From Tyzzerella sp. (GTDB lineage: Bacteria > Bacillota > Clostridia > Lachnospirales > Lachnospiraceae), in contig JAFQDE010000005.1 of the NCBI GenBank assembly GCA_017416155.1, forward strand, positions 1 through 64,000: DNA of 64,000 bases. The letters are read 5' to 3'. The notes beneath the pieces were generated by a model. The model did no database searches. It saw only the letters and a program-made list of their open reading frames with translations, and was not told the origin of the DNA. This document shows, piece after piece, positions 1-64,000 of the stretch (positions are counted from its first letter, which is position 1; the number at the start of each line of letters is the position of its first letter). The position numbers and the translations under genes were made by a program.

Positions 1-2258
1 TCAAATGTTACAGCTGGTTTAAATGTAGCATCATCAATAATATCTCCTGTCAGAACACCATTCAGTTTTACATGAAGTGCTGTTCCATCTGTAGAATATG
101 TATCACTCGCTACGATCTCTGCTGTACTTCCTTCCGTTACAGTTATATCGGTTGCATGACTTTCGTCTGACATTGCATTGAGTACATATAGTGGTGTTCC
201 AACGAATTGATTATACTTCTTTGTTTCTCCCGAAGAATTCTGCACTGTCAGATGGATATATGTATCCTGAGCAAGATCCATTTCGTATTTGTACTCATTA
301 CCTTCTACCGGTTTCTGTGTTTCGCCATCAATGAGAACGGTCGCTCCATCCTGCACATAATAGGTGACTTCTGCAGTCTCTCCGATGATGCTGATATCTC
401 CAAGAACAAATCCCAAACCTGCTTGGAATCCGGTAATAAATTCTAAGAGATTCTTACGCAATGTAACAAAATCAAGCTCCGCCTCACCATCTGTATACAT
501 ACGACTTGTACTAAGTGCAACCGGATCATAAAACATGCTCATGATACTGTCTGTTGTAATTGTATCATCGAAGGCATCCGGATCATTTTCTAAAACAGTT
601 TTCAGATTCTCAAGGATTTCATATTCTTCCATGCCATCTCGAATACTCATTAGACGAAGAGATGGTATAGGTCCATACACATCATATGCTGCTCCCGGAT
701 ATACAAGGAAACCGTCACCTGCTGTCCAACCGTCATAGTGGTATGGCTTTTCGTACAAATCTACAGCATAATAAAGAGATTCATCTTGTGTTTCGTAAGT
801 ATATCCTGCTACATCCCAATACAGATTGCCTTGTATATCATATTTGCTTTGTAACCAAGACACTGTTCTTGGACTCAGTAAATTCAAATCACTGATATGA
901 TAGGTTGGTGCAGGTGGTCTCGGAGCAACACATCCATACCACCACAAATCCAGATCATACTTCTCTGCCATGCGCTCTAATTGTTCGATACTGCTGTCAG
1001 ACACGTGTGTAAAATATGGACAGATACAATTCATTAAAGACAACATTGTCTGCGCATCTTCTGAGTCTTCATTTTCAAACAACCAAGACATATAATTCAG
1101 AGTAACGATATTCGGGATGTCACGGATAGAATCTTCCCAGTTTTTAATCTTCTTAAACTCTTTGAAACGAGCACTAGTATCAGCTGCAATGGTGTCAATC
1201 ACTTCTTCTACCATAGCATTCACCTGCTGCAACTGGGAAATCAATCCTCTTCTTCCGGATTCCTCTGTTAAATGAGGCTCATCTACGGTAAAGATGCTTG
1301 CTTTGTCAAAAAGATTTTTCTCAGCCGTACTGTTTTCTGCAATGAGTAGATACTCTTCCATTACAATATCTCTATAACTACTACTATATAGACCTCCTGT
1401 CATCTCACCTTTTATGTTCATGATACAATAGTTGGAGATGTCATCATAGTGTTCCAATAATGCATCAATGTACTCTTGACCTGACAGGGATTCTACCGGC
1501 AATGTCTGTAATGAGATACGATAATCCTCAAAAAAATCATAGTACTTTTCCATCATCTCAATACTGCCGTCCAGCTCGCCTGCCGCAACTCGGATATATC
1601 TCCATGAGAACAGGGTTCTCGCATTTACTTCCTCTGTTAATGTATAGTCGTACACATCCACAGACACAGGAACATCCAAGGTTTCTTTACCCTCGGTTCC
1701 CTCTAACACAAGCCTAAAGGTACCTTCATACACACCTGCTTTGGTATCCTCCGGTATATAAATCGTCACCCACAGTGCTCCATTCTGACCTGCTTTAATT
1801 ACATTCTCATCGTATGCATCAGCATTTTCCATTGGAATCAATGGGTCCGGAATGTATCCGTTTCCGGCACTGTCTGTAGAATATACATACTTTTGTACAT
1901 ATACAGTGACATTATCCTTAGATATAACTTCTTTTCCATTTTTCAGATCATTTACCTGTAATTCAAAATGCGAAATGTCTTTCTCGGCTGTGATGAGCAA
2001 TTGATAATTTTCATGCTCATTACGCACTGCTTGATAGGAAAGCTTCGCCGCCTGCTTATTGGCATACTTCACATCATCTCTCAGAATCTTCACACTGGAT
2101 GGTGCTGACCACACCTTTCCATGAGTAAGCTGCGTAGCCTCAGAAGTTCCTTCCTGCTCATTCTCGTTACTGCCACCGCCATCAGCACATGCCACTAACG
2201 AAAGAACCATACATAAGCACAACAAGCCGACTGTAAGTTTTTTGATTACTTTCTTCAT
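1..2258 (-). CDS. GH123/DUF4091-like glycoside hydrolase lipoprotein, 3' end outside window
   Basis: About 752 residues are visible and the C-terminus lies beyond base 1. The start at 2258 follows AGGAGGG by about 10 bases. A signal peptide ends in the lipobox LVAC (Cys24), so the protein is probably a membrane-anchored surface lipoprotein. Residues 200-560 resemble the GH123-type catalytic region and DUF4091. An Asp-Glu pair (D326-E327, in VDEPHL) sits where GH123 enzymes carry their catalytic DE, and a later GPIPSLRLMSIRDGMEEYE segment matches the DUF4091 signature. Known GH123 enzymes remove beta-N-acetylgalactosamine, but the substrate here cannot be read from sequence. After about residue 600 come beta-rich segments that may be accessory modules. 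It is the last visible gene of the operon that starts with lacZ, 18 bases after the binding-protein stop. Family assignment is from memory of motifs. Confidence 0.72.
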   Translation of the reverse strand, partial: MKKVIKKLTVGLLCLCMVLSLVACADGGGSNENEQEGTSEATQLTHGKVWSAPSSVKILRDDVKYANKQAAKLSYQAVRNEHENYQLLITAEKDISHFELQVNDLKNGKEVISKDNVTVYVQKYVYSTDSAGNGYIPDPLIPMENADAYDENVIKAGQNGALWVTIYIPEDTKAGVYEGTFRLVLEGTEGKETLDVPVSVDVYDYTLTEEVNARTLFSWRYIRVAAGELDGSIEMMEKYYDFFEDYRISLQTLPVESLSGQEYIDALLEHYDDISNYCIMNIKGEMTGGLYSSSYRDIVMEEYLLIAENSTAEKNLFDKASIFTVDEPHLTEESGRRGLISQLQQVNAMVEEVIDTIAADTSARFKEFKKIKNWEDSIRDIPNIVTLNYMSWLFENEDSEDAQTMLSLMNCICPYFTHVSDSSIEQLERMAEKYDLDLWWYGCVAPRPPAPTYHISDLNLLSPRTVSWLQSKYDIQGNLYWDVAGYTYETQDESLYYAVDLYEKPYHYDGWTAGDGFLVYPGAAYDVYGPIPSLRLMSIRDGMEEYEILENLKTVLENDPDAFDDTITTDSIMSMFYDPVALSTSRMYTDGEAELDFVTLRKNLLEFITGFQAGLGFVLGDISIIGETAEVTYYVQDGATVLIDGETQKPVEGNEYKYEMDLAQDTYIHLTVQNSSGETKKYNQFVGTPLYVLNAMSDESHATDITVTEGSTAEIVASDTYSTDGTALHVKLNGVLTGDIIDDATFKPAVTF

Positions 2259-2276
2259 ATGAGATATTCCCTCCTG

Positions 2277-3908
2277 TTACTTTTTGATCTTTGAAACACC
2301 TGAAATTTCCACTTTGTTATCCCATTCTTTCACGAAATTCTTATATTGCTTCTCCCAAAGTTCTAACGGCGTTTTGTGACTGCTAGAGGTCTTTACACTA
2401 CCAAATGATCCTTCCAGACCAGATAAATCACTACATCCTCCGGCATAGGCCATTGGATGATATTTACTTTGTCCAATAAACTGCAGGCCTGATCCTGTGC
2501 TCATCATCGTGTATTTTGCTCTCTGCAAAGAAGATAATTCTGCGTATGCATCAAACTGTTCCACATCTACATTCAATGGTGCCATATTGCCGTTCGCATA
2601 TTTTAACATGATATCCTGACCTTCTTTGGATAACATGAAGCTTAAGAACTGCTTTGCCTCATCTACCATATTGCTGTAAGCCGGGATATATGCGATATGC
2701 TGATTACCCTCACTCGAATTGATGCTACGTGCTTCTGTCAAATATGCCAAATCACTGTCAGACAAGTAGGATGGTCTTTCAGATGTCTCCCCGTCAATAT
2801 ATGAAATTACTTCTACCAATTGTTCCTCTGTCTTTACGGAATCACAATTCTTAATTACATCACTGTTCATCGGTATTCTCATGAATGCAATATTAAGTTC
2901 AACATCTGCAAAGTTACCTTCCATTTCTCTTTCTAGCCAGTCTCCTGTAGTAATCATAAATGCTTGATTATCCAAGAATTTAACCTGCACATTTGTAAAG
3001 GTCTGAGAAGCTGCATTAAGGTCATAATAGTTATTGTCTTGTGATAACAAGTTTGCAATGTGTGTATATGCAGACAGTTTTCCCGGACTCTTTTGGCATT
3101 CAGCTGTATAGTTCCCCTTTGCATCTTGTCCCTTGAAAACATTCTCAAAAGCCGTTATGCCATCATACTGTGCCCACCATACTCGAGTTATAAAATCCTG
3201 ATAATTACAACTATTACTGAATACGTATGGATAAATGACTCTTCCATCTTTATTCTGTGGTGCTTTTCCGTTATCCGCTGTTTTCATCTGTTCCAATAAA
3301 GCGAAAAACTGATTGGTAGTTTTCGGTACACTCAAATTATACTTTTCAAACAAATCAACGTTATATACTAAACCTTCCATTCCGGCAACATAGTTAATAA
3401 AATACTGTTTTCCGTCACCGTATCCCTCACCTTCTAAATCCCATGTACATGCACGAACTGCATACGGGTCAAAGATTTCTTTGAGTGTCTTATCTGTGTC
3501 GTAGCCTTCCGGAACGGAATTGTAGATATCACTCAAATCAATATATGCTTTCTCATATCCATCAAGATAATTCACCTTAGCCACATCGCCCATTGCGTTA
3601 TCACGGATATCAAAGAAAACATCGATATCGTTATATTTGGCACCTGCTGTTACCGCCGGCAGAATCCATTCACCGGAGTTAGATTTTGCAACAACTGTTT
3701 TAATGCCTGTTTTTTTCTCGAATGCTTCTGCCAACTTATAAGCAAATTGATCTCCGTAGCCTTTCGTTTCTACACCGATTTGCAATTCGGTTCCTTTTCC
3801 GGCCGCTCCGCCATCATTGGCCACCTGTTGATTCGTTCTGGCACATCCTACCAAGCTACCCATAAGCATTGTGGCGATGCACACCCAAGTTAATAATTTC
3901 TTTTTCAT
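2277..3908 (-). CDS. Sugar ABC transporter substrate-binding lipoprotein
   Basis: A 543-residue extracellular solute-binding protein (family 1, CUT1 type) expected to capture a sugar or oligosaccharide outside the cell and deliver it to the two permeases encoded just upstream. The signal peptide ends in LVGC (Cys22), giving a lipid anchor. The body has the usual pattern of an early beta strand (LQIGVETKGYGDQF), a helix leading to KKTGIKT, and a late alpha-helical part (AKQFLSFMLSKEGQDIML) typical of the family. It is longer than the usual 420-450 residues, as seen in some gut Firmicutes binding proteins. The ligand is unknown; position next to lacZ and a GH123-like enzyme suggests a beta-galactoside or amino-sugar glycan product. 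Confidence 0.88.
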   Translation of the reverse strand: MKKKLLTWVCIATMLMGSLVGCARTNQQVANDGGAAGKGTELQIGVETKGYGDQFAYKLAEAFEKKTGIKTVVAKSNSGEWILPAVTAGAKYNDIDVFFDIRDNAMGDVAKVNYLDGYEKAYIDLSDIYNSVPEGYDTDKTLKEIFDPYAVRACTWDLEGEGYGDGKQYFINYVAGMEGLVYNVDLFEKYNLSVPKTTNQFFALLEQMKTADNGKAPQNKDGRVIYPYVFSNSCNYQDFITRVWWAQYDGITAFENVFKGQDAKGNYTAECQKSPGKLSAYTHIANLLSQDNNYYDLNAASQTFTNVQVKFLDNQAFMITTGDWLEREMEGNFADVELNIAFMRIPMNSDVIKNCDSVKTEEQLVEVISYIDGETSERPSYLSDSDLAYLTEARSINSSEGNQHIAYIPAYSNMVDEAKQFLSFMLSKEGQDIMLKYANGNMAPLNVDVEQFDAYAELSSLQRAKYTMMSTGSGLQFIGQSKYHPMAYAGGCSDLSGLEGSFGSVKTSSSHKTPLELWEKQYKNFVKEWDNKVEISGVSKIKK

Positions 3909-3933
3909 GTTTCATTTCTCCCTTCTTCTTGTC

Positions 3934-4812
3934 TTATCCTTTAAGGCCACCGCTATACAGTTGACCCATAATCTTATCAGAAGCAAATATAAATAGAATA
4001 ACTACCGGCGCCATGACAATCAACGTGCCTGCAAAATATGCCGGATTGTTAACCACATACTGTATTTCCTGTTGGAAATAATATAAGCCCAATGCCAGAT
4101 TCGGCATTTTGTCAAAATATAAAAGTGTATTTTGGAAATCGTTCCATTCAGCGATAAAGGTGAGCATTGCAAGTGGAATAAAAATATTACGGCTTAATGG
4201 AAAATATACTTTCCAGAAAGCAATATCGTCACTTCCACCATCTACATATACTGCCTCTCTCATTTCTTTTGGCATCGCCTTGAAGTAACCATACGGAACC
4301 AACATACCTCCGCCAAATCCTCCTACGCATTTGATTAAGTACAAATAGGAGTTGGCCAACTTTAAATCGAACATCAGCCGATAGGAAGCCGCCATAGAAC
4401 CATAGAGCGGAATCAGCATCGTAAATACGATAACACCAAATAAAAATGCCTTACCCGGGAATTGATATTGTGCAAACACATAACCTACAAGAAGCGCCAT
4501 GGTTGTGCTTATCAAAGCCGGCCCTACAGACTGCCAAAGACTGTGCCACAGCATTCCTAAGAAGCCAATATTGTTCACAGACAACTTGTCTAACGCAATT
4601 TTAAAGTTTTCAAAATGTAACTGTACCGGCAAAGTCAAAGGTTCATTTACATATTCCAAATTGGTTTTTAAGGAACACATAAAGGCCCATAATAACATAT
4701 AAACAACAATTGCAGCCCACACAAACAGTACTAAGAATAATAGGATAAAGAACATCTTTTCCCAAATCGTTCTCCTCTTGTCTAATAAATCTCGCTTTCT
4801 TCTAAACCTCAT
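3934..4812 (-). CDS. Carbohydrate ABC transporter permease (MsmG/AraQ type)
   Basis: A 292-residue integral membrane protein with about six hydrophobic segments. The EAA loop that contacts the ATPase is visible as REAVYVDGGSDDIAFWKVYFP (the family pattern is EAAxxDGAx8-9IxxP). Together with the permease encoded 12 bases upstream it should form the channel of a CUT1 importer. No ATPase is encoded in the visible operon, so a shared MsmK/UgpC-type ATPase from elsewhere is expected. Confidence 0.92.
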   Translation of the reverse strand: MRFRRKRDLLDKRRTIWEKMFFILLFLVLFVWAAIVVYMLLWAFMCSLKTNLEYVNEPLTLPVQLHFENFKIALDKLSVNNIGFLGMLWHSLWQSVGPALISTTMALLVGYVFAQYQFPGKAFLFGVIVFTMLIPLYGSMAASYRLMFDLKLANSYLYLIKCVGGFGGGMLVPYGYFKAMPKEMREAVYVDGGSDDIAFWKVYFPLSRNIFIPLAMLTFIAEWNDFQNTLLYFDKMPNLALGLYYFQQEIQYVVNNPAYFAGTLIVMAPVVILFIFASDKIMGQLYSGGLKG

Positions 4813-4823
4813 GTTGTCTCCTC

Positions 4824-5831
4824 CTACTCTGTTGTAAACATCTTATCTGTTACGTTCTTTACCCACATCGCAATCGGAAATGCAATGATGGTAAAGCACA
4901 ATCCCAATGTAGCCGGTAGGTAATACGCCTGAAATCTTCGCACCTGGTCAAAGATCCAGTAGCCAAAGGTCCAAGTAGCCTCCATGTTCGGAGTAAAGAT
5001 AAGAATCGGTCCGGACGCTCCGAATAACCCACTAAAAGATGTAACAATTGTCATGGAAAGAGTCGGCCACATAAGCGGGATATCGATGTAAAGGATTTCC
5101 TGCCACATAGTCACGCCATCCATATAAGCCGCTTCCGTTATCTCGTTACTGATATTAGCCATCGCACCACTGTATAAGATATACTGTCCTGCAAATCCAA
5201 AGAAAAAACTGTAAAACAACAGACCACCTAAGGCGAACTCCTGCTCTGCAAACCATGCGGGAACGCGTGCCACATTGAATACATTTGTCAATATGTAACC
5301 TACTGCACCATTACTACTGATAAAGGAACTGAAGATTCCGGCCAGTGCAACGGAACATATAATAGATGGGATGTAGAGCAATACACGAAAAACTTTTCTT
5401 CCTGCCATTTTTTTGTGAAACCCATAGGTTAGCATAATGGAATGTGGTATTGCCCATACCGTGCTTAAAAGCCAGAACATCAATGTGTTCCTTCCATATA
5501 AAAGCATGTTTCCTTCGGTAAATAAGTCCAACACTTTTCCGAAATTACCCAGTGTCCAGTACTCCATACCTGTACTCATATCTATATTTCGAAATGCCAT
5601 GGTAATGGCATCCAGATTAGCATATACCCAAAAGACAAGGAAATTCAGTATTGGAATCGCTAACACCCTCCAAACAAATATTTTTTGTTTCGTATGGAAG
5701 TTAATTACCTTTTTCCTAGATTTTCGTTTAGGAAACAAGGCGCTCACCCTTCTTTTTAATTCATAAAAACCCATTGCCCTTGCACGTTTACGCTGGATGC
5801 TTTTCGGATTTTCTATCTTTTCTTTTTCCAT
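4824..5831 (-). CDS. Carbohydrate ABC transporter permease (UgpA/MsmF type)
   Basis: A 335-residue membrane protein with a basic N-terminal extension of about 45 residues before the first transmembrane helix, then five to six further helices. The EAA motif reads TEAAYMDGVTMWQEILYIDIP. It is the partner of the following permease gene and sits in the same minus-strand operon between a small lipoprotein gene and that gene. Family identity is firm, substrate is not. Confidence 0.92.
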   Translation of the reverse strand: MEKEKIENPKSIQRKRARAMGFYELKRRVSALFPKRKSRKKVINFHTKQKIFVWRVLAIPILNFLVFWVYANLDAITMAFRNIDMSTGMEYWTLGNFGKVLDLFTEGNMLLYGRNTLMFWLLSTVWAIPHSIMLTYGFHKKMAGRKVFRVLLYIPSIICSVALAGIFSSFISSNGAVGYILTNVFNVARVPAWFAEQEFALGGLLFYSFFFGFAGQYILYSGAMANISNEITEAAYMDGVTMWQEILYIDIPLMWPTLSMTIVTSFSGLFGASGPILIFTPNMEATWTFGYWIFDQVRRFQAYYLPATLGLCFTIIAFPIAMWVKNVTDKMFTTE

Positions 5832-5849
5832 ATCACATGATCTCCTTCC

Positions 5850-9394
<3,545 letters not shown>

Positions 9395-9408
9395 TTAAAC
9401 ATTTTGTA

Positions 9409-9482
9409 ATTATATTCTAAAAAACAATTGTGCAAAACGCCATGCACACGAAAGAACAAAACATGCACAAAATGACACTTTT
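9409..9482 (-). promoter_or_regulatory. lacZ promoter and putative AraC-type operator, copy 1
   Basis: On the minus strand a TATAAT -10 box lies at 9414-9409. Just upstream lies a 50-bp block (9433-9482) that recurs at 12407-12456 with about four differences. In plus-strand sense it contains CATGCAC at 9441-9447 and again at 9462-9468, exactly 21 bp apart. That is two helical turns, the spacing typical of direct-repeat sites of AraC-family dimers. The promoter-proximal half overlaps the expected -35 region, as for class II activation. Two AraC-type genes lie within 5 kb. Direct observation: repeat, spacing and -10. Inference: which protein binds. Confidence 0.7.
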
Positions 9483-9570
9483 TTTTGCAAAAACACAGAA
9501 AATGTCAGTATTTCAATTATATTACAGGATGCCAAACAATAGTTATGGTAATATGTGGAATATGCACAAA

Positions 9571-9608
9571 AAAATGCTAAGCCATAGGTTTTAACCTTCG
9601 GCTTAGCA
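9571..9608 (-). terminator. Rho-independent terminator
   Basis: Perfect 9-bp outer stem (TGCTAAGCC with GGCTTAGCA) plus an inner AGGTT/AACCT stem, followed on the minus strand by a run of seven T. It ends transcription from the mosaic pseudogene before the lacZ promoter. Confidence 0.88.
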
Positions 9609-9639
9609 CTATATCTTGTTTATTAAGGGTAAGTTACTG

Positions 9640-10735
9640 CTATTTTTCAAACAAGTATCCTTGATCGATATCTGCCAAAAATATCACTGCATAACTAAAG
9701 GTTAAATGGAATAGGGATGCATTCGTTTTTGCATCTTTTCCCCAACCCTCAAAAGTGGTAGTAGCATCCTCTCTCAACATACGAATCCATGCACCCTCAT
9801 CCAACAGAAATTCTTTAAGCCAGTCAAAGCGTTGGTGTCGTATGAGTCCGCACAACAAAGAAAATGCACCGAAAAACGATACCCCTGTAATTCCTCTACT
9901 TTCTATCATCTTCTCTATTGCACTTTTGTCTTCTTCATCTTTGTACAATTGAAAACCATATGTATAAACATTGCCAATATAACTGATATGTTCACTTATA
10001 CTGCTATCCTTATATAGATGGCTTTCCGGATTACGAAAATCCAATTGATGAGGACATTGATTCAAAAGAACGCCACCACCTTCTCCTCTCCATGTAGCAC
10101 GCCAATCCCCAGAATCATAGTAAGCTTGTGGACGATACCAGTCCGTGATAATCCAATTCGTACGACGAATCCTTCCATATTCCCCTGACTGTACTAATTC
10201 CCGCATTTTGCGATAAATATGATTCGTCCGCTGATTAAACATCATACCAAAGACTACCTCTGGATGTTTTTCTGCTTCTTCATTCATTTCCCTGACTTGT
10301 TTTGTAAAAACTCCTGCCGGCTTTTCCACCATAACATGAATACCCCGCTTCATGCATTCCATTGCATACTTGGCGTGTTCGTAATGTGGAACAGCCACCA
10401 AGCAAGCCTCGATTAATCCACTATCCTTAGCAACATCCAAAAATTGTCCCAATCGTTCCATGACTTCCGCTCGATAATCCTCCGGCTTTCCGTTTTCCGG
10501 TAGCCAGAAAGAAAACATGCGAATATTTTCAGTCTCTAATTCATGCGCAATCTCAATGGTGTGTTTTAATTTTTCCAATTGTTCGTTGAAATCCTTATTT
10601 TCAATATCGCTCTTTCCTATTGGTGAACCTATAGACCAAACAACAATCAAGATGATTTTTTCTCATTGCCTCAATCTGTTCATCCATGTTTGGACTGGCT
10701 TCATCTGCAAATGCATAAATTTTTAATTGTTTCAT
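9640..10735 (-). pseudogene. Mosaic pseudogene: isomerase, oxidoreductase and glycosidase fragments fused
   Basis: Three unrelated carbohydrate genes are joined. From the ATG at 10735 (good GGAG site upstream) the first 30 residues (KQLKIYAFADEASP..., DEQIEAMRKNHLD) are the start of a TIM-barrel sugar-phosphate isomerase/epimerase. At about 10650 the frame breaks and the isomerase resumes at VVWSIGSPIGKSDIE, missing an estimated 35-45 residues. At about 10412 (DSGLI) the reading changes to the middle of a Gfo/Idh/MocA oxidoreductase (VEKPAGVFTKQVREMNE; its N-terminal Rossmann half is gone). At about 10038 (after NQCPHQLD) it changes again to the C-terminal part of a six-hairpin glycosidase of alpha-L-rhamnosidase type (ATTTFEGWGKDAKTNASLF). 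From 10650 the fusion is open for 336 codons. This is best explained by successive deletions in an old isomerase-dehydrogenase-glycosidase operon. Confidence 0.75.
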
Positions 10736-10832
10736 GATTCCTCCGCTCCTTATGTCAATATTTCATTTTTACTATATTAAATATTTCATTACACATGGAA
10801 GCGAAAAAACATTACAAAAATACACATATTAT

Positions 10833-10859
10833 TATAATATAATAAAAAATGTAAAGGAG
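10833..10859 (+). promoter_or_regulatory. Promoter -10 and RBS of the frameshifted araC-type gene
   Basis: TATAAT at 10833-10838 in an AT-rich stretch, then AAAGGAG at 10853-10859, ten bases before the ATG at 10870. The placement fixes 10870 as the original start of the regulator gene. A CATTACA direct repeat (10787 and 10810, 23 bp apart) lies in the divergent spacer, but its role is unknown. Confidence 0.55.
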
Positions 10860-10869
10860 CATAGAAATA

Positions 10870-11653
10870 ATGAATTTTTCAGATAGATGCAAATAAAGTA
10901 TATACTGCTGAGCCCGACCCCCGTTGTTTCCCCATGCATATACACAATGACTACGAAATATTTTATCTTCTTTCAGGCAAAGTAAAATACTCTGTTGAAG
11001 GAAATATTTACACATTGAATCCAGGTGATATTATTGTCTTAAGAAACAACGAATCTCACCATCCCATTCCCAAGAAATCAACTCCTTACACAAGATTATT
11101 TATTAATTTTAAGCCAGAAGATTCTTTAGACGATTGCTTAACAGATGAACTTTTGACGATTTTTACCAATAGACCTGCCGGTCTGTATAACCATTATCCA
11201 ACTCATCAATTTCCTGATAACCACTGGTATTTTTACCTTAATTCTATTTATGAATCGTCAGATAATTTAAAGAAGCAATTTCTCCTTATGTCGCTATTAC
11301 TAGAACTTAAGGAATATTCCTCTCAACTCAAAAAAGAGCCACCCACTTATTCTGCAAGCGACATAGCTCAAATAACTCAATACATTGACAAACATTTAAA
11401 ACAGCACCTTTCGCTCGAAATGTTATGTGATCGTTTTTTCATTAGTCCAACACAGTTAAACCGAAATTTCACAAGAAATCTCGGCACAACTGTAGGAGAA
11501 TATATCTCTACAAAACGACTGTTACTTGCAAATGACCTTATTATACAAGGACAAAAACCTTCATATATTTTTAAACAGTGTGGCTTTAACGATTACTCCA
11601 CTTTCTATCGAGCATATAAAAAGAAATTTGGTCATGCGCCTAAAGAAACTTAG
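10870..11653 (+). pseudogene. AraC-family regulator with one-base frameshift in a T-run near the start
   Basis: The ATG at 10870, with a strong Shine-Dalgarno, reads only eight codons to TAA at 10894. Removing one T from the T5 tract at 10875-10879 restores one frame (MNFQIDANKVYTAEPDPRCFPMHIH...) through to 11653, about 260 residues. That frame has a cupin-like sensor domain (H-x-H-x-D-Y-E, then LNPGDIIVLRNNESH) and an AraC-type double helix-turn-helix at the C-terminus (LSLEMLCDRFFISPTQLNRNF and IFKQCGFNDYSTFYRAYKKKFG). The later ATG at 10934 has no ribosome site and would delete part of the sensor domain. It could be a true pseudogene, a slippage-switchable gene, or a sequencing error in a homopolymer. 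Confidence 0.72.
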
Positions 11654-11668
11654 TGTACAAAGAAAAAA

Positions 11669-11711
11669 AGAGCTTGGAAATTTTGTATTCTCCAAGCTCT
11701 TATTTTTGTTT
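11669..11711. terminator. Bidirectional terminator between convergent genes
   Basis: A perfect 10-bp stem (AGAGCTTGGA with TCCAAGCTCT) has T-rich flanks on both sides: TATTTTTG on plus, TTTTTTTC on minus. It serves the AraC-type gene ending at 11653 and the GDSL gene ending at 11712. Confidence 0.9.
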
Positions 11712-12332
11712 TTATAAATTACTGAACGCCTTAATCCATTCTCTTTTAATTAATTCGTGGCCTGCAGCCTGAGGATGAACTCCATCATACAACCAACAAT
11801 CATTCGTTGTCGCTTCTGCAACCTCGTTAAACTTTTCCTGCAACGGAACAAAAGTCAGATTGTATTTCTCTGCAATCTCCTTAGCCTTTTCTGCACGTTT
11901 GGCAACTTCATCACGAAATTCTTCCCAACATCCCTCATTGGCACTTCCCGGTAACGTAAATGGTTCCAAAATCATAATCTTGATATCCGGCAATGCCTCT
12001 TTTATCTCTTCAATTAATAAAGAATAGATTTTAAAATACTTATCAGCATCTACACCATTCTTCTCCATAAATTCATGCCATACGTCATTCACACCAATTA
12101 AAATACTCATGACATCCGGTTTGAGATTAAGGATATCCGTCTTCATTCTTGCATATAAATCAACTATGCGATTCCCATTAATTCCTCTGTTCTGCACGAT
12201 ATATTGCCCTGGATAATTGAACGTTAATTCCGCTTTGACAAGTGTTGCATATCCAAGTCCAAGATGTACATCGTCTGTTCCCCAGCGCCCTGCATCTGTT
12301 ATTGAATCACCTTGAAATAATATTGTTTTCAT
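11712..12332 (-). CDS. SGNH/GDSL-family hydrolase
   Basis: I place the start at 12332 (MKTILFQGDSITDAGR), six bases after AAAGGA, rather than the further-upstream codons of the open frame. The product is 206 residues with the block I GDS motif, the conserved Asn in GINGNRIVDLYARM, block III (LIGVNDVWHE) and the C-terminal catalytic DGVHP. This is the usual architecture of cytoplasmic SGNH esterases, often acetyl-xylan or oligosaccharide deacetylases. No signal peptide is seen. It carries the same 50-bp operator-like block upstream as lacZ, so it probably belongs to the same regulon and may remove acyl groups from imported glycans. Confidence 0.88.
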   Translation of the reverse strand: MKTILFQGDSITDAGRWGTDDVHLGLGYATLVKAELTFNYPGQYIVQNRGINGNRIVDLYARMKTDILNLKPDVMSILIGVNDVWHEFMEKNGVDADKYFKIYSLLIEEIKEALPDIKIMILEPFTLPGSANEGCWEEFRDEVAKRAEKAKEIAEKYNLTFVPLQEKFNEVAEATTNDCWLYDGVHPQAAGHELIKREWIKAFSNL

Positions 12333-12406
12333 CTTTGTCCTTTCCACTATGCTTTTAACATAATATCTGTATTTTTTACTGACTTTGATTTTAAACAACA
12401 ATTTTT

Positions 12407-12456
12407 CAAAACGCCATGCACGCGAAAGAATATAACATGCACAAAATGACGCTTTT
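12407..12456 (-). promoter_or_regulatory. Putative AraC-type operator, copy 2, upstream of GDSL gene
   Basis: A near-identical copy of the 9433-9482 block (about 46 of 50 positions match). CATGCAC occurs at 12415-12421 and 12436-12442, again exactly 21 bp apart, in the same orientation relative to the downstream minus-strand gene, whose ATG lies 75 bases away. No convincing -10 occupies the position it has in copy 1; TATTAT at 12360-12365 is possible. Confidence 0.68.
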
Positions 12457-12470
12457 GCATTTTTTCATTT

Positions 12471-12657
12471 TCATCCAAAAATCACCTCCCGTATTTGTTC
12501 TGCAGTTACTTCATCTAAACCAACACCATGTTTTATTGCAAAACTTGGAACCTTCAACCAACTTTTCACCACAATTAGAACAGTATATGTATTTCTTTTC
12601 TTCCGTAATTGCATCCTGCCATTTTGGATTGCTATGCTTATTTGACTTTTTCGGAAT
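12471..12657 (-). pseudogene. Zinc-ribbon protein remnant
   Basis: On the minus strand, beginning right after a stop and with no start codon, one frame reads SNKHSNPKWQDAITEEKKY followed by a CxxC zinc knuckle (YCSNCGEKLVEGSKFCNK). The frame then breaks where the second CxxC should be and resumes in another frame as HGVGLDEVTAEQIREVIFG with a stop at 12471. This looks like the tail of a zinc-ribbon domain protein that has lost its start and carries a frameshift. Confidence 0.45.
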
Positions 12658-12671
12658 TTATATAAAATATC

Positions 12672-12810
12672 TTGAATTTTATTATTAGTAGTGTTATGAT
12701 GACTATATAAAGAGAGCACCCACTCCAAAGTGGATGCCTCTCCAGTTGGTTTAAATGTCCTTACGGACACCGCCTATCCTGTTGGCCGACAGGATAGGCA
12801 TTTTTATTTT
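12672..12810 (+). ncRNA. Putative antisense RNA antitoxin of type I system, with promoter and terminator
   Basis: A near-consensus promoter is visible: TTGAAT at 12672-12677, a 17-bp spacer, TATGAT at 12695-12700, giving a start near 12707. About 100 bases on, a perfect 11-bp stem (GCCTATCCTGT with ACAGGATAGGC, 12772-12799) is followed by ATTTTTATTTT, an intrinsic terminator on the plus strand. The transcript contains no credible coding frame and runs convergently into the 3' end of the small toxin gene ending at 12804. This is the arrangement of RatA/TxpA and SR4/BsrG antitoxin RNAs. Existence of the RNA is inferred. Confidence 0.65.
12701..12743 (-). terminator. Probable terminator of the toxin mRNA
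   Basis: Stem GAGAGGCATCCACT with AGTGGGTGCTCTC (one bulge, one G-U pair), then TTTATATAG on the minus strand. It would end the toxin transcript after about 95 bases of overlap with the antisense RNA. Confidence 0.55.
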
Positions 12811-12920
12811 CGCTTCTTTCTCTTTTGGAGAAAGGTTAGCAACGCTAGTACAAACATACCAATAGCGACCATTAAGGAAGCTATGGCTAAAATCGTCGAA
12901 ACAATTTCAAAAGCTGTCAT
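12804..12920 (-). CDS. Small holin-like type I toxin peptide, 38 aa
   Basis: The peptide starts MTAFEIVSTILAIASLM, has one transmembrane helix to about residue 31 and ends in a basic tail (QKRKKRK). Length, the N-terminal MTxFE, the single helix and the charged tail match the putative holin-like toxins (Hol_Tox family, relatives of TxpA/BsrG). GGGAGGT precedes the ATG by about seven bases. Its own promoter (13007-13035), a 5' leader that can pair with the Shine-Dalgarno, and a convergent antisense RNA at the 3' end support a type I toxin. Such peptides insert into and depolarise the membrane. Toxicity is inferred from family. Confidence 0.72.
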   Translation of the reverse strand: MTAFEIVSTILAIASLMVAIGMFVLALLTFLQKRKKRK

Positions 12921-12927
12921 CACGCCA

Positions 12928-12972
12928 CCTCCCTATGTATTCCGGCAAGCCGGTTTGCATAAACTAGGGAGG
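12928..12972 (-). promoter_or_regulatory. Shine-Dalgarno-sequestering stem in toxin leader
   Basis: In the minus-strand leader CCTCCCTA (12972-12965) can pair with TAGGGAGG (12935-12928), an 8-bp stem that buries the toxin ribosome site. A self-complementary CCGGCTTGCCGG sits in the loop. Type I toxin mRNAs commonly need processing or refolding before translation. Confidence 0.65.
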
Positions 12973-13006
12973 CTACCACCCTGTCATGGGTACTCTCTGT
13001 AAGACT

Positions 13007-13035
13007 ATTTTAGCACTCGAGAGAACCTTTCACAA
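13007..13035 (-). promoter_or_regulatory. Toxin promoter
   Basis: TTGTGA at 13035-13030, a 17-bp spacer and TGC-TAAAAT with the -10 at 13012-13007 (extended -10). The start is predicted near 13000, giving a leader of about 80 bases. Confidence 0.7.
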
Positions 13036-13093
13036 GCCTATTTTAAAATTTGTCACAGAACTTTCGCTTGTCAACAAAAAAGCTGCTATCAAG

Positions 13094-13126
13094 CAAAAGC
13101 ACAGTTGCTTTTACAACTGTGCTTTA
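13094..13126 (-). terminator. Terminator of AraC-family gene
   Basis: A 12-bp perfect stem (AAAGCACAGTTG with CAACTGTGCTTT), followed on the minus strand by TTTTGCTT, 13 bases after the stop codon. Confidence 0.82.
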
Positions 13127-13138
13127 AAAATATTCCTA

Positions 13139-14005
13139 TCATGTCCGAAACTTTTTGCGATATTCAGACGGGGTCTCTCCGCTCTGTTTGCGAAACAATC
13201 TACTGAAATAGAACGGATTGTCATACCCTACGATGCTTGCAATTTCCGTAATATTGTAATCCGTAGATTTTAATAGTGTCTGTGCATTAAAAATGCGCAG
13301 AGATACTATATATTGTGCAGGAGTCGTACCTGTATACTCCCGAAAATTTCGGATAAACCATCTTACACTCATGTGAATACTTTCTGCATATTCTTCAATG
13401 TTAATGGCCTTATTATAATTCATATGGAAATAGTGAACAGCCTCATCCATTTCTTTCCTTTTGACCTGATTGTCCCCCTGTAACTTACTGCTAATCGCTC
13501 GGTGAACTCCAATAAGCAAGTTCTGAAGGTTGTTGGCAAGTACTTCTTCATAATCTTCTTTGCAGAGTTTCAGTTCTTGCAATGCCTGTTGAAAAAGACG
13601 TTTGTATTCCATAGAAGTCCCCACATAAATGGTATGTACATCATCTGTAAGGCCGTACTTTTCCAACATGCCCCTTACGGAAGCACCTGTAAAATGCATC
13701 CAATGCACTTCTGCCTTATCTGATCCGCAATAATAATAATGTTGCATTTCGCCCGGACGATAGATAATCATATTCCCGGCAGGCACAATCTCTTTCACCC
13801 CATTGAAGTAAAAATGTGCTCTTCCGGAAACAACATACAACAATTGGTAATCTAATCTGCCCCTCGGACGATAAGTAAGCAACTTTTGCCTTGTATACAT
13901 ACGATAAACCCCACAACTACTAACAATAAGTGGTACGCTGTTATCCTCAAAGTTATCATCTATATCCGGTGTTTTGTTATGCCAATAAGCGGAATCGGTG
14001 TACAT
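13139..14005 (-). CDS. AraC-family transcriptional regulator with cupin sensor
   Basis: A 288-residue regulator. I choose the ATG at 14005 (MYTDSAYWHNKTPDID) because GGAGGAG lies six bases before it; an open frame continues 14 codons upstream through a hairpin. Residues 40-140 form a cupin-type ligand domain (RGRLDYQLLYVVSGRAHFYFNG, then AGNMIIYRPGEMQHYYY). Residues 185-288 hold the two AraC helix-turn-helix motifs (INIEEYAESIHMSVRWFIRNFRE and ITEIASIVGYDNPFYFSRLFRK). It is the only intact AraC regulator near the two operator-like blocks at 9.4 and 12.4 kb, so it is a reasonable candidate to bind them, though this is unproven. Confidence 0.92.
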   Translation of the reverse strand: MYTDSAYWHNKTPDIDDNFEDNSVPLIVSSCGVYRMYTRQKLLTYRPRGRLDYQLLYVVSGRAHFYFNGVKEIVPAGNMIIYRPGEMQHYYYCGSDKAEVHWMHFTGASVRGMLEKYGLTDDVHTIYVGTSMEYKRLFQQALQELKLCKEDYEEVLANNLQNLLIGVHRAISSKLQGDNQVKRKEMDEAVHYFHMNYNKAINIEEYAESIHMSVRWFIRNFREYTGTTPAQYIVSLRIFNAQTLLKSTDYNITEIASIVGYDNPFYFSRLFRKQSGETPSEYRKKFRT

Positions 14006-14076
14006 ATTTTCTCCTCCAAAATGTTTTGAATACGGGTGTAATTCCATTTGGAACTACACCCGTTTATTTTGAAATA

Positions 14077-15192
14077 TTATTCAGTTACTTCCTCTGTTGT
14101 ACCCTCTGTCAAGCCCTCCGTTGTGCTTTCTGTTGTACCCTCTGTCGTATCTTCCTCTGCCTCCGGTTCAATTGCGTTAACCTTCAAGCCTTCTATCGTA
14201 ATTTGATCCCAGACCTTGTCATTCACTTCAACCTTAATATCTTTTTTCCATTTTTCAACAGTTTCTGTATAGAATTCTTCTTTACGCTCTTCAATGAGTT
14301 CTGCTTCTTTCGCATCCGTTGCTTCCTGATCAAACAAACTTGTTACCTGAGCTACATAGTATGCTGACTCAGTGTCAATCACGTCTGTAAAACCATTCAA
14401 TTCTAACTTATCTGCTGCTTTCACTAATGCTTCATCCAAGTCCTCACTGTCAGCACTGAAAGCTGCTTTGGTTGCTGTTGCGCTCTTTTCTTTTGCGTAT
14501 GCTTCCAGATTTCCGTTTGCTTTCGCACCATCTAACATTGCCTGTGCATCTTTTTTAAGCTGTGCAAGTTGATCATCTGTTAACTGTACTGGATTACCAG
14601 AAGCATCTGTTGAAGTTTTCGCAAACTGTACATAATACATAATCTTTTGGTCTGCTTCACCTTCTTTGATTTCCGGTGTGTGTGATGCTTTAATCGCTTC
14701 ATGCATTTTTTCAGAAATTGTAAGCAATCTTAAGTATTCTTTCACATATTTAACTTCAGCTGAAACTTTTTCTTTGACTTCGTCTTTGTTTGCTTTAACA
14801 AATGCATTTGCTGCCTCTTCAATCTTTGCTGTCTCTTCTTCCGTAAGTGCTACCTTATATTCCTCTGCATGAGCATCCAAAGCATATAATTGTTGGATAG
14901 ACTCGAGTACGCCTTTCTTCACACTTTCCTCATATGTAGTGCCGTCTTCATCGATTTCCATATCCCAGTCCATCGCATATCCATATGAAGCATACATTTC
15001 CATAGTAGATTCTTCTGATGATTGAAGATATCTGAGAACAAAATTTGCCAAACCAAGTTCAACTTTTTTGTCACCAATTGTCATGACAATCTCTTTGTTA
15101 TCAATTGGGTTCTGTTTTTTACAACCTGTAAAGGCTGTTATAGAAAGCGCTGCTACTGCAACGAGTGCAACTAATTTTTTTAATGATTTCAT
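14077..15192 (-). CDS. PrsA/SurA-like foldase lipoprotein
   Basis: A 371-residue exported protein with lipobox FTGC (Cys24). An N-terminal helical SurA_N-like region (about 30-165) is followed by a possible PPIase-like segment (about 170-290; MYYVQFAKTSTD, ADKLELNGFTDVIDTESAYYVAQV) that has drifted from classical parvulin signatures. The last 25 residues are a low-complexity Thr/Glu tail of TTEGTTE repeats. It lies 49 bases after mfd; mfd followed by a PrsA-like gene is common in Lachnospiraceae. Probable role is folding of exported proteins at the membrane; isomerase activity is uncertain. An inverted repeat (ACGGGTGTA/TACACCCGT, 14032-14065) after the stop may terminate it but lacks a strong T-run. 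Confidence 0.78.
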   Translation of the reverse strand: MKSLKKLVALVAVAALSITAFTGCKKQNPIDNKEIVMTIGDKKVELGLANFVLRYLQSSEESTMEMYASYGYAMDWDMEIDEDGTTYEESVKKGVLESIQQLYALDAHAEEYKVALTEEETAKIEEAANAFVKANKDEVKEKVSAEVKYVKEYLRLLTISEKMHEAIKASHTPEIKEGEADQKIMYYVQFAKTSTDASGNPVQLTDDQLAQLKKDAQAMLDGAKANGNLEAYAKEKSATATKAAFSADSEDLDEALVKAADKLELNGFTDVIDTESAYYVAQVTSLFDQEATDAKEAELIEERKEEFYTETVEKWKKDIKVEVNDKVWDQITIEGLKVNAIEPEAEEDTTEGTTESTTEGLTEGTTEEVTE

Positions 15193-15241
15193 GAATAAAT
15201 CCTCCTTTGTGCTTCTAACATCATATTATAACGCTTTTTCC

Positions 15242-18200
15242 CTAATCAAGCAATGTTTTTATTTCATTTAACACATTTTTCACAAGTTCCAGTACATCCT
15301 CGTCCTTTTCTTTCTTGTTCTTTGAGAGTTTCTGATAAGTGAAGTACGGATTGGTGTCTACCGTAAACTTCAGATTCCCTTTAAATTTCTCAATTAACAT
15401 CGGGATTCGCTCCACATGTACCTTTGCCTTCTCGTACATGGTAAACTTAAATACCTCACCCTTCTGCTCGACACTGACTACATACGCACTGTGAGCCAAC
15501 GATTTTAATAAAGCAATGGAAAGCAACTGCTGTACCTTCTTCGGAACATCTCCAAATCGGTCAATCAGTTCCTCCAACATATCGTCCATCTCTTCTTCAT
15601 TTTCAATAGAAGCAATACGTTTATAAATGTCCAGTTTCTGATATTCATTTGGTATATAAGATGCCGGAATAAATGCGTCCACATTCAAATCTACCGTAGT
15701 AGTAGTATATGGCTCCTCCTCTAATTCTCCTTTGAGATGCTTCACCGCTTCATTTAACATCTTACAATAAAGGTCATAGCCCACAGCTTCCATATGTCCA
15801 TGTTGCTCGGCTCCCAACAAATTACCCGCACCGCGAATTTCCAAATCGCGCATCGCAATTTTAAATCCGGAACCTAGGTCAGTAAATTCACGAATCGCTG
15901 ATAGTCGCTTTTCTGCAACCTCCTTAAGCAGTTTATCTCTGCGATACATCAAAAACGCATATGCCATGCGATTAGAACGCCCCACACGTCCACGAAGCTG
16001 ATACATCTGTGAAAGTCCCAACTGGTCTGCATCGTGAATAATCATGGTATTGGCATTGGAAATATCAAGTCCGGTCTCAATAATAGTAGTAGAAACCAAA
16101 ACATCAATCTCTCCATTAATGAAATCAAGCATAATATTTTCCAGTTTATGTTCCTTCATTTGACCATGCGCATAAGCAACATTTGCCTCCGGAACAAGTT
16201 TCTGAATTTTAGCTGCAATCTCATCAATATCTTTTACCTTATTATAGACATAGTAAACCTGCCCCTGACGTGAAAGCTCTCTCTGAATTGCCTCGCGTAC
16301 CATCTCGTCATTATATTCCATAACATAGGTCTGTATTGGCATGCGGTCATTCGGTGCTTCCTCAAGAACACTCATGTCCCGAATTCCAATCAGACTCATG
16401 TGAAGAGTTCTCGGAATTGGCGTTGCTGTCAGAGTCATAACATCAATATTTTCTTTCAACTTCTTAATTTTTTCTTTGTGTTGAACACCAAAACGTTGCT
16501 CCTCATCAATGATAAGAAGTCCCAGATCCTTGAACTCCATGTCATCACTGAGGACGCGATGTGTTCCGATCACAATATCTACAAGACCACGTTTGGTATC
16601 TTCTATCGTCTTTTTCTGCTGAGCAGATGAACGAAAACGGCACATCAAATCTACGCGTACCGGAAATTCCTTCATGCGTTGCATAAATGTATTATAGTGC
16701 TGTTGTGCAAGAATTGTCGTCGGCACCAAATACACAACCTGTTTATTTTCCTGTACTGCCTTGAATGCCGCACGAATTGCTATCTCTGTCTTACCATATC
16801 CCACGTCACCGCAGATAAGACGATCCATGATTTTAGTGCTCTCCATATCTCGCTTAACAGCTTCGATGGCGAGGAGCTGGTCATCCGTTTCCTCAAACGG
16901 AAACATTTCCTCAAACTCTCTCTGCCATACGGTATCTTTCCCGTAGATAAAGCCTTCCTTTTCCTGTCTCGCCGCATAGAGTTGCACCAAATCTTTCGCA
17001 ATCTCCTTAACCGCACCGCGCACTCTGGTCTTTGTCTTGTCCCATTCCTGACCACCGAGGCGATTAAGTTTCGGTTTTTTCGCATCCGCACTTGCATATT
17101 TTTGAATCAAATCCAGTTGGGTTGCGGGAATATAAAGATTGCCCCCGCCCGCATAAGATATTTTCATATAATCCTTTGCGACCTTGTCTACCTCTATTTT
17201 CTCTATGCCCTGATAAATACCGAGACCATGATTTTCATGTACAACATAATCGCCGGCTTTTAATTCCGTAAAATTTAATATCTTCTGACCCTCGTAGGTC
17301 TTGCGTTTCTTCTTTTTCTTTGTCTTGCCGAAAATATCAGTCTCAGAGATGACCATAAACTTCAGCATCGGATACTCATAGCCTTCTGCTACATGACCAT
17401 AGGTAACCATAATCTCGCCGTCCTGCACCTCGCGCTCCATATCCTCACTATAAAAACTGCTCAAATTATAATCGCGCAAATCTTCTGCAAGACGCTTTGC
17501 TCTCGTCTTGGAACCCGACAATAAGACAACTCGATACCCACTTCTCTTCAGACGTTTCAAATCTCTGGTGAGCATCTCAAAACTGTTATTGTAAGGATTC
17601 ACACTCTTGCTTTGCAAATGAAATACTTCTTTGGCCCGAAGTTCCTTACATTTCATCTCCAATGCAGAAAACGCAATGCAAGAAAAATGACTTATCTTAT
17701 CTGCAATCTCTTTTGTCGTAAACAATTTCATTTCTTCATCACACACGTCTAATCCACTTTCAAAACGATTCGCCTGTGCCTGTATAAATTCTGACTCTAC
17801 TCCATCACCCTTCTCAATCAGACGGATAGGCTCATCAAGAAACATAATAGTTTCTTTAGAATCAAAATAATCCGCAAAAGATACTCTTTTTGCTTCTTCT
17901 TCCGGGAAATCACTTGCCGGATAGATTGTAATCTCTTGTAAGTTCTCAATTGAGCGCTGACTTTCCACATCAAAGGTTCTGATTGAGTCGATTTCATCTC
18001 CCCAAAGTTCCAGACGAATCGGAACCTCTTCCGTAAGTGGATAAATATCCAAAATTCCACCTCTTACTGCAAACTGTCCCGGTCCTTCAATTTGTTCCTC
18101 TCTGTCATATCCCAAAAGTATCATATCGTTTTTGATTGCTTCAAAATCCACCACATCTCCTAGCCTGAATGTGCGGATTCTCTCTTGCATCTTTTCAAGA

Positions 18201-18583
18201 GGTAGAATCGCATCCATAAATCCATCGAAACTTATGACAATCGTCGCACCTCGTCCTTCCATAATGGCCTGAAAGACTTCCATTCGCTGTTTCAATAAAT
18301 ATTTTCCACGAAGGTCTGCCTGATAAAAAAGCAAATCCTTTGCCGGATACTGATAGACATCAGAATCTAAAAATCGATATTCTTCATATATTTGTTTGGC
18401 TTTCATCTCACTGGAAACAGCGATGATTTTGTAATCAAAACCATCGCCAAGTGCATACATCATATGAGTTTTCTGGGAATTCACACAACCTGCAAATTGA
18501 AGAATTCCTGTTTCTTGTTTCCGCTTTTTTAATACTGTCTCAAATTCTGCCAGCTCTGTAAGCGGTGTAATCAATGCCTGCAT
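15242..18583 (-). CDS. mfd: Transcription-repair coupling factor Mfd
   Basis: 1113 residues, typical length. The UvrB-homology region is N-terminal. The RNA-polymerase-interacting domain ([20 protein letters not shown]) is central. The SF2 translocase follows with Walker A GDVGYGKT, the DEEQRFGV box and GRVGRSNR. The C-terminal TRCF domain follows. It displaces stalled RNA polymerase and recruits UvrA in the cytoplasm. It sits four bases after pth in the usual pth-mfd order. Confidence 0.98.
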
Positions 18584-18586
18584 TCT

Positions 18587-19168
18587 CTACTCCTTTGCGG
18601 CCACCTTCTTATTAAATACATTCATTGCTGCATCAATATCGCCTCGCACAATCATTTCGATTGCTTCTATGGCATTCTTATATCCGTCTTGCATAACCTC
18701 TCGCTCTGCCTTTGAAAAATGTCCGAGCACATAGTCTGCGAGATCATACTCCTTTGGTTTTTCTCCGACACCAACCTTGATACGTTGAAACACAGTATGA
18801 CCAAGATGCTGAATAATATTCTTAATTCCGTTGTGTCCACCTGCACTTCCCTTTTTTCGAATACGCAACTGGCCTACATCCAAACTGATATCATCAAAAA
18901 TCACAAGTAGTTCCGTCTCTGTATCTACCTTATAATAATCAAGCAATCCTCTGACACTCTCACCGCTGAGATTCATATAGGTTTGCGGTTTCACAAGAAG
19001 AACCTTCTGTCCCTCTATAATTCCTTTTCCACAATACGCCCGTTTCTCGCGGTCTGTCACTGATATATTATATTTGTCCGCAAGTGCATCTATGATATCA
19101 AATCCAACGTTATGGCGTGTGCCTTCGTATTCTTTTGTCGGATTCCCCAGTCCTACAATAATAAACAT
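18587..19168 (-). CDS. pth: Peptidyl-tRNA hydrolase
   Basis: 193 residues starting MFIIVGLGNPTKEYEGTRHNVGFD, with AGAGGTG upstream. The open frame extends 33 codons further but the conserved start fixes 19168. The catalytic His in TRHNVGF, the Asn in QTYMNLSG and the Asp in VIFDDISL are present. It releases tRNA from peptidyl-tRNA dropped by ribosomes. First gene of the pth-mfd-foldase unit. Confidence 0.97.
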   Translation of the reverse strand: MFIIVGLGNPTKEYEGTRHNVGFDIIDALADKYNISVTDREKRAYCGKGIIEGQKVLLVKPQTYMNLSGESVRGLLDYYKVDTETELLVIFDDISLDVGQLRIRKKGSAGGHNGIKNIIQHLGHTVFQRIKVGVGEKPKEYDLADYVLGHFSKAEREVMQDGYKNAIEAIEMIVRGDIDAAMNVFNKKVAAKE

Positions 19169-19303
19169 TTCTACACCTCTTTTTTCTTCTGCTTCTCCTA
19201 TTTTACAAGAATGTTGTCTATTTGTCACGCAAAAGCCATGAATAAATTTCCTAATCTTTACATACATTATAAAAAAACAGATTTTATACCTTAGGAGGCA
19301 CTT

Positions 19304-19735
19304 ATGAGTTCTAAGACGAAAATTGTTGTCTTACACATGAAAGAAATTATCTACACTGCCGTTTTTATAGCACTCGGCATTATTTTAATTATATTGTTGG
19401 CATTTATGTTCATTCCTAAAAAGGGAAAAGAAGTAGATTCTAAGGCAAAGTACACACCGGGCATCTATACTTCTACTGTCTCACTTAATAATACGAACCT
19501 AGAGGTTGAGGTTGTGGTAGATACTTCCCACATCAACGCAATCCGCATCAGTAACCTTGATGAAGCTGTGACAACCATGTATCCACTTGTGCAACCAACA
19601 GTGGAATATATAGCCAAGCAGATTTATGAGACACAGTCTCTCGAAGACATTTCATATAATGAAGACAGCCCATACACCTCACAAATTATTATAAATGCAA
19701 TTGAGGACGCTTTATTAAAAGGAAAAGTTGAATAA
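19304..19735 (+). CDS. Membrane-anchored protein with FMN-binding-like domain
   Basis: 143 residues; TAGGAGG precedes the ATG. One N-terminal transmembrane helix (residues 13-35) leads to an extracytoplasmic domain beginning YTPGIYTSTVSL. The pattern of short strands, an HINAIRISNLDEA segment and a terminal YTSQIIINAIEDAL is reminiscent of FMN-binding domains (which carry SGATYTS), though the flavinylation threonine motif is not intact. Function is unknown. It lies 58 bases before uraA in the same direction. Confidence 0.72.
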   Translation: MSSKTKIVVLHMKEIIYTAVFIALGIILIILLAFMFIPKKGKEVDSKAKYTPGIYTSTVSLNNTNLEVEVVVDTSHINAIRISNLDEAVTTMYPLVQPTVEYIAKQIYETQSLEDISYNEDSPYTSQIIINAIEDALLKGKVE

Positions 19736-19793
19736 TTTTTCGTTTTGTGGTACGATTGCAAAAGAGAAAATTTTCTAAAGGAGAAAGAAAAAA

Positions 19794-21152
19794 ATGAACA
19801 AAGAAACGCACGAAGGCATCTATGATGTCAAACAACTCGGTGCCGGTAAAACAATTGTTCTCGGACTTCAACATTTATTTGCAATGTTCGGTGCAACAGT
19901 TCTGGTACCGCTTCTTACCGGTTTGGATGTTTCTACGACATTGCTTTTTGCTGGTCTTGGAACACTCCTCTTCCACCTTGTAACAAAAGGTAAGGTTCCG
20001 GCATTTTTAGGTTCTTCTTTCGCATTCCTCGGCGGATATTTTGCAATTGCCCCGATTTTGGAAGACGGAAGCAGCAACGTAGAAACGATTCCTTACGCAT
20101 GCTTCGGTGTGGCATGTGCCGGATTACTCTATCTTGTTCTTGCAGCGCTGATTAAATTATTCTCTGCAGGAAAGATCATGAAATTCTTCCCACCGATTGT
20201 AACAGGACCAATCATCATTGCAATCGGACTTACTCTTTCGCAGTCTGCAATCGACAATTGTTCTTCCAACTGGCCGATTGCTTTGGTTGCGATTATCGCT
20301 GTAATCATCTGCAATATCTTTGGTAAAGGCATGGTTAAGATTGTTCCGATTCTCATCGGTGTTGCTGCTTCATATATTGTAGCAATCTGCATGGGCAAAG
20401 TTGATTTCTCAGGTGTTGCAAGTGCACCTTGGATCGGTCTTCCAATTCACAAGGAGATGACAGTTCTCGGAATGTTCAACAACTTTGATGCATCAAAAAT
20501 GATTACTGCAATCATCACCATTATGCCAATCGCTCTTGCGACTATCGTAGAGCATATCGGAGATATCTCTGCTATTTCTTCTACAACAGGCAGAAATTAT
20601 ATCAAGGAACCGGGACTTCACAGAACCTTACTTGGTGATGGTCTTGCAACAATCGTAGCTTCACTCTTCGGAGCTCCTGCAAACACAACATACGGCGAGA
20701 ACACAGGTGTATTAAACCTTTCCAAAGTGTATGACCCATTTGTAGTGAGACTTGCAGCATACTTTGCTGTATTCTTCTCATTCTGCCCTAAATTCTCTGC
20801 AGTGATTCAGTCAATGCCAACTGCTACAGTAGGTGGTATTTCACTTATTCTTTACGGTATGATTTCGGCAGTCGGTGTTCGCAACGTAGTTGAAAACAAA
20901 GTAGACTTTACAAAATCACGCAACGTTATCATCGCAGCTTTGATTCTGGTACTCTCAATCGGTATCAACTATAGTGCTGCAGGCGCAATCGCATTCCAGA
21001 TTGGCAAGATTACAATCAGCCTTTCAGGTCTTGCAGTTGGTGCTCTGGTAGGTATTATCCTGAACGCAATTCTTCCTGGCAAAGATTATGTTTTTGACAC
21101 AGAAGAACCACAGGATACAGGAGTAGATTTTGAAGTTGGTGGACGCAACTAA
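19794..21152 (+). CDS. uraA: Uracil/xanthine permease (NCS2 family)
   Basis: 452 residues, about 12-14 membrane segments. NCS2 features are visible: QHLFAMFGATVLVP near the N-terminus, the transport-site region EHIGDISAISSTTGRN, and the NTTYGENTGVL signature. It imports uracil (or a related nucleobase) with protons. upp, which would convert uracil to UMP, lies 100 bases away on the other strand, supporting a uracil role. AAGGAGA precedes the start. No PyrR-type attenuator was recognised in the 58-base leader. Confidence 0.93.
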   Translation: MNKETHEGIYDVKQLGAGKTIVLGLQHLFAMFGATVLVPLLTGLDVSTTLLFAGLGTLLFHLVTKGKVPAFLGSSFAFLGGYFAIAPILEDGSSNVETIPYACFGVACAGLLYLVLAALIKLFSAGKIMKFFPPIVTGPIIIAIGLTLSQSAIDNCSSNWPIALVAIIAVIICNIFGKGMVKIVPILIGVAASYIVAICMGKVDFSGVASAPWIGLPIHKEMTVLGMFNNFDASKMITAIITIMPIALATIVEHIGDISAISSTTGRNYIKEPGLHRTLLGDGLATIVASLFGAPANTTYGENTGVLNLSKVYDPFVVRLAAYFAVFFSFCPKFSAVIQSMPTATVGGISLILYGMISAVGVRNVVENKVDFTKSRNVIIAALILVLSIGINYSAAGAIAFQIGKITISLSGLAVGALVGIILNAILPGKDYVFDTEEPQDTGVDFEVGGRN

Positions 21153-21172
21153 TTAAATAAAAGACATACAAA

Positions 21173-21209
21173 AACTTCCGCTGTTTGTTCATAACAACGG
21201 AAGTTTTTT
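21173..21209 (+). terminator. uraA terminator
   Basis: Stem AACTTCCG / CGGAAGTT with extra inner pairs, followed by TTTTTTG on the plus strand. Confidence 0.85.
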
Positions 21210-21255
21210 GTTGTATTATTCAATTCAGGTTCTAGATCGAAAGTAGGTCCTCAAT

Positions 21256-21897
21256 TTATTTTGTTCCGAAAATTCTGTCTCCGGCATCCCCAAGACCTGG
21301 ACAGATATATGCATTTTCATTTAACTGTCTGTCCAGATTACCGATGAAAATCTTCACATCCGGATGCGCTTTCTGAAGTTTTTCCACACCTTCCGGTGCT
21401 GCAATCACACACATAAATGTGATATCTTTTCCACCGTGTTGCTTAATAAAGTCAATCGCTGCCACTGCTGAACCACCGGTTGCAAGCATTGGGTCTACAA
21501 CGAAGATTTTACGTTGCTCAATCGGTGCTGGAAGTTTGCAGTAATACTCATGAGGCTCATGTGTCTCCTCGTCGCGGTAAAGGCCGATATGACCGATTTT
21601 AGCTGCAGGCATAAGTTTTAACAAACCTCCAACCAGTCCAAGTCCTGCACGTAAGATAGGCACAATTGCCGGCTTCTTACCTGCAATCACAGGGCAGTTT
21701 GCCTTTTCAATCGGTGTCTCCACTTCAACCTCTTCTAATTCCAAATCTCTGAGGGCTTCATATCCCATCAGCATTGCTATTTCTTCCACGATAGCACGAA
21801 ACTCATTGGTTCCTGTTTCCTTGTTTCTCAGCATTGTAATCTTGTGTTTAATCAATGGGTGTTCACAGATTACAATATTCTCATTTCCATTGTACAT
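21256..21897 (-). CDS. upp: Uracil phosphoribosyltransferase
   Basis: 213 residues starting [26 protein letters not shown] lies upstream and fixes 21897 over the codon 12 positions further out. The PRPP-binding motif [12 protein letters not shown] and the uracil-binding C-terminal [12 protein letters not shown] are both present. It makes UMP from uracil and PRPP. It is the last gene of a unit with an 87-residue protein and a HAD phosphatase, and lies opposite uraA. Confidence 0.97.
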
Positions 21898-21922
21898 TTT
21901 CTTGTCTTCCTTTTCTTTTATT

Positions 21923-22186
21923 TTATCCCTCAACTACGAGGTATCTTCCACTTGGAAGTGCAAATACTTCCGATGCCTCTTCTAAGTCCTCATCTGACAT
22001 ATAAGAAATATCCGCTCCATTTTCATCAAAATACTCTCTCACTTCTTTCAGAGAATCCACCACAACTGCCATGCAGTCCTCTAAAAACGCTTCTGCTTCA
22101 TCCAAACTCTCTACCACTGGCTCTTCAAATAATTGTAATTGCTTCTTCAAAAATACTTTCAAACATTCTTCATCATATTCGTACAT
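21923..22186 (-). CDS. Conserved small acidic protein of unknown function
   Basis: An 87-residue, very acidic protein with predicted helices ([38 protein letters not shown]) and a C-terminal [16 protein letters not shown] precedes the ATG. It is wedged between the HAD phosphatase (6 bases upstream) and upp (25 bases downstream), so it is co-transcribed. I do not recognise a family; small acidic CDS of this kind are frequent in Lachnospiraceae. Confidence 0.7.
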
Positions 22187-22192
22187 ATTCTT

Positions 22193-22849
22193 TTACTCCT
22201 TTACAATTGAAACTATTTCTTGCGGTTTGTCAACAATGTATGTTGCGCCATGTTCCATTAGAACCTCTTTGGAACGGAATCCCCATGTTACACCAACAGC
22301 AGGTACGCCTGCCGCGCATCCGGTCAACATGTCCACATCAGAATCTCCGATATAGAGACACTCTTTTTCACTGACACCAAGCTCCTCCAGAACCATATGC
22401 ACAGCTGCCGGATCTGGCTTTCTCGGAACACCCTCCTGTTGCCCATAGACTCTTGCAAATGTGCCCTCCTCAAAAAAGGTGGCAACCACATCCTGTGTCT
22501 GAAGATGCGGTTTGTTAGAAAGCACTGCTAATTGAACACCTTCCTTTTTTAGTTCCTGTAGCATGCCCACAATGCCATCGTATGGTGCAACATGATAGGT
22601 ACAGTGTACCTTAAAAATTCGTCCATACGCCTCCATGGCCTCCTCGATACGACTAGCCTCCGGATCTCCTGTTGCCTGAATAGACTGCTCAATCAAACGT
22701 CTTGCACCACTTCCCACGAATTCCTTGCATTGAGTGGGTGTAATCTGCCCCAGCCCAAGTTCTCTCAGTGTTGTATTCACAGAATACGTTAGAGATTCCA
22801 GTGTGTCCGTCAATGTACCATCCAAGTCAAATATACATGCCTTGTACAT
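22193..22849 (-). CDS. HAD-family hydrolase, phosphoglycolate phosphatase-like
   Basis: 218 residues from the ATG at 22849 (AGGAGGAG seven bases before it). HAD motif I is FDLDGTLTDT, motif II is LSNKP, motif III is the Lys in PRKPDP, and motif IV is GDSDVD; the cap domain lies between I and II. It belongs to the Gph/PpaX group, which removes phosphate from phosphoglycolate or related small phosphates in the cytoplasm. The exact substrate is not readable from sequence. Confidence 0.88.
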   Translation of the reverse strand: MYKACIFDLDGTLTDTLESLTYSVNTTLRELGLGQITPTQCKEFVGSGARRLIEQSIQATGDPEASRIEEAMEAYGRIFKVHCTYHVAPYDGIVGMLQELKKEGVQLAVLSNKPHLQTQDVVATFFEEGTFARVYGQQEGVPRKPDPAAVHMVLEELGVSEKECLYIGDSDVDMLTGCAAGVPAVGVTWGFRSKEVLMEHGATYIVDKPQEIVSIVKE

Positions 22850-23020
22850 CGCTCTCCTCCTCATTGTGTTTATATGTTTATCATAGTATGAACAAAAGTA
22901 AATTTCAATACATTCTTTGTCAAGGACTAAAAGTTTTTTTATTTCCACCTAAGATAGAATAGATTTGAGTCATCTTGTACATCATTTTACTAGTACGAAA
23001 AGTTCTAGGAGGATGACAGG

Positions 23021-23797
23021 ATGGCTCTTAATAAAGTAGAAATCTGTGGTGTGGATACGTCAAAACTTCCGCTATTAAAGGAAGACGAGAAAAAGGCTCT
23101 CTTTGCAAGAATCAAGCAAGGAGATCAAGAAGCGAAAGAAGAATATATCAAAGGGAATCTGCGCTTGGTTTTGAGCGTAATCAAACGTTTTGGAAATAGT
23201 AATGAAAATGTGGATGACTTATTTCAAATTGGCTGTGTGGGCCTAATTAAGGCAATTAACAACTTTAACACAGAGTTAGATGTCAAGTTCTCTACTTATG
23301 CCGTACCGATGATTATCGGTGAAATAAGGCGCTACATGCGCGACAACAGTTCGATTCGTGTAAGTCGTTCTCTCAGGGACACAGCCTATAAAGTAATCTA
23401 TGCAAAAGAAAATTATTTGAAGCGCAATCTTCGTGAACCAACGCTTGAGGAAATCGCAATGGAAGTTGGAATACCGAAAGAAGAGATTGTATTTGCAATG
23501 GATGCTATCCAAACTCCTATGAGCTTGCAGGAACCTGTCTACAACGATGGCGAAGATGCTTTGTATGTTATGGATCAAATCAGTGACAAGAAAAATAAAG
23601 AAGAAAACTGGGTGGAGAATCTTGCGTTGGAGGCTGCAATGAAGTGCTTAAACGAACGCGAACGCTATATTATCAAGTTGCGTTTCTTTGAGGGGAAGAC
23701 TCAGATGGAAGTCGCACAGGAAATTGACATCTCCCAGGCGCAGGTGAGTCGTTTAGAGAAACATGCTCTGAAAATGATGAAAAATTATTTGAGATAG
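23021..23797 (+). CDS. sigG: Sporulation sigma factor G
   Basis: 258 residues, with AGGAGG before the ATG. The N-terminus (VEICGVDTSKLPLL) carries the SigG signature that binds the anti-sigma Gin/SpoIIAB. Region 2 (RLVLSVIKRF..., FQIGCVGLIKAINNF...YAVPMIIGEIRRYMRD), region 3 and the region 4 helix-turn-helix (MEVAQEIDISQAQVSRLEKHAL) follow. It directs late forespore transcription. Unusually for Clostridia it is not directly behind sigE: it stands alone on the opposite strand, with the beta-CASP gene in between and convergent. Confidence 0.96.
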   Translation: MALNKVEICGVDTSKLPLLKEDEKKALFARIKQGDQEAKEEYIKGNLRLVLSVIKRFGNSNENVDDLFQIGCVGLIKAINNFNTELDVKFSTYAVPMIIGEIRRYMRDNSSIRVSRSLRDTAYKVIYAKENYLKRNLREPTLEEIAMEVGIPKEEIVFAMDAIQTPMSLQEPVYNDGEDALYVMDQISDKKNKEENWVENLALEAAMKCLNERERYIIKLRFFEGKTQMEVAQEIDISQAQVSRLEKHALKMMKNYLR

Positions 23798-23801
23798 ACA
23801 C

Positions 23802-23830
23802 TAAAATGGCTCTGCACACATGCAGAGCCA
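23802..23830 (-). terminator. Terminator of the beta-CASP gene
   Basis: A 10-bp perfect stem (TGGCTCTGCA with TGCAGAGCCA) followed on the minus strand by TTTTAG. It lies between the stops of two convergent genes. Confidence 0.8.
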
Positions 23831-23840
23831 CAACAACACA

Positions 23841-25463
23841 CTATTCTTTCACATCCCATTTCTCAACAAGATTCTGTATCTGTCCTTCAAACTTCGCAAG
23901 GTCCTTGTTTGCCATACCCTCACACTTCATTACTACTGTCATGAGGCGTTTGCAGGCAAGCACCAGACGATTAAATGCATTCTGTGATTTCACCTTAGCA
24001 GGCTTCTCTACCTTCTTCTTGACTACACGCACACCTTCTGTGAGAATCTGATTCGTTGCAAGATCCACACAGCCTCCGGAATATGGTGCAAATGCCTTCC
24101 ATCCGTATGTGTCCGTAATCGTCTGTGCAAACTCATCTGCGACTTCATCCTCCCCGTGTACGACAAACACATGCTGCACATCGGTCTCAAAACCACCAAG
24201 CCAATTCAGAAGTCCCTTCATATCAGCATGACCGCTGATGCCCTTCAAAGACTCAATTCTTGCAGATACCTCAATATTTTCTCCAAAAAGTTTGACTGCC
24301 GAAGCACCATCAATCAGTTTACGTCCAAGTGTGCCGACAGCCTGATATCCCACAAACAGAATCGTACTCTCACTTCTCCAGAGATTGTGCTTCAGATGAT
24401 GACGTATGCGTCCTGCCTCACACATGCCGGAAGCAGATACAATCACCTTCGGCTTCTCGTCAAAATTAATGAGTTTCGAATCATCACTTGTGACCGAAAG
24501 TTTTAACCCTGGGAATACCAGTGGATTGATTCCTTTGTCAACCAATTCCATGGCTTCCTTGTCATAGCAGGCTCTTCCGTTCTTCGTAAACACGCTGGTT
24601 GCCTCGATAGCAAGTGGACTGTCCACATACACTTCGAATCCTGCAAACTCAGGCAATAGATTCTTTTCCTTAATCTCGCGGATAAAATAGAGAATCTCCT
24701 GTGTCCTTCCTACTGCAAAAGAAGGAATAACTACATTACCACCCTTTGTAAAGGTTTCGCGCAAAATTCTTGTGAATTCACCCAAATAATCCGGTTTTTC
24801 CTCACTGTGAATACGATTGCCGTAAGTTGACTCAATCACAACATAATCTGCCTCTTTCACTGCAGACGGGTCTTTAATAATCGGTTGGTCGATATTACCC
24901 ACATCTCCCGAAAACACAATCTTTTTCGAAATGCCCTCTTCCTCTATCCAGACCTCAATGCTGGCTGAACCGAGCAAATGTCCGATGTCATTAAACCTCA
25001 CCCATACTCCTGAACAAAGTTCAATCTTCTGTCCATAATCAACCGGGGAAAGCAACCCAATCGCATCAAGTGCATCCTGCGTTGTATACATCGGTTCATA
25101 AAGCGGTGCGCCTGAACGTCTCGCCTTCCGATTGCGCCACTCTGCTTCAAATTCCTGAATGTGTGCACTGTCACGAAGCATGATATTGCACAAATCTGCT
25201 GTCGCAAATGTCGTAACAATCTCACCCTTAAATCCATGCTTGCACATCAGGGGAACAAGTCCCGAATGGTCAATATGTGCATGTGTAAGCAGGATATAAT
25301 CGATATCTGCATCGGATACCGGAAGTTCCTGATTCTCGAACAAATCCGCTCCTTGCTCCATACCACAGTCTATCAAAATGTTTTTTCCGTTCGCCTCAAG
25401 CAAATGGCAACTTCCCGTTACTTCATGCGCCGCTCCGATAAATGTAAGCTTCACTATCGTCAA
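23841..25463 (-). CDS. MBL-fold beta-CASP ribonuclease-like protein
   Basis: 540 residues. The metallo-beta-lactamase core has HAHIDHSG (HxHxDH), the later metal ligands in DIGHLLGSAS and FSGDVG, then the beta-CASP domain (IPSFAVGRTQEIL, SPLAIEAT) and the RMMBL motif SGHADMKGLLNWL. It resembles the CPSF73/YSH1-like bacterial family rather than RNase J. The last 70 residues are Lys-rich and helical. Likely a cytoplasmic nuclease acting on RNA; no partner is evident in the neighbourhood. Confidence 0.9.
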   Translation of the reverse strand: MTIVKLTFIGAAHEVTGSCHLLEANGKNILIDCGMEQGADLFENQELPVSDADIDYILLTHAHIDHSGLVPLMCKHGFKGEIVTTFATADLCNIMLRDSAHIQEFEAEWRNRKARRSGAPLYEPMYTTQDALDAIGLLSPVDYGQKIELCSGVWVRFNDIGHLLGSASIEVWIEEEGISKKIVFSGDVGNIDQPIIKDPSAVKEADYVVIESTYGNRIHSEEKPDYLGEFTRILRETFTKGGNVVIPSFAVGRTQEILYFIREIKEKNLLPEFAGFEVYVDSPLAIEATSVFTKNGRACYDKEAMELVDKGINPLVFPGLKLSVTSDDSKLINFDEKPKVIVSASGMCEAGRIRHHLKHNLWRSESTILFVGYQAVGTLGRKLIDGASAVKLFGENIEVSARIESLKGISGHADMKGLLNWLGGFETDVQHVFVVHGEDEVADEFAQTITDTYGWKAFAPYSGGCVDLATNQILTEGVRVVKKKVEKPAKVKSQNAFNRLVLACKRLMTVVMKCEGMANKDLAKFEGQIQNLVEKWDVKE

Positions 25464-25522
25464 CCCCTTTTTCTTTTATAATACCACTTTCTCCTCCCTA
25501 TTGATACAGTTTTACAATAATT

Positions 25523-26245
25523 TTATATTTCAAAACGAACCATTTCCCGCTTCAGTCTCTGCATAATCTTCTTTTCCAAACGAGAAATGTAGGACTGGGA
25601 AATTCCCAAGAGATCCGCAACCTCTTTCTGTGTCTTTTCCTCCCCATCCTGAGATGAAAGACCATATCGCATCTGCACAATCAGTTTCTCCCTGCTTGAG
25701 AGACAGTTGATTGCCCGCACCAGAAGCTTATGCTCTACCTCTTCTTCCAAGTCCCTATAAATCGTATCTTCTTCCGTTCCAAGAATATCGGACAACAAGA
25801 GTTCATTTCCATCCCAATCCACATTCAAAGGCTCATCAATGGAAACCTCCAGTTTCGTCTTATTATTTCTTCTAAGATACATTAAAATTTCATTCTCAAT
25901 ACAGCGGGATGCGTAAGTCGCAAGCTTGATATTCTTGTTTGGATTAAACGTCTGAATCGACTTAATCAAGCCAATGGTTCCGATGGAAATCAAATCCTCT
26001 ACCCCAATTCCTGTATTATCAAACTTCTTCGCAATATACACAACTAGGCGTAAATTGTGCTCAATCAAGAGCTTTTTCGCCTCTTCCTCCCGCTCTGTTC
26101 CAAGTTCCGCTATCGCTGTATTTTCTTCTTCCACCCCTAATGGAGCCGGCAGAATATCTGCCCCTCCTATGTAATAGATTTCCTGACTTTCCGGAAACAG
26201 GAAAGTCTGAATCAACCGCCGTCCCACAGCCAGTTTCATAATCAT
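25523..26245 (-). CDS. sigE: Sporulation sigma factor E precursor
   Basis: 240 residues. The first 25-30 residues form the pro-sequence, ending in EIYYIGG where SpoIIGA cleaves pro-SigE in Bacillus. Region 2 ([38 protein letters not shown]...[16 protein letters not shown]) and region 4 ([21 protein letters not shown]) are well conserved. It drives early mother-cell transcription and is encoded 11 bases after its protease gene spoIIGA, the classical spoIIG pair. Confidence 0.97.
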
Positions 26246-26256
26246 CTTAACTCCTC

Positions 26257-27039
26257 CTAAAACAAATTCGGATTTAAAATCATTTCATACTCTCCTCCTT
26301 GGGAAATCGCTTCCTCACTAATTGCAATCAGAGGTTTTTCCACCCAGCACTCTGTGTCCTTCAAAATGCACATTCGTTCCAATTGAATAGCCGGAAGCAC
26401 CCCTGTTTTCTTTCCAATGGACTGATAAGGAATGTATCTCACGTCCTTTAAATCTTCTTCCCTAAAAAGTTTTCTCGCTGTGTGTCGGTCTAAAATATTG
26501 ACCGGCTTGCCGCTTATCGGGTCGCGAAGACCATTGCCTGTATCAATCATGCCTCTTATCTGATATTTTTTATCTCCCAGATACAAATCCACCATATAGT
26601 GACACTGGTTCCATCTCTGTATATAGGAAATGAACCTCCAGATAGCCACAACCAGATAATATCCAATAATGGCAATGAGCAGAAACAGACTTCCAACTCT
26701 CACGTATGGTTGGAAAACTTCCATAATACCGCCCAAAAGAAAACTTCCTATATACAACATGATGATTGCTTTTAGAAAAGACCGTATGGTTTTGATTTTT
26801 AGCCCTACTCGAATCATGCATGTGTTTACCAACACGTGGAACAGTATTAATTTAACAATGGCGTATGGAATTGGTAAAATAACAACCAGACAAGTCAGTA
26901 GGGAACCGACCACAGCTCCGATGCAAATGCGGCCGTGTGTGGCAGTACACTGCAGCATTTTTCTCACAATTAGTAGCAATATGTAGTCCATCATGAAATT
27001 TACCAAAAACAATACATCCACATACAATTCGTAATACAT
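26257..27039 (-). CDS. spoIIGA: Sporulation sigma-E processing peptidase
   Basis: 260 residues with five N-terminal membrane helices (to about residue 135) and a cytoplasmic protease half. The aspartic-protease motif is [11 protein letters not shown]. It cleaves pro-SigE at the septal membrane after a forespore signal. A Spo0A-type promoter lies upstream. Confidence 0.95.
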
Positions 27040-27093
27040 GCTCCACCACCTTCTCTTTCGCTACGAAATTGATTTGGTACTCAAGCACAATCT

Positions 27094-27158
27094 ATTATAG
27101 AGATTCAGAGTTAAAAAATTTGTCGAAATGTGTACGGTTTCCCGCAAACTCTTCGACA
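27094..27158 (-). promoter_or_regulatory. spoIIG promoter with two Spo0A boxes
   Basis: Reading the minus strand: a TATAAT -10 at 27099-27094, a 21-base spacer and TCGACA in -35 position (27126-27121). The latter overlaps a Spo0A box, TGTCGAA on plus at 27121-27127 (box consensus TGNCGAA). A second box in the opposite orientation lies at 27152-27158. The long spacer with a Spo0A box over the -35 matches the Spo0A-dependent spoIIG promoter known from Bacillus, whose spacer is 22 bp. Confidence 0.75.
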
Positions 27159-27167
27159 AGTTTCGCA

Positions 27168-27200
27168 CATAAAAAGACACGCTGTCCAAAGCGTGTCTTT
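27168..27200 (-). terminator. ftsZ terminator
   Basis: An 11-bp perfect stem (AAAGACACGCT with AGCGTGTCTTT), then TTTTTATG on the minus strand, 12 bases after the ftsZ stop. It insulates ftsZ from the spoIIG promoter. Confidence 0.88.
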
Positions 27201-27211
27201 ACTAGAATTTA

Positions 27212-28417
27212 CTATTTTTTTAAGAATGTAGGAATCTTAATTGATTGTTCCTTTACCTGACTTACCGGTGTTCTTGGTGACTGTAATGTAGGTGCTGTAC
27301 CTGCAGTACTTGGCTGTGCCGGTTTTGCATAAGCTGGATTAGCAAGTCCAAGATCTAATTCAGGCATTACCGGTGTTGGAACTACCGGTGCAACATACTT
27401 TTCTGTATTCTGAAGAACCGGAGACTTTCCTTCTAATCTTGATTTTAATTTAGAAGCTGTTCCCCCTACATTGTGTAATCCTGTTGCGATTACTGTGATT
27501 GAAGCTTCATCCGGTTTTGAATCATCATACATTGCACCAAAGATGATGTTAGCTTCTTCTCCTGCAAGATCCTGAACATATTCTGCTGCATCACTTGCGT
27601 CCATAAGAGTAATATCACCCGAAATGTTAATAATAACATGTGAAGCACCTGCGATAGTTGTCTCAAGAAGTGGACTAGCCACAGCCTCTTTAACAGCTTG
27701 AAGTGCCTTGTCATCACCTTTACCATAACCGATACCGATGTGAGCGATACCTTTATCAATCATAACTGTCTGAACGTCAGCAAAGTCAAGGTTGATAAGT
27801 GAAGGTACATTGATAAGGTCTGTAATACCTTGGATACCTTGTTGTAATACTTCATCAGCTTTCTTAAGAGCATCTGGCATAGTTGTTCTTCTGTCAACTA
27901 CTTCTAATAACTTATCGTTTGGAATAACGATTAATGTGTCTACATTTTCTTTTAATTTTTCAATACCTGCAAGAGCGTTGTTCATACGTGTCTTTGCTTC
28001 GAAACGGAAAGGCTTCGTAACAACACCTACTGTAAGTGCGCCCATTTCTTTTGCAATACGTGCTACAACCGGTGTTGCTCCTGTACCGGTTCCGCCACCC
28101 ATACCACAGGTAACGAATACCATGTCAGCACCTTTGAGTGCTGCTGCGATCTCTTCTGCACTTTCTTCTGCTGCTTTTTCACCGATTTCCGGTCTTGCAC
28201 CTGCTCCGAGACCTTTTGTGATTTTATCACCGATCTGCATAAGTGTTGGTGCTTTTGATAACTGCAATGCTTGTTTATCTGTGTTAATTGCGATAAATTC
28301 TACACCTGCAATCTGTTCGTCAATCATGCGGTTAACAGCGTTATTTCCGCCTCCACCGACACCGATAACAATAATTTTTGCTGCTGCTTCTGATTCGTTT
28401 GTTTTGATTTCTAACAA
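27212..28417 (-). CDS. ftsZ: Cell division protein FtsZ
   Basis: 401 residues. Start codon is TTG at 28417 ([23 protein letters not shown]), eight bases after GGAGG; no in-frame ATG is better placed. The GTP-binding signature GGGTGTGA, the N-terminal [13 protein letters not shown] and the T7-loop region ([11 protein letters not shown]) are present. The C-terminal linker is Pro/Thr/Ala-rich and the protein ends in the conserved peptide IKIPTFLKK, which docks partners. It forms the cytokinetic ring. FtsA is not encoded nearby. Confidence 0.98.
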
Positions 28418-28490
28418 GAGTATTTCCTCCTTTGTTTCCCTTATTTATCTCATACGCCCCTAGACGTATCACATTTTGCCATATACATAT

Positions 28491-28519
28491 ATAATATATA
28501 CTTTTCAATAAATAATCAA
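28491..28519 (-). promoter_or_regulatory. Candidate ftsZ promoter
   Basis: TTGATT at 28519-28514, a 17-bp spacer and TATTAT at 28496-28491, about 75 bases before the TTG start. A second overlapping option is TTGAAA-17-TATATG. Confidence 0.55.
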
Positions 28520-28526
28520 TAGTTTT

Positions 28527-29294
28527 TTACGATTCTTCATCACTTTTTTCAAAACTGATGTTCTTACTGTCTTCCGTATAATGCTCCATCTGAAGCGTGC
28601 CTTGTTTTCCTTCCAATTTAGTCAGAATCGGTGGAAGTTGCAGAATTTTTTCAGCGAAATTGGTTTTGCCCAATTTTACACATATCTGTTCAAAATAGAG
28701 GTTCATACTATCATTCTCCCACACCAGACGATCCGGACTGATATCTGCTTCTGCAATCTCCTCTGTCACCTTCACAATATATGAGAATACCTTCTTATTC
28801 TCAACTTTTAAGTATTCAAACAATTTTGAATCTTTTACTGTAAGTCCCTCTATCAAAGGAATTTCTGTATCATACTCACTCCCCTTTTTCAGAACCAATC
28901 CCTCTGCATCGAAATACACATACGAATTGCCAACTAATATACAGCCAATCATTTGCTTTTCCCGGACCTTCACCTTGACCTTCCATGGTGCCGTCAAGCT
29001 CACCTCAACATCCTCCAAATATACCGGAAGTGTATAGTGACCCAATTTGAATTTCCACAATGTATATAGCGAATTATTCGTCATCGGGTCTTCCTCTATC
29101 CATGTCACAATGTCGCTCTCCTGGCTGTACTTTGTTCCCTTGACTTCAATTCCTTGCACTTTCGTAAGCAATAAGGTTGCCAGTGTTATATTAATAATGG
29201 TAAGAAGCAAAACGGTAATAGCATACAGATAATATCCAAATTTACTTTTCTTTCTGCGGCGTTTTTTCTTCTTGCCGTTTGTATCCTCCTGCAT
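28527..29294 (-). CDS. ftsQ: Division protein FtsQ/DivIB
   Basis: 255 residues. A very basic cytoplasmic N-terminus (KKKKRRRKKSK) leads to one transmembrane helix (about residues 24-45) and a POTRA-like domain starting GIEVKGTKYSQESDIVTWIEED, then the beta domain. It belongs to the divisome subcomplex with FtsL and DivIC at the membrane. It follows spoVE/ftsW, separated by a structured 138-bp repeat element. Confidence 0.93.
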   Translation of the reverse strand: MQEDTNGKKKKRRRKKSKFGYYLYAITVLLLTIINITLATLLLTKVQGIEVKGTKYSQESDIVTWIEEDPMTNNSLYTLWKFKLGHYTLPVYLEDVEVSLTAPWKVKVKVREKQMIGCILVGNSYVYFDAEGLVLKKGSEYDTEIPLIEGLTVKDSKLFEYLKVENKKVFSYIVKVTEEIAEADISPDRLVWENDSMNLYFEQICVKLGKTNFAEKILQLPPILTKLEGKQGTLQMEHYTEDSKNISFEKSDEES

Positions 29295-29313
29295 TTAATT
29301 TCCTCCCCTATTC

Positions 29314-29451
29314 ATTGTTCAGAGCCACCTCGAAAACACTTCGTGTTTCCTCGGTGAGGCGTATCCGCCAAATAGATTTTGGCATCAGACTATTCCCGAA
29401 TGCGAGCATTCGTCATACTCTGTTATCAAAATCTGCTTGGCTCTGAACAAT
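29314..29451. repeat. 138-bp structured palindromic element between ftsW and ftsQ
   Basis: Terminal 14-bp perfect inverted repeats (ATTGTTCAGAGCCA and TGGCTCTGAACAAT) enclose nested hairpins: a long imperfect one (AGATTTTG...GAATGC against GCATTC...CAAAATCT, 29377-29434), GAAAACACTTCGTGTTTC, and a GCGTATCCGC hairpin. It contains no coding frame. It could be a MITE-like/REP-like insertion or a structured RNA within the dcw transcript; I know of no named match. Confidence 0.7.
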
Positions 29452-29452
29452 A

Positions 29453-30547
29453 TCATTCTATCATATTGGAAATATTCAGTACAAGTCCTATTTCTGTTAA
29501 TAAGAATAAAACTGAAGTTCCTCCGTAACTGACGAACGGCAGCGTAATTCCGGTGTTCGGTATCGTATTCGTAACCACGGCAATATTAAGAATCACCTGA
29601 ATCATCATATGTGCCATGGCTCCTGTTGCAATTAGGGAACCAAATAGATCCTTCGCGTTGACCGCAACAACAAAAAAGCGCCATATCAGAATCAGAAACA
29701 GGATAATCAAAAAACCTGCGCCGATAAGTCCCCACTCCTCACAGACAATTGAAAATATCATATCGTTTTGGGCTTCCGGAACAAAGCCGAGTTTTTGAAT
29801 ACTCTCGCCACTTCCTCTGCCGAACAAGCCGCCGGAGCCGATAGCATAGAGCCCCTGCAGAGTCTGATAGCCTTTTTCGTAGTTTTCAGGATTTCTCCAA
29901 ATTGCCAGTCTTTCCAAACGATAGCTTGCCGTGGCAAGAAAAACAGTCAAAAAGGCGATTCCACTCACTCCAATCCAGATGAACTGAGCATACATAGGGC
30001 TTGCTACGAATACAAGTACAACACCGATTCCTAAAATAATAATCGCTGTACTCAAGTTGCTCGCACCCACAAGCCCCACAATTGGAAGAATTAGAAGCAT
30101 AATAAACAGAAGCGTCTTCATCTGCTTTATCTTTTTTCCCTGCTTTACAATCATACTCGCCAAAAACAATATAACTGCAAGTTTGGCAAATTCAGAAGGT
30201 TGGAATGACAAAGGTCCAAAAGACAACCATCTTTTGGACCCATTATATTCATCACCTATAAACAAAACTGCCAAAGAAAGAATCAGTGACAGGATATATG
30301 CCGGAACGGAAAATCTTTGCCATATGTGATAATCGATATTCGCCATCGCATACATACACGCAAGTCCCAGAGTAGTCGCAAAGAACTGCTTTTTCAGATA
30401 ATAAAATTCATCTTGGAACTTATTCTGCCCATTGTATGCACTGGTACTATGCAAAATATATAACCCAATTAAAACAAGCACGATTACGACAAGCAAAAGA
30501 CCATAGTCGAAGGTCTTTTTCTTTTTTGGTTTTGCCACCCCATTCAC
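29453..30547 (-). CDS. spoVE: SEDS peptidoglycan polymerase, SpoVE/FtsW type
   Basis: 364 residues with about ten membrane helices. SEDS signatures are present: SFGPLSFQPSEFAKLA, the GSGGLFGRGSGESIQKLGFVPEAQNDMIFSIVCEEWG loop, and the C-terminal TGITLPFVSYGGTS. It polymerises glycan strands from lipid II together with a class B penicillin-binding protein. Its place after murD matches spoVE in Bacillus, where murG would normally follow but is missing here. A second SEDS gene lies at 39056-40201, so which serves division and which the spore cortex cannot be settled from sequence. Confidence 0.92.
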   Translation of the reverse strand: MNGVAKPKKKKTFDYGLLLVVIVLVLIGLYILHSTSAYNGQNKFQDEFYYLKKQFFATTLGLACMYAMANIDYHIWQRFSVPAYILSLILSLAVLFIGDEYNGSKRWLSFGPLSFQPSEFAKLAVILFLASMIVKQGKKIKQMKTLLFIMLLILPIVGLVGASNLSTAIIILGIGVVLVFVASPMYAQFIWIGVSGIAFLTVFLATASYRLERLAIWRNPENYEKGYQTLQGLYAIGSGGLFGRGSGESIQKLGFVPEAQNDMIFSIVCEEWGLIGAGFLIILFLILIWRFFVVAVNAKDLFGSLIATGAMAHMMIQVILNIAVVTNTIPNTGITLPFVSYGGTSVLFLLTEIGLVLNISNMIE

Positions 30548-30550
30548 CTC

Positions 30551-31897
30551 TTATAAAGCTTTTACAAAATCCCTAAACTTATCTCCTCGTTCTTCATAGT
30601 TCTTAAACATCCCCCAACTTGCACAGGCCGGTGAAAGAAGCACCGCCTCTCCCGGTTCTGCCAATCTCGCACACGTTTGAACCGCTTCCTCAAGTGAATC
30701 TACCAATATAATATCTTCAAAGCCAACTCGTCGTGCTGCCTCTGCTATCTTTTCTCTTGTCTGTCCAAGTAAAACGAGCTGTTTTACTTTTCCATCAAAA
30801 CTTTGTATCCACTCTTCATATTCCGAATCTTTATCGTATCCTCCGCCAATCAAAAGGGTTTTTCGATTCATGGCTTGGATGCCTTTAATTGCCGCATCCG
30901 GATTCGTTCCCTTAGAATCATTGTAGTAGGTGACACCATTCTTCTCGCAGACAAATTCAATGCGGTGTGCCACGCCTGCAAATGACTTTACAGTATTTCT
31001 CACAATCTCAATTGGAACCCCGTAAGAAAGAGCCATGGCGGAAGCTGCCATCACATTTTCATGATTGTGCGTACCGAGAATCTGAAGTTCATCTACGTGG
31101 CAAACAAGCATTTCTTCATCATTTTTATAAATGATATTGCCACCATCCAAAAAGATGCCTTTCTCTAGTTTACGCTGACTGCTGAAATATAGAACCTGAC
31201 ACTGCAATCTTTCGCCAAATTTACGTGTTACATCATCCTCATAATTGAGTACACATACATCTCCGACTGACTGATTCTTTGCAATATCTTGTTTTGCCGC
31301 AATATAGTTCTCCATCGTGTGATGGCGATTCAAATGGTCCGGCGTAATATTGAGAATTGCACTAACCCTCGGACAGAAACTATGTATAGTTTCTAATTGA
31401 AAGCTGCTGACTTCTGCAACTGCAATACTTTCCGCAGTCATGTCAAGTGCAACTGCAGTGTATGGATTCCCAATATTTCCAACCACATACACACTTTCTT
31501 TATAATTTTTCATAATCTCGCCTAGAAGGGCCGTTGTAGTCGTCTTTCCGTTCGTTCCTGTAATTGCCAACACATCACCTTTACCATAATGATACGCGAG
31601 TTCAATCTCGCCCCATATCGGCAATCCTTTTTCACGCATAGTCTCCACAATCGAAAGGTCTGTCGGAACACCCGGACTCATAACAACAAGTTCCAGACTA
31701 TCTATAATCTCTTCAGAAAGTTCCCCCAATACAACCTCTGCTCTTGAGGTCCTTCCCAACTGTTCTCTTATTTTATCTGCATCAAGCGATACATTCCCGT
31801 CATACAGAATGACATCTTTGTTAACCTGCTCCAATAGTCTGCATGCACCGATTCCGCTGATTCCGGAACCAAATACAAGCACTTTTTCTTTACTCAT
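30551..31897 (-). CDS. murD: UDP-N-acetylmuramoylalanine-D-glutamate ligase
   Basis: 448 residues. N-terminal nucleotide-binding fold (VLVFGSGISGIGACRLL), the Mur ligase P-loop GTNGKTTTTALLGEI, the central EVSSFQLET motif, and the C-terminal GGYDKDSEYEEW/SPACASWGMFKNYEERG. It adds D-Glu to UDP-MurNAc-L-Ala in the cytoplasm. It is followed three bases later by spoVE/ftsW. Confidence 0.97.
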   Translation of the reverse strand: MSKEKVLVFGSGISGIGACRLLEQVNKDVILYDGNVSLDADKIREQLGRTSRAEVVLGELSEEIIDSLELVVMSPGVPTDLSIVETMREKGLPIWGEIELAYHYGKGDVLAITGTNGKTTTTALLGEIMKNYKESVYVVGNIGNPYTAVALDMTAESIAVAEVSSFQLETIHSFCPRVSAILNITPDHLNRHHTMENYIAAKQDIAKNQSVGDVCVLNYEDDVTRKFGERLQCQVLYFSSQRKLEKGIFLDGGNIIYKNDEEMLVCHVDELQILGTHNHENVMAASAMALSYGVPIEIVRNTVKSFAGVAHRIEFVCEKNGVTYYNDSKGTNPDAAIKGIQAMNRKTLLIGGGYDKDSEYEEWIQSFDGKVKQLVLLGQTREKIAEAARRVGFEDIILVDSLEEAVQTCARLAEPGEAVLLSPACASWGMFKNYEERGDKFRDFVKAL

Positions 31898-31922
31898 ACC
31901 CTCTCGCCCCTTCTAGTTATTT

Positions 31923-32879
31923 CTAGATAGCCGCCAAAGCAACTAAACAGAGAATTGCTGTCACTATCGAAAATACTGCCACAACTCTGGTCTCTGACCA
32001 CCCACACAATTCAAAATGATGATGAATCGGTGCCATCTTGAAGATACGCTTTCCACCTGTCTTCTTAAAATAAGTTACCTGAATGATAACTGACAACACT
32101 TCCACCAGATAAATCATTCCAACAAGAACAATAAACAACGGCATCTGAAGCATATATGCAGTCGATGCTACGAATCCGCCAAGTGCCAACGATCCGGTAT
32201 CTCCCATAAATACGCTTGCCGGATATACATTAAACAATAAAAATCCCAAAAGTGCACCTACAACCGCACAGGTAATCGGTTCAATACCACTCTTTGTTCC
32301 AATGGCAACTACGGTAAAGAAAGTTGCTACCAAAACCGTCACACTCGAAGCAAGGCCATCTAATCCATCTGTAAAATTCACACCGTTTACAGTTCCGATA
32401 ATTACAATAAATAACATTGGAATGGCTAAGAAGCCCAAATCCAAGTATTTGCCATTTGCAAACGGAATTAGCATCGTAAGCGGAACCTGTGCAACCTTTA
32501 CAATGTAAAATGCAAATACTGCCGTTACCAATATCTGAAGTCCCATCTTCTGCTTTGGGAAAAGTCCGTCTGAACGCTTCATCACGACTTTCAAATAGTC
32601 ATCCAAAAATCCAATCAAACCAAATCCGACTGTCACAAACATAATCGGAATAATCTTCGGATAATCTTTTATAAAAAACAGAGAAGTCACCACAATACTC
32701 GCCAGAATGATAACACCACCCATGGTCGGGGTACCGGCTTTCTTAAGGTGCGATTTGACACCATCCTCACGCTCTGTCTGTTTCATTTTTAATTTACGCA
32801 AAATCGGTATCACCACCGGCCCCATAATTACACTTAGGGCAAATGACAGTAGCACCGGTAAAATAATTTTATAATCCAT
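31923..32879 (-). CDS. mraY: Phospho-N-acetylmuramoyl-pentapeptide transferase
   Basis: 318 residues with about ten membrane helices. The conserved catalytic loops are DDYLKVVMKRSDGL, NGVNFTDGLDGLAS, FMGDTGSLALGG and the MAPIHHHFE cytoplasmic motif. It makes lipid I from UDP-MurNAc-pentapeptide and undecaprenyl phosphate. It follows spoVD directly, with murE and murF absent from the usual positions. Confidence 0.98.
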   Translation of the reverse strand: MDYKIILPVLLSFALSVIMGPVVIPILRKLKMKQTEREDGVKSHLKKAGTPTMGGVIILASIVVTSLFFIKDYPKIIPIMFVTVGFGLIGFLDDYLKVVMKRSDGLFPKQKMGLQILVTAVFAFYIVKVAQVPLTMLIPFANGKYLDLGFLAIPMLFIVIIGTVNGVNFTDGLDGLASSVTVLVATFFTVVAIGTKSGIEPITCAVVGALLGFLLFNVYPASVFMGDTGSLALGGFVASTAYMLQMPLFIVLVGMIYLVEVLSVIIQVTYFKKTGGKRIFKMAPIHHHFELCGWSETRVVAVFSIVTAILCLVALAAI

Positions 32880-32917
32880 AACACACCTCTTTATATCTTT
32901 TGTTATTCCTTACAACC

Positions 32918-34663
32918 CTAATTAGTATACAACGATTCGCCTGTCTTTTCAATCCCCAGATATGGCAGTATATTCTCAAAAACGGTTCTGATGACCGGCG
33001 CCGCAATGGTCCCTCCATAATATATGCCCTTGGGATTATGAATGACAACAAGAGCCAGAACTTGCGGATTATCGGCAGGTGCAAATCCGACAAATGAAGA
33101 GATATATTTGTTCGCACTTCTCGGTAAAGTCTGAGATGTGGCTGTTTTGCCGCCGATTTCATACCCTTCTATAAACGCATTTTTTCCGGTGCCCTCCGAC
33201 ACCACACTCTCTAAAAGTTGTTGCATGGTTGCCGAGGTGCCCTTTGAGAGAACCTGCTCTTCTTTATATGAAAACTCCTTAACAATCTCACCCTCTTTAT
33301 TCAAAATCTTCATCCCAAGATGCGGGGTTACACGCTTTCCCCCATTGACATACGAGCTTACTGACGTTGCAAGTTGAATCGGCGTAATTTGAAACGATTG
33401 ACCAAAGGACATCGTCGCAAGCTCTACAGACTTCACATTTGCCTGCTTATGCATAATTGTTCCGGCCTCTCCCGGAAGATCAATGCCCGTTTTATCCATA
33501 AGGCCAAATTTCTTGAAATAATCATAAAAACGTTCCACTCCAAGCCGAAGACCGATATCAATAAATACTGGATTACAGGAATTCTGTATACCCTGAACAA
33601 ATGTTTCCGAGCCATGGCCTCCCACTTTGTGACACCGAATTCTACGGTCTTCCACCATGCGGTATCCTGGACAATAAAAACCGTCCTTTAGATTTAGCAC
33701 ACCTGCCTCCAAGCACGCTGCCGTGGTAAATGTTTTGAAAGTCGACCCTGGTTCATACGTGTCATTGATGCATGCATTTCTCCACATCTGATTCAGAAGA
33801 TTCTGCTTTTCCTCATCATCTGCAGGTGCTTGTTCCAATTTCATAGTTTCCAGAGAAAACGGCTCATTCAGATTAAACTCTGGAACATTGACCATCGCAA
33901 GCACTTCTCCGTTTTGTGGATTCATAACAAGCAGCGAAACCTTGTCGGCTTCTTTTTCTTGCATTACCTTTTCAGCCGCTTGCTGTGCATATTTCTGAAT
34001 GTTGTAATCCAAACTCAATTGCAGTGTATTGCCCGCAATTGGTTCCAAACGTTCTTCTGCAATGCCTTGAAGTTCAATTCCTCTTGCATCTGTAGTTGTC
34101 AGAATAGTTCCATTTTGTCCCTTCAAATACTCCTCGTATTTCACTTCCAGACCAATAATTCCTTGATTATCGCCACCTGTGAATCCGAGTACCTTAGAGG
34201 CCAATTCGTTGAATGGGTAATAGCGTTTGTAATCTTCGTCCACTTTCACACCAGCAAGCTCATATTCACGAATGCGGTCGCCGACTTCTTTTGCCACATT
34301 AGATTTTACCTGCTCTCGAGACGATACCTTTTCCACTTTTTTTCGCACCTCAGCTTCATCCATTTGAAGCTCTGTGCTCAGTATCTGAATCACTTTTTCT
34401 GTATCTTCCAATTGACTATGTATCACGGAAATGGTACATACGGTCTTATTCGTTGCCAGCACAACTCCGTTGCGGTCTACTATCTCACCTCTTGCCGCTT
34501 TAATCGAACGTTCTCTTTCATGCAGTTGCTCTGCTCGCTCCTGATAGTATTCTGCCTCAAAAATCATAAGATATGCTAATCTTGCAATCAAACCGACCAG
34601 CATAAACATCGCACATAAAAAAATAATCAAAATCTTTCTGCGGTTATAAGTTTTATTCCTCAT
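32918..34663 (-). CDS. spoVD: Class B penicillin-binding protein, SpoVD position
   Basis: 581 residues from the ATG at 34663 (MRNKTYNRRKILII), with GAGG immediately inside the preceding hairpin. One N-terminal membrane helix, a dimerisation domain (RGEIVDRNGVVLATN) and the transpeptidase domain with SxxK as STFK, SxN as SCN, and a third motif reading KTATS instead of the classic KTG. There is no PASTA domain. The gene follows another class B PBP, as spoVD follows pbpB in Bacillus. It should cross-link peptidoglycan with a SEDS partner, probably in the spore cortex. The mRNA region over its start forms a terminator-like hairpin. Confidence 0.88.
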   Translation of the reverse strand: MRNKTYNRRKILIIFLCAMFMLVGLIARLAYLMIFEAEYYQERAEQLHERERSIKAARGEIVDRNGVVLATNKTVCTISVIHSQLEDTEKVIQILSTELQMDEAEVRKKVEKVSSREQVKSNVAKEVGDRIREYELAGVKVDEDYKRYYPFNELASKVLGFTGGDNQGIIGLEVKYEEYLKGQNGTILTTTDARGIELQGIAEERLEPIAGNTLQLSLDYNIQKYAQQAAEKVMQEKEADKVSLLVMNPQNGEVLAMVNVPEFNLNEPFSLETMKLEQAPADDEEKQNLLNQMWRNACINDTYEPGSTFKTFTTAACLEAGVLNLKDGFYCPGYRMVEDRRIRCHKVGGHGSETFVQGIQNSCNPVFIDIGLRLGVERFYDYFKKFGLMDKTGIDLPGEAGTIMHKQANVKSVELATMSFGQSFQITPIQLATSVSSYVNGGKRVTPHLGMKILNKEGEIVKEFSYKEEQVLSKGTSATMQQLLESVVSEGTGKNAFIEGYEIGGKTATSQTLPRSANKYISSFVGFAPADNPQVLALVVIHNPKGIYYGGTIAAPVIRTVFENILPYLGIEKTGESLYTN

Positions 34664-34712
34664 AAAAAACCTCACAAAAGTGTTGTTAATTTTTATGTAC
34701 ACTTTTGCGAGG
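34664..34712 (-). terminator. Terminator-like hairpin overlapping the spoVD ribosome site
   Basis: On the minus strand CCTCGCAAAAGTG pairs with CACTTTTGTGAGG (12 of 13), followed by TTTTTT and then directly by the ATG of the next gene. The GAGG Shine-Dalgarno is the last part of the stem. It could act as an intrinsic terminator, an attenuator, or a translation block between the two PBP genes. Confidence 0.72.
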
Positions 34713-34718
34713 TTATGA

Positions 34719-36620
34719 TTATTCACTCACTACTTCTTTTGTAATATTTAAATATGGAAATGCTTCTTCCATAATACTTCTTGCCAAATCCTTTACAAGA
34801 CTACTTGTTGCCTGTCTTTCCACATTCGGTTCATCAATCACTACATACACCAAAATTTCCGGATTCTCTGCCGGTGCAAATGCCATGATAGAAAGAAGGT
34901 ATTTGCCATTTCCGCGAGGAAGTTTTTCCGCTGTTCCTGTTTTACCGCCCATGCTATAGCCTTCCACCTTGGCGCTTTTTCCGGTTCCCTCTGTCATTGT
35001 CTTTGTCATATAGTTTCTTATCTGACGGCTTGTTTCCTCAGAAATCGTTTGTTTCAAGAGGACCGGATTGATGTTCTCAATGACATTTCCATTTTCATCC
35101 TGTATTTGCTTCACCACGTGTGGCTTGTAATATTTTCCACCATTAATAAGAGAAGCAAAACCTGCTATCATCTGTGTTGCTGTTGCATTGAAGCTCTGTC
35201 CAAAAGAGTTTGTTGCAAGTTCCACAGGTTTCAATTTTTCTGCCGGATATAAGAGACTTGAAGTTTCCGCCTCACCCGGCAAGTCAATACCGGTTTTTTG
35301 CCCAAATCCAAAAATCTTTTGATATCGGCTGAATTCACTTGGTCCAAGTGCAGAAACGATATTCATAAGCACTACGTTACACGAATTCGCAATACCATCT
35401 GCAAGGGTCTGCATTCCATGGCCGCTTCGGTTCGCGCATCGAATAGTCGTGCCTGAAACCACCTTGTATCCGGTACAATTATATACTTCATTGCCAAGTA
35501 GGGTTCCGTTTTCTAATGCAGATGCCATTGTAAATGGCTTGATAGTAGAACCAGGTTCATAGGTATCGCTAACACAGAAATTTCTCCACAATTTATTCAG
35601 ATTATCCAACTTCTCTTCACTGGACATTGCCGCAATACTTTCTTCTGAATAGTATTTACTCAAATCTCTCGGATTATTTAAATCAAAATTCGGGTAAGAG
35701 GCTTCTGCAAGAATCTCAGCCGTATTTGGATTCATGATAATAACCGCTGTATTTCTACTTCCTTCTCCGCTTGTTGCCTCGTTTTTATGAGCCTCATTAA
35801 ACGCCAAAATATGCTTCTCTACAATACTCTGAAGGGTAATATCAATCGTGGATACGACAGTCTCACCATTCACCGCATTCTTCACTGTACGCTCCAGAGA
35901 AGCATCTGTATCCTGATATCCATATTCTCTTCCGTCTGTCCCATTTAAAATACTATTGTAAGATGCCTCAATTCCCGCATTGCCCACATTTCCGGCTACA
36001 GTAAAGCCAATTAAGTCTGATGCCAAGGTGTTATACGGATAAGAGCGTATATAATCCTCCTCTAACCAAATACAGGAAATATTGGGATACTTTTTATGTG
36101 CCTTCCCTTTTTCGTCCTCCCAGACTTCTTCCTGCATCGCCTTGAATTTCTGAGCATCCGCATACGTAACCTTTTTCTTCAAAATAATATAACGACTACC
36201 AGCCTTATCTTCCACAATATTATCAATAACTGAGCTTTCAATTTCAAAACATTTCGTCAAAACTTCTTTTACCTGCGCAATCGTCTCGCGGTCTGTTTTA
36301 TCATCTTTAGAAAGCATCACATAAGCATCCAAAATGACATTGTAAACACGTTCACTGGTTGCAATCACTGTGCCGTTTCGGTCTAAAATATCTCCTCGCT
36401 TAAACGGTATAATTCTACTGTTGTATTGTTGTTGATCCAATACTATTTTCGTATATTTCTCACCATTGGTAGCATTGATATAAGTTGCCCTCCCAATTAA
36501 ACCAACAAAAGCTAGTGCAATTGCAATAAACAACATGACTAGCTTTTTCTGCATTCTCTTAGGAAACTTCTGCCGAATCGGTGACGATTTTTTTCGTTTC
36601 TTTTCTGACATTACTTCCAT
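34719..36620 (-). CDS. pbpB: Class B penicillin-binding protein, PbpB/FtsI position
   Basis: 633 residues; the start could be codon 1 or 4. A basic cytoplasmic tail and one membrane helix (about 24-46) precede the dimerisation domain (RGDILDRNGTVIATSERVYN) and the transpeptidase domain with STIK, SCN and KTGTAEK. No PASTA repeats follow; the protein ends soon after the catalytic domain. Directly behind ftsL, it is the expected divisome transpeptidase working with FtsW. Its stop lies just upstream of the hairpin before spoVD. Confidence 0.9.
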   Translation of the reverse strand: MEVMSEKKRKKSSPIRQKFPKRMQKKLVMLFIAIALAFVGLIGRATYINATNGEKYTKIVLDQQQYNSRIIPFKRGDILDRNGTVIATSERVYNVILDAYVMLSKDDKTDRETIAQVKEVLTKCFEIESSVIDNIVEDKAGSRYIILKKKVTYADAQKFKAMQEEVWEDEKGKAHKKYPNISCIWLEEDYIRSYPYNTLASDLIGFTVAGNVGNAGIEASYNSILNGTDGREYGYQDTDASLERTVKNAVNGETVVSTIDITLQSIVEKHILAFNEAHKNEATSGEGSRNTAVIIMNPNTAEILAEASYPNFDLNNPRDLSKYYSEESIAAMSSEEKLDNLNKLWRNFCVSDTYEPGSTIKPFTMASALENGTLLGNEVYNCTGYKVVSGTTIRCANRSGHGMQTLADGIANSCNVVLMNIVSALGPSEFSRYQKIFGFGQKTGIDLPGEAETSSLLYPAEKLKPVELATNSFGQSFNATATQMIAGFASLINGGKYYKPHVVKQIQDENGNVIENINPVLLKQTISEETSRQIRNYMTKTMTEGTGKSAKVEGYSMGGKTGTAEKLPRGNGKYLLSIMAFAPAENPEILVYVVIDEPNVERQATSSLVKDLARSIMEEAFPYLNITKEVVSE

Positions 36621-36626
36621 CCTTTA

Positions 36627-37091
36627 TTATTCTACTACATCTGAACTTGCGATTATTCCACTCCCCGGTATTGCTGCATACTGCATGACAGCCTTTCCTG
36701 TCGGGCTCTGGTATGTTACAATCTGCTCTTCGCTTGCATAAACCATACCGAACCGATTCATTGCAACATCACGGATTTCTTCCAAATTCATTGTGTTCAT
36801 AATAACATTATATTTTGTTGTATTTGCTTCCTTTGCCGCAGAAAGTTCCTGTTGCAAGGAAGTAATATGTTTTGAACGACTTGTTATATCTGACTGCAAT
36901 TGCAAATATTTTACACATGCAAACAATGTTACAACTGCTGCCACTGCAAGAAATGTAACATATCCCCTGTTCATGTGCATTGCTTTACTGCGATTTGTAC
37001 GAACGCGGCTACTGACTTCTCTTTGCTGCTCCTGTTTCGGAACATTTACAACCTCTTTCCGCACGACATTGCCACTTACATAAGTTGCCAT
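36627..37091 (-). CDS. ftsL: FtsL-like division protein
   Basis: 154 residues from the ATG at 37091 (MATYVSGNVVRKE), eight bases after GGGGAG; the frame also offers GTG three codons earlier. Basic N-terminus, one membrane helix (about residues 42-62), then a heptad-rich coiled coil (QLQSDITSRSKHITSLQQELSAAKEAN) and a short C-terminal part. Sequence is poorly conserved in this family; assignment rests on topology and position between rsmH and pbpB. Confidence 0.83.
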   Translation of the reverse strand: MATYVSGNVVRKEVVNVPKQEQQREVSSRVRTNRSKAMHMNRGYVTFLAVAAVVTLFACVKYLQLQSDITSRSKHITSLQQELSAAKEANTTKYNVIMNTMNLEEIRDVAMNRFGMVYASEEQIVTYQSPTGKAVMQYAAIPGSGIIASSDVVE

Positions 37092-37129
37092 ATCTTTCAC
37101 TCCCCTAATTATTTATACTCCCTCATAAT

Positions 37130-38065
37130 CTAACTTTTCTCAAAAATACGAAGTTTCGCACTTTTTGATCGACTGTTTTCTTCCAGTTCCCCAATACTTG
37201 GAAGAATTGGTTTTTTCGTAATAACTTTCCCCTTTGACACATTTCCGCAGACACATACTGGGAAATGGCTTGGACATGTACATGGATCTTCATTTCTCTT
37301 AAAGATACTCTTTACAATTCTGTCCTCTAATGAATGGAAGGTGATAATACATATCCTTCCGTCTGTATTTAACAAATCAATCATGTCATCCAAAGTGTCT
37401 CTTAAAACCTCTAGTTCCCTGTTTAATTCAATGCGAATTGCCTGAAAGGTTCTCTTTGCAGGGTGCCCTGCTGTCTTTTGAAATTTCATTGGTATGGCAC
37501 GTTTGATAATCTCTATCAATTGTCCGGTAGTTTCGATAGGACCTTTTTCGCGCTCCATCACAATGTGTTTTGCAATGTTTTTCGCGAATTTATCTTCCCC
37601 GTAATCACGAATGATGCGAAAAAGATCCATCTCACTATAGTCATTGACGATGTCCTTGGCTGTCATTTTCTGACGTCTATCCATCCGCATATCCAATGGA
37701 GCATCTACCCGATAGGAGAATCCTCGCTCTGCCGTATCTAACTGATAAGATGATACGCCCAGATCGAGCACGATCCCATCCACTTTGTCAATGCCTAGTT
37801 CTTGAAGCCGCAACCTCATATCGCAATAGTTGCTTCGGACTATTGTGACTCTCTCCCCGAAGTCGCTTAAGCGGGCGCCTGCAGCTTCGATTGCTGCTTC
37901 GTCCTGGTCTATACCTATAAATCTCCCCTTGTTGCTAAGTCGTGAGCACACTTCATAAGCATGTCCACCTCCACCAAGCGTTCCATCTACGTAGATGCCG
38001 TCTGGCCTCACGTTCAGACCATCTACGGTTTCTTCTAATAACACTGATGTGTGCTTAAATACCAT
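37130..38065 (-). CDS. rsmH: 16S rRNA m4C1402 methyltransferase
   Basis: 311 residues from the ATG at 38065 ([17 protein letters not shown]), with GGAGG five bases before it; a start four codons upstream would swallow the ribosome site. The SAM motif is [11 protein letters not shown], with [18 protein letters not shown] and the C-terminal RLEDRIVK-type segment ([12 protein letters not shown]). It methylates 16S rRNA C1402 with SAM. Second gene of the dcw cluster. Confidence 0.97.
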
Positions 38066-38091
38066 ATATACCTCCAATTGTAGCGAAAGTC

Positions 38092-38529
38092 TTAGATACT
38101 AAGTCCTAATTCTTCCATCTGACTAGCGATGTCATCCATGTTATCTTCCACAACAGCATTACTTTCGTCCCATTTTGCCTTGTCCCAAATTTCTACTCGG
38201 TCCAGCACCCCTACTAGAACGACTTCTTTTTCGAGCCCGGCAAATTCTCTCAGGGCTGAAGAAATTAAAACTCTGCCTTGTTTGTCAAGGCCGCCATCTA
38301 CTGCACTTCCCAAAAAGTATCGTGTGAATGTTCTGGCGTTTTTATTCGTGAGCGGTAAGGTTCTTAGTTTCTCTTCAAAGATTTTCCATTCATTGTTCGG
38401 ATACAAAAACAAGCAGCCGTCTAAGCCTTTCGTGATTACAAAATCCTCCCCCAGGATATCACGAAATTTAGAAGGGATAATTAATCTACCCTTCGTATCA
38501 ATGCTATGATTAAATTCTCCTGTCAACAA
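38092..38529 (-). CDS. mraZ: Transcriptional regulator MraZ
   Basis: 145 residues if translation starts at the TTG at 38529 ([24 protein letters not shown]), just after AGAGGTGA; this matches the family length of about 143. The open frame continues 18 codons upstream without a better site. Two SpoVT-AbrB-like halves each carry the DxxGR element ([11 protein letters not shown] and [10 protein letters not shown]). It represses its own operon by binding tandem repeats, which are visible at 38580-38603. Confidence 0.93.
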
Positions 38530-38569
38530 TGAACTCACCTCTTTTCGAAATGGGTCTGCCACTTCTGCC

Positions 38570-38640
38570 CCATTTTCTACCACTATTCACCACTTTCCAC
38601 CACTTGAAACCATTGTATACTACTTTTTTTCTTATTTCAA
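38570..38640 (-). promoter_or_regulatory. dcw promoter with three 10-bp-spaced MraZ boxes
   Basis: TTGAAA at 38640-38635, a 17-bp spacer and TACAAT at 38617-38612. Immediately downstream GTGG (CCAC on plus) occurs at 38600-38603, 38590-38593 and 38580-38583, exactly one helical turn apart, with a degenerate fourth at 38570. This is the tandem-repeat form of MraZ operators. Confidence 0.85.
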
Positions 38641-38687
38641 GAGGTTTTTTTAATTTTTTTGTTTTTTTGCAAGCATTGATGTCTCGA

Positions 38688-38728
38688 ACGTAAAAAAGGG
38701 TTGAAACCCGTATGGTTTCAACCCTTTT
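38688..38728 (-). terminator. Terminator upstream of the dcw promoter
   Basis: A 15-bp perfect stem (AAAAGGGTTGAAACC with GGTTTCAACCCTTTT) and TTTTTTACG on the minus strand. It ends the transcript of the second FtsW gene and the 87-residue membrane protein. Confidence 0.92.
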
Positions 38729-38739
38729 GCTTCGTAAAA

Positions 38740-39003
38740 CTATTTTGTAGCCTCTGTAGTTGTCTCTTCTGCTGTAAGAGATTTTGAATATTCATCTAAT
38801 GCTGTGTAATCAACACTCACTTCCGGACGCGGCTGTTTATCAATAATATATGTAACTCCTGAATATCCTACCCAACCAACTGCTGCCACAAGTACTACAC
38901 TTGCAACAATATTACGAACAAATGACGCTCGTCTCGCTTTTTTCATAGTCTCTTTACGATTCGCTTTTTCTACTTTATATTTGTTTACTTTTTCCTGACT
39001 CAT
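38740..39003 (-). CDS. Small membrane protein of unknown function
   Basis: 87 residues: a strongly basic N-terminus (KYKVEKANRKETMKKARRASF), one membrane helix (about 32-54) and an acidic Thr/Glu-rich outer tail. The topology resembles small divisome proteins such as FtsL/DivIC but no coiled coil is seen. It lies 52 bases after the second SEDS gene and before the dcw promoter. Confidence 0.75.
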   Translation of the reverse strand: MSQEKVNKYKVEKANRKETMKKARRASFVRNIVASVVLVAAVGWVGYSGVTYIIDKQPRPEVSVDYTALDEYSKSLTAEETTTEATK

Positions 39004-39055
39004 TTGTAACTAGTCCTCCAATTGCTATAATAGAATGATTATATCATCTTTTTTC

Positions 39056-40201
39056 TTATTCGTCAAACTCTATTCGATTCGAAACACTAAGTGCAATTCC
39101 CATTTCCGCCATCAGAAATACCGTTGAGGTTCCTCCGTAACTGACAAATGGCAACGTAACGCCGGTAGTTGGAATGACATTAAGTACAACACACACGTTT
39201 AAAACAACCTGTAGTGCAATATGAGCAAATACACCTGTTACCATAAGGGCTCCATACATGTCCGGTGCATTCTGCGCGATAAACATCAAACGATATAACA
39301 AAATGCCAAACATCGTCAGAAGCACAAGCACACCGAAGATTCCAAGTTCTTCTCCAATAACTGATAATATCATATCGTTTTGTGCTTCCGGAATAATCAT
39401 CTTCTGTGCACTATTTCCGAGTCCTTTTCCAAAAAATCCGCCGGAACCAATCGCATATAATCCTTGCATTACCTGAAACCCACCGTCTGCTATGTATTCC
39501 TCCGGATGAAGCCAAACCAGAATTCGACGGAGTCGAAAACTCTCGCTTGTGTCCATCGCAGAATCCAGGATTTTCACTGCAACAGCAATCAGTCCAAGTC
39601 CTCCGCCGGCAAGCACCAAAAACGGTGCCGTTTTCGGATGTGCCACGAAAATCATGACACACACAATTCCCATGACAATAATCGCTGTACTCAAGTTATC
39701 TGTAAACAGATAAACTCCTCCTGCTGCTGCTACACCCCATGCAAATATCTTAGCAAGAACCTTTATATCCTTAATATGTTTTCCCATCTTACATATTAAT
39801 AGTGGAATAAAAATAATCACTGCAATCTTTGTAATCTCTGATGGCTGCAAAGTCATATCAAACGGCATCTTAAGCCATCTTCTCGCACCATTAAATTCTG
39901 CTCCAAGTGGTGTCAAAACCAAAAACATGGCAATCATGGCAACCCAGTATGCAAGCTTTGCCAACTTTGCAAATAAGTGATAATCCAATTTTGCCAAAAA
40001 CAGCATGCCGCCAAATCCCAAAACACTGAAAATCACCTGTCGTTTCAGATAATACATGCTATCCCCCAGTTTCAACTGAGCATCGTATGAACTTGTACTA
40101 TAAAGCATAACAAGGCCGAAACACATCAAAAAAATTACAATTGCAAGCAAACTGTAATCAAAATAATGCACTTTATCCCCTTTTCTCCTATTTGCATCCA
40201 T
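39056..40201 (-). CDS. ftsW: Second SEDS-family FtsW/RodA-type protein
   Basis: 381 residues, about ten membrane helices; GGGGAG precedes the ATG. Signatures: TLQPSEITKIAVI, the GSGGFFGKGLGNSAQKMIIPEAQNDMILSVIGEELG loop and TTGVTLPFVSYGGTS. It is closely similar in layout to the gene at 29453-30547. Having one SEDS gene on each side of the dcw core suggests a division and a sporulation copy. Which is which is not decided by the sequence, so the gene symbol is provisional. Confidence 0.85.
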   Translation of the reverse strand: MDANRRKGDKVHYFDYSLLAIVIFLMCFGLVMLYSTSSYDAQLKLGDSMYYLKRQVIFSVLGFGGMLFLAKLDYHLFAKLAKLAYWVAMIAMFLVLTPLGAEFNGARRWLKMPFDMTLQPSEITKIAVIIFIPLLICKMGKHIKDIKVLAKIFAWGVAAAGGVYLFTDNLSTAIIVMGIVCVMIFVAHPKTAPFLVLAGGGLGLIAVAVKILDSAMDTSESFRLRRILVWLHPEEYIADGGFQVMQGLYAIGSGGFFGKGLGNSAQKMIIPEAQNDMILSVIGEELGIFGVLVLLTMFGILLYRLMFIAQNAPDMYGALMVTGVFAHIALQVVLNVCVVLNVIPTTGVTLPFVSYGGTSTVFLMAEMGIALSVSNRIEFDE

Positions 40202-40302
40202 ATTTTAACTCCCCAAACAAATATGTTTCACATCATACAGCTTATTATAACGATTTCTTGAGGGATTTGCAACAGAAAGGAAGCACGGATTTTTGCAAAA
40301 CA

Positions 40303-40310
40303 CATACATT
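40303..40310 (+). promoter_or_regulatory. SigE-type -10 element of cotJ operon
   Basis: CATACATT matches the mother-cell sigma-E -10 consensus CATACANT, 34 bases before the cotJA start. A good -35 is not evident. cotJ is a SigE regulon member in Bacillus. Confidence 0.5.
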
Positions 40311-40343
40311 ATATTAGAGTATATTAAGAAAGGAAATGCTTTT

Positions 40344-40571
40344 ATGTCAAATTGTAGAAACAACGCAATGCCATACAACAATTACAGAACCATGCATGCA
40401 CAGGCGCCTATGATGCGACGCGATGTCTGGAACGACAAAGCACTTGCAATGGCGTATGTTCCATGGCAGACATGGAGAGACATCTATGAGGTAGAAAAAG
40501 CACTGCATCACGGAACAATTTTCTGTGAACTTGATAAGCCATTCTTAGGAAGAGGAGGCGTAAAAAGATGA
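40344..40571 (+). CDS. cotJA: Spore coat protein CotJA
   Basis: 75 residues from the ATG at 40344 (MSNCRNNAMPYNNYRTMH), after AAGGAA; the open frame starts earlier at a TTG without a ribosome site. The C-terminal half AMAYVPWQTWRDIYEVEKALHHGTIFCELDKPF is the CotJA core. Its stop overlaps the cotJB ATG (ATGA), so the three cotJ genes are coupled. Inner spore-coat component assembled in the mother cell. Confidence 0.92.
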   Translation: MSNCRNNAMPYNNYRTMHAQAPMMRRDVWNDKALAMAYVPWQTWRDIYEVEKALHHGTIFCELDKPFLGRGGVKR

Positions 40572-40837
40572 GTAACAGAAAATGTAGAAAAGATTTATTA
40601 CAATGGATAAATGCTGTCAGCTTTGCAGTAGTTGAAGCGCAATTGTTCTTGGACACACATCCGGATGACCAGGAGGCTCTTGCTTATTTCCACGAGTACA
40701 GTAATCTTCGCAACCAGGCACTGGAGGAATATGCAAAATATTATGGTCCGCTTACCATCGACACCACCAAGGAGTCTTGCGCTGACAGATGGAGCTGGAT
40801 TAATGAGCCATGGCCATGGCAGGAAGGGGGATGTTAG
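40568..40837 (+). CDS. cotJB: Spore coat protein CotJB
   Basis: 89 residues; the family motif is LLQWINAVSFAVVEAQLFLDTHPDDQEAL, with a Trp-rich C-terminus (RWSWINEPWPWQEGGC). It overlaps cotJA by four bases and precedes cotJC by three. Small spore-coat protein that works with CotJA and CotJC. Confidence 0.93.
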   Translation: MSNRKCRKDLLQWINAVSFAVVEAQLFLDTHPDDQEALAYFHEYSNLRNQALEEYAKYYGPLTIDTTKESCADRWSWINEPWPWQEGGC

Positions 40838-40840
40838 TTT

Positions 40841-41458
40841 ATGTGGAATTATGAAAAACGTTTGCAATATCCGGTAAAAATATCACAGACAAACCCACAG
40901 GCAGCACAGATTATCATCAGCCAGTTCGGAGGTCCAGACGGAGAATTAGCTGCTTCTATGAGATATTTATCACAACGTTACACCATGCCTTACAAGGAAG
41001 TAACGGGAATACTCACAGATATTGGTACAGAAGAACTTGCACATATGGAGATGATATGTGCTATCGTATATCAACTTACCAAAGGCCTGACTCCGGAAGA
41101 AATTAAAAAATATGGCTTTGATAAGTACTATGTTGACCATACTCTTGCGCTTTGGCCACAGGCAGCTTCCGGAACTCCTTTCACTGCTACTTACTTCCAG
41201 TCAAAAGGTGACCCGATTACAGACCTGCATGAGGACTTGGCAGCAGAGCAGAAAGCTCGCACCACTTATGACAACATCCTTCGTATGATTAATGATCCGG
41301 AAATCTGCGATCCAATCCGTTTCCTTCGTCAACGTGAGGTTGTGCATTATCAGAGATTCGGTGAGGCACTTCGCATCACACAGGATAAATTGGATAGCAA
41401 GAACTTCTATGCGTTTAATCCGGAATTTGATATGCCGAAGAGTTGCGACTGCCAATAA
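40841..41458 (+). CDS. cotJC: Spore coat protein CotJC, manganese catalase family
   Basis: 205 residues, ferritin-like four-helix fold of the non-haem manganese catalases. Metal-ligand segments are GELAASMRYLSQRY, TEELAHMEMI, DLAAEQKARTTYDNI and REVVHYQRFGEAL, supplying the Glu and His ligands of a dimanganese site. It may remove hydrogen peroxide in the spore coat. Last gene of cotJABC. Confidence 0.95.
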   Translation: MWNYEKRLQYPVKISQTNPQAAQIIISQFGGPDGELAASMRYLSQRYTMPYKEVTGILTDIGTEELAHMEMICAIVYQLTKGLTPEEIKKYGFDKYYVDHTLALWPQAASGTPFTATYFQSKGDPITDLHEDLAAEQKARTTYDNILRMINDPEICDPIRFLRQREVVHYQRFGEALRITQDKLDSKNFYAFNPEFDMPKSCDCQ

Positions 41459-41464
41459 GATTAT

Positions 41465-41506
41465 AAAAAGAGGGGAATCAGTATATTTGACTGATTTCCC
41501 CTTTTA
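41465..41506. terminator. Bidirectional terminator between cotJC and the epimerase gene
   Basis: Stem GGGGAATCAGT with ACTGATTTCCCC, followed by TTTTAC on plus and preceded by TATAAAAAG (CTTTTTATAA on minus). It lies between convergent genes. Confidence 0.85.
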
Positions 41507-41511
41507 CTGTC

Positions 41512-42477
41512 TTATTCTGCAATTCGTACCTTCACTCTGTACTCTTTCTTTTCCCCCGGTTTCAGGAACTTGAGCATTCCGCTCTCTCGCATCGCCTTGC
41601 GTCCATCCGGGTAACAATTACCACATTCCAAGCCAAGAACATAATCTCGGACACCCATCATCTTCCACTCTATAAAACCGTCAAGTTCTGCCGCATTGAA
41701 ACTGATTTCCAAACCAACATTCAGCTTCGGTTGATAAATAGATGCCTTACCGTTCTCGTCTGCAAATTTATGATAATAACATCGTTCTTGATACCCAACT
41801 GTCGGTTTCTGCATGTGCATCCAATTCCGAATATCATTAGCCGCATGGTCATTTCTTGCAATCACTTCTGCCGCAGGAATCTCAATCACACTGTCTTCGT
41901 CCAGAAGCGGATATCCCATATTCATGTGATACAGAATTTCCATCGGCTGAACTTGGTCATTCGTATTCGTAATTGTATCATGAATCTCAAACGCATTCTC
42001 TTCTGTCGATACAATCAGTTCTCGTGCAAACTGAAACTTGCGTCCGAAAATCACTTCATCCTTTGTAAGCGTATGTACGATGAATTTATCTTCTTCCTCT
42101 GTCCAGTATGCTCTCTCGCATGGCAAATTTGCCAGTGTACCATGCAGTGGAACCTGTTCCCCTTCATCCTCATTTATCACACCTACATTTTCCAAACCAC
42201 AGGTCGTTAAGAATCCTGCTGTAAAAGAACGCAACCATTCGTCACCCGACTTATCATAATAGGCAGGTGCTACATAACCACAAGGAGACATGTAACCTAA
42301 ATTGACTCCTTTATATCGAAGACGCATAATATCACCGTTCCTGTCCGGAGTCACTGTGAGCATAAGTCCTTTTCCATTGTTAATTTCATACAGGCGCATT
42401 CCATCTCCTTTGCCACCGACAAGGCGATGTTCCTCCACACCTCGAATCTGACTTTCATGACCAATATAAGGATTCAT
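41512..42477 (-). CDS. Aldose 1-epimerase-like protein (DUF4432 type)
   Basis: 321 residues with the galactose-mutarotase-like beta sandwich. Motifs: TAGFLTTCGLENVG, PLHGTLANLPCE, EILYHMNMGYPLLDEDS and LGLECGNCYPDGR, typical of the DUF4432 family. It likely interconverts sugar anomers for the neighbouring isomerase and kinase. It is the last gene of the LacI-controlled module, one base after the kinase stop region. Confidence 0.85.
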   Translation of the reverse strand: MNPYIGHESQIRGVEEHRLVGGKGDGMRLYEINNGKGLMLTVTPDRNGDIMRLRYKGVNLGYMSPCGYVAPAYYDKSGDEWLRSFTAGFLTTCGLENVGVINEDEGEQVPLHGTLANLPCERAYWTEEEDKFIVHTLTKDEVIFGRKFQFARELIVSTEENAFEIHDTITNTNDQVQPMEILYHMNMGYPLLDEDSVIEIPAAEVIARNDHAANDIRNWMHMQKPTVGYQERCYYHKFADENGKASIYQPKLNVGLEISFNAAELDGFIEWKMMGVRDYVLGLECGNCYPDGRKAMRESGMLKFLKPGEKKEYRVKVRIAE

Positions 42478-42478
42478 A

Positions 42479-43441
42479 TTAATTCCCTATCAGCGCTTCA
42501 ACTTCCTCTTTGGACGGCATTACTTTCAGCGCTCCCTTTCTCGTCGTAATAATCGAAGCTGCCGCATTTGCAAATGTCAACATATCTGTCAAATCTGAAA
42601 CTTGCAGATTTTGAAGTCCTCTTTCCAATACAAAATGCAACGCACTTCCGAAGAATGTATCTCCGGCTCCGGTTGTCTCAATCGTGTTCTCCTGTATAAA
42701 TGCCGGAACCTCCACTCTCATTCCCTTATAATATGCACGACTACCTTCTCGTCCGAGTGACAGGAAAATCAACGGAATGTGGTAGGTGTCCTGAAGATAT
42801 TTCACACCCTCCTCATAATCCTCTTTTCCGGTAAACCACTGAATCTCATTATCTGAAATTTTCAGCGCATCGCAGAATTGCATGCCGTAAGCAAACTGTT
42901 CTTTTGCAGTATCTAAGGAATCCCATAATGATTCACGAAGATTCGGGTCAAAGGAAATAAGGACACCATTGTCCTTTGCAACTTTCAACGCCTTTTTAGT
43001 CGCCTCTCTCACGCCCTCATGTGTCATGGAGAGCGTTCCAAAATGAAAGATTCTTGACGAAGCAATTGCCTCCTCATTGACCTCATCAGCCGTAAACATC
43101 ATATCTGCTCCCGGATTACGATAGAACGAAAAACTTCTGTCCCCTGTCTCATCATTTGCAACAAAAGCCAGCGTTGTACGTGCGTCTTTGTCCATTAACA
43201 TATATTCTGTATTGATAGAAACTTCCTCAAGCGTCTTCTTCAAAAGATGACCGAAAATGTCATCTCCCACTTTTCCCATATAGGCAGCACTGTGTCCCAA
43301 TTTATTCATCATAGCAAGCACATTGCAGACTGCTCCGCCCGGATTTGCCTCAAAAAGACCATTCCCCTGACTGCTGGTTCCATTATGTGTGAAGTCAATT
43401 AAAAGTTCGCCCAGTGTTAAAATGTCAAATCTTTTTTCCAT
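42479..43441 (-). CDS. PfkB-family sugar kinase, probable fructokinase
   Basis: 320 residues. The N-terminal signature GELLIDFTHNG, the glycine-rich PGGAVCNVLAMMNKLG and the C-terminal ATP/anion-hole motif TTGAGDTFFGSAL (catalytic Asp in GAGD) are present. It phosphorylates a sugar with ATP. Next to a lyxose/mannose isomerase, the natural substrates would be fructose (from mannose) or xylulose (from lyxose). Confidence 0.9.
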   Translation of the reverse strand: MEKRFDILTLGELLIDFTHNGTSSQGNGLFEANPGGAVCNVLAMMNKLGHSAAYMGKVGDDIFGHLLKKTLEEVSINTEYMLMDKDARTTLAFVANDETGDRSFSFYRNPGADMMFTADEVNEEAIASSRIFHFGTLSMTHEGVREATKKALKVAKDNGVLISFDPNLRESLWDSLDTAKEQFAYGMQFCDALKISDNEIQWFTGKEDYEEGVKYLQDTYHIPLIFLSLGREGSRAYYKGMRVEVPAFIQENTIETTGAGDTFFGSALHFVLERGLQNLQVSDLTDMLTFANAAASIITTRKGALKVMPSKEEVEALIGN

Positions 43442-43458
43442 TACAGATACCTCGTTTC

Positions 43459-44145
43459 TTACTTCGCTACCGGATATTCATTGCAAAGCAGACGATATGG
43501 TGCTTCGTCTTCCTCGATCTCAGGGAATCTTCCAACCGGCGGATTGAAGCGATTATCTGTATTATCATCATTGCACTGACTTACTTCACCGAGAAGTACA
43601 GGACCGGTTCCCTCTTCCACAGCAAAATCATGATACAGGAATTGCTGTACATGAATACTCTCGCCCGGTGTCAGACGAATCTGCGTGCCTGCCGGCACCG
43701 TATAAGTTCTGCCGTCTGTATGTACGGTAACATCGGATTCATAATCAATCTCTTCATTTTCCAAAGAATTGTATACGCGAATCAACACATTTCCACCGCC
43801 GCGATTGATGATATCTTCTGTTTTATACCAATGGAAATGATTTGGTGCATACTGCCCTTCTTTTAAATATAACAGTTTCTCTGCATATACCTTTGGATAT
43901 TTATCCGCCATCGCACGATTACCATTGCGAATGGTAATGAGCGAAAATCCAAACTTATCAAAATCATTGAGACCGTAATCTGTAATATCCCAACCAAGCA
44001 TACAGTCGCGAACCTCATCGTATTCGTGGCCGATATTCTGCCATTCTTCCGGTGTGAAGTGACAGAATGGTGGCAAATAGCAGTGATATTTCTCACAAGC
44101 TGCCTCTAATTCTTTTAATGCTTTGTTAATTTCTGAACGTTTCAT
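43459..44145 (-). CDS. D-lyxose/D-mannose ketol-isomerase family protein
   Basis: 228 residues, a cupin-fold aldose-ketose isomerase. The metal site is visible as NHFHWYKTEDIINRGGGN (HxH and Glu) with a later His in ESIHVQQFLYHDF. It would convert D-lyxose to D-xylulose and D-mannose to D-fructose. AAAAGGAGG precedes the ATG. It is the first gene of the module after the palindromic operator. Confidence 0.88.
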   Translation of the reverse strand: MKRSEINKALKELEAACEKYHCYLPPFCHFTPEEWQNIGHEYDEVRDCMLGWDITDYGLNDFDKFGFSLITIRNGNRAMADKYPKVYAEKLLYLKEGQYAPNHFHWYKTEDIINRGGGNVLIRVYNSLENEEIDYESDVTVHTDGRTYTVPAGTQIRLTPGESIHVQQFLYHDFAVEEGTGPVLLGEVSQCNDDNTDNRFNPPVGRFPEIEEDEAPYRLLCNEYPVAK

Positions 44146-44163
44146 ATATTGCCTCCTTTTATT

Positions 44164-44224
44164 AAACCGAAACGTTTCGGTTTTGTCTTAAAAATATTTT
44201 ATAATACCTTTCGCTAATTGTCAA
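44164..44224 (-). promoter_or_regulatory. Promoter and 20-bp perfect palindromic LacI-type operator
   Basis: TTGACA at 44224-44219 (overlapping the lacI stop), a 17-bp spacer and TAAAAT at 44201-44196, followed by the palindrome AAACCGAAACGTTTCGGTTT at 44164-44183. The central CG step is characteristic of LacI-family sites. Its position downstream of the start point suggests roadblock repression. Confidence 0.85.
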
Positions 44225-45225
44225 TTCAATGCTTGAATCGATTCCCCTCCCATGAAATCAGTAGGTAAGCTGATTGTATGAGCCGGTGTTTGTTTTCCAT
44301 CCTCTAATCTCTCAAGCATACAATTCACCGCTTCCTTTGCAATATCTTTTATCGGCTGAGTAACAATAGAAAGTCTCGGCACACACGCCTTGGCAAACTC
44401 AATATTGTCAAATCCAATGAATGACAGTTGAATCGGAATTCTAATTCCCAATTCATTCACCTCGATCATGGCTCCGACCATCATTTCATAGTTACACACA
44501 TATACAGCCGTCATTTTCTCATTCTTCTCAACCAGTTCCTTGAGTGCGTTTGCACCGCCCTGAATCGTAAATTGTCCGTTTGCAATCATGCTGTCATCGC
44601 GCTCGATTTCGGCTTCGTCCAGTGCATCATAATATCCTAACAGACGTTCCTTCGTTGTGTACACATCATTTTTTCCGGTAATAATACCGATGTTCCGATG
44701 TCCTGCTTGAATCAATCGTTCCACTGCGCTCTTTGTTCCTACGCGGTTATCCACAAGTACACAGTCACAATCCAACCCTTCCAGTTTGCGGTCAACCGTA
44801 ACCACAGGGATCCCAGATTCTTGTAACTCTTGAAAGTATGTTCCTTCTCTTGTAACAGGCACTGAAATAACACCATCAACACGGCGCTTCTTCAAAAATT
44901 CAATCGCCTCAGCCTCGCGCTTTTCATCTGTGCGACAATCACATAGCATCGTTGCATACCCGTGATTTCGCAGAATATCCTCCATCTCTGCAACAACCTC
45001 AGAAAAAAAGGGATTATTCAACTCCGGTATGATAATCCCTATAATCTTTGTGCGATTTGTTTTTAAGCCACGCGCAATCTCATTCACCTCAAAGTGTAAC
45101 TCTTCTATGGCCTCTTCTATCAATATTCGATTTTTCTCACGTACATTTCCGCCATTCAAATAGGACGAAATTGTCGCCAAGCCTAAGCCTGTCCGTTTTG
45201 CAATATCTTTAATTGTTGCTGCCAA
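44221..45225 (-). CDS. LacI-family transcriptional regulator
   Basis: 334 residues. The N-terminal helix-turn-helix is ATIKDIAKRTGLGLATISSYLNGG; the hinge helix follows at EIARGLKTNRT; the periplasmic-binding-protein-like sensor fills the rest (IGIIIPELNNPFFSEVVAEME, KRRVDGVISVPV). It is encoded just upstream of the sugar module whose promoter carries the palindrome at 44164-44183, so it most probably controls that module. Twelve bases separate it from lysC. Confidence 0.93.
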   Translation of the reverse strand: MAATIKDIAKRTGLGLATISSYLNGGNVREKNRILIEEAIEELHFEVNEIARGLKTNRTKIIGIIIPELNNPFFSEVVAEMEDILRNHGYATMLCDCRTDEKREAEAIEFLKKRRVDGVISVPVTREGTYFQELQESGIPVVTVDRKLEGLDCDCVLVDNRVGTKSAVERLIQAGHRNIGIITGKNDVYTTKERLLGYYDALDEAEIERDDSMIANGQFTIQGGANALKELVEKNEKMTAVYVCNYEMMVGAMIEVNELGIRIPIQLSFIGFDNIEFAKACVPRLSIVTQPIKDIAKEAVNCMLERLEDGKQTPAHTISLPTDFMGGESIQALN

Positions 45226-45237
45226 ATTAATACTCTC

Positions 45238-46449
45238 CTACACTTCTCCAAGTGCAAATTTTTCATGTATTGCCTGCACGGCTCTGTCCACATCTTTCTC
45301 ATCAATCAGTACTGTAATACGAATCTCTGATGTAGATATCATATTGATATTAATATTACTATTATAGAGTGCCTCAAACATCTGTGATGCGACACCCGGA
45401 TTACTCATCATTCCGGCCCCCACAATTGCAACCTTTGCAACTCTTGCGTTATGCTTGATTTCCTTAATGGTAAGTGCCTCTTTATTTTCTTCCAATACGT
45501 TAATTGCTTCTTCAAGGTCATCTTCTGCCACAGTAAAAGAAATATCCTTAGAACCATCGCGTCCTACGGACTGTAAAATGATGTCGATATTGATACTGTT
45601 CTTTGCAAGCTTTTGGAATACTTTAAACGCAATACCTGGTTTGTCTTCCACTCCGAGAACTGAGATTCTGGCTGTATTTTTATCCGATGCTACACCGGTC
45701 ACTAACATTTTCTCCATCTTTACTACCTCCTTGACTGTTGTTCCTTCCGACTCATTCAGACTGGAGCGAACCACCATCTGCACGCCGTATTTCTTTGCCA
45801 GTTCTACGGAACGGCTATGTAATACTTTTGCCCCTGATGTCGCAAGTTCCAACATCTCGTCATATGTAATCTCTTCGATTTTTCTTGCGTCGGAAACCAC
45901 ACGTGGATCGGCAGTAAACACACCGTCTACATCTGTGTAAATTTCACACTTATCTGCATGAAGTGCTGCTGCCAAGGCTACTGCCGTTGTGTCGGAACCG
46001 CCACGTCCCAAGGTTGCGTAGTCACCATATTTATTTATCCCCTGGAAACCGGTTACAATCACAATCTTTCTTGCATCCAACTCATTCATGATACGCTCTG
46101 AATCGATACGTTTAAATCTTGCGTTCCCATAGCGTGAAGTACAATTCATTGCCACTTGGAATGCATTGAGCGACACAGCTGATACATCCATTGCCTGCAT
46201 AGCCATCGCCATCAGAGATACCGACACCTGCTCACCTGTTGTGAGTAGCATATCTAACTCTCTCTTAGAGGCATTTGGATTGATGTTTTTCGCCATTGCA
46301 ATCAATTCATCTGTCGTTTTACCCATCGCGGACAGGACAACCACAACATCATGACCTTTTTTATAATCTTCTACGCAACGTCTTGCAACATTGAAAATAC
46401 GCTCTTTGTTTGCAACCGAGCTACCGCCAAATTTCTTTACAATTAACAT
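45238..46449 (-). CDS. lysC: Aspartate kinase
   Basis: 403 residues. The kinase signature KKFGGSSVANKERI, FQGINKYGDYATLGRGGSDTTAVALA, and two C-terminal ACT domains (MVTGVASDKNTARISVLGVED, KVAIVGAGMMSNPGVASQMFEAL). It makes aspartyl phosphate, entry point to lysine, threonine and methionine. ACT domains imply end-product inhibition. It follows the apgM-like gene and hom. Confidence 0.96.
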   Translation of the reverse strand: MLIVKKFGGSSVANKERIFNVARRCVEDYKKGHDVVVVLSAMGKTTDELIAMAKNINPNASKRELDMLLTTGEQVSVSLMAMAMQAMDVSAVSLNAFQVAMNCTSRYGNARFKRIDSERIMNELDARKIVIVTGFQGINKYGDYATLGRGGSDTTAVALAAALHADKCEIYTDVDGVFTADPRVVSDARKIEEITYDEMLELATSGAKVLHSRSVELAKKYGVQMVVRSSLNESEGTTVKEVVKMEKMLVTGVASDKNTARISVLGVEDKPGIAFKVFQKLAKNSINIDIILQSVGRDGSKDISFTVAEDDLEEAINVLEENKEALTIKEIKHNARVAKVAIVGAGMMSNPGVASQMFEALYNSNININMISTSEIRITVLIDEKDVDRAVQAIHEKFALGEV

Positions 46450-46477
46450 TGTTTTCTCCTAATAATCACTTCGAAAA

Positions 46478-47683
46478 TTATCTGTCAGATAACAGATAAT
46501 CCATAAGTTGATATCCATTTTGCTTCATGATACCACTCTCTACAGCCACACACTCATCGTACCCGGAATTATTTCCAAGTTTCTTCGTACTGTCATAAAG
46601 CAGATACGGGATTGGTCCACTTGTGTGAGTGCGCACGCGAATCGGCGTCGGATGGTCAGGAAGTACCAATACGCGATAATCCTCTCCCGACACATTCATC
46701 TTCTCAATGAGTGGCTTTACAATAAACTTATCAATATTTTCAATCGCCTGAATCTTCTCGTTCACAAGACCCTGATGTCCCATCTCATCCGGTGCTTCCA
46801 CATGAATATAGACAAAGTCGTAATTGTCTTCTAGCAGCGCCTTTACGGCTGCCTCCATCTTGCCCGTATAATTGGTATGTAGTCCTCCATTGGCACCGTC
46901 TACTTCTATGTTATCCATATCACTTCCGACAGCAATTCCCTTAAGCAAATCTACGGCAGAAATCATTGCGCCACGCTTGCCCGTCTTCTTTTCAAAGGAC
47001 TGCAATGCCGGTCTTGTTCCCGCGCCCCAGAACCACGCTGAGTTTGCAGGGTTTAATCCCTGTTCTTTACGTTTTTCGTTAATTGGATGATTCACTAAGA
47101 TGTCATAGCTCTTCTCCATCATCTCACGAAGCACTTCATCTGTTGGAAGATAGTCTCCGATACGTTTTGTTAAAATATCATGAGGTGGTGTCAATTCTAC
47201 CACCTTGCCGTTTTTATGTAATAACAGATGGCGATAGCTGGTTCCTACATAGAACTCATAACTGTCCTTTTTCAGCCCTTCCTTTAACGCCTCAATCAAA
47301 ACTGCCGCATCCTCGGTAGATATCTCTCCGGAACTGTGGTCGATAATCGTCTTATCTTCGTATGCGTCCTCTTCCTCGGACAAGGTTACAACGTTACAAC
47401 GGAAGGATACGTCTGCTTCTGCCATATCTACACCGATGCTCAATGCCTCCAACGGTGAACGTCCTGTATAATATATTTTGGGGTCATAACCCATAACTGA
47501 CAGGTTAGCCGTATCACTGCCCGGCGCCATTCCTTCCGGCACCATACATGTAAGACCAACCTCTCCATCCTTTGCTAACGCGTCCATTCCCGGCTTGTTT
47601 GCCACCTGAAGCGGTGTCTTCTCGCCGAGCATCGAAATCGGCTCATCTGCCATTCCGTCTCCTAATACTATGATGTATTTCAC
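46478..47683 (-). CDS. ApgM-type phosphoglycerate mutase family protein, probable homoserine kinase
   Basis: 401 residues from the GTG at 47683 (VKYIIVLGDGMADEP), after AAAGGACG; the open frame continues into hom. The alkaline-phosphatase-fold metal motifs GDGMADEP, APGSDTANLSVMGYDP (metal/phosphate site), HVEAPDEMGHQG and LPDHPTP are present. By family it is the archaeal-type cofactor-independent phosphoglycerate mutase. Members encoded between hom and thr genes have been proposed to act as homoserine kinase. Placement between hom and lysC, with no thrB seen here, favours that role. Confidence 0.88.
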   Translation of the reverse strand: MKYIIVLGDGMADEPISMLGEKTPLQVANKPGMDALAKDGEVGLTCMVPEGMAPGSDTANLSVMGYDPKIYYTGRSPLEALSIGVDMAEADVSFRCNVVTLSEEEDAYEDKTIIDHSSGEISTEDAAVLIEALKEGLKKDSYEFYVGTSYRHLLLHKNGKVVELTPPHDILTKRIGDYLPTDEVLREMMEKSYDILVNHPINEKRKEQGLNPANSAWFWGAGTRPALQSFEKKTGKRGAMISAVDLLKGIAVGSDMDNIEVDGANGGLHTNYTGKMEAAVKALLEDNYDFVYIHVEAPDEMGHQGLVNEKIQAIENIDKFIVKPLIEKMNVSGEDYRVLVLPDHPTPIRVRTHTSGPIPYLLYDSTKKLGNNSGYDECVAVESGIMKQNGYQLMDYLLSDR

Positions 47684-47697
47684 ACTCTCACGTCCTT

Positions 47698-48912
47698 TTA
47701 TTTTACACGAATCATATGGCAAATCTGCGGAAAGCCTGCTGCGATAGCCTCATATGCACCCTCGCTCATCACTTCTGTCACAAATCCAAATTCATCGTTT
47801 TTATCTTCTAACTTCACAACTTCAATAGTACCGAATGCCACCTCAAGCGCATCCTTAAGTTCAGTTTCATTACCCTTCACACGCACGAAGAAGCGTTTCG
47901 TTGTATCTGCCTTTTCTTCTAATTCTAATTTTTCAGAAGTCCAGGTTGCCATCATGCTGCGGTTTGGATTCTTCGCGGCTTCCACAATATCACCAACTAC
48001 TGCGCTTGCAGTCGGAAGCTTACCGGCTCCACTTCCGTAGAACATAGAATCTCCAAGCATATTTCCTTTTACGAAAATCGCATTGAACACATCCTCAATA
48101 TTGTAAAGAGGGTGCTCTTTCGCTACTAAATGCGGAGCAACAATTGCACAGAGTTTATCACCTGAACGATTGCAAGAAGCCAATAACTTAATCTTCATTC
48201 CCATCGCCTTTGCATAATTGATATCGTCTAACGAAATTTTTGTAATACCTTCTGTATAAATGTCTTCGAAGTCTACTAACTTTCCGGAAATAATCGATGA
48301 CAGAATAGCAATCTTTCTACATGCATCGTGACCTTCCACATCTGCACTTGGGTCTCTCTCTGCATAGCCTCGTGCCTGCGCTTCCTTCAAAACTGCATCA
48401 TAATCTGCATTCTCATTGTACATCTTTGTCATCATGTAGTTCGTTGTTCCGTTGAGAATACCGGTGATTTCTTCAATGACATCTCCCGTCAGTGCAGCCG
48501 CAAGTGGTCGGATAATCGGAATACCACCACCTACACTCGCTTCATACAAGAAGTTGATATTCTTCTCTTTTGCGATTGCAAGAAGCTCTGCACCATGCTT
48601 TGCAACGAGTGCTTTGTTCGAAGTGGCAACACTCTTTCCTGCAAGAAGACTTCTTTTTACAAATGTATAAGCAGGCTCAATTCCGCCCATCACTTCTACT
48701 ACAATCTTGACTTCCTCATCATTTACAATCTGCTCAAAATCGTGAACAATCAACTTCTCCACTGGTGTTCCCGGGAACTCTCTCAGATCTAACACATATT
48801 TGATATCTAGTTCTTCTCCGACTCTCTCATTGATTACCTTCTGGTTGGTCTGAATGACCTCCACCACTCCGGAACCAACTGTTCCATATCCCAATACTGC
48901 TATCTTTATCAT
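47698..48912 (-). CDS. hom: Homoserine dehydrogenase
   Basis: 404 residues. The NAD(P)-binding motif is VLGYGTVGSGVVEVI, the catalytic domain contains GGGIPIIRPLAAALTGDVIEEITGILNGTTNYMMTKM, and a C-terminal ACT domain follows (RFFVRVKGNETELKDALEVAFG). It reduces aspartate semialdehyde to homoserine. It directly follows prfB (1 base), an arrangement that ties threonine synthesis to a translation gene transcript. Confidence 0.96.
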   Translation of the reverse strand: MIKIAVLGYGTVGSGVVEVIQTNQKVINERVGEELDIKYVLDLREFPGTPVEKLIVHDFEQIVNDEEVKIVVEVMGGIEPAYTFVKRSLLAGKSVATSNKALVAKHGAELLAIAKEKNINFLYEASVGGGIPIIRPLAAALTGDVIEEITGILNGTTNYMMTKMYNENADYDAVLKEAQARGYAERDPSADVEGHDACRKIAILSSIISGKLVDFEDIYTEGITKISLDDINYAKAMGMKIKLLASCNRSGDKLCAIVAPHLVAKEHPLYNIEDVFNAIFVKGNMLGDSMFYGSGAGKLPTASAVVGDIVEAAKNPNRSMMATWTSEKLELEEKADTTKRFFVRVKGNETELKDALEVAFGTIEVVKLEDKNDEFGFVTEVMSEGAYEAIAAGFPQICHMIRVK

Positions 48913-50026
48913 CTAAGTTTCCTCCTTGTTTTGTCCCTTTAGATATGCATTCATAAATAAATCGATATTGCCATCCAACACACTCGACACATTGCCACTT
49001 TCAACATTCGTACGGTGATCCTTTACCAGAGTATATGGTTGCATCACGTAAGAACGAATCTGATTACCAAACCCAATCTCTTTGATTTCCCCACGAATAT
49101 CTGACACTTTATCTGCCTGCTCCTGCTCTTTTAACAGATAAAGCTTTGCCTTCAGCATCTGCATCGCTTTCTCTTTGTTATTGTGCTGCGAACGCTCATT
49201 CTGACATTGCACCACAATGCCGGTTGGTAAATGGGTAATACGAATTGCCGATGACGTTTTATTGACGTGTTGCCCACCTGCACCGCTGGCACGGTACGTG
49301 TCAATCTTTAAATCATCATCGTTGAGTTCAATATCAATATCATCCTCAATATCCGGCACCACATCACAAGAGGCGAAAGAAGTCTGTCTCTTGCCTGCCG
49401 CATTGAACGGAGAAATGCGCACCAAACGGTGAACACCCTTCTCTGATTTCAAATAACCGTAAGCATTCTCGCCATTGACCTGAAAAGTAACTGCTTTAAT
49501 GCCTGCTACATCTCCGTCAAGAAAATCCAGCACCTCTACAGAAAAGCCTTTCTGTTCTGCCCATCTCGTGTACATACGGTACAGCATGCTCGCCCAGTCA
49601 CAGGACTCGGTTCCGCCGGCTCCCGCATGAAGTGTCACAATTGCATTGTCTTTATCATACTCTCCTGAGAGCAGTGTCTGAATGCGAAGTTCCTCAAACA
49701 CTTCCTCAAATGTCTGTAATTCTTCTTCTATTTCCGAAATCAGACTTGCATCCTCTTCCTCGTAAGCCATCTCTATGAGAAGACCGATATCTTCAAAGGA
49801 AGTCGTAAGGCCATTTGCCCTTTCCAGATTATCCTTGAGACCTTTCAGTTCCTTCATGACCTGTTGAGAGATATCTGTGTTGTCCCAAAATCCCGGCTCT
49901 TCGATTTTTTTCTCTAATTCTTCCACCCGCTTTTCTTTCCCAAACAGGTCAAAGTGAATCCCTCAATTCTTTGAGTGGTTCTTCGTATGAGTTTAAAACA
50001 CTTTTAAACTGATCTAATTCAACCAC
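48913..50026 (-). CDS. prfB: Peptide chain release factor 2 with programmed +1 frameshift
   Basis: The first 25 codons start at GTG 50026 (AAGGGG upstream) and end at an in-frame TGA at 49951-49949. The slip site reads AGGGATTCACTTTGAC: an internal Shine-Dalgarno-like AGGGA followed by CTT-TGA-C. Shifting +1 there joins LDLFGKEKRVEELEKK to the rest, giving about 370 residues. The GGQ motif is GAGGQHVNKTSS, and the codon-recognition domain is intact. RF2 reads its own UGA stop, so low RF2 raises frameshifting and its own synthesis. Located between secA and hom. Confidence 0.96.
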
Positions 50027-50044
50027 ATTTTCACCCCTTTTACT

Positions 50045-52609
50045 CTATTTTCTACCACAACACTGTTTGTATTTCTTTCCGCTACCACATGGGCATGGAT
50101 CATTTGGATACACCTTTTTCTCCTCACGTTTCTTCGGAGCTCTCGCAAGGCTTTCATCCTTGTTCGTTCCGGTCACTTTCGCAACCTGTTCTCTCTCCAC
50201 CTTCTGCTCCAGGCGAACATGCATTAACATGCGAACAGTGTCTGCTGCAATTGCCTCTGTCATCTCACCAAACATCTCATATCCGAGCATCTTGTATTCC
50301 ACAAGCGGATTCTTCTGTCCATATGACTGAAGGCCGATGCCTTGACGGAGTTGATCCATATCGTCGATGTGGTCCATCCATTTTCTATCGATTACTTTCA
50401 ACAGAATGACTCGCTCAATTTCACGAATCTGCTCTTCTTCAAATTCCGCTTCTTTCTCTTCATATTTGGAAGCTGCACGCTCCATGAGCATCTCTTTCAT
50501 TTTCTTCTGAGACATACCCTCAACTTCTTCCAAAATTACCGGTTCAAAGTCAAGCGATGCAACAAGTTCTTTGTTAAGACCGTCCAAATCCCAATCATCT
50601 GCCTTCACCTCAGGAGATGCTGCGCGGTCCACCGCCTTAGCCACAAATTCTTGTGCCATGTTATAGATAACATCGCGCATACTCTCGCCGTCAAGTACAC
50701 GACGTCTCTCTTCGTAAATGATTTCTCTCTGCTCGTTCATAACCTGATCGTACTCAAGCAGATTCTTACGAATACCAAAGTTGTTATTCTCAATCTTCTT
50801 CTGAGCAGTCTCAATCGCATTTGATAACATCTTGTGTTCAATCTGCTCTCCGTCTGCCACGCCGAGTGCATTGAATACACCCATCAGTCTGTCAGAACCG
50901 AAGAGTCTCATCAGGTCGTCTTCCAAAGAAATGTAGAATCTGGATTCACCAGGATCACCCTGACGTCCGGAACGACCACGGAGCTGATTGTCAATACGTC
51001 TGGATTCATGACGCTCTGTACCGATAATCTTAAGACCACCGGCCGCTCTTGCTTCATCATCCAATTTAATATCGGTACCACGACCTGCCATGTTCGTAGC
51101 AATCGTCACTGCACCATGCACACCTGCCTGTGCTACAATCTCAGCTTCCATCGCATGGAATTTCGCATTCAATACATTGTGCTTAATACCACGTTTCTTG
51201 AGAAGTCTACTGAGAAGTTCCGAAGTCTCAATCGTAATTGTACCGACAAGTACCGGTTGTCCCTTCTCATTCGCTCTTACCACTTCATCTACCACTGCAA
51301 GGTATTTTTCCTTCTGTGTCTTATAAACAGCATCATCAAGGTCCACTCTCTGTACCGGAACGTTGGTTGGAACCTCTACAACGTCCATTCCATAGATATC
51401 ACGGAATTCCTGTTCCTCAGTAAGAGCAGTACCTGTCATACCACATTTCTTTTCAAATTTATTAAACAAGTTCTGGAACGTGATGGTTGCAAGCGTCTTG
51501 CTCTCACGTTTTACCTTCACGTGTTCTTTTGCTTCAATTGCCTGATGAAGACCATCTGAATAGCGACGTCCCGGCATAATACGTCCGGTAAATTCATCGA
51601 CAATTAACACTTCTCCGTCTTCGCTTACCACATAATTCTGATCCTTGAACATTAGATTATGTGCGCGAAGTGCCAAGATAATATGATGCTGAATCTCCAA
51701 ATGCTCCGCATCTGCCAGGTTGTCGATATGGAAGAATTCTTCTACCTTCTGTACGCCGTCTGCAGTAAGACTTACCTGCTTGTCCTTTTCATTTACAATA
51801 TAATCTCCGGTCTCTTCAATCTCTTCACCCATAATGGCATCAATCTTAGAGAATTCCTTGCTGGCTTCACCGCGTTTTAACTGTCTTGCAAGTACATCTG
51901 CTGCTTCGTAAAGTTTTGTTGATTTGCCACTCTGTCCTGAAATGATAAGCGGAGTTCTTGCCTCATCAATAAGAACGGAGTCAACCTCATCAATAATCGC
52001 AAATTTAAGGCCTCTTTGTACCAACTGCTCTTTGTAGATAACCATGTTATCTCTCAGATAATCGAAACCGAGTTCGTTGTTTGTTACATAAGTAATATCA
52101 CAATTGTATGCTGCGCGGCGTTCATCGTTTGACATCTCATTCAAAACACAACCTACAGTAAGTCCTAGGAAACGATGAATCTCCCCCATCCACCCGGCAT
52201 CACGGTCTGCAAGATAATCATTGACAGTGACTACATGTACACCTTCACCGGTCAGTGCATTCAAATATGCCGGTAATGTTGATGTCAGCGTCTTACCTTC
52301 ACCCGTTCTCATCTCGGCAATACGTCCTTGGTGCAAAATAATACCACCAATCAACTGTACACGATAATGTTTTTGACCGAGTACTCTCCATGCAGCCTCT
52401 CTGACTACTGCATACGCCTCCGGCAAAATATCATCTAAAGTCTCACCATTTACAAGTCTTTCTTTAAATTCGACTGTTTTATGCTTCAATTCTTCGTCTG
52501 AAAGCGCCTGCATCTGTTCATCTAAGGCTTCGATTTTATCTGCAATCGGACGAATTCTTTTTAATTCATTTTCACTGTGTGTTCCAAATATTTTTTCAAT
52601 TAACTTCAT
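50045..52609 (-). CDS. secA: Preprotein translocase ATPase SecA
   Basis: 854 residues from the ATG at 52609 ([18 protein letters not shown]), with AAGGAG upstream. Walker A lies in [13 protein letters not shown]-type motif in [24 protein letters not shown] and [14 protein letters not shown] follow. The C-terminal zinc tail [16 protein letters not shown] is present, as in SecB/phospholipid-binding SecA. It drives export of the many signal-peptide proteins through SecYEG. Confidence 0.98.
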
Positions 52610-52693
52610 TCTTAACTCCTTGTTTTCCAAAATTTACTGTAAATTTCATTTTAACACTTTATCCCGTTTTGTTCAACTAAGTTTAGAGATTCT

Positions 52694-53563
52694 TTATACA
52701 AACTCCAACATTTCCTTCGTAATCTGTTTAAAGAATTCAGCACTCCAAAGTTCAAGCGATGACGTGTCACGGACAAACGGCAGCACATCCTGCTTTGCAT
52801 CATCATAATCAATCACATCAAATCTATCATATAGAATGTTTCTTACCATTTCTTCATCACATACTTGTTCCGCATTGATGTATTCTGATTGCAACAATCT
52901 TTCCCTCAAATGTAATAGGTTTAATTTTGCTCCTTGCGATAAATAAAATACATAATCGTAAAGGTCTCTCCCTTTCACTCTGTTCTGCCATGAGCGGCAA
53001 ATCACCGCATGTATCTTTCCCGCAAATAAGGATGGCATATCATAGAGATTCACCTCATATGGAGCTGGAAGTAGTCGGTATCTATGTTCAAAAGTCGCAT
53101 ATTGGGGAGGATTCACATCTATCTCGAACTTAATCTTAATAAGTTCATTTGCAGTCACACTCCCTGATATATTTTTATCTTCATAAAACATGAGTAAATG
53201 TTCTTTTGTGTTTCCCTTTAAAAACGCAGAACGAATATTAGAATCCTTCGTCTTTACTTTCTCAGAAACTGTCATATTAAGCCCAAATGAACGAACCTCT
53301 TTTTCTAATATTGGAAAGAATGACGTTAAATCAAAATCTGGGTTCTCAGTCATCAAGGAAAAATCCAAATCCTCAGAAAACCTGTCTAATCCATAGAATA
53401 TGCGAAGTGCTGTCCCTCCATAAAATGCCGCATATTTAAAAAAACTTGCACGCGCAAGACCACAGAGAACAATTTCTTGAATGATTTCTTTTACCGCATT
53501 TTTCTTATCGTAAATGGTTTCCACATTGTACTTCTTCAACATTTGTTCTAACATGTGATTCAC
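52694..53563 (-). CDS. abiEii: AbiEii-type nucleotidyltransferase toxin
   Basis: 289 residues from the GTG at 53563, which overlaps the antitoxin stop as TAGTG and lies seven bases after GGAGG. The nucleotidyltransferase core reads GGTALRIFYGLDRFSEDLDFSL, containing the glycine motif and DxD metal ligands; conserved helices follow (FAGKIHAVICRSWQNRVKGRDLYDYVFYL). AbiEii/AbiGii-type toxins transfer nucleotides to targets, blocking growth on phage infection. Second gene of a type IV toxin-antitoxin pair, so translation is coupled to the antitoxin. Confidence 0.9.
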   Translation of the reverse strand: MNHMLEQMLKKYNVETIYDKKNAVKEIIQEIVLCGLARASFFKYAAFYGGTALRIFYGLDRFSEDLDFSLMTENPDFDLTSFFPILEKEVRSFGLNMTVSEKVKTKDSNIRSAFLKGNTKEHLLMFYEDKNISGSVTANELIKIKFEIDVNPPQYATFEHRYRLLPAPYEVNLYDMPSLFAGKIHAVICRSWQNRVKGRDLYDYVFYLSQGAKLNLLHLRERLLQSEYINAEQVCDEEMVRNILYDRFDVIDYDDAKQDVLPFVRDTSSLELWSAEFFKQITKEMLEFV

Positions 53564-54147
53564 TAAAAACACCTCCTCACATATTGTGCTAAAAGAGTGA
53601 CATTCGTTGAATGATATACTTCAGCCAATTCCATAATATCATTTTTATTCATCCGCAAAAACTCCGTCTCGTCAATCCTCAAGTCATCAAACAGTAATTC
53701 CTCTAACTCTTTTCGATTGCGAACCGGTTTCACACTATAGAGTTTGTCACACAACGCCTTTTCCGGAGATGCAATATAATAAGCATAATTCCCCTCTTCT
53801 TTTACCTGTACTCCCAGATAGAAAACCTGTGTCGGTACATCCTGATAAGTAAACAGTCCAAATGGTGTGTCATACTGTTTCTTTTTCTTTTTTTCAAATG
53901 TAGCAGACGTAAAGGCATAAACTGCCTCCGGAATTAATCCATGAATTCCCAATGCAAAATCAAAAGAAAGATATGACGGACCATAGATGCTTCCTGCAAG
54001 CAAATATCCCGGTGTTGAAGAATCGGTTTCGTAAAGTCCTTTTACAATCGGAACTAATTCTTTTGCTTGTACCATACGACCAATCTTATTATTGGGACTG
54101 GCATAAGTATTCAATTCTTCTAATAACATATTCGTCGTTTTTATCAT
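53563..54147 (-). CDS. abiEi: AbiEi-type antitoxin and autorepressor
   Basis: 194 residues; GAGGTG precedes the ATG. The N-terminal winged-helix part (AKELVPIVKGLYET) is followed by the AbiEi C-terminal domain (GSIYGPSYLSFDFALGIHGLIPEAVYAFTSAT, YYIASPEKALCDKLY). Type IV antitoxins act without binding the toxin and repress their own promoter by binding inverted repeats. A 9-bp repeat pair flanks this promoter. Confidence 0.9.
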   Translation of the reverse strand: MIKTTNMLLEELNTYASPNNKIGRMVQAKELVPIVKGLYETDSSTPGYLLAGSIYGPSYLSFDFALGIHGLIPEAVYAFTSATFEKKKKKQYDTPFGLFTYQDVPTQVFYLGVQVKEEGNYAYYIASPEKALCDKLYSVKPVRNRKELEELLFDDLRIDETEFLRMNKNDIMELAEVYHSTNVTLLAQYVRRCF

Positions 54148-54195
54148 ATTTTCACCTCTAAATGTAATAATATTAAATTATGTGGTGAAAATCAA
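54148..54195 (-). promoter_or_regulatory. abiE promoter with 9-bp inverted-repeat operator
   Basis: TTGATT at 54195-54190, a 17-bp spacer and TATTAT at 54172-54167. Perfect inverted repeats ATTTTCACC (54148-54156) and GGTGAAAAT (54184-54192) flank the -10. One arm overlaps the -35 and the other contains the ribosome site, so AbiEi binding could block initiation. Confidence 0.7.
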
Positions 54196-54212
54196 GCACT
54201 TATACATCATTT

Positions 54213-54980
54213 TTATAATTTTCTTATAATATTATACGGAATTTTACCGCCAAATAAATCCAATGCACTTCCTATTGTAAAATCCAGTTTAGCACCACTG
54301 ACTTTTTCGAACTCTTTTAGATCCTCGATGCTTCCGATTCCACCTGCATATGTAATCGGAATCTTGTTCCAATCTGCAAGAATCTTGACTAGTTCCAATT
54401 CCACTCCGGAGGATTTTCCTTCTACGTCCACACCGTGAACCAAGAACTCATCACAATACTCCGCGAGGGTTGTTAGAAGGTCTTCATCTACTATTACATT
54501 GGTAAACGTCTGCCATCTGTCCGTCACCACATAGTACTTCCCGTCCTTCCTGCGGCAGCTGAGGTCTAACACCACATGCTCTTTTCCTACTGCCTCTACC
54601 AGTTTCTTCAGATTCTCCCAGTGAATTTCTCCGTCTTTGAACACATACGATGTTACAATGACATGACTGGCACCTGCTTCTATGTACTCCTTCGCATTTT
54701 CTGCCGTGATGCCTCCGCCAATCTGCAATCCGCTCGGGTAGGTTCGAAGTGCGAGAATTGCCTGCTCCTTTGTCGCCTCATAATACTCCGATATCTTAGA
54801 ATTGAGCACAATAATATGTCCTCCCACAAGTCCGTCCTTCTTATAGGTTGCGGCATAAAAGTCGGCATTATAATCAGAGGCAAAATTCGTGATTGCCTGA
54901 TTTCCCTCGTCCTTTAACGAACCGCCTACAATCTGTTTTACTTTTCCGTTATGAATGTCAATACATGGTCTGAATTTCAT
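54213..54980 (-). CDS. hisA: HisA-type isomerase of the eukaryotic (His6) class
   Basis: 255 residues, a TIM barrel starting MKFRPCIDIHNGKVKQIVGG. The phosphate-binding loops are LQIGGGITAENA and YAGGIGSIEDL, and the catalytic Asp is in the first strand (CIDIHNG). The segments DGLVGGHIIVL, VVLDLSCRRKDGKYYVVTDRWQTFTN and FLVHGVDVEGKSSGVE resemble the fungal/plant His6 form more than bacterial HisA. It isomerises ProFAR in histidine synthesis. It stands alone, away from any his operon. Confidence 0.85.
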   Translation of the reverse strand: MKFRPCIDIHNGKVKQIVGGSLKDEGNQAITNFASDYNADFYAATYKKDGLVGGHIIVLNSKISEYYEATKEQAILALRTYPSGLQIGGGITAENAKEYIEAGASHVIVTSYVFKDGEIHWENLKKLVEAVGKEHVVLDLSCRRKDGKYYVVTDRWQTFTNVIVDEDLLTTLAEYCDEFLVHGVDVEGKSSGVELELVKILADWNKIPITYAGGIGSIEDLKEFEKVSGAKLDFTIGSALDLFGGKIPYNIIRKL

Positions 54981-55039
54981 GGTTTTCTCCGTTTCGCAAA
55001 AATATGTATTAGTATAACACTTTTTGGGGTAGAATGCAA

Positions 55040-55071
55040 AAAAATACGATGCAACCGATTTGGTTACATCG
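55040..55071 (-). terminator. Terminator of the small lipoprotein gene
   Basis: Stem CGATGCAACC with GGTTACATCG (one mismatch), followed by ATTTTTTTGC on the minus strand, 8 bases after the stop. Confidence 0.85.
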
Positions 55072-55078
55072 CAATTTT

Positions 55079-55438
55079 TTATCTTCCCCCGTTGCTTGTT
55101 CCACCAACGTTTGTTCCGTTATTGTTGTTACCTGTTGTACCATTTGTATTGTTGTTACCATTTCCTGTCATATCGTCTGTGATGTTTTCTACACCGTTTC
55201 CAATATCGTCAATTGCATTTCCTGCAGCATTTCCGATGTCATCCACTACTCCACCGTTTCCATTTTCCTTATTGTCTGTACCATCTGTCACATCATTGTT
55301 GTTTCTATCCTTCTGTTCTGTCTGTGTGTTATTAGCCGCATCATCACCTGCATTATCGTTTACATTACCACATGCTGTTGTTGCGAGAACCACTCCTACA
55401 CATAACATTGCTAAAATTGCTTTTTTCCACTTTTTCAT
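55079..55438 (-). CDS. Low-complexity Asn/Gly/Thr-rich lipoprotein
   Basis: 119 residues. Signal peptide with lipobox TTAC (Cys23), then an almost wholly disordered tail of Asn, Gly, Asp and Thr. In the middle short repeats alternate with Ile (VDDIGNAAGNAIDDIGNGVENITDDMTGNG), suggestive of a small amphipathic segment. No family recognised; similar short Asn/Gly lipoproteins are common in Clostridia. Function unknown. Confidence 0.75.
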   Translation of the reverse strand: MKKWKKAILAMLCVGVVLATTACGNVNDNAGDDAANNTQTEQKDRNNNDVTDGTDNKENGNGGVVDDIGNAAGNAIDDIGNGVENITDDMTGNGNNNTNGTTGNNNNGTNVGGTSNGGR

Positions 55439-55862
55439 GTTTGTCTCCCTTTCATGTACAAAAATATCATTTTTAAGAATTGCTTCTTGACTTTATTATT
55501 AACATTTCATGCAAATATATACTTTTATTTTGTATGACAGGAATATTACATATTTTTATTAAATTAAACAAACTTTCTGGGTATAGAAAATTTCAAAGTT
55601 GATTCCATACCCAGAAACAAGCAATAGCACAAGTAAAATGACATGTTTAAACAAAAAAGTTTCTATAAAACTGTATAATCCTCTTCTTTATACCCACGAA
55701 ATCTGAAAAGCATGGGTATTAAAAGCAAGTTATAAGCAACCTATAGATACTAACAGCAATTTTTGTATGTTTTTATTATTTTCAATAAGATTTGTGGGTA
55801 CAAACCATGTCATACGACCACGCTATACCCAGCCACGAGAATTATTAGCTTTATGCCACCTC
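55439..55862. other. Non-coding region with three TGGGTA inverted-repeat pairs
   Basis: No credible CDS is seen. Three pairs occur. An 11-bp pair TTTCTGGGTAT/ATACCCAGAAA lies at 55574-55617. ATACCCA/TGGGTAT lies at 55690-55719. TGGGTA/TACCCA lies at 55795-55831. The centre-to-centre spacing within a pair is 24-29 bases. They may be regulator sites or RNA hairpins. Confidence 0.6.
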
Positions 55863-55897
55863 ACAAAAAAGCTTACCGCGAACCGCGATAAGCTTTT
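55862..55897 (-). terminator. dapB terminator
   Basis: A long stem (AAAAGCTTA and CGCG arms with one mismatch) and TTTTTTG on the minus strand, directly after the dapB stop. Confidence 0.9.
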
Positions 55898-55900
55898 CAT

Positions 55901-56659
55901 TTAAAATTGAATAACATCCTGCATACCATACAATCCGGCACATTTTCCTTTTAGGAACTTTCCTGCCTCTACTGCACCTTTTGCAAATACTGCTTTTGAA
56001 TGTGCAGTATGCTTGAACTCTATCACTTCGTCTTCTCCTGCATAAATGACTTGATGTTCTCCGACAATGGTTCCGCCACGAACTGCCGAGATTCCAATCT
56101 CTTTCTTGTCGCGTTTTTGACGAACCTGACTTCTGTCATAAATGTATGTATACTCATCATTCATTGAAGCATTGATGGAATCTGCCAATGCAAGCGCTGT
56201 TCCGCTCGGTGCATCCACCTTCTGATTGTGATGTTTCTCTACAATCTCAATATCGAATCCTGCCGGGGCAAGAATCTTCGTTGCATCCTGCAAAAGCTTC
56301 AAGAGCATATTCACACCAAGAGACATATTTGCAGATTTTAAAACTGCAACCTTCTTGCTTGCTTCTTGGATCTTAACCAATTGTTCTTCAGACAACCCCG
56401 TTGTGCATAGTACAACCGGAACTTGTTTTTCTACACAATAGTCTAACAAACTATCTACTGCTACAGCGTTTGAGAAATCAATCACAACATCTGCTTCTAC
56501 ATCACATTTATCAATCGATTCAAATACAGGATATTCATTCGCAATACCCATATACTTGTCAATTCCTGCTACAATCTCTGCATTCGCATCTTCTTTTACT
56601 ATCTTTGTAATGACCTGCCCCATCTTACCGTTGCAGCCATGCATAATCATCTTTACCAT
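55901..56659 (-). CDS. dapB: 4-hydroxy-tetrahydrodipicolinate reductase
   Basis: 252 residues. The Rossmann motif MHGCNGKMGQ, the catalytic EKHHNQKVDAPSGTAL and the C-terminal FAKGAVEAGKFL are conserved. It reduces HTPA to tetrahydrodipicolinate for diaminopimelate and lysine, so it also feeds cell-wall and dipicolinate synthesis. It follows dapA by nine bases. Confidence 0.96.
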   Translation of the reverse strand: MVKMIMHGCNGKMGQVITKIVKEDANAEIVAGIDKYMGIANEYPVFESIDKCDVEADVVIDFSNAVAVDSLLDYCVEKQVPVVLCTTGLSEEQLVKIQEASKKVAVLKSANMSLGVNMLLKLLQDATKILAPAGFDIEIVEKHHNQKVDAPSGTALALADSINASMNDEYTYIYDRSQVRQKRDKKEIGISAVRGGTIVGEHQVIYAGEDEVIEFKHTAHSKAVFAKGAVEAGKFLKGKCAGLYGMQDVIQF

Positions 56660-56668
56660 TGTTTTATC

Positions 56669-57553
56669 CTAAATTAAACCGAATTCTTTCATTGCTTTCG
56701 CAAGTTTTTCAGTATTTCCTTCCGTCAATTCTGTCAGTGGCATACGAAGCGGACCTGCATCGATTCCCATCAGTTGCATTGCCTTCTTCACCGGAATCGG
56801 ATTCACTTCACTAAACAATTCATTAATAAGAGGAAGCGCTCTTAACTGTAACTCTGCACTGCCTTTTACATCGCCTGTAAGATATTTTTCACAGATGTCG
56901 TGTGTTTCCTGCGGTGCAATATTCGCAAGTACAGAGATAACTCCGAGACCGCCAAGTGACATAAGTGGCACAATCTGGTCATCATTTCCTGAATACAGAT
57001 CAATTTTACCATCTGTCAAACTCATCATCTTGGCAATCTGTGAAATGTTTCCGGATGCCTCTTTGATACCAACAATGTTATCTACATTTTTCACTAAAGA
57101 AGCAGCTGTCTCAGGTAAAATATTTACACCTGTTCTACTTGGTACATTGTACATAATAATCGGAATCTTAACTTCTTTTGCCACTGCTGTATAGTGTGCT
57201 GCCAACCCTGCCTGTGTACATTTGTTATAATAAGGTGTTACAAGCAGAAGCCCATCTGCCCCTACTTCCTCTGCCTCTTTGGAAAGCTCGATTGCAGTGA
57301 ATGTAGCATTTGAGCCTGCCCCTGCAACAACCGGGATACGTCCTTTTGTGAACTCAACTGTTCTTCTGATGCACTCGATATGCTCTGCTTCTGTCATCGT
57401 TGCAGATTCGCCGGTCGTTCCACAGATAACAATACTGTCCGTCCCATTATTGCAATGAAAATCAACGAGTTCTTCTAATTTATCATAATTAATACTTCCA
57501 TCTGCATGAAATGGTGTAACAATTGCTACGCCTGATCCTGTAAAAATAGCCAT
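56669..57553 (-). CDS. dapA: 4-hydroxy-tetrahydrodipicolinate synthase
   Basis: 294 residues, TIM barrel. CGTTGESATMTEAEH, the catalytic Tyr in YNVPSRTG and the Schiff-base Lys in GIKEASGN are visible. It condenses pyruvate with aspartate semialdehyde. First gene of dapA-dapB. Confidence 0.97.
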   Translation of the reverse strand: MAIFTGSGVAIVTPFHADGSINYDKLEELVDFHCNNGTDSIVICGTTGESATMTEAEHIECIRRTVEFTKGRIPVVAGAGSNATFTAIELSKEAEEVGADGLLLVTPYYNKCTQAGLAAHYTAVAKEVKIPIIMYNVPSRTGVNILPETAASLVKNVDNIVGIKEASGNISQIAKMMSLTDGKIDLYSGNDDQIVPLMSLGGLGVISVLANIAPQETHDICEKYLTGDVKGSAELQLRALPLINELFSEVNPIPVKKAMQLMGIDAGPLRMPLTELTEGNTEKLAKAMKEFGLI

Positions 57554-57621
57554 AATTCATCCTCCCAAAAACCATCTTAAACTTTTCTCTTACAGGATTT
57601 TAGCACCATTTACACATTCTG

Positions 57622-58251
57622 TCAATCCAATACACACTCAAGTTTGCTCACAGAAACTTCATATGCAATTCGTTTTTCCGTCTCTGTCTCCGTGAGTTTC
57701 TTCACATACTCACGGCTCTGAATTCTTCCCAAAATCTGTACATGTTCTCCCACTTCAAATCCGGATGCAAATCTTGCGTTGCGTCCCCAACAAATACAAG
57801 GAATATAATCGGATTTTCCGTATGGTCTGTTTACTGCCAAGAGTAAATCCGCAATTTCTCTGCCAAGTGGAGTCTTGCGGTAAATCGGCCTCTTGCATAT
57901 ATAGCCATCCAATAAAATGGTATTTGTTTTTGCTCCGTCAACCTCTTCCTCTACGAAAGAAACTTCTCTTACGAACACAGATAATACCAATCTGTTCTTG
58001 TGTTCCTCATGCTGATTGTAAGAACGGAATTGTCCTGTGACCATAATGTATTCACCGGTATAATCCTGGTGAACATCAATGAGTCGTTCTGAAATCATCA
58101 GTGGAATGCGGTCGTCCGAACTACTGAGGCGCTTTACCAGAACCTCTACCATGTAGAACCCCTCTCCAAACACTTCATGGCTAAATGTAAATTCTGAAGC
58201 CACCTCTCCAATAATAGTTACTTGATTGTTTTCGATAATCTTATCTGACAT
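57622..58251 (-). CDS. Tandem OB-fold single-stranded DNA-binding-like protein
   Basis: 209 residues from the ATG at 58251 (MSDKIIENNQVTIIGEV), after GGGAG. Two OB-fold halves: residues 8-100 (GEVASEFTFSHEVFGEGFYMVEVLVKRLS...YIMVTGQFRSYN) and 112-208 (ILLDGYICKRPIYRKTPLGREIADLLLAVNR...ARFASGFEVGEHVQILGRIQSREYVK). The second half carries typical SSB features. The normal essential SSB is a single OB fold with an acidic tip, which is missing here, so this is probably a specialised paralogue. Alone, not beside rpsF/rpsR. Confidence 0.78.
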   Translation of the reverse strand: MSDKIIENNQVTIIGEVASEFTFSHEVFGEGFYMVEVLVKRLSSSDDRIPLMISERLIDVHQDYTGEYIMVTGQFRSYNQHEEHKNRLVLSVFVREVSFVEEEVDGAKTNTILLDGYICKRPIYRKTPLGREIADLLLAVNRPYGKSDYIPCICWGRNARFASGFEVGEHVQILGRIQSREYVKKLTETETEKRIAYEVSVSKLECVLD

Positions 58252-58377
58252 GAATTTAAAATCTCCCTTCCTCTGTCTTGTACTTTTCATTCAATAAACA
58301 GTGTATGAAGGGAGATTCTAATTTAGAACTTTATATTAAATATTTTTATCTTTTCACAACAATTTAGGTGCTTAAAT

Positions 58378-58908
58378 CTAAAATTCCGGTTCAATCAATC
58401 CGTAAGCGCCATCTTTTCTTTTGTATACTACATTCACTTCGTCTGTCTCAGCATTGCTGAAAACGAAGAAGTTGTGTCCGAGTAATTCCATCTGTACACA
58501 CGCATCTTCCGGAAACATTGGTTTCATTCCAAAACGTTTGGTGCGGACAATCTTGACTTCGCCCTCTTCCAAATCTACTTCTTCATCCATGAATTCTGAT
58601 TGGAACACGCCACCTTCCTGATGCTTGTCTATCAATTTGTTCTTGTACTTGCGAAGTTGACGCTCGATTACTTCCTCTACTAAATCAATGGAAACGTACA
58701 TGTCGTCGCTCACCTGCTCAGAGCGAATGATATTCCCCTTGACCGGAATCGTCACTTCGATTTTCTGACGTTCTTTTTCTACGCTGAGCGTCACGATAAT
58801 CTCTGTTTCAGGAGTGAAATATCTTTCCAGTTTTCCTAACTTTTGCTCAATGTTTGAACGTAAACCCTCTGTTACGTCAATGTTTTTTCCGCTAATAATA
58901 AATCTCAT
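58378..58908 (-). CDS. hpf: Ribosome hibernation promoting factor, long form
   Basis: 176 residues from the ATG at 58908 (MRFIISGKNIDVTEGLR), with AAGGAG upstream. N-terminal HPF/YfiA RNA-binding domain (EQKLGKLERYF, VTLSVEKERQKIEVTIPVKG), a linker, and the C-terminal dimerisation domain (IVRTKRFGMKPMFPEDACVQMELLGHNFFVFSNAETDEVNVVYKRKDGAYGLIEP). The long form makes 100S ribosome dimers in stationary phase. Confidence 0.96.
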   Translation of the reverse strand: MRFIISGKNIDVTEGLRSNIEQKLGKLERYFTPETEIIVTLSVEKERQKIEVTIPVKGNIIRSEQVSDDMYVSIDLVEEVIERQLRKYKNKLIDKHQEGGVFQSEFMDEEVDLEEGEVKIVRTKRFGMKPMFPEDACVQMELLGHNFFVFSNAETDEVNVVYKRKDGAYGLIEPEF

Positions 58909-59018
58909 GCAGTTCAACTCCTTTTATTAAATTTGTATATTCATATTATACATATAATTCGGAGTTTTTGCAATAAAGTTATTGATATTTCACAGATTAT
59001 TAATAAATTAACTGACAA

Positions 59019-60845
59019 TTATTGGAATTTCTCACGTTTTCTGAGACGTACATCCAAAGTTTTCTTTCGAATACGAAGGCTCTTTGGAGTAACCTCCAAC
59101 AATTCATCTGTATCGATAAAGTCCAATGCTTCTTCCAAACTCAGAATGCGAGGTGTTGTAAGTCTGAGCGCCTCATCAGAACCGGATGCTCTGGTATTTG
59201 TCAAATGCTTTGTCTTGCAGACATTGAGTTCGATATCATCTGTCTTACCATTTTGACCGATTACCATACCTGCATATACCTTTTCACCTGCACCGATAAA
59301 CAATGTTCCTCGTTCCTGCGCACCATAGAGTCCATACGTTACTGACTCTCCCGTTTCAAATGCAATGAGTGAGCCTTGCTTTCTATATTGAATATCACCC
59401 TTGTACGGTGCATATCCTTCAAAAGATGTATTGAGAACTCCATTTCCTTTTGTGTCAGTCATAAATTCGCCTCGATAACCGATGAGTCCTCTGGCCGGAA
59501 TCGAAAATGCAAGACGCGTTGTACTTCCATTGGATGCACTCATGTTCTGAAGTTCACCTTTGCGCTGACTCAGTTTGTCAATAACTGTTCCCGTAAATTC
59601 ATCCGGAACATCCACATATGCAGTTTCCATAGGTTCTAACAGTTTGCCATTCTCATCCTTCTTATAAAGCACCTCCGCCTTGCTTACAGCAAATTCATAT
59701 CCCTCTCGACGCATATTTTCAATCAATACAGATAAATGCAGTTCTCCACGTCCTGACACCTTGAAGCTATCGGCATTCTCAGTCTCCTCCACACGAAGGC
59801 TGACATCTGTATTGAGTTCACGAAAAAGTCGGTCTCGCAAATGTCTTGAAGTGACATATTTACCTTCCTGACCTGCAAATGGACTGTCATTTACAACAAA
59901 CTGCATCGCAATCGTTGGTTCTGATATTTTCTGGAACGGAATGGCAACCGGATTTTCCGGTGAGCAAAGTGTATCACCAATGGCAATATCAGCAATACCT
60001 GAGATTGCAACAATCGAACCAATGCTTGCCTCTTTTACTTCCACCTTATTTAATCCATCAAATTCATACAACTTACTAATCTTTACTTTTTTCTGTTTAT
60101 CCGGCTCATGAGCATTCACAACAACCATTTCTTTATTGACTGCAATCGTCCCATTGTCTACCTTCCCGATGCCAATACGTCCAACATATTCATTATAGTC
60201 AATCGTACTGATGAGTACCTGTGTATCCGCATCCGGGTCCCCCTCCGGTGCCGGAATATAATCTATGATAGTTTCAAATAGCGGAACCATATTTTTCGGT
60301 ATATCGTCAAGTTCCAGAATGGCATGACCTGCTTTCGCAGATGCATAAACAAACGGACAATCCAGTTGCTCGTCAGAAGCATCCAAATCCATGAATAATT
60401 CTAATATCTCATCAATAACCTCATCCGGTCTTGCTTCCGGTCGATCAATCTTGTTAATGCATACGATAACCGGCAATTCCAGTTCCAAGGCCTTTTTTAA
60501 CACAAATTTTGTCTGCGGCATGGCCCCTTCAAACGCATCTACAACCAGAATAACACCATTGACCATTTTCAAAACACGCTCAACCTCACCGCCAAAATCT
60601 GCATGCCCCGGCGTGTCAATGATGTTGATCTTCGTATTCTTGTAATAAACCGCTGTATTCTTTGCAAGAATCGTAATACCTCGTTCTCTTTCAATATCAT
60701 TGGAGTCCATAACACGTTCTGCCACTTCCTGATTCTCACGAAAAACACCACTCTGTTTCAGGAGTTCATCCACCAATGTTGTTTTCCCGTGATCTACATG
60801 GGCAATAATAGCGATATTGCGTACATCTTCTCTTTTTGTTCTCAT
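59019..60845 (-). CDS. typA: Translational GTPase TypA/BipA
   Basis: 608 residues. G1 AHVDHGKTT, G2 RERGITI, G3 DTPGHADF and G4 NKIDRP are all intact; EF-G-like domains II-V and the BipA C-terminus (TPRILSLEEALDFIDTDELLEVTPKSLRIRKK) follow. It assists ribosome assembly and stress adaptation. It lies between hpf and a YigZ-family gene. Confidence 0.97.
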   Translation of the reverse strand: MRTKREDVRNIAIIAHVDHGKTTLVDELLKQSGVFRENQEVAERVMDSNDIERERGITILAKNTAVYYKNTKINIIDTPGHADFGGEVERVLKMVNGVILVVDAFEGAMPQTKFVLKKALELELPVIVCINKIDRPEARPDEVIDEILELFMDLDASDEQLDCPFVYASAKAGHAILELDDIPKNMVPLFETIIDYIPAPEGDPDADTQVLISTIDYNEYVGRIGIGKVDNGTIAVNKEMVVVNAHEPDKQKKVKISKLYEFDGLNKVEVKEASIGSIVAISGIADIAIGDTLCSPENPVAIPFQKISEPTIAMQFVVNDSPFAGQEGKYVTSRHLRDRLFRELNTDVSLRVEETENADSFKVSGRGELHLSVLIENMRREGYEFAVSKAEVLYKKDENGKLLEPMETAYVDVPDEFTGTVIDKLSQRKGELQNMSASNGSTTRLAFSIPARGLIGYRGEFMTDTKGNGVLNTSFEGYAPYKGDIQYRKQGSLIAFETGESVTYGLYGAQERGTLFIGAGEKVYAGMVIGQNGKTDDIELNVCKTKHLTNTRASGSDEALRLTTPRILSLEEALDFIDTDELLEVTPKSLRIRKKTLDVRLRKREKFQ

Positions 60846-60863
60846 AAATTGATTCCCTCGTTT

Positions 60864-61520
60864 CTAATCTTCAAATATCTGCATTTCACCATCAACTTCC
60901 GCAAAGTAACACTCTTCACTCAGCTCCATGATAGCCTGTCCGTTCGTTCCTTCGCGAATTTCTGACATAACTGTCCCTATCTCAGCCTCCGGAATAAGGA
61001 CCTCCAGTTCTACTTTGTCGGTATACACAGAATCTAGTATACGAATTCCTCTTTGTCCAAGAATATATTGAATCTTCCCAAGCCCTGTGTAATCTGTCCG
61101 GACAGTCAGCTTCTGCCCATGCATTTTCGTAATTACTTTGCTGGAAAGAAGTCCTTCCTTTGTAGAACTCGAATATGCTCTTACAAGTCCACCTGTTCCC
61201 AAAAGTGTTCCGCCAAAATATCTTGTCACAACCACAGCAACGTCATGAATTTCTTCTCCAAGAAGCACGTCAAGCATCGGTTTCCCAGCTGTTCCGCCCG
61301 GTTCCCCGTCATCACTGCAACGTTGCACTTGGAAATGTTCTCCAATGACATATGCAAAACAATTATGTGTTGCATTCCAATATTTTTTTCTCAGACTCTC
61401 AATAAATACAAGCGCCTCTTCCTCGCTCTTAACCGGCTGAACGGTCGCTATAAATCTGGATTTTTTCTCTATTATCTCAGCTTCTCCGCCACAATATACT
61501 GTTTTATACTGACTCAGCAT
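60864..61520 (-). CDS. YigZ/IMPACT family protein
   Basis: 218 residues. The UPF0029 N-terminal domain shows KKSRFIATVQPVKSEEEALVFIESLRKKYWNATHNCFAYVIG, DDGEPGGTAGKPML and YFGGTLLGTGGLVRAYS; a smaller C-terminal ferredoxin-like DUF1949 domain follows. Bacterial members may interact with ribosomes or proline peptidases; a precise function is not established. Confidence 0.92.
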   Translation of the reverse strand: MLSQYKTVYCGGEAEIIEKKSRFIATVQPVKSEEEALVFIESLRKKYWNATHNCFAYVIGEHFQVQRCSDDGEPGGTAGKPMLDVLLGEEIHDVAVVVTRYFGGTLLGTGGLVRAYSSSTKEGLLSSKVITKMHGQKLTVRTDYTGLGKIQYILGQRGIRILDSVYTDKVELEVLIPEAEIGTVMSEIREGTNGQAIMELSEECYFAEVDGEMQIFED

Positions 61521-61628
61521 CTCTTCTCACCTTTTTTCTTTTCTATATACTATAACAGTATTGCACCTCATTTCTCAAGATTTTATTAAATTTTTCCTAA
61601 TTTCCTTTATTTAAAACAATAAGTTTGA

Positions 61629-61634
61629 TATAAT
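61629..61634 (+). promoter_or_regulatory. -10 element of the class A PBP gene
   Basis: A perfect TATAAT at 61629-61634, about 29 bases before the ATG, with GAGGAGGT as ribosome site. A strong -35 is not seen at 17 bp. Confidence 0.5.
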
Positions 61635-61662
61635 GTATTTTGGATATAGAGGAGGTATTTTC

Positions 61663-64000
61663 ATGAACTATGGAAGAAATAATACTTCAGCGCGACGCAA
61701 GAAGATTCAATCTCGCGTCTTGGCGAAGAGAAAAAAAGCAAGACTTCATTCCTTAAGAGTATTTTTATTAGTCTGCCTCGTTTTGGGAATCATTGTTTTA
61801 GGCGGTGGCGGTATCCTGTTTGTAAAAATTATTAATGACACGCCACGGATTACTTCAGACGACTTGAAACCATCTGCATATACAACCACTGTTTATGCTA
61901 ATGACGGCGAGACCGTTACAGGTACTTTTGTCAGTGCCGGTTCTAATCGAGTATTTACAACTTTAGATAAAATACCAAAAGATTTACAAAATGCATTTAT
62001 TGCGGTCGAAGATTCTCGTTTCTACAAACATAAGGGAATCGACGTGAAAGGAATTACCAGGGCTTTCGTAAAAGGTGTCACTTCGGGTGGTAATTTTTCA
62101 CAAGGTGGAAGTACCATTACCCAGCAATTGATTAAGAACAGCGTTTTCCCAAACTTCAGTCAGGAAACGCAACTACAAAAAGTTGAGCGTAAAATCCAAG
62201 AATTATATTTGGCAATTCAGATTGAAAAAATCGTTGAAAAAGATGAGATTCTGGAAAATTATTTGAACACGATAAATATGGGGCAGAACACGCTTGGTGT
62301 GCAGGCTGCCTCAAAACGTTACTTTAACAAAGATGTCAGCGAACTTACACTTTCTGAATCCGCTACCCTTGCCGCAATCACAAAAAGCCCAAGCGGCTAT
62401 AACCCAATTACCAATGCTGCTGCAAATTCGAAGAGACGTAAAAAAGTTCTCGACGATATGCTCGCTCAAGAAATGATTAACCAAGAGCAATATGATGCTG
62501 CAATCGCAGATACGAATGGTGTATATGAACGTATTCAAACAGCAAATGCGGCATATCAGGAAAATCTCTCCGTTAATTCATATTTCGTAGATGAAGTAGC
62601 AAAAGCGGTCATGAAGGATTTACAAAGTGAGTTGGGTTACTCTGAGACACAAGCGCATAATGCTGTATATAGTGGAGGTCTGAAAATCGTTTCAACTCAG
62701 GACCTTAAGATGCAGACCATCTGCGACGAAGAGATGAATAACGAAAAGAACTATCCAAAACAAATTGATTGGACTGTCACAGGTGCTATTTCTATCGTAC
62801 AACAAAATGGAACACAGAGACATTTTGATTCCACTACTTTTGGAAAATATGTCGCAAAGAAGTATAAAGAGAAAAATGGAAAAGAATTGGAGTATCCAAC
62901 AACATTCTCTTCTAAAGAAAAAGCAAATGAAGCGGTTGATGAGTATATTGAATCATTAAAGAAAAGTCCTGATGACATCGTGTACTCTACCATTAAACTG
63001 ATTCCTCAGCCTCAAGCTACTGTTGTAGTAATGGATCAACACAATGGTTATGTGAAAGCGATGGTCGGCGGACGTGGTGAAAAAACAGGAAACATGAGTT
63101 TGAACCGTGCAACACAGTCTACCAGACAACCAGGGTCTACTTTCAAAATATTATCAACCTATGTTCCCGCTCTGGACATGAATAACGATACACTTGCCAC
63201 CACGATCCTGGACGCCCCATATAATTACAAAACCGGAGAGAAAAAACCTGTAAATAACTGGTGGAGTGGCTACAAGGGAAACATGACCATTCGCAAGTGT
63301 ATTGAACAATCTGCGAATGTCTGTACCGTCAAAAAATACACGGAGATCACTTCTGAGGTTGGAATGCAGTATTTGACAAAAAATTTCAGTTTCACTACAT
63401 TGCATGCAACGAATGATGCCGGACAAGCAACTGCTCTCGGTGGATTGACTAATGGTGTGTATAACATCGAACTGACTGCCGCTTATGCAGCTATTGCAAA
63501 CAAAGGTGTGTACACGGAACCAATTCTCTACACACACATTTATGATAATAACGGCAGTCTGTTATATGAAAATACGGCTAAGACACATACAGCAATGAAA
63601 GATTCCACAGCGGCACTAATCACAAGCGCTTTGGAAGACGTAGTAAAATACGGAACCGGTACGGCAGCCAGACTTTCAAAAATGACCTGCGCCGGAAAAA
63701 CAGGTACTACGACGGATACTAGGGACTTATGGTTCTCTGGTTTTACACCTTATCTTACTGCTTCTGTTTGGAGTGGTTATGATGACAACCAGGAAATCTC
63801 CGGATCAAGTAGTTATCACAAAACAATCTGGAAAAAGATTATGCAACGTATCCATGATACAAATAAGTATGAGTCTGTAAAATTTGAGATGCCGAAGTCA
63901 GTGGTTAAAAGAACCATTTGTACGCAAACAGGACTCATAGCAAGTAGCGATGCATGTAGCAAGCGTACAGAATATTTTGCTGAAGGAACTGTACCAAAGA
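61663..64000 (+). CDS. Class A penicillin-binding protein, C-terminus outside window
   Basis: About 779 residues are visible. A basic cytoplasmic N-terminus and one membrane helix (about 31-56) precede the GT51 transglycosylase with catalytic E116 in AVEDSRFYKHKGID and GGSTITQQLIKN. The transpeptidase domain has S492xxK (STFK), SAN and K679TGTT. It is typical of PBP1A-type bifunctional enzymes that both polymerise and cross-link murein outside the membrane. The end lies past base 64000, so a C-terminal extension cannot be judged. Confidence 0.95.
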   Translation, partial: MNYGRNNTSARRKKIQSRVLAKRKKARLHSLRVFLLVCLVLGIIVLGGGGILFVKIINDTPRITSDDLKPSAYTTTVYANDGETVTGTFVSAGSNRVFTTLDKIPKDLQNAFIAVEDSRFYKHKGIDVKGITRAFVKGVTSGGNFSQGGSTITQQLIKNSVFPNFSQETQLQKVERKIQELYLAIQIEKIVEKDEILENYLNTINMGQNTLGVQAASKRYFNKDVSELTLSESATLAAITKSPSGYNPITNAAANSKRRKKVLDDMLAQEMINQEQYDAAIADTNGVYERIQTANAAYQENLSVNSYFVDEVAKAVMKDLQSELGYSETQAHNAVYSGGLKIVSTQDLKMQTICDEEMNNEKNYPKQIDWTVTGAISIVQQNGTQRHFDSTTFGKYVAKKYKEKNGKELEYPTTFSSKEKANEAVDEYIESLKKSPDDIVYSTIKLIPQPQATVVVMDQHNGYVKAMVGGRGEKTGNMSLNRATQSTRQPGSTFKILSTYVPALDMNNDTLATTILDAPYNYKTGEKKPVNNWWSGYKGNMTIRKCIEQSANVCTVKKYTEITSEVGMQYLTKNFSFTTLHATNDAGQATALGGLTNGVYNIELTAAYAAIANKGVYTEPILYTHIYDNNGSLLYENTAKTHTAMKDSTAALITSALEDVVKYGTGTAARLSKMTCAGKTGTTTDTRDLWFSGFTPYLTASVWSGYDDNQEISGSSSYHKTIWKKIMQRIHDTNKYESVKFEMPKSVVKRTICTQTGLIASSDACSKRTEYFAEGTVPK

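What the first reader, a model, noticed from the sequence alone, without database searches (positions are those of the whole stretch)
12672..13035. Complete-looking type I toxin-antitoxin locus: 38-aa membrane peptide with convergent antisense RNA
Every expected part is visible. The toxin has an extended promoter (TTGTGA-17-TAAAAT), a leader with an anti-Shine-Dalgarno stem (12928-12935 with 12965-12972) and a one-helix basic-tailed peptide at 12804-12920. The opposing strand has a promoter (TTGAAT-17-TATGAT) and a terminator hairpin about 100 bases later, overlapping the toxin 3' end. This resembles TxpA-RatA and BsrG-SR4, with an added translation lock. Short peptides and antisense RNAs of this kind are usually missed in annotation, and the locus sits in an eroding accessory stretch where such modules persist.
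Basis: partly seen in the sequence, partly recalled or inferred. Interest (0 to 1): 0.75.

Follow-up and report, generated by a model that had tools for sequence, protein, structure and literature searches.

The report
Gut-bacterial membrane toxin with RNA antidote
A 38-residue membrane peptide and a small RNA that probably silences it look like a toxin-antitoxin pair found in many Lachnospiraceae gut bacteria; the RNA is missing from the public RNA-family library, and relatives preserve matching changes at both ends of the toxin message, which suggests an on/off RNA switch.

Summary
The window has a 38-aa Hol_Tox peptide (12804-12920, -) and an antisense RNA from the opposite strand (about 12707-12805, +), each with promoter- and terminator-like sites. 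It is a conserved module: 48 of 397 family genomes match the peptide and 74 of 397 the antisense model at E<=1e-7 (104 at E<=1e-3); of 398 genomes drawn from the phylum only the window's own does. Rfam has no match in the window but does hold the closest analogue, BsrG. Antisense RNA and toxin leader share one 5' motif, so the toxin mRNA's own ends are complementary, and loci keep this by compensatory change (42 double changes against 15.1 expected, 0 of 5000 permutations). Folding predicts a switch: in full-length mRNA the leader's anti-SD tends to pair with the 3' end; when antisense RNA covers that end, the SD is harder to open (52 of 54 loci). This is BsrG/SR4 logic carried by one bifunctional leader segment. 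Transcription, toxicity and the switch were not tested at the bench.

The parts
12672..12700 (+). antisense RNA promoter-like site TTGAAT-17-TATGAT, TG before the -10
   Evidence: family: 48 of 55 loci have a >=9/12 promoter match upstream of the antisense RNA, Markov control 13.7% (in that scan the window's own pick was an equal-scoring neighbouring site)
12707..12810 (+). antisense RNA (antitoxin); model hit span, 3' end expected about 12805
   Evidence: model R1 110.9 bits, E 1.8e-30 (the window locus is one of the 53 training rows); covariation in 53 loci
12716..12737 (+). antisense hairpin I; its reverse is the toxin's terminator-like hairpin
   Evidence: reverse terminator 12738-12715; 59 of 60 scored loci have >=5 T in the next 9 nt
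12756..12769 (+). antisense hairpin II (UGUCC/GGACA)
   Evidence: all 5 pairs have compensatory changes, but only 82.1% of cells are paired
12772..12799 (+). antisense terminator hairpin, T-run reaching the toxin stop codon
   Evidence: 8 of 11 pairs with compensatory changes
12804..12920 (-). 38-aa Hol_Tox membrane peptide (toxin), ATG at 12920, stop 12804-12806
   Evidence: PF16935 28.9 bits, cut-off 23.3; relatives differ mostly at third codon positions
12928..12933 (-). Shine-Dalgarno sequence GGGAGG
   Evidence: sequence; conserved in relatives
12967..12972 (-). anti-SD CCUCCC in the leader, shared between the lock and the 5'-3' helix
   Evidence: lock helix 96.8% of cells paired in 52 loci
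12942..12953 (-). leader hairpin CCGG-CUUG-CCGG
12977..12992 (-). leader 5' hairpin UACCC/GGGUG, loop AUGACA
   Evidence: 85.1% of cells paired
12918..13002 (-). structured toxin leader
   Evidence: model R2 78.5 bits, E 1.9e-21 (training row)
12962..13001 (-). 5' arm of the 5'-3' helix of the toxin mRNA
   Evidence: inverted repeat I1, 73% complementary
12708..12747 (-). 3' arm of the 5'-3' helix (3' end of the toxin mRNA, complement of the antisense 5' end)
   Evidence: leader model R2 also finds this stretch on + at 18.7 bits, E 0.0025
13007..13035 (-). toxin promoter-like site TTGTGA-17-TAAAAT, TG before the -10
   Evidence: 31 of 54 loci have a >=9/12 match, Markov control 8.5%

Best explanation
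A type I toxin-antitoxin module of the Hol_Tox/BsrG kind that works by a two-state mRNA switch. Shown by sequence and comparison: a small membrane peptide under coding constraint; a conserved structured antisense RNA of about 100 nt complementary to the toxin mRNA's 3' part from the stop codon on; and co-evolving complementarity between the toxin mRNA's 5' leader and its expected 3' end. [quoted passage not shown] When the full mRNA is finished its ends pair, the anti-SD is drawn into the end-to-end helix and the SD becomes easier to open, so toxin can be made. When the antisense RNA is present it takes the 3' end, the anti-SD falls back on the SD, translation is shut, and the duplex is presumably cut by RNase III. 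The peptide presumably damages the membrane or envelope when the antisense RNA runs out.
For: Hol_Tox match above cut-off. Coding constraint: 101/38/187 differences at codon positions 1/2/3 in 19 pairs of relatives. Antisense structure: 86 double-changed cells against 25.8 in shuffles, 15 of 24 pairs with compensatory change. 5'-3' complementarity: own ends pair better than those of other loci (mean -44.9 against -36.9 kcal/mol, double-centred excess -7.9, 0 of 20000 permutations, 55 loci). In 24 disjoint sister pairs 42 positions changed on both sides and stayed paired, permuted mean 15.1, maximum 32, 0 of 5000, and 3-20 at shifted registers. Folding: the 5'-3' helix (>=10 pairs) forms in 54 of 54 full-length mRNAs; the lock (>=4 pairs) in 16 of 54 full-length, 53 of 54 without the 3' 62 nt and 52 of 54 with the antisense region covered. 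SD opening costs a median 4.4 kcal/mol full length against 8.2 covered, easier by >0.5 in 52 of 54; for the whole start region 48 of 54. 59 of 60 scored loci have a T-rich tract after the reversed hairpin, so the toxin mRNA plausibly ends there. SR4 is reported to extend the SD-sequestering stem of bsrG from 4 to 8 bp (PMC7430163, passages), and bsrG folds with the same kind of end-to-end helix.
Against: No transcript, toxicity or probing data. In the predicted full-length form the SD is still mostly paired (mean open probability 0.22) and the lock persists in 16 of 54, so the 'on' state may be weak or need processing. One locus runs against the trend for the SD and two for the start region. 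Own ends pair no better than the row mean in 3 of 55 loci (L027, L039, L066). The lock helix shows little covariation (1 of 7 pairs with double changes), and for the leader structure as a whole the counts of double changes are not above those of partners slid by 1 or 2 columns (16 cells against 20 and 16). Gene conversion between the inverted arms could mimic co-evolution. 3' ends were not mapped. Some relatives depart: L004 has lost the upstream leader motif, and L043, L047 and L065 have insertions with no SD left near the start. 18 of 43 further antisense loci have no toxin-like stretch in the DNA held.
Confidence: 0.6

Rival explanations
1. Type I toxin-antitoxin pair in which the 5'-3' helix is the OFF state, as in hok and aapA: the closed full-length mRNA is stable and silent, and 3' trimming is needed before translation; the antisense RNA removes the trimmed form.
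For: Full-length mRNAs of 54 of 54 loci close end to end with a median advantage of 18.5 kcal/mol, and the SD remains mostly paired in them. An interaction of this kind silences aapA1 and aapA3 (PMC6733600, passages).
Against: Here the 3' end pairs with the leader's anti-SD, not with the SD. Removing the 3' end is predicted to make the SD harder to open (51 of 54 loci), the opposite of what trimming does in aapA. The antisense RNA covers the part that trimming would remove.
Confidence: 0.2
2. The antisense RNA acts only by promoting RNase III decay (RatA, SR5 style); the similar 5' ends serve stability or another purpose and the SD switch has no role.
For: About 100 nt of complementarity at the 3' end, as in txpA/RatA and bsrE/SR5; SR5 is reported not to change the bsrE SD region (PMC6562991, passages).
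Against: The leader's anti-SD and the register-specific co-evolution of the two ends are kept across the family, which decay alone does not ask for.
Confidence: 0.13
3. The peptide is not a toxin but a small membrane peptide with another role, controlled by the same antisense RNA.
For: No toxicity data. The Pfam name is a putative one; NCBIfam ComI (competence inhibitor) is the best but far sub-threshold match (18.4 bits, cut-off 55).
Against: Same Pfam family, size, organisation and predicted RNA logic as BsrG, whose unrepressed expression is reported to lyse cells (PMC7430163, passages). Antisense loci without a toxin-like stretch (18 of 43) fit the expected order of decay of such a pair.
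Confidence: 0.05
4. A dead remnant in this genome: the module is real in the family but no longer expressed here.
For: The neighbouring frame 12471-12770 has no family match and the stretch looks eroded; only 1 of the 9 other genus genomes searched has a match.
Against: Promoter-like sites, terminator, SD, lock and frame are all present in the window; 110.9 and 78.5 bit model hits (training rows).
Confidence: 0.02

Closest known systems
bsrG/SR4 (Bacillus subtilis SPbeta prophage)
   Same: Hol_Tox peptide of 38 aa; an mRNA of reported 294 nt against about 293 nt expected here; antisense RNA convergent at the 3' end; SD in a local stem; main helix joining 5' and 3' parts of the mRNA; antitoxin binding is reported to extend the SD stem (PMC7430163, PMC6562991, passages).
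   Different: No detectable RNA homology: Rfam BsrG RF01412 finds SPBc2 at 210.4 bits and none of the six other loci tested. Antisense RNA about 100 nt against 180 nt. Here the whole anti-SD lies inside the arm of the end-to-end helix.
txpA/RatA (B. subtilis skin element)
   Same: Small membrane toxin; about 120 nt of complementarity at the 3' ends; RBS in a stem; RNase III dependence reported there (PMC3531473, PMC6562991, passages).
   Different: 59-aa toxin, 222-nt RatA (PMC7430163, passage); decay is the main mechanism reported; RNase III not tested here.
bsrE/SR5
   Same: 3' overlap; mRNA fold reported to be similar to bsrG (PMC7430163, passages).
   Different: SR5 is reported not to change the SD region; 30-aa toxin.
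aapA/IsoA (Helicobacter pylori) and hok/sok
   Same: 5'-3' long-distance interaction of the toxin mRNA and metastable SD hairpins (PMC6733600, passages).
   Different: There the long-distance helix is the silent state and contains the SD; here it contains the anti-SD.
Clostridioides difficile type I pairs (CD-RCd)
   Same: Type I pairs with convergent RNA antitoxins in Clostridia (PMC6563280, abstract and section 3).
   Different: That review reports no sequence homology between their toxins and those of B. subtilis; I compared no C. difficile sequence.
par/fst RNA I-RNA II (pAD1)
   Same: Convergent RNAs in a Gram-positive type I pair (recalled).
   Different: Recalled, not tested: fst repeats are direct, so that its RNAs are complementary at their 5' ends; here the repeat is inverted, so the 5' ends are alike.

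Membership tests
Pfam PF16935 Hol_Tox | profile score above the curated cut-off | tested here: met
   28.9 bits, cut-off 23.3; of 4 other peptides from the searched genomes 3 pass and 1 (L023) misses by 1.8 bits (one of the 4 is the other-type locus L007)
Type I toxin-antitoxin system | small membrane peptide with one hydrophobic helix and basic tail, under coding constraint | tested here: met
   sequence read by eye; codon-position differences 101/38/187 in 19 pairs (changed codons: 134 synonymous, 123 not)
Type I toxin-antitoxin system | antisense RNA antitoxin that base-pairs with the toxin mRNA | tested here: inconclusive
   by sequence met: overlap of the 3' ends, conserved structure in 53 loci, promoter-like sites; transcription and pairing not shown
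Type I toxin-antitoxin system | peptide is toxic and the RNA prevents it | not testable with these tools
   needs expression
BsrG/SR4-type dual-function system | antitoxin binding lengthens the SD-sequestering stem | tested here: inconclusive
   predicted: SD opening 4.4 to 8.2 kcal/mol (medians), harder in 52 of 54 loci; not probed
BsrG/SR4-type dual-function system | main helix between 5' and 3' parts of the mRNA | tested here: met
   54 of 54 predicted folds, co-evolution 0 of 5000 permutations; depends on the unmapped 3' end
Rfam RF01412 BsrG | covariance-model score above gathering | tested here: not met
   no Rfam match at gathering in the window; no BsrG match up to E 1 in L007, L022, L029, L055, L064 or L141, with SPBc2 at 210.4 bits as positive control
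hok/aapA-type long-distance OFF switch | 5'-3' helix sequesters the SD; 3' trimming opens it | tested here: not met
   predicted opposite: SD harder to open after 3' removal in 51 of 54; prediction only

The most novel reading that the evidence does not exclude
A conserved RNA switch in which one leader segment is both the anti-SD and part of the end-to-end helix: the antitoxin RNA carries a copy of the toxin leader's own 5' motif, competes with that leader for the mRNA's 3' end, and so shuts translation from about 180 nt away by letting the leader close its own ribosome site. If right, this silencing at a distance, known in weaker form from BsrG/SR4, would be the standard regulation of a large, uncatalogued toxin-antitoxin family of Lachnospiraceae gut bacteria.
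Probability: 0.5. Interest if true: 0.62.

Novelty: new variant of a known kind. Interest (0 to 1): 0.52.

Why it matters
Lachnospiraceae are major gut commensals (recalled). My full-text searches found no paper that joins Lachnospiraceae, type I toxin-antitoxin and antisense RNA (0 papers) or putative holin-like toxin and antisense RNA (0); those for Butyrivibrio and Roseburia gave 4 listings of 3 papers, none about such a system by title and start of abstract. The library lacks most subscription journals. The antisense RNA has no Rfam 15 match in the window although 74 of 397 family genomes carry it at E<=1e-7, so it would be a new RNA family and would let annotators find these short peptides. 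The co-evolving ends make a question about type I systems, whether a 3'-binding antitoxin controls translation by refolding the mRNA, directly testable with paired mutations.

Tried and rejected
Second copy in the genome: rejected, C25 is a redundant contig. fst-like direct repeats: rejected, the repeat is inverted. Shared identical hairpin as the reason for the similar 5' ends: unlikely, because the two stems lie at shifted positions and the middles differ in most loci (AUGACA against UCCAA); in the divergent loci L013, L014, L019, L032 and L068 the middles are more alike. Gene conversion: not excluded, but in most loci the middle of the motif stays different between the arms, which simple conversion would erase. 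Plasmid or phage cargo: no peptide match in 72,556 plasmid records (E<=0.1) or 50,697 phage records (E<=1); 3 IMG/VR contigs carry the antisense motif, 2 of these also the leader (in the third, L139, the DNA held ends too early to tell). Rfam Ref55: E = 4, chance level. RNAalifold on A1 predicted only 14 pairs and left out hairpin II; I wrote a 24-pair structure from row L029 and counted it, and did the same for the leader. The plain register test was replaced by the permutation test, because baseline pairing differs between registers. Jahn and Brantl 2013 is not held, so BsrG/SR4 details come from passages of reviews.

Full report
What is there. The peptide at 12804-12920 (-) is a 38-residue one-helix protein with a basic tail and passes the Pfam Hol_Tox cut-off. 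The antisense RNA starts near 12707 on the + strand and ends in a strong terminator whose T-run reaches the toxin stop codon. Both have promoter-like sites with TG before the -10. The antisense RNA is far more stable than shuffles (z = -6.15). The anti-SD stem of the leader is exact. The leader alone is not unusually stable (z = -1.39). Neither RNA was shown to be transcribed.

A conserved family. The peptide search finds 48 of 397 genomes of the family at E<=0.001, but only 2 of 10 in the genus at E<=0.01, the window's own among them. From these searches I extracted 64 loci, and leader and antisense RNA are strikingly alike in most. Differences between 19 pairs of coding sequences fall 101/38/187 on codon positions 1/2/3. 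An alignment of the antisense RNA (53 of the 64 loci; 11 left out for insertions or divergence) shows 86 double-changed cells against 25.8 in shuffles and 15 of 24 pairs with compensatory change. Its model finds 74 of 397 family genomes at E<=1e-7 (counted from the table) and 104 at E<=1e-3, where the weakest hits may be plain terminators; 40 of 392 order genomes at E<=1e-7, of which 35 belong to the window's family, 4 to family f17 and 1 to f7; and only the window's own genome among 398 drawn from the phylum. That family f1 is Lachnospiraceae is inferred from these titles and from equal contig lengths (for example G230:C1 and a Clostridium fessum contig, both 1,087,076 bases). Rfam has no match in the window at gathering; as positive control it finds BsrG in SPBc2 (210.4 bits).

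The hidden feature. The 40 nt at 12708-12747 and 12962-13001 are an inverted repeat (local alignment score 36, best of 2000 resamples 33). Because the two RNAs converge, they share one 5' motif, and if the toxin mRNA runs on to the reversed antisense hairpin, its 5' and 3' ends are complementary. That it runs so far is supported by a T-rich tract behind the reversed hairpin in 59 of 60 loci scored (3 more could not be scored and L024 was left out; background 15% of 9-mers), but 3' ends were not mapped. The leader model itself finds the antisense 5' end in the window (18.7 bits, E 0.0025).

Co-evolution of the two ends. Among 55 loci each leader tends to pair better with its own 3' end than with those of other loci (median rank 6 by row and 4 by column, 27 expected; 3 of 55 loci go the other way). 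To reduce the effect of relatedness I formed 24 disjoint sister pairs from 48 loci (7 of the 55 left out: leader insertions or two-hairpin antisense RNAs). At 42 positions both sides had changed and pairing held in both loci; reassigning antisense pairs gave a mean of 15.1 and a maximum of 32 in 5000 permutations; without the divergent loci (21 pairs) 32 against 12.7, again 0 of 5000. The alignment of the two arms was made jointly, which could favour matches, but the permutations use the same alignment. Gene conversion between the arms is not excluded.

The leader lock. SD and anti-SD are paired in 96.8% of cells in 52 of the 64 loci, but the SD is bound to be conserved for its own sake, and only 1 of 7 pairs shows double changes. 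For the leader structure as a whole, 16 cells have double changes against 4.7 in shuffles, yet 20 and 16 when partners are slid by one or two columns. The lock is thus conserved and strong, but not proved by covariation.

The switch. In predicted folds of 54 mRNAs the end-to-end helix always forms, with a median advantage of 18.5 kcal/mol. The leader lock on the SD is present (>=4 pairs) in 16 of 54 full-length folds, 53 of 54 without the last 62 nt and 52 of 54 when the antisense region is covered. Opening the SD costs a median 4.4, 8.5 and 8.2 kcal/mol in these three states, and is easier by more than 0.5 in full-length mRNA than in the covered one in 52 of 54, harder in 1; for the wider start region 48 easier and 2 harder. 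The full-length SD is still mostly paired (mean open probability 0.22). So the direction of the switch is consistent, its size modest and its reality untested.

Comparison. Reviews report that SR4 binds the bsrG 3' end, extends the SD stem from 4 to 8 bp and that RNase III cuts the complex (PMC7430163 and PMC6562991, passages). The bsrG mRNA of SPBc2 folds with the same kind of end-to-end helix, and so does the other Hol_Tox-like locus of this genome (L007, duplex -61.8 kcal/mol, with assumed transcript ends). BsrG is in the same Pfam family. The new family is therefore BsrG-like in peptide and in predicted logic, but its RNAs do not match BsrG's Rfam model. In aapA and hok a long-distance helix silences instead (PMC6733600, passages); here the helix takes the anti-SD, not the SD.

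Decay and mobility. Of 43 further antisense loci 25 have a toxin-like stretch and 18 have none in the DNA held, which in some is cut by a contig end. Of the 25, 17 pass a crude test of an open frame with a Met and a stop, and by eye at least five of those (L082, L104, L113, L123, L125) look shortened or altered. Some leaders carry a palindromic insertion, and L043, L047 and L065 have no SD left near the start. The peptide has no match in the plasmid and phage collections, while 3 IMG/VR contigs carry the antisense RNA, one just before terminase-like genes (L141, judged by eye from the translation).

Verdict. By sequence evidence alone, a real, widespread type I toxin-antitoxin family of Lachnospiraceae that Rfam does not hold, with comparative support for a refolding switch of BsrG/SR4 type built around one shared anti-SD.

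Noticed in passing
L007 (G000:C35:55636-55707 and flanks): A second Hol_Tox-like locus of another kind (27 aa, 25.5 bits) with its own convergent hairpin-rich strand and the same predicted end-to-end complementarity of the toxin mRNA (duplex -61.8 kcal/mol).
   Followed up: partly
leaders of L015, L042, L043, L045, L047, L065: A palindromic element of about 50 nt inserted in the toxin leader, in five of the six just after the 5' hairpin's GGG and in L065 at the SD; L043, L047 and L065 have no SD left near the start.
   Followed up: no
L083, L086, L097, L106, L108, L138 among others: Antisense RNAs with no toxin-like stretch beside them (18 of 43); in L138 leader and antisense ends lie nearly back to back with no toxin between them (read by eye).
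   Followed up: partly
L118, L120-L122, L124, L128, L130-L133: A shorter, divergent toxin subgroup (such as MDISDAISLMLTFGIFLIALLTYIDRNNKRK) next to weaker antisense hits.
   Followed up: no
L141 5724-6044: The module sits on an IMG/VR viral contig just before terminase-like genes, so phages of this group may carry it.
   Followed up: partly
window 12471-12770 (-): Frame with no Pfam or NCBIfam match; another frame of the same stretch reads like a decayed zinc ribbon (read by eye, motif recalled), consistent with an eroding stretch.
   Followed up: no
L027, L043, L049, L060, L066: Antisense RNAs with an extra 5' hairpin of about 25 nt; in four of the five (not L043) the leader has lost the matching GU/GC part of the motif.
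   Followed up: no
G000 contigs C25 and C43: The assembly carries near-identical redundant contigs (for example a one-residue difference in the LacZ-like protein), so it mixes strains or duplicates sequence.
   Followed up: no
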